Below are positions 1 through 12,336 of a DNA stretch of 12,336 nucleotides, piece after piece (positions within the stretch are counted from its first letter, which is position 1; the number at the start of each line of letters is the position of its first letter). The position numbers and the translations under genes were made by a program. Source of the stretch: Bacteroidota bacterium (lineage in GTDB: Bacteria > Bacteroidota > Bacteroidia > JACCXN01); contig JACCXN010000017.1 in NCBI GenBank assembly GCA_013696965.1, forward strand, positions 1 through 12,336. Direction: 5' to 3'. The notes below the pieces were generated by a model. That model was not told the origin of the DNA and made no database searches. It saw only the letters and a program-made list of their open reading frames with translations.

Positions 1-285
1 CTGGCTTTACTGTCAGAAAAACAAAGGCCTTGAAATATATGCATGGGTAATAATGAGTAATCATATTCATCTAGAAGTCAAAAAGAAGAATTGAGTGCTA
101 TTTTAAGAGATTTCAAAAGTTATGCAACCAAAAAAATAATAGAAGAAATTGATTCTTGTAATGAAAGCAGAAAAGAATGGATGTTGAAAATATTCAAAGA
201 TGCAGCATTCAAGCATAAAAGAAATTCGGAATATCAATTTTGGACGCATTGTTTTACCCATGAGATAAAGGCGCTACCAATCAAT
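1..285 (+). pseudogene. REP-associated tyrosine transposase (RAYT), N-terminal half, broken
   Basis: This is the N-terminal part of a Y1/HUH transposase of the RAYT type (IS200/IS605 superfamily), cut by the window start. The frame beginning at base 2 reads WLYCQKNKGLEIYAWVIMSN and then HIHL, which is the HUH metal-binding motif. That frame hits a stop at 92-94. The homology continues from base 91 in another frame (ELSAILRDFKSYATKKI, then SRKEWMLKIF and YQFW). The tyrosine at 121-123 is the likely nucleophile. Frames can be joined by adding one A to the A-run at 80-84, so a frameshift has killed the gene. Similarity fades after YQFW near 245, and from 298 the sequence is the antisense of the peptidase gene. 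The matching C-terminal half is at about 11430-11636. The exact right edge is uncertain. Confidence 0.8.
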
Positions 286-297
286 TCCAAAATAACC

Positions 298-1029
298 CTA
301 AAACCGATTAAGCTTTTCCTGTTTTATTCTCCAGTCTGGAGAGTATTTATCCAACAACCTATAAAACTTTGGGCTGTGGTTTAAATATTTCAAGTGGCAA
401 AGCTCATGGATAATTACATAATCAATACAGTCAATTGGAGCTTTTATAAGGTTTATATTCAAAGTAATATTACCCAGCTTGGTACAGCTTCCCCAACGCT
501 TCTTTAATGTTCTAAAATAAAGAGTGTTCACTTTTATTTTTTCATGCTTGGCTATATGATTCAATTTTATAAAACGATCGTTCAGTTTTTTAATGGCATG
601 TTCTTTATACCATTGCTCTATCAATTCAGCAGCTAATATCTTATCATTTTTATCAGGCATTGAAAGCCAAAAGTACTTCCCCGAAAGCTTTACACTTGGA
701 TCACCCTTGATAACCTTTAAACGATATTGTCTTCCCAAATAGAACATCGTTTCACCACTTACATAATCCTTCTTCGTTTCAAATTTTTCAATTCTCGAAA
801 ATTTCCTCACTTGCTTTTGAATCCAGGGTGCTTTATTTTCTACTTTTTGCATTATTCTGTTTAAGGTTAGTCCAGTTGGTGCTATTACCTTAATTGATTG
901 ATCAGGATGCACTTCAATACCCAGCGTTTTGCGATCACTATAATGTACTTTAAACTTTATAGTTGTTGTTCCGTATTCAATTGACAATTCACAATTGGAA
1001 AATTCAAAATTAGTTCGTTGCTCTAACAT
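298..1029 (-). CDS. YgjP-like (DUF45) zinc metallopeptidase
   Basis: The 243-residue product belongs to the YgjP-like metallopeptidase family (PF01863, related to SprT/WLM peptidases), cytosolic since no signal peptide is visible. The zinc site is HELCH at residues 208-212, with the third ligand probably H218 in NHSPKFY. The family motif KKRWGSC is at 176-182. Members are often found beside type I hsdR genes; substrate and role there are unknown. The ATG at 1029 overlaps the upstream gene's 3' end by 20 bases, indicating cotranscription and probably translational coupling. Roughly the first 17 residues are encoded by degenerate 7-base repeats (979-1014), while family-like sequence starts only at about residue 18 (EYGTTTIKFKV). 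The N-terminus may therefore have been replaced by repeat DNA. This is the last gene of the island; no clear terminator follows. Confidence 0.88.
   Translation of the reverse strand: MLEQRTNFEFSNCELSIEYGTTTIKFKVHYSDRKTLGIEVHPDQSIKVIAPTGLTLNRIMQKVENKAPWIQKQVRKFSRIEKFETKKDYVSGETMFYLGRQYRLKVIKGDPSVKLSGKYFWLSMPDKNDKILAAELIEQWYKEHAIKKLNDRFIKLNHIAKHEKIKVNTLYFRTLKKRWGSCTKLGNITLNINLIKAPIDCIDYVIIHELCHLKYLNHSPKFYRLLDKYSPDWRIKQEKLNRF
979..1014. repeat. Degenerate 7-base tandem repeats (3' side of the four-helix-bundle gene)
   Basis: Five imperfect heptamers can be read on the plus strand: AATTGAC (979-985), AATTCAC (986-992), AATTGGA (993-999), then after one extra A, AATTCAA (1001-1007) and AATTAGT (1008-1014). 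They resemble the cleaner tract at 1396-1458. They contain the stop codon of the four-helix-bundle gene and encode most of residues 6-17 of the peptidase. Confidence 0.7.
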
Positions 1030-1381
1030 ACCCTGCTTTTGAAGATTTTATAATTGATATTAAAAGCCGAAGCAATTCTTTTATACTTATATCTAATTCA
1101 TTATAACAGTTTATGTCAATGTAACCTGATTTAAATAGTAATTCAATCCAATATTCTGTTTCATTGGCTTCCTTTAATGATATTGATAATTTATGAATAA
1201 AATCAGCCTTACTTTGAGCATGTTCAGATTCCTGAATAATTGCTCCTATTGAAGTACCTGATCGTATTGCCTGTTTAGATAATATGTATTCCTTCTTTTC
1301 TATTTGCAAATACTGACCAACCTTTATAATCAACAAAGCAAATTCAAGACTTTTTGTTTTTACTATATTATCTTTTTTCAT
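1010..1381 (-). CDS. Four-helix-bundle protein (23S rRNA intervening-sequence protein family)
   Basis: A 123-residue protein of the four-helix-bundle family (TIGR02436), first known from intervening sequences of 23S rRNA and common as a free-standing gene in Bacteroidota. Visible family blocks are the N-terminal helix with SLEFALLIIKVGQYL (11-25), RSGTSIGAIIQES (40-52) and SKADFIHKLSISLKEANETEYWIELL (57-82). Function is unknown; known members form small all-helical oligomers. The frame stays open to an ATG at 1447, but those 22 extra codons are a translation of the 7-base repeat tract. I chose the ATG at 1381, preceded by an A/G-rich stretch (GAAAAGAAG). The gene sits between hsdR and the peptidase, and 7-base repeats lie on both of its sides, so it may be a later insert into an hsdR-peptidase pair. 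Confidence 0.85.
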   Translation of the reverse strand: MKKDNIVKTKSLEFALLIIKVGQYLQIEKKEYILSKQAIRSGTSIGAIIQESEHAQSKADFIHKLSISLKEANETEYWIELLFKSGYIDINCYNELDISIKELLRLLISIIKSSKAGYVRATN

Positions 1382-1395
1382 CTTCTTTTCTATTA

Positions 1396-1458
1396 AATTG
1401 ATAATTGATAATTGACAATTGACAATTGACAATTGTTCATTGTTCATTGTTCATTGTT
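1396..1458. repeat. Nine 7-base tandem repeats between hsdR and the four-helix-bundle gene
   Basis: Nine heptamers run in perfect register on the plus strand: AATTGAT twice, AATTGAC three times, AATTGTT once and CATTGTT three times. They fill most of the 83 bases between the hsdR stop and the chosen start of the four-helix-bundle gene. Because 7 is not a multiple of 3, the open frame across them gives a quasi-repeating peptide (EQLSIVNCQLSI), which explains a misleading upstream ATG at 1447. AATTG cores can pair with their neighbours, so short hairpins are possible. Such tracts are slippage-prone. Confidence 0.92.
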
Positions 1459-1464
1459 AATTAA

Positions 1465-4400
1465 TTAAAACTTATGTTTCGCTACTTTCAAAACTTCATC
1501 CAAGATCGCATCTATCTGACTAAAGGAAATCTCAACACCTAATTCTTTTCTTTTTGCTAATAAATAATCTTCCAAATCATTCTTCATCTGCTTTTGCACA
1601 TCATCGTTTCGTTTCCAGTCTCTGATGGTTAGCCTTTGAATTATCTCGGTAATTTCAACACCCATTTTAGCCAATGATTCTGTTACCGAAGAAGGAACAG
1701 GCTCAGTGCTTGCAGGTAAAATGCTCTCCGCTATTATCCCATAAAAGGCACGTGCTTCCGGTTTGCCATTTAATACAGTTGGAATACCATCATTTGATCC
1801 ATTGATAAGATTATCTCTGTTTTTTAATATCGTTTCTAAATATTGTCCTTCCGTTAATCTTCTATCTTGAAAAGCCTTGATAGTTTCATCTATCAATTGT
1901 GAGAATTTTTTATAGAATACCGGATCTTCATCCATCTTTTCAGAGATCACCTTTTTCATTTTATAGGCAATGGCATCCGCTTTAGATGCAACAGAACCTG
2001 TAACTCTCTGAACCTCTTGCTTAAATATCTCCTCATCAAAAATATTTATGGATTCTGTTATTTGCTCAACGCCTTCTGCACCAATGTAAGTGTCTAAAAG
2101 CTTTCGGACTCTTGCTTCGTATTCTTTATAGTGGATCTTTTCCGCATATCGAACGGAAACTGATGCTCTTAAACTTTGGAAAAACTTCAGTTCACTCAGA
2201 TATTGATGAATCTGTTTATCGCTGAATAATTTGTAGAATTCGTCAGATGATAAAGCAACTTGAAGATTCTTTGCAAAAGCGGTCAGTTTTTCAATAAACA
2301 AATCCCTTCTGTCTTTCGGAGCAAGGAAACGTTCCATTGCCTCAATATCTTTCTTATTGGCAACTTCCTTAAATACGTCCCACAATTCTGAATTGCGCTG
2401 GGGAAGCTTTTTAATTTCTTCCAATACATTAACTACCGTTCCAATTAAATCATGTTCATCAAATTCCTGCAAAGCACTGTATTGCGTTAAGGCAGAATCT
2501 AATTGACCAAGAATACCTACGTAATCAATAATAAATCCGAAATCCTTTCCTTCATGCAAACGGTTAACACGTGCTATTGCTTGTAAAAGATTATGTTCTG
2601 CAAGTGGTTTGGCAATATATAAAAAAGAGCAATTTGGAGAATCGAAACCGGTAAGCAGTTTACTTACAACAATTAAAAGTTCTACATCGTCATCATTGCT
2701 TTTAAATTTGCTGATTGTAGATTCCTCATAAGCTTCAGGAGTTCCGTTACGAGTGACAATGCGTTTCCAAAACTTTTGAACCTCATCATTTGGTTCTTCA
2801 TCAACTTCTTCATGATCCTCTCTCGTATCCGGTGCTGAAATTATAACAGCGGTGTTTATTTTTAATGCAGGATTGGTTTGTTCTTCAAAATACTTCTGGT
2901 ATTTCATTGCTGTTGCCTTCAATGGAACGGCAAGCATCGCTTTGAATTTTGTTCCTTTTACATTTTTGCAGAAATGTTGTGAAATATCAAATGCGATTTC
3001 TTCTACCACCTGGCCCGATTTATATATTTCTGTGAGCGAAGAAAATTTTCTTTTTAGGTCTTTAGTTTGATACATAGTCAAAGGTTCTGCTAAACGGTCG
3101 AAACCTTTATCAATTTGCCCCTGATTAACCGTTAGTTTTGCCGATCTCCCTTCATAGAGCAAAGGAACCACTGCTTTGTCTTTTACCGCCTGATTGATGG
3201 TGTATTTATCAATAAACCCACCAAACTTATCTGCTGTGCTTTTGTCTTTTTTCAAAAGTGGAGTACCTGTAAAGCCTATATAACATGCTTTTGGAAGCAC
3301 ACGTTTCATTTTGGCATGAGTAGAACCGTATTGACTTCTATGGCTCTCATCAACCAAAACAAATATATTCGAAGATTGATTGTTAAAGTCCTTTCTGTTT
3401 AAAGCACTTTCAAACTTATCTATAACCGTGGTAATAATCTCAACACCACTTTCATTTATTAACTCAATCAAATGATTTCCGCTTTTTGCTCGTAAAGCTT
3501 CTTTACCACAGGCATTAAAGGTGGAAGATATTTGCTTGTCCAAATCAATACGGTCAGTAACTATGATGATCCTTGGATTTATAATCTCTTTTTCCAAAGC
3601 GATGCTTTTTGCAAGCATTACCATTGTTAAAGATTTTCCACTTCCCTGAGTATGCCATATTACGCCACCTTTACGCTGGCCATCATTATTGAACTCTTTT
3701 ATCCTATCTAAAGAGTTCTTTACAGCTGTATATTGCTGATATCGGGCAATTTTCTTTACTCCTCCATCATACAAAGTAAATTTGAAAACCAATTCCATTA
3801 ATCTATCCGGACTGCAAAGCGAATAAAGAACTTTATCCTGTTCCGTTGGTAAGCGGTCTTCCGCTTTTATTCCATTTGCATTGGAGTTAATTATCTTTTT
3901 AACAATATGTTCAACATCTTGCTGTTCCTGCCAAAAACTCCAAAATTTAGGTTTGGTATCAATAGCTCCATATTTAACCTCATTTGGCTGAACAGCCAAC
4001 AGGAGCTGGTTATAATAAAATAATTTCGGAACACCTTGTTCTTTGCCCTGATTGCGGGTATGTTGGGAAATGCTTTCTTCAATGGAAGAATTCTTATCTC
4101 TTCTTTTATTTTCAATTACAACAAATGGAATACCGTTTACAAATAAAACGATATCCGGCCTGCGAGTATCTGTTAAACCATCAACCACATATTCATCGGT
4201 TATGTGAAATACGTTGTTATGGATGTTTTCCCAATCAATGTATTTAATAGTGAAGCTTTTTTTATCTCCCTGAATTGTTTCTTCAAAGCTTTTTCCTAAA
4301 GAAATTAAATCATACGCACGCTCATTGGTACGGACTAATCCATCATCCTGCAAGTTTTTTAATGCATGAATAGAAGCATGAATATTCCCATCAGAAAATT

Positions 4401-4596
4401 TATGCTTATTTCCTTTGTACTCAAAGCTATTTAATTCCTTCAGCCTCTCTTCTAAGATTCCCTCTAAAATAACGTTGCTTTTAATATTTCCACGTTGGCT
4501 GTCAGTTTCCTGTGGGGAAATATATTTCCAGCCAAGTTTTTGAAGCAGCAGTAAGGCAGGGAGTTGAGAATCGTTGTTTTCCTGGTAGTTAGTCAT
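1465..4596 (-). CDS. hsdR: Type I restriction enzyme, restriction/translocase subunit HsdR
   Basis: The 1043-residue product has the length and layout of a full HsdR, the ATP-driven motor and nuclease of the type I complex. The N-terminal PD-(D/E)xK nuclease shows PD at 147-148 (D148) and ExK at 162-164. The SF2 helicase core follows: Walker A HTQGSGKS at 315-322, motif II DESH at 416-419, TGTP at 443-446 and motif VI QAIARVNR at 672-679. The C-terminal third is mainly helical and should contact the methyltransferase core. No catalytic residue is missing and there is no frameshift. Start is the ATG at 4596; no Shine-Dalgarno or Bacteroidota promoter consensus is obvious directly upstream. It is cut off from hsdS by 1.5 kb of repeat/transposase DNA, so its expression must come from read-through or from a promoter I could not identify. 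Confidence 0.97.
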   Translation of the reverse strand: MTNYQENNDSQLPALLLLQKLGWKYISPQETDSQRGNIKSNVILEGILEERLKELNSFEYKGNKHKFSDGNIHASIHALKNLQDDGLVRTNERAYDLISLGKSFEETIQGDKKSFTIKYIDWENIHNNVFHITDEYVVDGLTDTRRPDIVLFVNGIPFVVIENKRRDKNSSIEESISQHTRNQGKEQGVPKLFYYNQLLLAVQPNEVKYGAIDTKPKFWSFWQEQQDVEHIVKKIINSNANGIKAEDRLPTEQDKVLYSLCSPDRLMELVFKFTLYDGGVKKIARYQQYTAVKNSLDRIKEFNNDGQRKGGVIWHTQGSGKSLTMVMLAKSIALEKEIINPRIIIVTDRIDLDKQISSTFNACGKEALRAKSGNHLIELINESGVEIITTVIDKFESALNRKDFNNQSSNIFVLVDESHRSQYGSTHAKMKRVLPKACYIGFTGTPLLKKDKSTADKFGGFIDKYTINQAVKDKAVVPLLYEGRSAKLTVNQGQIDKGFDRLAEPLTMYQTKDLKRKFSSLTEIYKSGQVVEEIAFDISQHFCKNVKGTKFKAMLAVPLKATAMKYQKYFEEQTNPALKINTAVIISAPDTREDHEEVDEEPNDEVQKFWKRIVTRNGTPEAYEESTISKFKSNDDDVELLIVVSKLLTGFDSPNCSFLYIAKPLAEHNLLQAIARVNRLHEGKDFGFIIDYVGILGQLDSALTQYSALQEFDEHDLIGTVVNVLEEIKKLPQRNSELWDVFKEVANKKDIEAMERFLAPKDRRDLFIEKLTAFAKNLQVALSSDEFYKLFSDKQIHQYLSELKFFQSLRASVSVRYAEKIHYKEYEARVRKLLDTYIGAEGVEQITESINIFDEEIFKQEVQRVTGSVASKADAIAYKMKKVISEKMDEDPVFYKKFSQLIDETIKAFQDRRLTEGQYLETILKNRDNLINGSNDGIPTVLNGKPEARAFYGIIAESILPASTEPVPSSVTESLAKMGVEITEIIQRLTIRDWKRNDDVQKQMKNDLEDYLLAKRKELGVEISFSQIDAILDEVLKVAKHKF

Positions 4597-4766
4597 TTCA
4601 ATAATACTTTAGAGATTTTTTCATGCTGGTAAAATATTTGTAGCGTTGCATCTGAGATTCATCTTTCCAATATTCGTTAGAATGGAAGAAGGAGTTCGGA
4701 AGACGCTAACCCAAGATGGTTGGCGTTTTCTGCTTAATGTATTGGACCGGGGTGTCCCTGATCGGT
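4597..4766. other. Unassigned intergenic stretch upstream of hsdR
   Basis: No recognisable gene was found. The plus strand has a short open frame from 4613 to 4765 without an early ATG (internal ATG at 4682, stop TAA at 4763-4765), whose peptide ends in LLNVLDRGVPDR. A minus-strand open frame also crosses the stretch and runs on into the palindromic repeats. Neither matches a family I know. The plus-strand frame ends just before a plus-oriented terminator hairpin, so it could be the 3' relic of an old plus-strand gene or repeat element. Confidence 0.4.
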
Positions 4767-4806
4767 AAGAAGCCAAACCATGTGTTTGGCTTCTTGTTTT
4801 TAAAAA
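4767..4806 (+). terminator. Rho-independent terminator-like hairpin, plus direction
   Basis: A perfect 12-bp stem, AAGAAGCCAAAC (4767-4778) pairing with GTTTGGCTTCTT (4784-4795) across a 5-base loop, is followed on the plus strand by GTTTTTAAAAA. On the minus strand the sequence after the stem has no U-tract. It should therefore stop plus-strand transcription, although every intact gene nearby is on the minus strand. It may shield hsdR from antisense transcripts or be left over from a lost plus-strand gene. Confidence 0.75.
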
Positions 4807-4815
4807 CATCTTAAA

Positions 4816-5033
4816 ATCCCATAGGGATGCGACTTTGGTAACCCGAATAATCATTTCCATGAAATCCCATCGGGATGATATTCTGGTAATAACCGAATAA
4901 AAATAATTCGCAAAAATCACGTAAAGATTTCTCCTTTTGGGAGAGAAGCCGTTATCATTTATCTCCAAATCCCGTAGGGATGATATTCTGGTAATAACTG
5001 AATAAAAACCATTGCGCAAAATCCCGTAGGGAT
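4816..5033 (+). repeat. REP-like palindrome array, left of the transposase gene
   Basis: Five copies of a 13-base palindrome ATCCC-NNN-GGGAT occur at 4816-4828, 4864-4876, 4916-4928 (degenerate), 4969-4981 and 5021-5033. Better copies are followed by a tail like GATATTCTGGTAATAACYGA, so the unit is about 50 bases and has an orientation. They lie downstream of the IS200-like gene with their tails pointing towards it. The spacing recalls CRISPR, but the stretches between palindromes are themselves repeated and there are no cas genes. Confidence 0.85.
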
Positions 5034-5040
5034 GATATTT
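4968..5040. repeat. 73-base direct repeat, left copy
   Basis: These 73 bases recur at 5829-5901 with a single difference (GATGATATT here, GATGGTATT there). Each copy contains two ATCCCGTAGGGAT palindromes and the linker between them. The two copies stand in the same orientation on either side of the transposase gene, 861 bases apart. Confidence 0.9.
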
Positions 5041-5056
5041 TAGCATAAGGCTTATT

Positions 5057-5521
5057 TTAAATATCCCCATAAAATTCAAACAAATATTTTTCTTCATGTT
5101 CAATCTCAAAGTTGTTTAACATTTCCAGGTATTCTTCCTTAAAGGATTTTTTTTTGTGATGCTCTTCCTGTTTCATTATATAATTGATTACCGCATTCCT
5201 CTGGCTCCTACTGTATGAAAATGCCCCATATCCTTCCTGCCATTGAAACTTACCTTTTATAAATTTTTTATCATTGATCCATTTAGAACTATTTGCTTTT
5301 ACTTTTTGCAGTAATTGGGAAACGCTCAGTGCAGGTGGCAGCCCGAAAAATATATGAACATGGTCCTGCCATCCTCCAACTGCAAGTGATTTCGCTTCGG
5401 TTTGAATGATGCCCGATATATATCGGTGCAATTCATCCCGCCATTCTTTGGTAATAATATTTTCGCGGCCTTTTACAGCGAATACCGCCTGGATTGAAAT
5501 TTGAGAATAGGTGTTTGCCAT
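5057..5521 (-). CDS. tnpA: IS200/IS605-type Y1 (HUH) transposase
   Basis: A 154-residue single-domain Y1 transposase (Transposase_17, PF01797) that would nick and rejoin single-stranded DNA at hairpins. The HUH motif is HVH at 54-56 (GGWQDHVHIFFGLPP), and the nucleophile is most likely Y114 in INYIMKQEEHH, with Q118 in the usual YxxxQ position. The length is complete and no frameshift is seen. The frame extends 5 codons further to an ATG at 5536, but that start lies inside a palindrome and the family normally begins at MANTYSQI, so I use 5521. There is no accessory tnpB and no strong promoter. The gene is flanked on both sides by ATCCC-NNN-GGGAT palindromes in opposite orientation and by 73-base direct repeats, so it is probably the enzyme that spreads these palindromes. 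Confidence 0.9.
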   Translation of the reverse strand: MANTYSQISIQAVFAVKGRENIITKEWRDELHRYISGIIQTEAKSLAVGGWQDHVHIFFGLPPALSVSQLLQKVKANSSKWINDKKFIKGKFQWQEGYGAFSYSRSQRNAVINYIMKQEEHHKKKSFKEEYLEMLNNFEIEHEEKYLFEFYGDI

Positions 5522-5534
5522 AAAGATAAATGTC

Positions 5535-5761
5535 ATCCCTGACGGGATTTTAATATTTTTTAATTTAATTTTCTACCAAAAGATCGTCCCTACGGGACTT
5601 TAAATGGTTTATTTTTCTGCTACCAATATTTCATCCCTACGGGATTTAATATTTTCCGTTTTTTCTGATACCATAATTTAATCTCTACCAAAATGCCATC
5701 CCTAAATGGATTTAATGTTGTTCAGTTTTTTCTGTTACCATAATAATATCCCTAACGGGAT
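5535..5761 (-). repeat. REP-like palindrome array, right of the transposase gene (inverted orientation)
   Basis: Palindromes lie at 5535-5548 (4-base loop), 5586-5598, 5633-5645, 5698-5711 (degenerate) and 5748-5761. Their tails (for example TACCAATATTTC before the palindrome) are the reverse complement of the tails left of the transposase, so the two arrays face each other. The 5586-5598 copy reads GTCCCTACGGGAC: the outer A-T pair has become G-C with both arms changed, so pairing is kept. Confidence 0.8.
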
Positions 5762-5793
5762 TAACCATTTTTTTACAATCCCGGCAAAATGAA

Positions 5794-5941
5794 ATCCCGG
5801 TAATACCCATATAATAACAATCGTCAGCAATCCCGTAGGGATGGTATTCTGGTAATAACTGAATAAAAACCATTGCGCAAAATCCCGTAGGGATGATATT
5901 TCTCTCCGTTTATCGCAATAAAAATTAAATGTTTTGCTCAT
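5794..5941. repeat. Long direct repeat (about 148 bases), first copy
   Basis: This block begins with ATCCCGGTAATACCC and ends with AAATGTTTTGCTCAT, and is repeated at 6001-6149 with scattered differences, mostly in the middle. It contains palindromes at 5830-5842 and 5882-5894 and includes the right copy of the 73-base repeat (5829-5901). Both copies read in the same direction; about 60 bases with one inverted palindrome (5973-5985) lie between them. Confidence 0.85.
5829..5901. repeat. 73-base direct repeat, right copy
   Basis: This matches 4968-5040 at 72 of 73 positions by eye. Together the copies bracket the IS200-like gene, so homologous recombination between them could remove the transposase and leave one copy behind. 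Confidence 0.9.
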
Positions 5942-6000
5942 GTTTTTATATTTTTTCTGCTACCAATATTTCATCCCTACGGGATTAACCATTTGTATTA

Positions 6001-6149
6001 ATCCCGGTAATACCCGAATAATAACAATCGTCAGCAATCCCATAGGGATGGTATTCTGGTAATAACTGAATAAAACCCAATCTCAAAAAATCCCGTAGGA
6101 ATGATATTTCTCTCCGTTCATCGCAATAAAAATTAAATGTTTTGCTCAT
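6001..6149. repeat. Long direct repeat (about 149 bases), second copy, abutting hsdS
   Basis: This is the second copy of the 5794-5941 block, with palindromes at 6037-6049 (ATCCCATAGGGAT) and 6090-6102 (one arm mismatch). It ends three bases before the hsdS stop codon. Transcripts leaving hsdS on the minus strand therefore enter a series of hairpins at once, which could block 3' exonucleases or reduce read-through into hsdR. That effect is inferred. Confidence 0.82.
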
Positions 6150-6152
6150 AAT

Positions 6153-7394
6153 CTATATTTTTATCCTCACTTTACCTGTAAGTAAAAGCTGCATTAAGCC
6201 TTTTTTTTGAAGTTTTAATTTTTCAAGTTGTGATTTTAATTTTTGAATTTCTATATCTGCAAAGGATAAAACTGATCCAATTTTGACTTGTTCATTTTTA
6301 TCATTTGGAATTGAAATTTCTAACTCCTTTATATCTGTACTTGAAACTGAAGTAAACGTACTGCCCTGTTCAAATTCAACCCATTTCGGTTCAAAGTTTA
6401 ATAAGATTTGATATAAAAATTCACTATCAATCTGATTTGCCTTGAAAGCACAAATTCCTCGCCCAATACAAGCATGATGAAGAGATTTTGCTATTGCACC
6501 CACTGGGGCTCTTACGGTCATTAAAACATCTCCCACATTGCAAACCTTAGTTGGTTTGTTTGTATAAATTCTCGGTGTTGACACTCTGTTTTTAATATCT
6601 GCATTTCCTTGAAGTAGTGGAATGCCATTTCCATCTGAATTGTAAGAGATTGAATCAGGTGATTGTCCCATCACAATATTAGTAACATCACCTAACAAAA
6701 CATTTCCCCATTCAGCATTCGCAAACTCCTTAAACCTAACCTTCCCTGTAAGCAAATTTTGCATTAAAGCTTTCTTGCGTTTTTCTTTTTTTGAAATAAG
6801 AAGATTTGTTTTTTCTATTGCAACATCGCAGGTGCTGAGGATTTCGGCAATGGCGGTTTGTTCGGAAAAATTATTGGGGATAGCGACCTTTATTTTCCTA
6901 AGAAGACCAATAGAGATCTCTTGTAGCGCAGAACCATTTAAAGATTGTTCTAATATTTTTCTTGTATGCATTGAGCTAATCTGCTGCTGAAGAAAATCAG
7001 GAGATATCTTTTTAAGAGGTGAAATTAACGCCACTCCTCTTGTCAAATTTGCACCAACAAGAGAAATTGGAACTTTCGCAACTTCTCCAACTTTTCCACG
7101 AAGAGGCATTATTAAATCATCTTTTTTTAAAATTGTCCTTTTATAACTTTGACTAATTTCGGTTGTTGTAGTAATTAAATCATCCTCATTAATTTTGTTT
7201 TCATTTATATTTATAACTCTAATACATTTTACTCCTCCTTCCACATTAATTCCTGTTTGAACTATACCATAAGAAATGGGTCTTTCTTTTGAAGTAATTT
7301 CGTGAAGTTCGTAACATGTCCAATCCTTCGGTATTAAACCAACAGGTGAAAATGTAAAATCTGTTTTTGTTTTCACTTCGGTTGGCAGCATCAT
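6153..7394 (-). CDS. hsdS: Type I restriction enzyme specificity subunit HsdS, two TRDs
   Basis: This 413-residue protein has the normal size of HsdS, which reads the two halves of the DNA target and holds two HsdM subunits. The layout is TRD1 (about 20-180), a central helical repeat ending KKALMQNLLTGKVR (207-220), TRD2 (about 228-365) and a C-terminal helical repeat ending QKKGLMQLLLTGKVR (396-410). These near-identical ends of the two helices are the classic internal duplication of HsdS. TRD2 carries the common motif GDVLMTVRAPVG (288-299). Start ATG at 7394 is followed by a second ATG, so the start is ambiguous by one codon. It lies 37 bases downstream of the phosphoesterase stop. Which sequence it recognises cannot be read from the protein. 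Confidence 0.95.
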   Translation of the reverse strand: MMLPTEVKTKTDFTFSPVGLIPKDWTCYELHEITSKERPISYGIVQTGINVEGGVKCIRVININENKINEDDLITTTTEISQSYKRTILKKDDLIMPLRGKVGEVAKVPISLVGANLTRGVALISPLKKISPDFLQQQISSMHTRKILEQSLNGSALQEISIGLLRKIKVAIPNNFSEQTAIAEILSTCDVAIEKTNLLISKKEKRKKALMQNLLTGKVRFKEFANAEWGNVLLGDVTNIVMGQSPDSISYNSDGNGIPLLQGNADIKNRVSTPRIYTNKPTKVCNVGDVLMTVRAPVGAIAKSLHHACIGRGICAFKANQIDSEFLYQILLNFEPKWVEFEQGSTFTSVSSTDIKELEISIPNDKNEQVKIGSVLSFADIEIQKLKSQLEKLKLQKKGLMQLLLTGKVRIKI

Positions 7395-7431
7395 TGTTTT
7401 AAATTTTTTGTATGGAATTCCATGTGTTCAT

Positions 7432-8199
7432 TTAAACATTGTCTATTTCAATTATTTTATCGGTCTGGAACAGCTGGTGTTCGTGCTGCTGCACATACCC
7501 CAGCTGGTTGGTTATCAGTTGCGTGCTTCCTATTTCAAAGCCTGGTGTATTTTGATGGTGGTGCCCGTATATCCAAAAACTAATTTCAGATGGTTCTATT
7601 ACATTAAAAAGTTCCACTGCAAATGCATCGCTCAAAATACTTCCTTTATATTGTTCAGGGTAATTTTTGTAAGTAGGTACATGATGGGTAACTACTATTA
7701 TTTTTTCATTGGTATTCCTTTCCAGCTCGCTGTTTATAAACATTAAACTTTCTGCATGCATCTGGTTATAAGGTTCTGACGAAAAGCGTTTACCATTATA
7801 TTTAATCAGGTGAAAATCGTTCATCTCCCTTTCTATTTGCCATTGGTGTTCCGGGCTAATTTTTGACCAGAGAGTGGAAAAGATAAACCGGACATTTTCA
7901 TGGGCAATAGAAATGTTGTTTACCAAAAATACATTTTCCCTGATTTTTTCATTGATAGTTCCGCATTTTTTAGTGGCATCGAAATAATAATATTCATGAT
8001 TGCCTGGTATCCAGTAAGTAACCTGAAAATGGTCGGATACATATTTAAAAAAATCTTTGTGCTTGTCCATCTGTGTAAAAAGTACAATATCACCCGCAAG
8101 AATCAATATATCGCCCTTTGGTTGTAAAGGTTTTTCTTTTAGGAATTTTTTATTTTCAGGAAACTCCAGATGCAGGTCAGATGCGTATTGTATTTTCAT
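7432..8199 (-). CDS. Calcineurin-like metallophosphoesterase
   Basis: A complete 255-residue phosphoesterase of the calcineurin-like superfamily, cytosolic (no signal or membrane segment). All dimetal-site motifs are present: DLH at 8-10, GD at 36-37, GNHE at 66-69, THH at 171-173 and GHHH at 212-215. The substrate (phosphoprotein, nucleotide, nucleic acid end or other) cannot be told. Only 2 bases separate its ATG from the hsdM stop, so it is translated as part of the hsd operon and sits between hsdM and hsdS, where the complex genes are usually adjacent. No Shine-Dalgarno stands out; coupling to hsdM termination is likely. A role in defence, for example on modified or damaged ends or as a toxin-like effector, is only speculation. 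Confidence 0.9.
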   Translation of the reverse strand: MKIQYASDLHLEFPENKKFLKEKPLQPKGDILILAGDIVLFTQMDKHKDFFKYVSDHFQVTYWIPGNHEYYYFDATKKCGTINEKIRENVFLVNNISIAHENVRFIFSTLWSKISPEHQWQIEREMNDFHLIKYNGKRFSSEPYNQMHAESLMFINSELERNTNEKIIVVTHHVPTYKNYPEQYKGSILSDAFAVELFNVIEPSEISFWIYGHHHQNTPGFEIGSTQLITNQLGYVQQHEHQLFQTDKIIEIDNV

Positions 8200-8201
8200 T
8201 T

Positions 8202-9776
8202 TTAGTTTAAACCTAACTCTTTTAAATAATTGCTTAATTTTTTTTTCACCTCAACCAATTCACCTTCCAGCACCTCAATTTCGGCTTGTACTTCTTTTAC
8301 ATTAATTTCCTCTTCTGCTATAAAGCTGTCAACATAACGAGGAATGTTAAGATTAAAATCATTTCCTTCAATCTCTTCCAAAGTGGCTACATGACAATAT
8401 TTTGCAATTTCTTTATTTGCTTTAAAAGTTTCAACAATTTTATTGATGTGTGTTTCTCTTAATTTGTTTTGTTTTTTGCCGGCTTCAAAATCTTTACTTG
8501 CATCAATAAAAAGCACGTTTTCGTTTTTCTTCCCTTTATTAAAAATAAGAATAGCAGCCGGAATGCCGGTTCCATAAAACAAGTTGGAGGGTAAGCCTAT
8601 AACAGCCTCTAATAAATTCTCTTTTATTAATTTTTCCCTGATGGCTCTTTCTGAGCTGCCCCTGAATAAAACACCATGTGGTACAATTATTCCCACCTTG
8701 CCTGTTTTATCAATTGCTGTATCAATCATGTGCAATACAAAAGCATAATCACCTTTTGTTTTCGGAGGCACACCTCTTAAAAAACGTTTGTATGGATCAT
8801 TTACTGCATGCTCTGCACCCCATTTATCTAAAGAGAAGGGAGGATTAGCTGCCACAACATCAAACTTCATTAATGAATCACCCTCAATTAATTTAGGGCT
8901 GTTAATCGTATCACCCCATTCAATTTTTGCTTCGGCATTATGGAGGAACATATTTATTTTTCCTAAAGCCCAAGTGTTCCCATTACTCTCTTGTCCCCAT
9001 AAAGAACAGTCACGAACATGCGTTCCTTTTTTAAATGGTACTTCCTCAGCAACAGTAATCAACAATGAACCTGAACCACATGCAGGATCACAAATACGAT
9101 CTCCGGCTTTTGGTGATAAAAGTTTTGCTAACAAAACAGAAACCTCATGAGGCGTATAAAATTCACCACCTTTTTTTCCTGCACCCTCTGCAAACCTTTC
9201 TATCAGGTACATGTAGGCGTTACCTATTATGTCTTCACTTCCTATAACAGAAGGACGGAAGTTTAATTTGGGCTTATCAAAATCCTCGATCAATAATTTT
9301 AATCTCCGGTTACGATCTTTGGTATCTCCTAACTTAGAGTTCGAATTAAAATCAAGGTCGCCAAATACGCCCTCTAATTTTGCCTTATTATCATCTTCAA
9401 TTTTCTCGAATATCTTATTCAAGAATTCGCCAAGGTTCGTGTGGTTCTTATTTTCCACAATGAAATCAAAGGTGCAATCTTCGGATAAAATAAAAGGCTC
9501 ACGGCTCATCTTACGTGTTATCAGCTCTTCATCATTACCATATTGCTTTTTAAACTCTTCGTATTTATCCTTGTGCTTATCGCTTAAGTATTTAAAGAAG
9601 AGGAAAGCAAGGATGTAATTTTTATAATCCTGCGAGTCAATTGCTCCTCTAAAGCTATCACAGGCAGCCCATAGAGTTGAGTTGATTTCTGTTTGCGTTA
9701 ATTTAATTTTATTTACAATAGGAACTTTCCCTATAGAAAGTGATTCTTCTTGTGTTGGCTTCGTTGTTTTTTTCAT
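8202..9776 (-). CDS. hsdM: Type I restriction enzyme, DNA adenine methyltransferase subunit HsdM
   Basis: The 524-residue product is a full-length HsdM, the N6-adenine methyltransferase of the type I complex. The N-terminal helical domain (about 30-170, with LWAACDSFRG and FLFFKYLSD) precedes the catalytic domain: GEFYTPHEV (204-212), SAM-binding motif I DPACGSGS (230-237) and catalytic motif IV NPPF (311-314). The C-terminal tail from about 488 is a charged coiled coil (EVQAEIEVLEGELVEVKKKL) of the kind that contacts HsdS. Its ATG overlaps the TGA of the RhuM gene in an ATGA (9773-9776), so the two are translationally coupled. It is followed 2 bases later by the phosphoesterase. No inactivating change is visible. 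Confidence 0.97.
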   Translation of the reverse strand: MKKTTKPTQEESLSIGKVPIVNKIKLTQTEINSTLWAACDSFRGAIDSQDYKNYILAFLFFKYLSDKHKDKYEEFKKQYGNDEELITRKMSREPFILSEDCTFDFIVENKNHTNLGEFLNKIFEKIEDDNKAKLEGVFGDLDFNSNSKLGDTKDRNRRLKLLIEDFDKPKLNFRPSVIGSEDIIGNAYMYLIERFAEGAGKKGGEFYTPHEVSVLLAKLLSPKAGDRICDPACGSGSLLITVAEEVPFKKGTHVRDCSLWGQESNGNTWALGKINMFLHNAEAKIEWGDTINSPKLIEGDSLMKFDVVAANPPFSLDKWGAEHAVNDPYKRFLRGVPPKTKGDYAFVLHMIDTAIDKTGKVGIIVPHGVLFRGSSERAIREKLIKENLLEAVIGLPSNLFYGTGIPAAILIFNKGKKNENVLFIDASKDFEAGKKQNKLRETHINKIVETFKANKEIAKYCHVATLEEIEGNDFNLNIPRYVDSFIAEEEINVKEVQAEIEVLEGELVEVKKKLSNYLKELGLN

Positions 9777-10777
9777 GACAATTTATTTTTATTCCCCTTT
9801 AACTTTTTAACTTCTTTATCAAAATCACTTATAAAATTCGCATCTTGAATGATACGGTATTTTTCATATTCTTTTTCTGCTAACTTCTCGGCTATTTTAT
9901 GACGAATTTTGCCGGCATCTTTCAGCACTTTGTAGTCGTTAAAACTTAGAAAAGCATCTAATTTTTCAACCCAATCATTCATAGCCATAGGAACTTGTTT
10001 TTTCGTCTGGTTTTCGGCATAATCCAGGTACATAGAAACAACCCTGTTTAGTTCATCAATTTCCTGCTGGTTCAAGTAGTTTTTTGCTACAGCAACGTCC
10101 GATTTAAGAATTTTGCCATTTGGAGCGTTTTTCCATGTTGAAAGCCCCATATTTAACTTTAAGGAATTGGCCCGTGTTTTAACAATTTCAGCAGCGGTAT
10201 TACCGGTTATTGCCCAATGCAGTTTGTTTTGAACAGTTTTGTAAAATGTTCGTGTAATTTCGGCTTGAGGATCATAGTCTATACTGCATTGTGAATATAT
10301 ATCTGTTATTTTTTGGTAGAACCTTCTTTCACTTGCACGTATTTCCCGTATCCGCTCAAGCAGTTCATCAAAATAATCCCTTCCGAAGTTTTTCCCTTGT
10401 TTCAAACGTTCGTCATCCATTACAAAACCCTTAATAATGAACTCGCGGAGCGTTTTAGTAGCCCATATTCTAAAACGGGTTGCTTCAACTGAATTCACTC
10501 TATAGCCCACAGCAATTATTGCATCAAGGGTATAAAAATTTGTATTGTAGTTTTTTCCATCAGAAGCAGTTATCCGGAATTTCCGGATAACTGAATCTTC
10601 CTCTAATTCATTGGATTTAAATATGTTTTGTAAATGTTCATTAATTGTTCTCACATCTACATTAAATAGTTCTGCCATTTTTTTTTGAGACAGCCAGAAG
10701 GTTTCATTCTCAAAAAAAACTTCAATGTGTCCATCACCTTCAGCGGTACTGTATAAAAGAATTTCAAATTTTTCCAT
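9773..10777 (-). CDS. RhuM family protein (virulence RhuM-like)
   Basis: A 334-residue member of the RhuM family (PF13310). The name comes from a Salmonella SPI-3 gene, but family members are widespread in type I restriction loci and have no established biochemical function. The N-terminal part has a helix-turn-helix-like stretch (WLSQKKMAELFNVDVRTINEHLQNIF, about 28-53). It is followed by the family block FYTLDAIIAVGYRVNS and ATRFRIWATKTLREFIIKGFVMDDERL (81-125) and a helical C-terminal half. This suggests DNA binding rather than a secreted virulence factor; no signal peptide is seen. Its start overlaps the HsdS-like gene by 14 bases and its stop overlaps hsdM by 4, so it is locked into the hsd transcript. 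A regulator or assembly partner of the methyltransferase is plausible but unproven. Confidence 0.92.
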   Translation of the reverse strand: MEKFEILLYSTAEGDGHIEVFFENETFWLSQKKMAELFNVDVRTINEHLQNIFKSNELEEDSVIRKFRITASDGKNYNTNFYTLDAIIAVGYRVNSVEATRFRIWATKTLREFIIKGFVMDDERLKQGKNFGRDYFDELLERIREIRASERRFYQKITDIYSQCSIDYDPQAEITRTFYKTVQNKLHWAITGNTAAEIVKTRANSLKLNMGLSTWKNAPNGKILKSDVAVAKNYLNQQEIDELNRVVSMYLDYAENQTKKQVPMAMNDWVEKLDAFLSFNDYKVLKDAGKIRHKIAEKLAEKEYEKYRIIQDANFISDFDKEVKKLKGNKNKLS

Positions 10778-11339
10778 TACTAATTTGTATCAAGGCATTA
10801 TAGATTATTTTTTGTCTGAGATTAGTTATATCGTTTGAAATTTGTATTTCTTTCTGCCACAAGTTATGTATTTCAGTAATACGCTCTTGGTTTTCTTTTG
10901 ATGGAATATCAACATTCATGTTCTCTAAAGTAGCTTTGTTGATATTTGTAATCATAGTCCCTTCCTTGCCTGTGTGCAAATACCCCTGAGCCTTTTCCTG
11001 GTTTATATACCATGCTAAAAATTCAGGACTAATTTTTTCACTAACAACTCGTATTATAAAGAAAACCGAAAGTGCAATAGCCGTATAATTCTTATTGAAA
11101 ACCAAAGCATAATTGTTTGCTCCTTTCGTGATAAAAAGAATATCACCTTTTTGCAGGAACTGCTTTTGCGGTATTCCGGTACTTTTTATTCTATGGGGAG
11201 AACCGGAGATTTCGGTGTAATTGTTCTTAAGGTCTTTTAATTGAATAGCACAAACATCCCCTGAGAGGTCGTTCTCCACACGGCTCCGAACCGTGTGGCC
11301 AGAAAAAATTTCGACTATATCTTTTAATAACACTTGCAT
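10764..11339 (-). CDS. Half-size HsdS-like specificity protein (single TRD)
   Basis: The 191-residue product looks like one half of an HsdS: one target-recognition domain with the usual pattern (QKQFLQKGDILFITKG at 58-73, EKISPEFLAWYIN at 101-113, NINKATLENMNVDIPSKENQERI at 132-154), then one helical conserved region (155-183) ending LRQKIIYNALIQI. It lacks the LLTGKVR ending of the full HsdS at 6153-7394, so it is not a simple duplicate. The frame is open upstream to an ATG at 11378, but the promoter (11359-11389) lies within that extension, so I choose the ATG at 11339. It is the first gene of the operon and overlaps rhuM by 14 bases. It may dimerise to act as a second specificity subunit or serve RhuM/HsdM in another way; degenerate remnant is less likely since the frame is intact. 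Confidence 0.8.
   Translation of the reverse strand: MQVLLKDIVEIFSGHTVRSRVENDLSGDVCAIQLKDLKNNYTEISGSPHRIKSTGIPQKQFLQKGDILFITKGANNYALVFNKNYTAIALSVFFIIRVVSEKISPEFLAWYINQEKAQGYLHTGKEGTMITNINKATLENMNVDIPSKENQERITEIHNLWQKEIQISNDITNLRQKIIYNALIQISNGKI
11276..11298 (-). other. GC-rich hairpin early in the HsdS-like gene
   Basis: CCACACGG (11276-11283) and CCGTGTGG (11291-11298) form a perfect 8-bp stem with a 7-base loop, in otherwise AT-rich sequence about 40-60 bases inside the first gene of the operon. It encodes part of GHTVRSRVE. No U-tract follows on either strand, so it is not a terminator. It could slow ribosomes or be a chance product of codon choice. Confidence 0.45.
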
Positions 11340-11356
11340 CAGAATTTGTTTGCTGA
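11338..11356. repeat. 19-base direct repeat, inner copy (at the start codon)
   Basis: ATCAGAATTTGTTTGCTGA occurs here and again, identically, at 11398-11416, exactly 60 bases away. This copy includes two bases of the start codon of the HsdS-like gene (11337-11339) and its 5' leader. Confidence 0.93.
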
Positions 11357-11358
11357 GG

Positions 11359-11389
11359 CAAATGTATATAATAGGCAATATGAAACAAA
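11359..11389 (-). promoter_or_regulatory. Bacteroidota-type promoter of the hsd operon
   Basis: Read on the minus strand, TTTG (11389-11386), a 19-base spacer and TACATTTG (11366-11359) match the Bacteroidota primary sigma factor consensus (-33 TTTG, -7 TAnnTTTG) with no mismatch. Transcription would start about 5-10 bases downstream, leaving a leader of roughly 10-20 bases before the ATG at 11339. It lies wholly between the two copies of the 19-base direct repeat. Confidence 0.82.
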
Positions 11390-11397
11390 TAAAATTA

Positions 11398-11416
11398 ATC
11401 AGAATTTGTTTGCTGA
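11398..11416. repeat. 19-base direct repeat, outer copy
   Basis: This is an exact copy of 11338-11356, on the far side of the promoter. It stands close to where the C-terminal remnant of the split transposase begins, so it may mark the island's right border or be an operator site. Confidence 0.93.
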
Positions 11417-11429
11417 ATAATTAATATGC

Positions 11430-11636
11430 GAAATTCAATGGGGATTAAATTGATTCTGCTATAATGAAAAAGGCAAAAATTAGAATACATCCATGATAAC
11501 CCGGAAAGAGTCCCGCAATAACTGCGGGATTGAAAAGCCTGAAGAATATCGGTATTCAAGCGCAAAAGATTATGCAGGTGAAAAAGGGTTGTTGGAAATG
11601 GAAATAGTAATGAGAAAATGGAAAACTTACAAATAG
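11430..11636 (+). pseudogene. REP-associated tyrosine transposase (RAYT), C-terminal half, broken
   Basis: This is the C-terminal part of the RAYT gene whose N-terminal half is at 1-285. The frame from 11474 reads QKLEYIHDNPE, the family block QKLDYIHNNPVEAG, and runs into a stop at 11519-11521. The homology resumes from 11532 in another frame as EKPEEYRYSSAKDYAGEKGL, and ends at the TAG 11634-11636. Upstream of 11474 the match weakens and shifts frame again (11430-11473 resembles the PIELDSAIM region at the DNA level). The break at 11511-11529 coincides with a small hairpin, and removing about 16 bases there restores the frame. The left edge is approximate. With the left half it accounts for nearly the whole of a RAYT protein. 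Confidence 0.82.
11511..11529. repeat. Small hairpin inserted in the transposase remnant
   Basis: TCCCGCA (11511-11517) pairs with TGCGGGA (11523-11529) across a 5-base loop ATAAC. It sits exactly where the transposase frame breaks, between the codons for NPER and GIEKPEE. It may be an inserted REP-like palindrome. Confidence 0.6.
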
Positions 11637-11882
11637 GCCAGAGGCCTTGTTAATATGGGCGTAGCGGGACGCTACGCTCAACAGAGGAGATACAGAATAC
11701 ACAGTGATGGATTATATTTTGTACACTAAGCACCAGCACACAATTCTGGCCCGGCAGCTTAGCCTTACGGGGGCTGATTTGCAGCGTTCTTGTCCACCGG
11801 CACAAAAGGGAATAGAAAGCACTGACTTTTCAAAATGCACCAAGCACTCCACTTGAGAGTATGCAGTGTTACGGCACGTTTT
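11637..11882. other. Unassigned, more GC-rich stretch
   Basis: No recognisable gene. The base composition is visibly richer in G and C than in the genes to the left. A short plus-strand open frame (ATG 11707 to TGA 11854-11856, 49 codons) has no ribosome binding site at a normal distance and no family I know; the minus strand is also partly open. Related AAGCAC-containing words recur at 11728, 11818 and 11843. It may be a dispersed repeat or a structured RNA; nothing here decides it. Confidence 0.35.
11659..11677. repeat. Hairpin downstream of the transposase remnant
   Basis: GCGTAGCG (11659-11666) and CGCTACGC (11670-11677) form an 8-bp stem with a 3-base loop, 22 bases after the RAYT stop codon. 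RAYT genes are typically flanked by the REP palindromes they act on, so this may be a REP of that family, distinct from the ATCCC-NNN-GGGAT type. A weaker terminator-like stem (AGGCC/GGCCT, 11635-11647) overlaps the stop codon. Confidence 0.55.
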
Positions 11883-12166
11883 TTAATATTTGTAATTCAG
11901 TCCAATATTTAGGCCTATGATATTTGAAGGATTAAAGTCTAGATAATCTAATATAGGTGTTATAGAGTATCTAAAATTTGGTTCAACAAAAAAGTTTAGT
12001 CTTTCTGTTAAGTAAAATTCAGTCCCGAAAGAAAGAGAGATTTAATTCTGTTGATATTTTAAATTATTGTCTTCAAATATGTCAGTTGAGAAATCATTCC
12101 CATTTATCCGTCTGTCTTGTCTTTTAATACTAAAAGTTGTAAATGTCCCTGCTAATAAGTAAGCGT
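11883..12166 (-). pseudogene. Outer-membrane beta-barrel protein, C-terminal fragment with in-frame stop
   Basis: One minus-strand frame reads about 94 codons with a single internal TAA at 12042-12044. After that stop it runs for 52 residues (FGTEFYLTERLNFFVEPNFR, then a strand-like end GLNIGLNYKY) to the TAA at 11883-11885. Alternating hydrophobic/aromatic residues and a terminal aromatic are typical of the last strands of a Bacteroidota outer-membrane beta barrel. Upstream of the stop it reads LLAGTFTTFSIKRQDRRING and related codons until the insertion-sequence end near 12167. The gene has therefore lost its 5' part and gained a stop codon. The family assignment rests on pattern only. Confidence 0.6.
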
Positions 12167-12336
12167 GGATCAAGCGGAAAAGTTGGGGGCTGCAAATTTC
12201 TAAGCATAAATATTTGCTAATCTGAACAAGAAAAAACTTACATTTCTAACTCCTCTAAAAGCAGACCTAAAAGCTTTTATTTTTGCATTGAAAGATTCTG
12301 CCGATGCATTGGTGCTACGATTATTAAAGTAATTTA
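12167..12336 (-). mobile_element. End of an ISL3-like (ISAon1-type) insertion sequence
   Basis: The transposase gene described in the next entry is followed on the minus strand by about 33 bases running to GGATCAAGC at 12167 (plus strand), a plausible terminal inverted repeat (GGATCAAGCGGAAAAGTTGG on the plus strand). The beta-barrel reading frame seems to meet the element here. The other end lies outside the window, so neither the inverted repeat partner nor a target duplication can be checked. Confidence 0.6.
12200..12336 (-). CDS. ISL3-like DDE transposase, C-terminal end (partial)
   Basis: The last 44 residues of a transposase enter from the right edge and stop at TAG 12200-12202. The fragment contains RSTNASAESFNAKIKAF and FRGVRNVSFFLFRLANIYA, the C-terminal signature of ISL3-family DDE transposases of the type common in Bacteroidota. 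The glutamate in NASAESFNAKIK is probably the third acidic residue of the DDE triad. The rest of the gene is outside the window, so whether it is intact is unknown. Confidence 0.85.
   Translation of the reverse strand, partial: NYFNNRSTNASAESFNAKIKAFRSAFRGVRNVSFFLFRLANIYA

Follow-up and report, generated by a model that had tools for sequence, protein, structure and literature searches.

Control of the expression of type I restriction-modification (R-M) systems on entering a new, unmethylated host is poorly understood. In type II R-M systems, the C (controller) proteins, which are helix-turn-helix proteins related to lambda cI, are encoded within the R-M locus and exert autogenous control through operators in their own promoter. 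For type I operons, the transcriptional regulators that we found described are RptR of EPEC (PMC12255303) and a C-like protein of Mycoplasma gallisepticum (PMC12707154). RptR is encoded by the first gene of the type I operon in an RptR-HsdM-HsdS-DarTG-HsdR-M48 island and is a 79-aa all-helical repressor that binds palindromes, with the 6-bp sequence TAGCTA, in its own promoter (PMC12255303). Half-HsdS proteins, such as the EcoDXXI truncation and the half-S of S. aureus CC398, consist of one recognition domain and a conserved helix; such proteins dimerise and, with HsdM, recognise palindromic bipartite targets, and engineered half-HsdS proteins dimerise and form active methyltransferases with HsdM (PMC6158711). 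The dimers have been likened, in a remark only, to dimeric transcription factors (PMC6158711), and the proteins themselves are truncated or engineered specificity subunits that serve methylation. No description of a half or truncated HsdS as a regulator was found in the literature searched, a search outside of which most subscription papers lie.

The DNA analyzed here, hereafter the window, is the whole of a 12,336-bp contig (C17), a single contig in the 3.86-Mb genome assembly of a Bacteroidota bacterium, placed in the class Bacteroidia by its named homologues. It contains a minus-strand operon in which the genes follow each other in this order: a stand-alone half-hsdS encoding 191 aa (10764..11339); a RhuM-family gene (9773..10777) that overlaps its neighbours by a few bases; hsdM, encoding the N6-adenine methyltransferase (8202..9776); a gene for a calcineurin-like metallophosphoesterase (7432..8199); full-length hsdS with two recognition domains (6153..7394); a REP/Y1 element (4800..6150) consisting of a Y1 transposase gene (5057-5536) and eight REP-like repeats with the consensus AAATCCCGTAGGGATGATATT; hsdR, the restriction subunit gene (1465..4596); a gene for a four-helix-bundle protein of the 23S rRNA intervening-sequence family (1010..1447); and ygjP, the last gene, encoding a YgjP/SprT-like M48-type metallopeptidase (298..1029; Pfam YgjP-like, 1.7e-59), a homologue of which occupies the same place in four related loci (L110-L113). 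HsdR, HsdM and a full-length HsdS encoded in one locus identify a type I R-M system, and these three subunits would be expected to carry out conventional restriction of unmodified DNA. The RhuM, phosphoesterase and REP/Y1 genes are cargo, located between half-hsdS and hsdM, between hsdM and hsdS, and between hsdS and hsdR, respectively, and the four-helix gene is an extra between hsdR and ygjP.

The EPEC island resembles this operon in the succession of a small first gene, hsdM, hsdS, cargo, hsdR and an M48-type peptidase, and in that the first gene has a promoter with repeated palindromes. The first genes themselves differ: here an approximately 190-aa half-HsdS stands in place of the 79-aa RptR, and candidate sites in the form of 13-18-bp bipartite palindromes stand in place of the 6-bp TAGCTA sites. 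The predicted structure of the window half-HsdS is not that of a small all-helical protein of the RptR family but consists of a recognition domain and a long helix, matching HsdS structures, so that only the position and the operator layout are alike. Compared with the C proteins, the half-HsdS is a type I recognition domain and not a helix-turn-helix protein.

A single-domain HsdS of about 182-198 aa is the first gene in all 24 Bacteroidota loci examined, the window included, in some cases with a cargo gene between it and hsdM. It also heads the operon in 13 of the 14 plasmid loci examined (Proteobacteria and Campylobacterota), where it is annotated as "restriction endonuclease subunit S" in 12 cases and as "hypothetical protein" in one; the one plasmid locus of the 14 without a half-HsdS gene is from Deinococcus. 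The structure prediction for the window protein (pLDDT 93.9) shows one target-recognition domain followed by a 40-residue helix (residues 148-187), and profile and fold searches against the PDB match Esub1, 3OKG and 1YF2. The best fold match is to Esub1 (8VSR; Z 20.1, rmsd 3.0 over 181 residues), the closest solved structure, which aligns over the whole length and has the same one-domain-plus-helix form; Esub1 differs in that it shows only 18% identity to the half-HsdS and was solved (8VSQ, 8VSR) in complex with a protein called Prx, and no paper on it was found in the literature searched. Two other explanations of the half gene were considered. That it is a broken gene was rejected, given that all aligned copies are nearly equal in length and begin at a common domain edge; that half and full hsdS take part in cassette switching found no support, given that they share only 24% identity over 143 residues. 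In contrast to the EcoDXXI and CC398 half-S proteins, the half-HsdS described here has a conserved gene of its own, and the operon also contains a full hsdS.

Upstream of half-hsdS, the window contains two identical copies of a candidate operator on the minus strand (TCAG-N10-CTGA; full sequence TCAGCAAACAAATTCTGA), the first at 11399..11416 and the second at 11339..11356, the last base of the latter being the first base of the half-hsdS ATG. Between the two copies, inspection of the sequence identified a putative Bacteroidota-type promoter, TTTG-N19-TACATTTG (11359..11389, minus strand), that is conserved in L114. The 3.86-Mb genome contains the exact operator sequence at these two positions only, and the next best match has two mismatches. 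In the closest related locus (genome G203), both copies and the promoter are retained, with site identities of 18/18 and 17/18. Most of the related loci likewise have a bipartite palindrome present in two copies, one on each side of the promoter, and the second copy adjoins or overlaps the start of half-hsdS. The layout is shared but the letters differ: CAGT-N9-ACTG twice in L116, AGT-N8-ACT twice in L115, GTAG-N5-CTAC in a large group of Bacteroidota, and CTGTAG-N5/6-CTACAG in Alphaproteobacteria. In Bacteroidota loci of the GTAG group, the second site begins 22-28 bases ahead of the start codon; elsewhere it lies across that codon or next to it. The half-HsdS gene is first in the operon and its own promoter carries repeated palindromic sites, two traits expected of an autogenous regulator.

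The recurrence of these sites was assessed with motifs that had first been spotted by inspection of these same promoters, all of which had been viewed beforehand, and were then fixed on one or two loci, so that the hold-out counts are not blind. The motif TTTGTA-N7-TAC, defined on L128 and L131, yielded 16 exact matches across the promoter regions of a further 20 loci against 0.05 expected, and twin matches (with up to one mismatch) in eight held-out loci against 0.02 expected; the background was one exact match in 192 kb of position-strand sequence. The pattern CTGTA-N7/8-TACAG, defined on L139, gave 10 exact matches and seven twin loci among 12 held-out plasmid loci, and none in 300 shuffles per locus or in 136 kb of background. 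A free search for twin palindromes in each promoter against shuffled sequences returned weak, mostly non-significant values, and a clear twin site was not seen in L117, L118, L120, L121, L137, L140, L147 and L150.

Because dimerisation and, together with HsdM, recognition of bipartite targets are established properties of half-HsdS proteins, a conserved half-HsdS encoded beside conserved bipartite palindromes is most simply read as a protein with its own targets. Repression is favored by the location of the sites next to the -33 and -7 boxes. Together with the parallel of RptR in EPEC, these points make autoregulation of the operon by the half-HsdS, perhaps with HsdM, the best reading, as for RptR in E. 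coli. Under the proposed mechanism, two half-HsdS molecules, with or without HsdM, would associate via the one long helix of each and recognise the two palindromes that bracket the promoter. The second of these sites adjoins the -7 box and extends to the start codon, and its occupation would repress transcription and produce negative feedback. The general proposition, namely that widespread type I R-M operons of Bacteroidota and Proteobacteria are controlled at twin palindromes by a half-HsdS dimer, alone or with HsdM, appears to us about equally likely to be right or wrong, and the strict claim that it is the half-HsdS itself that binds the palindromes is likewise close to an even bet.

Alternatively, the half-HsdS could be the specificity subunit of a second methyltransferase (two HsdM with two half-HsdS) that has a palindromic bipartite target, in which case the promoter sites would be merely methylated or incidental. 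The activity of engineered half-HsdS proteins with HsdM as methyltransferases (PMC6158711) is compatible with this possibility, as is the presence of an adenine in each half-site of GTAG-N5-CTAC, as in type I targets. We nevertheless consider it rather unlikely because the exact sites are found in the window genome only at the promoter and hold fixed places around the promoter across phyla, and because the half-HsdS is 65% identical to the copy in L110 against about 30% for the full HsdS, which is not the pattern of a specificity gene that diversifies freely. The two readings would be combined in a methyltransferase with an additional regulatory role. A comparably low probability attaches to the possibility that the twin palindromes are bound by an unrelated repressor encoded by the host or by the cargo. 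DNA-binding proteins are common as cargo, and in EPEC the first gene of the type I operon does encode a small repressor dedicated to it, RptR (PMC12255303), but the layout is common to Bacteroidota and Alphaproteobacteria, for which a shared host repressor is improbable. Furthermore, among the genes common to the site-bearing loci, only those for the half-HsdS, HsdM and the full HsdS encode proteins that recognise DNA sequence; the full HsdS varies widely between loci, and RhuM is absent from most of them.

A half-HsdS with twin operators of its own looks like a new form of R-M control, in which the DNA-recognition module of a restriction enzyme would have been turned into a transcription factor, possibly with operators that are sensitive to the methylation state. 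If autoregulation by the half-HsdS is correct, many genes annotated as "restriction endonuclease subunit S" may encode transcription factors the targets of which can be read from their own promoters. The palindrome read by a given recognition domain would then be revealed, which would be useful for decoding type I specificity.

The same gene order is present in other Bacteroidota and on proteobacterial plasmids. A class-level search found HsdM above the cut in 20 of 395 genomes. The closest R-M relative of the window is the locus of G203, from the same class but from another order and not from the three-genome order of the window genome itself: HsdM is 90%, HsdR 85% and YgjP 70% identical, compared with 65% for the half-HsdS and only about 30% for the full HsdS. 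The two other genomes of the own family and order, which are 81-86% complete, gave HsdM matches of at most 30% identity. This distribution supports the horizontal acquisition that had been proposed in a reading of the sequence alone.

The operon lies within the remains of a transposase gene. The sequence-only reading had proposed that one RAYT-type Y1 transposase gene is present on the plus strand in two halves, with everything between them being the minus-strand hsd locus, and both points are borne out, the latter with the addition of the cargo genes. The left (5') fragment occupies 1..249: frame 1, which had been followed to YQFW near base 245, reads ...LRDFKSYATKKIIEEIDSCNESRKEWMLKIFKDAAFKHKRNSEYQFW, and the DNA matches intact homologues to about position 249. 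The right (3') fragment occupies 11430..11636, as delimited by alignment with homologues; DNA similarity restarts at about 11430, KLEYIHDNP appears at about 11474, and IEKPEEYRYSSAKDYAGEKGLLEMEIVMRKWKTYK with the stop codon follows at 11526-11636, on the same strand and in the right order. Both fragments contain frame breaks, as had been noted: the left one has gained a single base at two places and lost 7 nt after HIHL, and the right one has several indels, one of them a small palindrome at 11511-11529. The start of the gene (MPTGYQIKEQ...) and the REP palindrome upstream of it are outside the window, on contig C6, positions 1-105 of which are identical, in reverse, to positions 1-105 of the window (a 105-bp end overlap). 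Like other Bacteroidota RAYT genes with REP sequences, this one belongs to the 188-aa Y1 transposases (the intact homologue L060 matches PF01797 at 5.9e-09), has a readable HIH motif (SNHIHL), and is flanked on both sides by GCGTAGCGGGACGCTACGC palindromes, upstream on C6 and downstream at 11659..11677, an arrangement also seen in relatives; it differs from them in being a pseudogene, with frameshifts in both halves and an 11-kb insert.

When the two halves are joined, intact 188-aa homologues span both without gap or overlap, and the halves fall into the same 188-aa subfamily. A read-through query, with X at unreadable residues, matches uninterrupted genes over residues 1-188 far beyond chance (E of about 1e-95 to 1e-98; G373, G219, G008), and named relatives match its 5' part, completed from a paralogue on contig C58, at up to 89% identity. 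When the DNA is aligned with five intact homologues, the end of the left fragment and the start of the right one meet at one column, ACACAT|GAAAATCATGC in the reference against ...GGACGCAT (249) and GAAATTCA... (from 11430) in the window, within the codons of the conserved YQFWTHENHA motif; this position is uncertain by about 10 bases because of the decay of the right fragment. The collinear halves, their common subfamily and alignment column, and the matching REP palindromes on the outer flanks indicate that a single REP-flanked RAYT gene was very probably split here by the type I R-M defence operon.

The genome carries multiple RAYT copies, and the fragments could in principle derive from different copies that flank the operon by chance. 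The main point in favor of two source copies is the uneven identity to the C58 paralogue, which retains both gene ends with an internal deletion of its own between them and matches both fragments, the left at about 82-84% and the right at 96%. However, much of the left coding core reaches 86-94%, so that the unevenness is modest, and we read it as ordinary variation or gene conversion. Moreover, the fragments are complementary to within about 10 nt of a 564-nt gene, share strand, order and the 188-aa subfamily, and have REP palindromes only at their outer ends; a chance origin from two copies is therefore very unlikely.

The approximately 11-kb size previously suggested for the island stands, with the placement corrected to 250-11429 (about 11.18 kb). 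No target duplication was found at the two junctions, which share no exact word longer than 6 bp; no terminal repeats were seen at the ends of the insert, including the sequence downstream of ygjP that forms its left end (250..297); and no integrase was found among its ORFs, the sole transposase being internal. The insert thus lacks the hallmarks of a transposon or an integrative element. An Rfam search of the window returned no match. The Y1 transposase and the eight REP-like repeats inside the insert might suggest that the operon was brought into the RAYT gene by this element or by a different transposon, but the element is located between hsdS and hsdR and not at the ends, the insert ends without its repeats, and the junctions lack a longer shared word, which makes such a carrier highly improbable. 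Entry of the horizontally acquired operon would have occurred by illegitimate recombination or through a carrier now lost, and the transposase gene would have decayed after the insertion.

The suggestion that RAYT genes can be landing sites is not supported as a generalization, with no RAYT sequence found in the flanks of nine other related R-M loci and the present locus a single case. The interruption of a RAYT gene by an R-M island adds a case to a known kind, and the insertion is fairly ordinary, but it is useful in that the split transposase gives the size and the ends of one acquired defence island. DNA similarity to the G203 locus breaks off upstream of the first operator, at about 11425, and on the other side at the stop codon of ygjP. 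These are the limits of the operon itself, and the inserted unit is thus the operon with very little extra DNA, its edges lying just upstream of the promoter and just after the stop codon of ygjP.

The related type I restriction-modification operons carry variable cargo in two slots, between hsdM, hsdS and hsdR, and across the loci L110, L112, L113 and L137-L148 this cargo includes SIR2-like, Shedu, Abi, TIGR04141, DUF3800, kinase and RhuM genes, among others. The presence of cargo in operon slots is a feature that these loci share with the DarTG-containing island of enteropathogenic Escherichia coli (PMC12255303). In another related locus, L156, a TIR-like gene is located between half-hsdS and hsdM. 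The four-helix gene of the present operon (window 1010-1447), a member of the 23S rRNA intervening-sequence family, is bordered by CAATTGACAATTG-type repeats (978-997 and 1402-1458), and an apparent member of the same family is located between half-hsdS and hsdM in the related locus L129 (1110-1490); together, the bordering repeats and this look-alike suggest that such four-helix genes travel as small mobile units. A further insert, between hsdS and hsdR (window 4800-6150), consists of a second Y1 transposase and eight REP-like repeats (AAATCCCGTAGGGATGATATT and variants); BLASTP detected no similarity between this transposase and that of the split RAYT gene.

Esub1, the structure nearest to half-HsdS, was solved in complex with Prx (PDB 8VSR). 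A literature search on Prx retrieved papers on this protein, none of which deals with Esub1. The Prx of PDB 8VSR might be paratox, a streptococcal phage protein; if so, half-HsdS proteins may be phage targets.

The right RAYT fragment contains a small palindrome, TCCCGCAATAACTGCGGGA (window 11511-11529), at which the homologues and the paralogue on contig C58 of the same genome are shorter by about 10 bases. Farther right lies a non-coding repeat of about 100 bp (11770-11871), with copies on more than 10 other contigs, mostly at 76-92% identity. The adjacent minus-strand frameshifted fragment (11893-12150), the C-terminal part of a gene, could be the beta-barrel gene named in the sequence-only reading. 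The contig stops at position 12336 because its last stretch (12167-12336) is multi-copy sequence, in all likelihood one terminus of an insertion sequence, with identical copies on several contigs.
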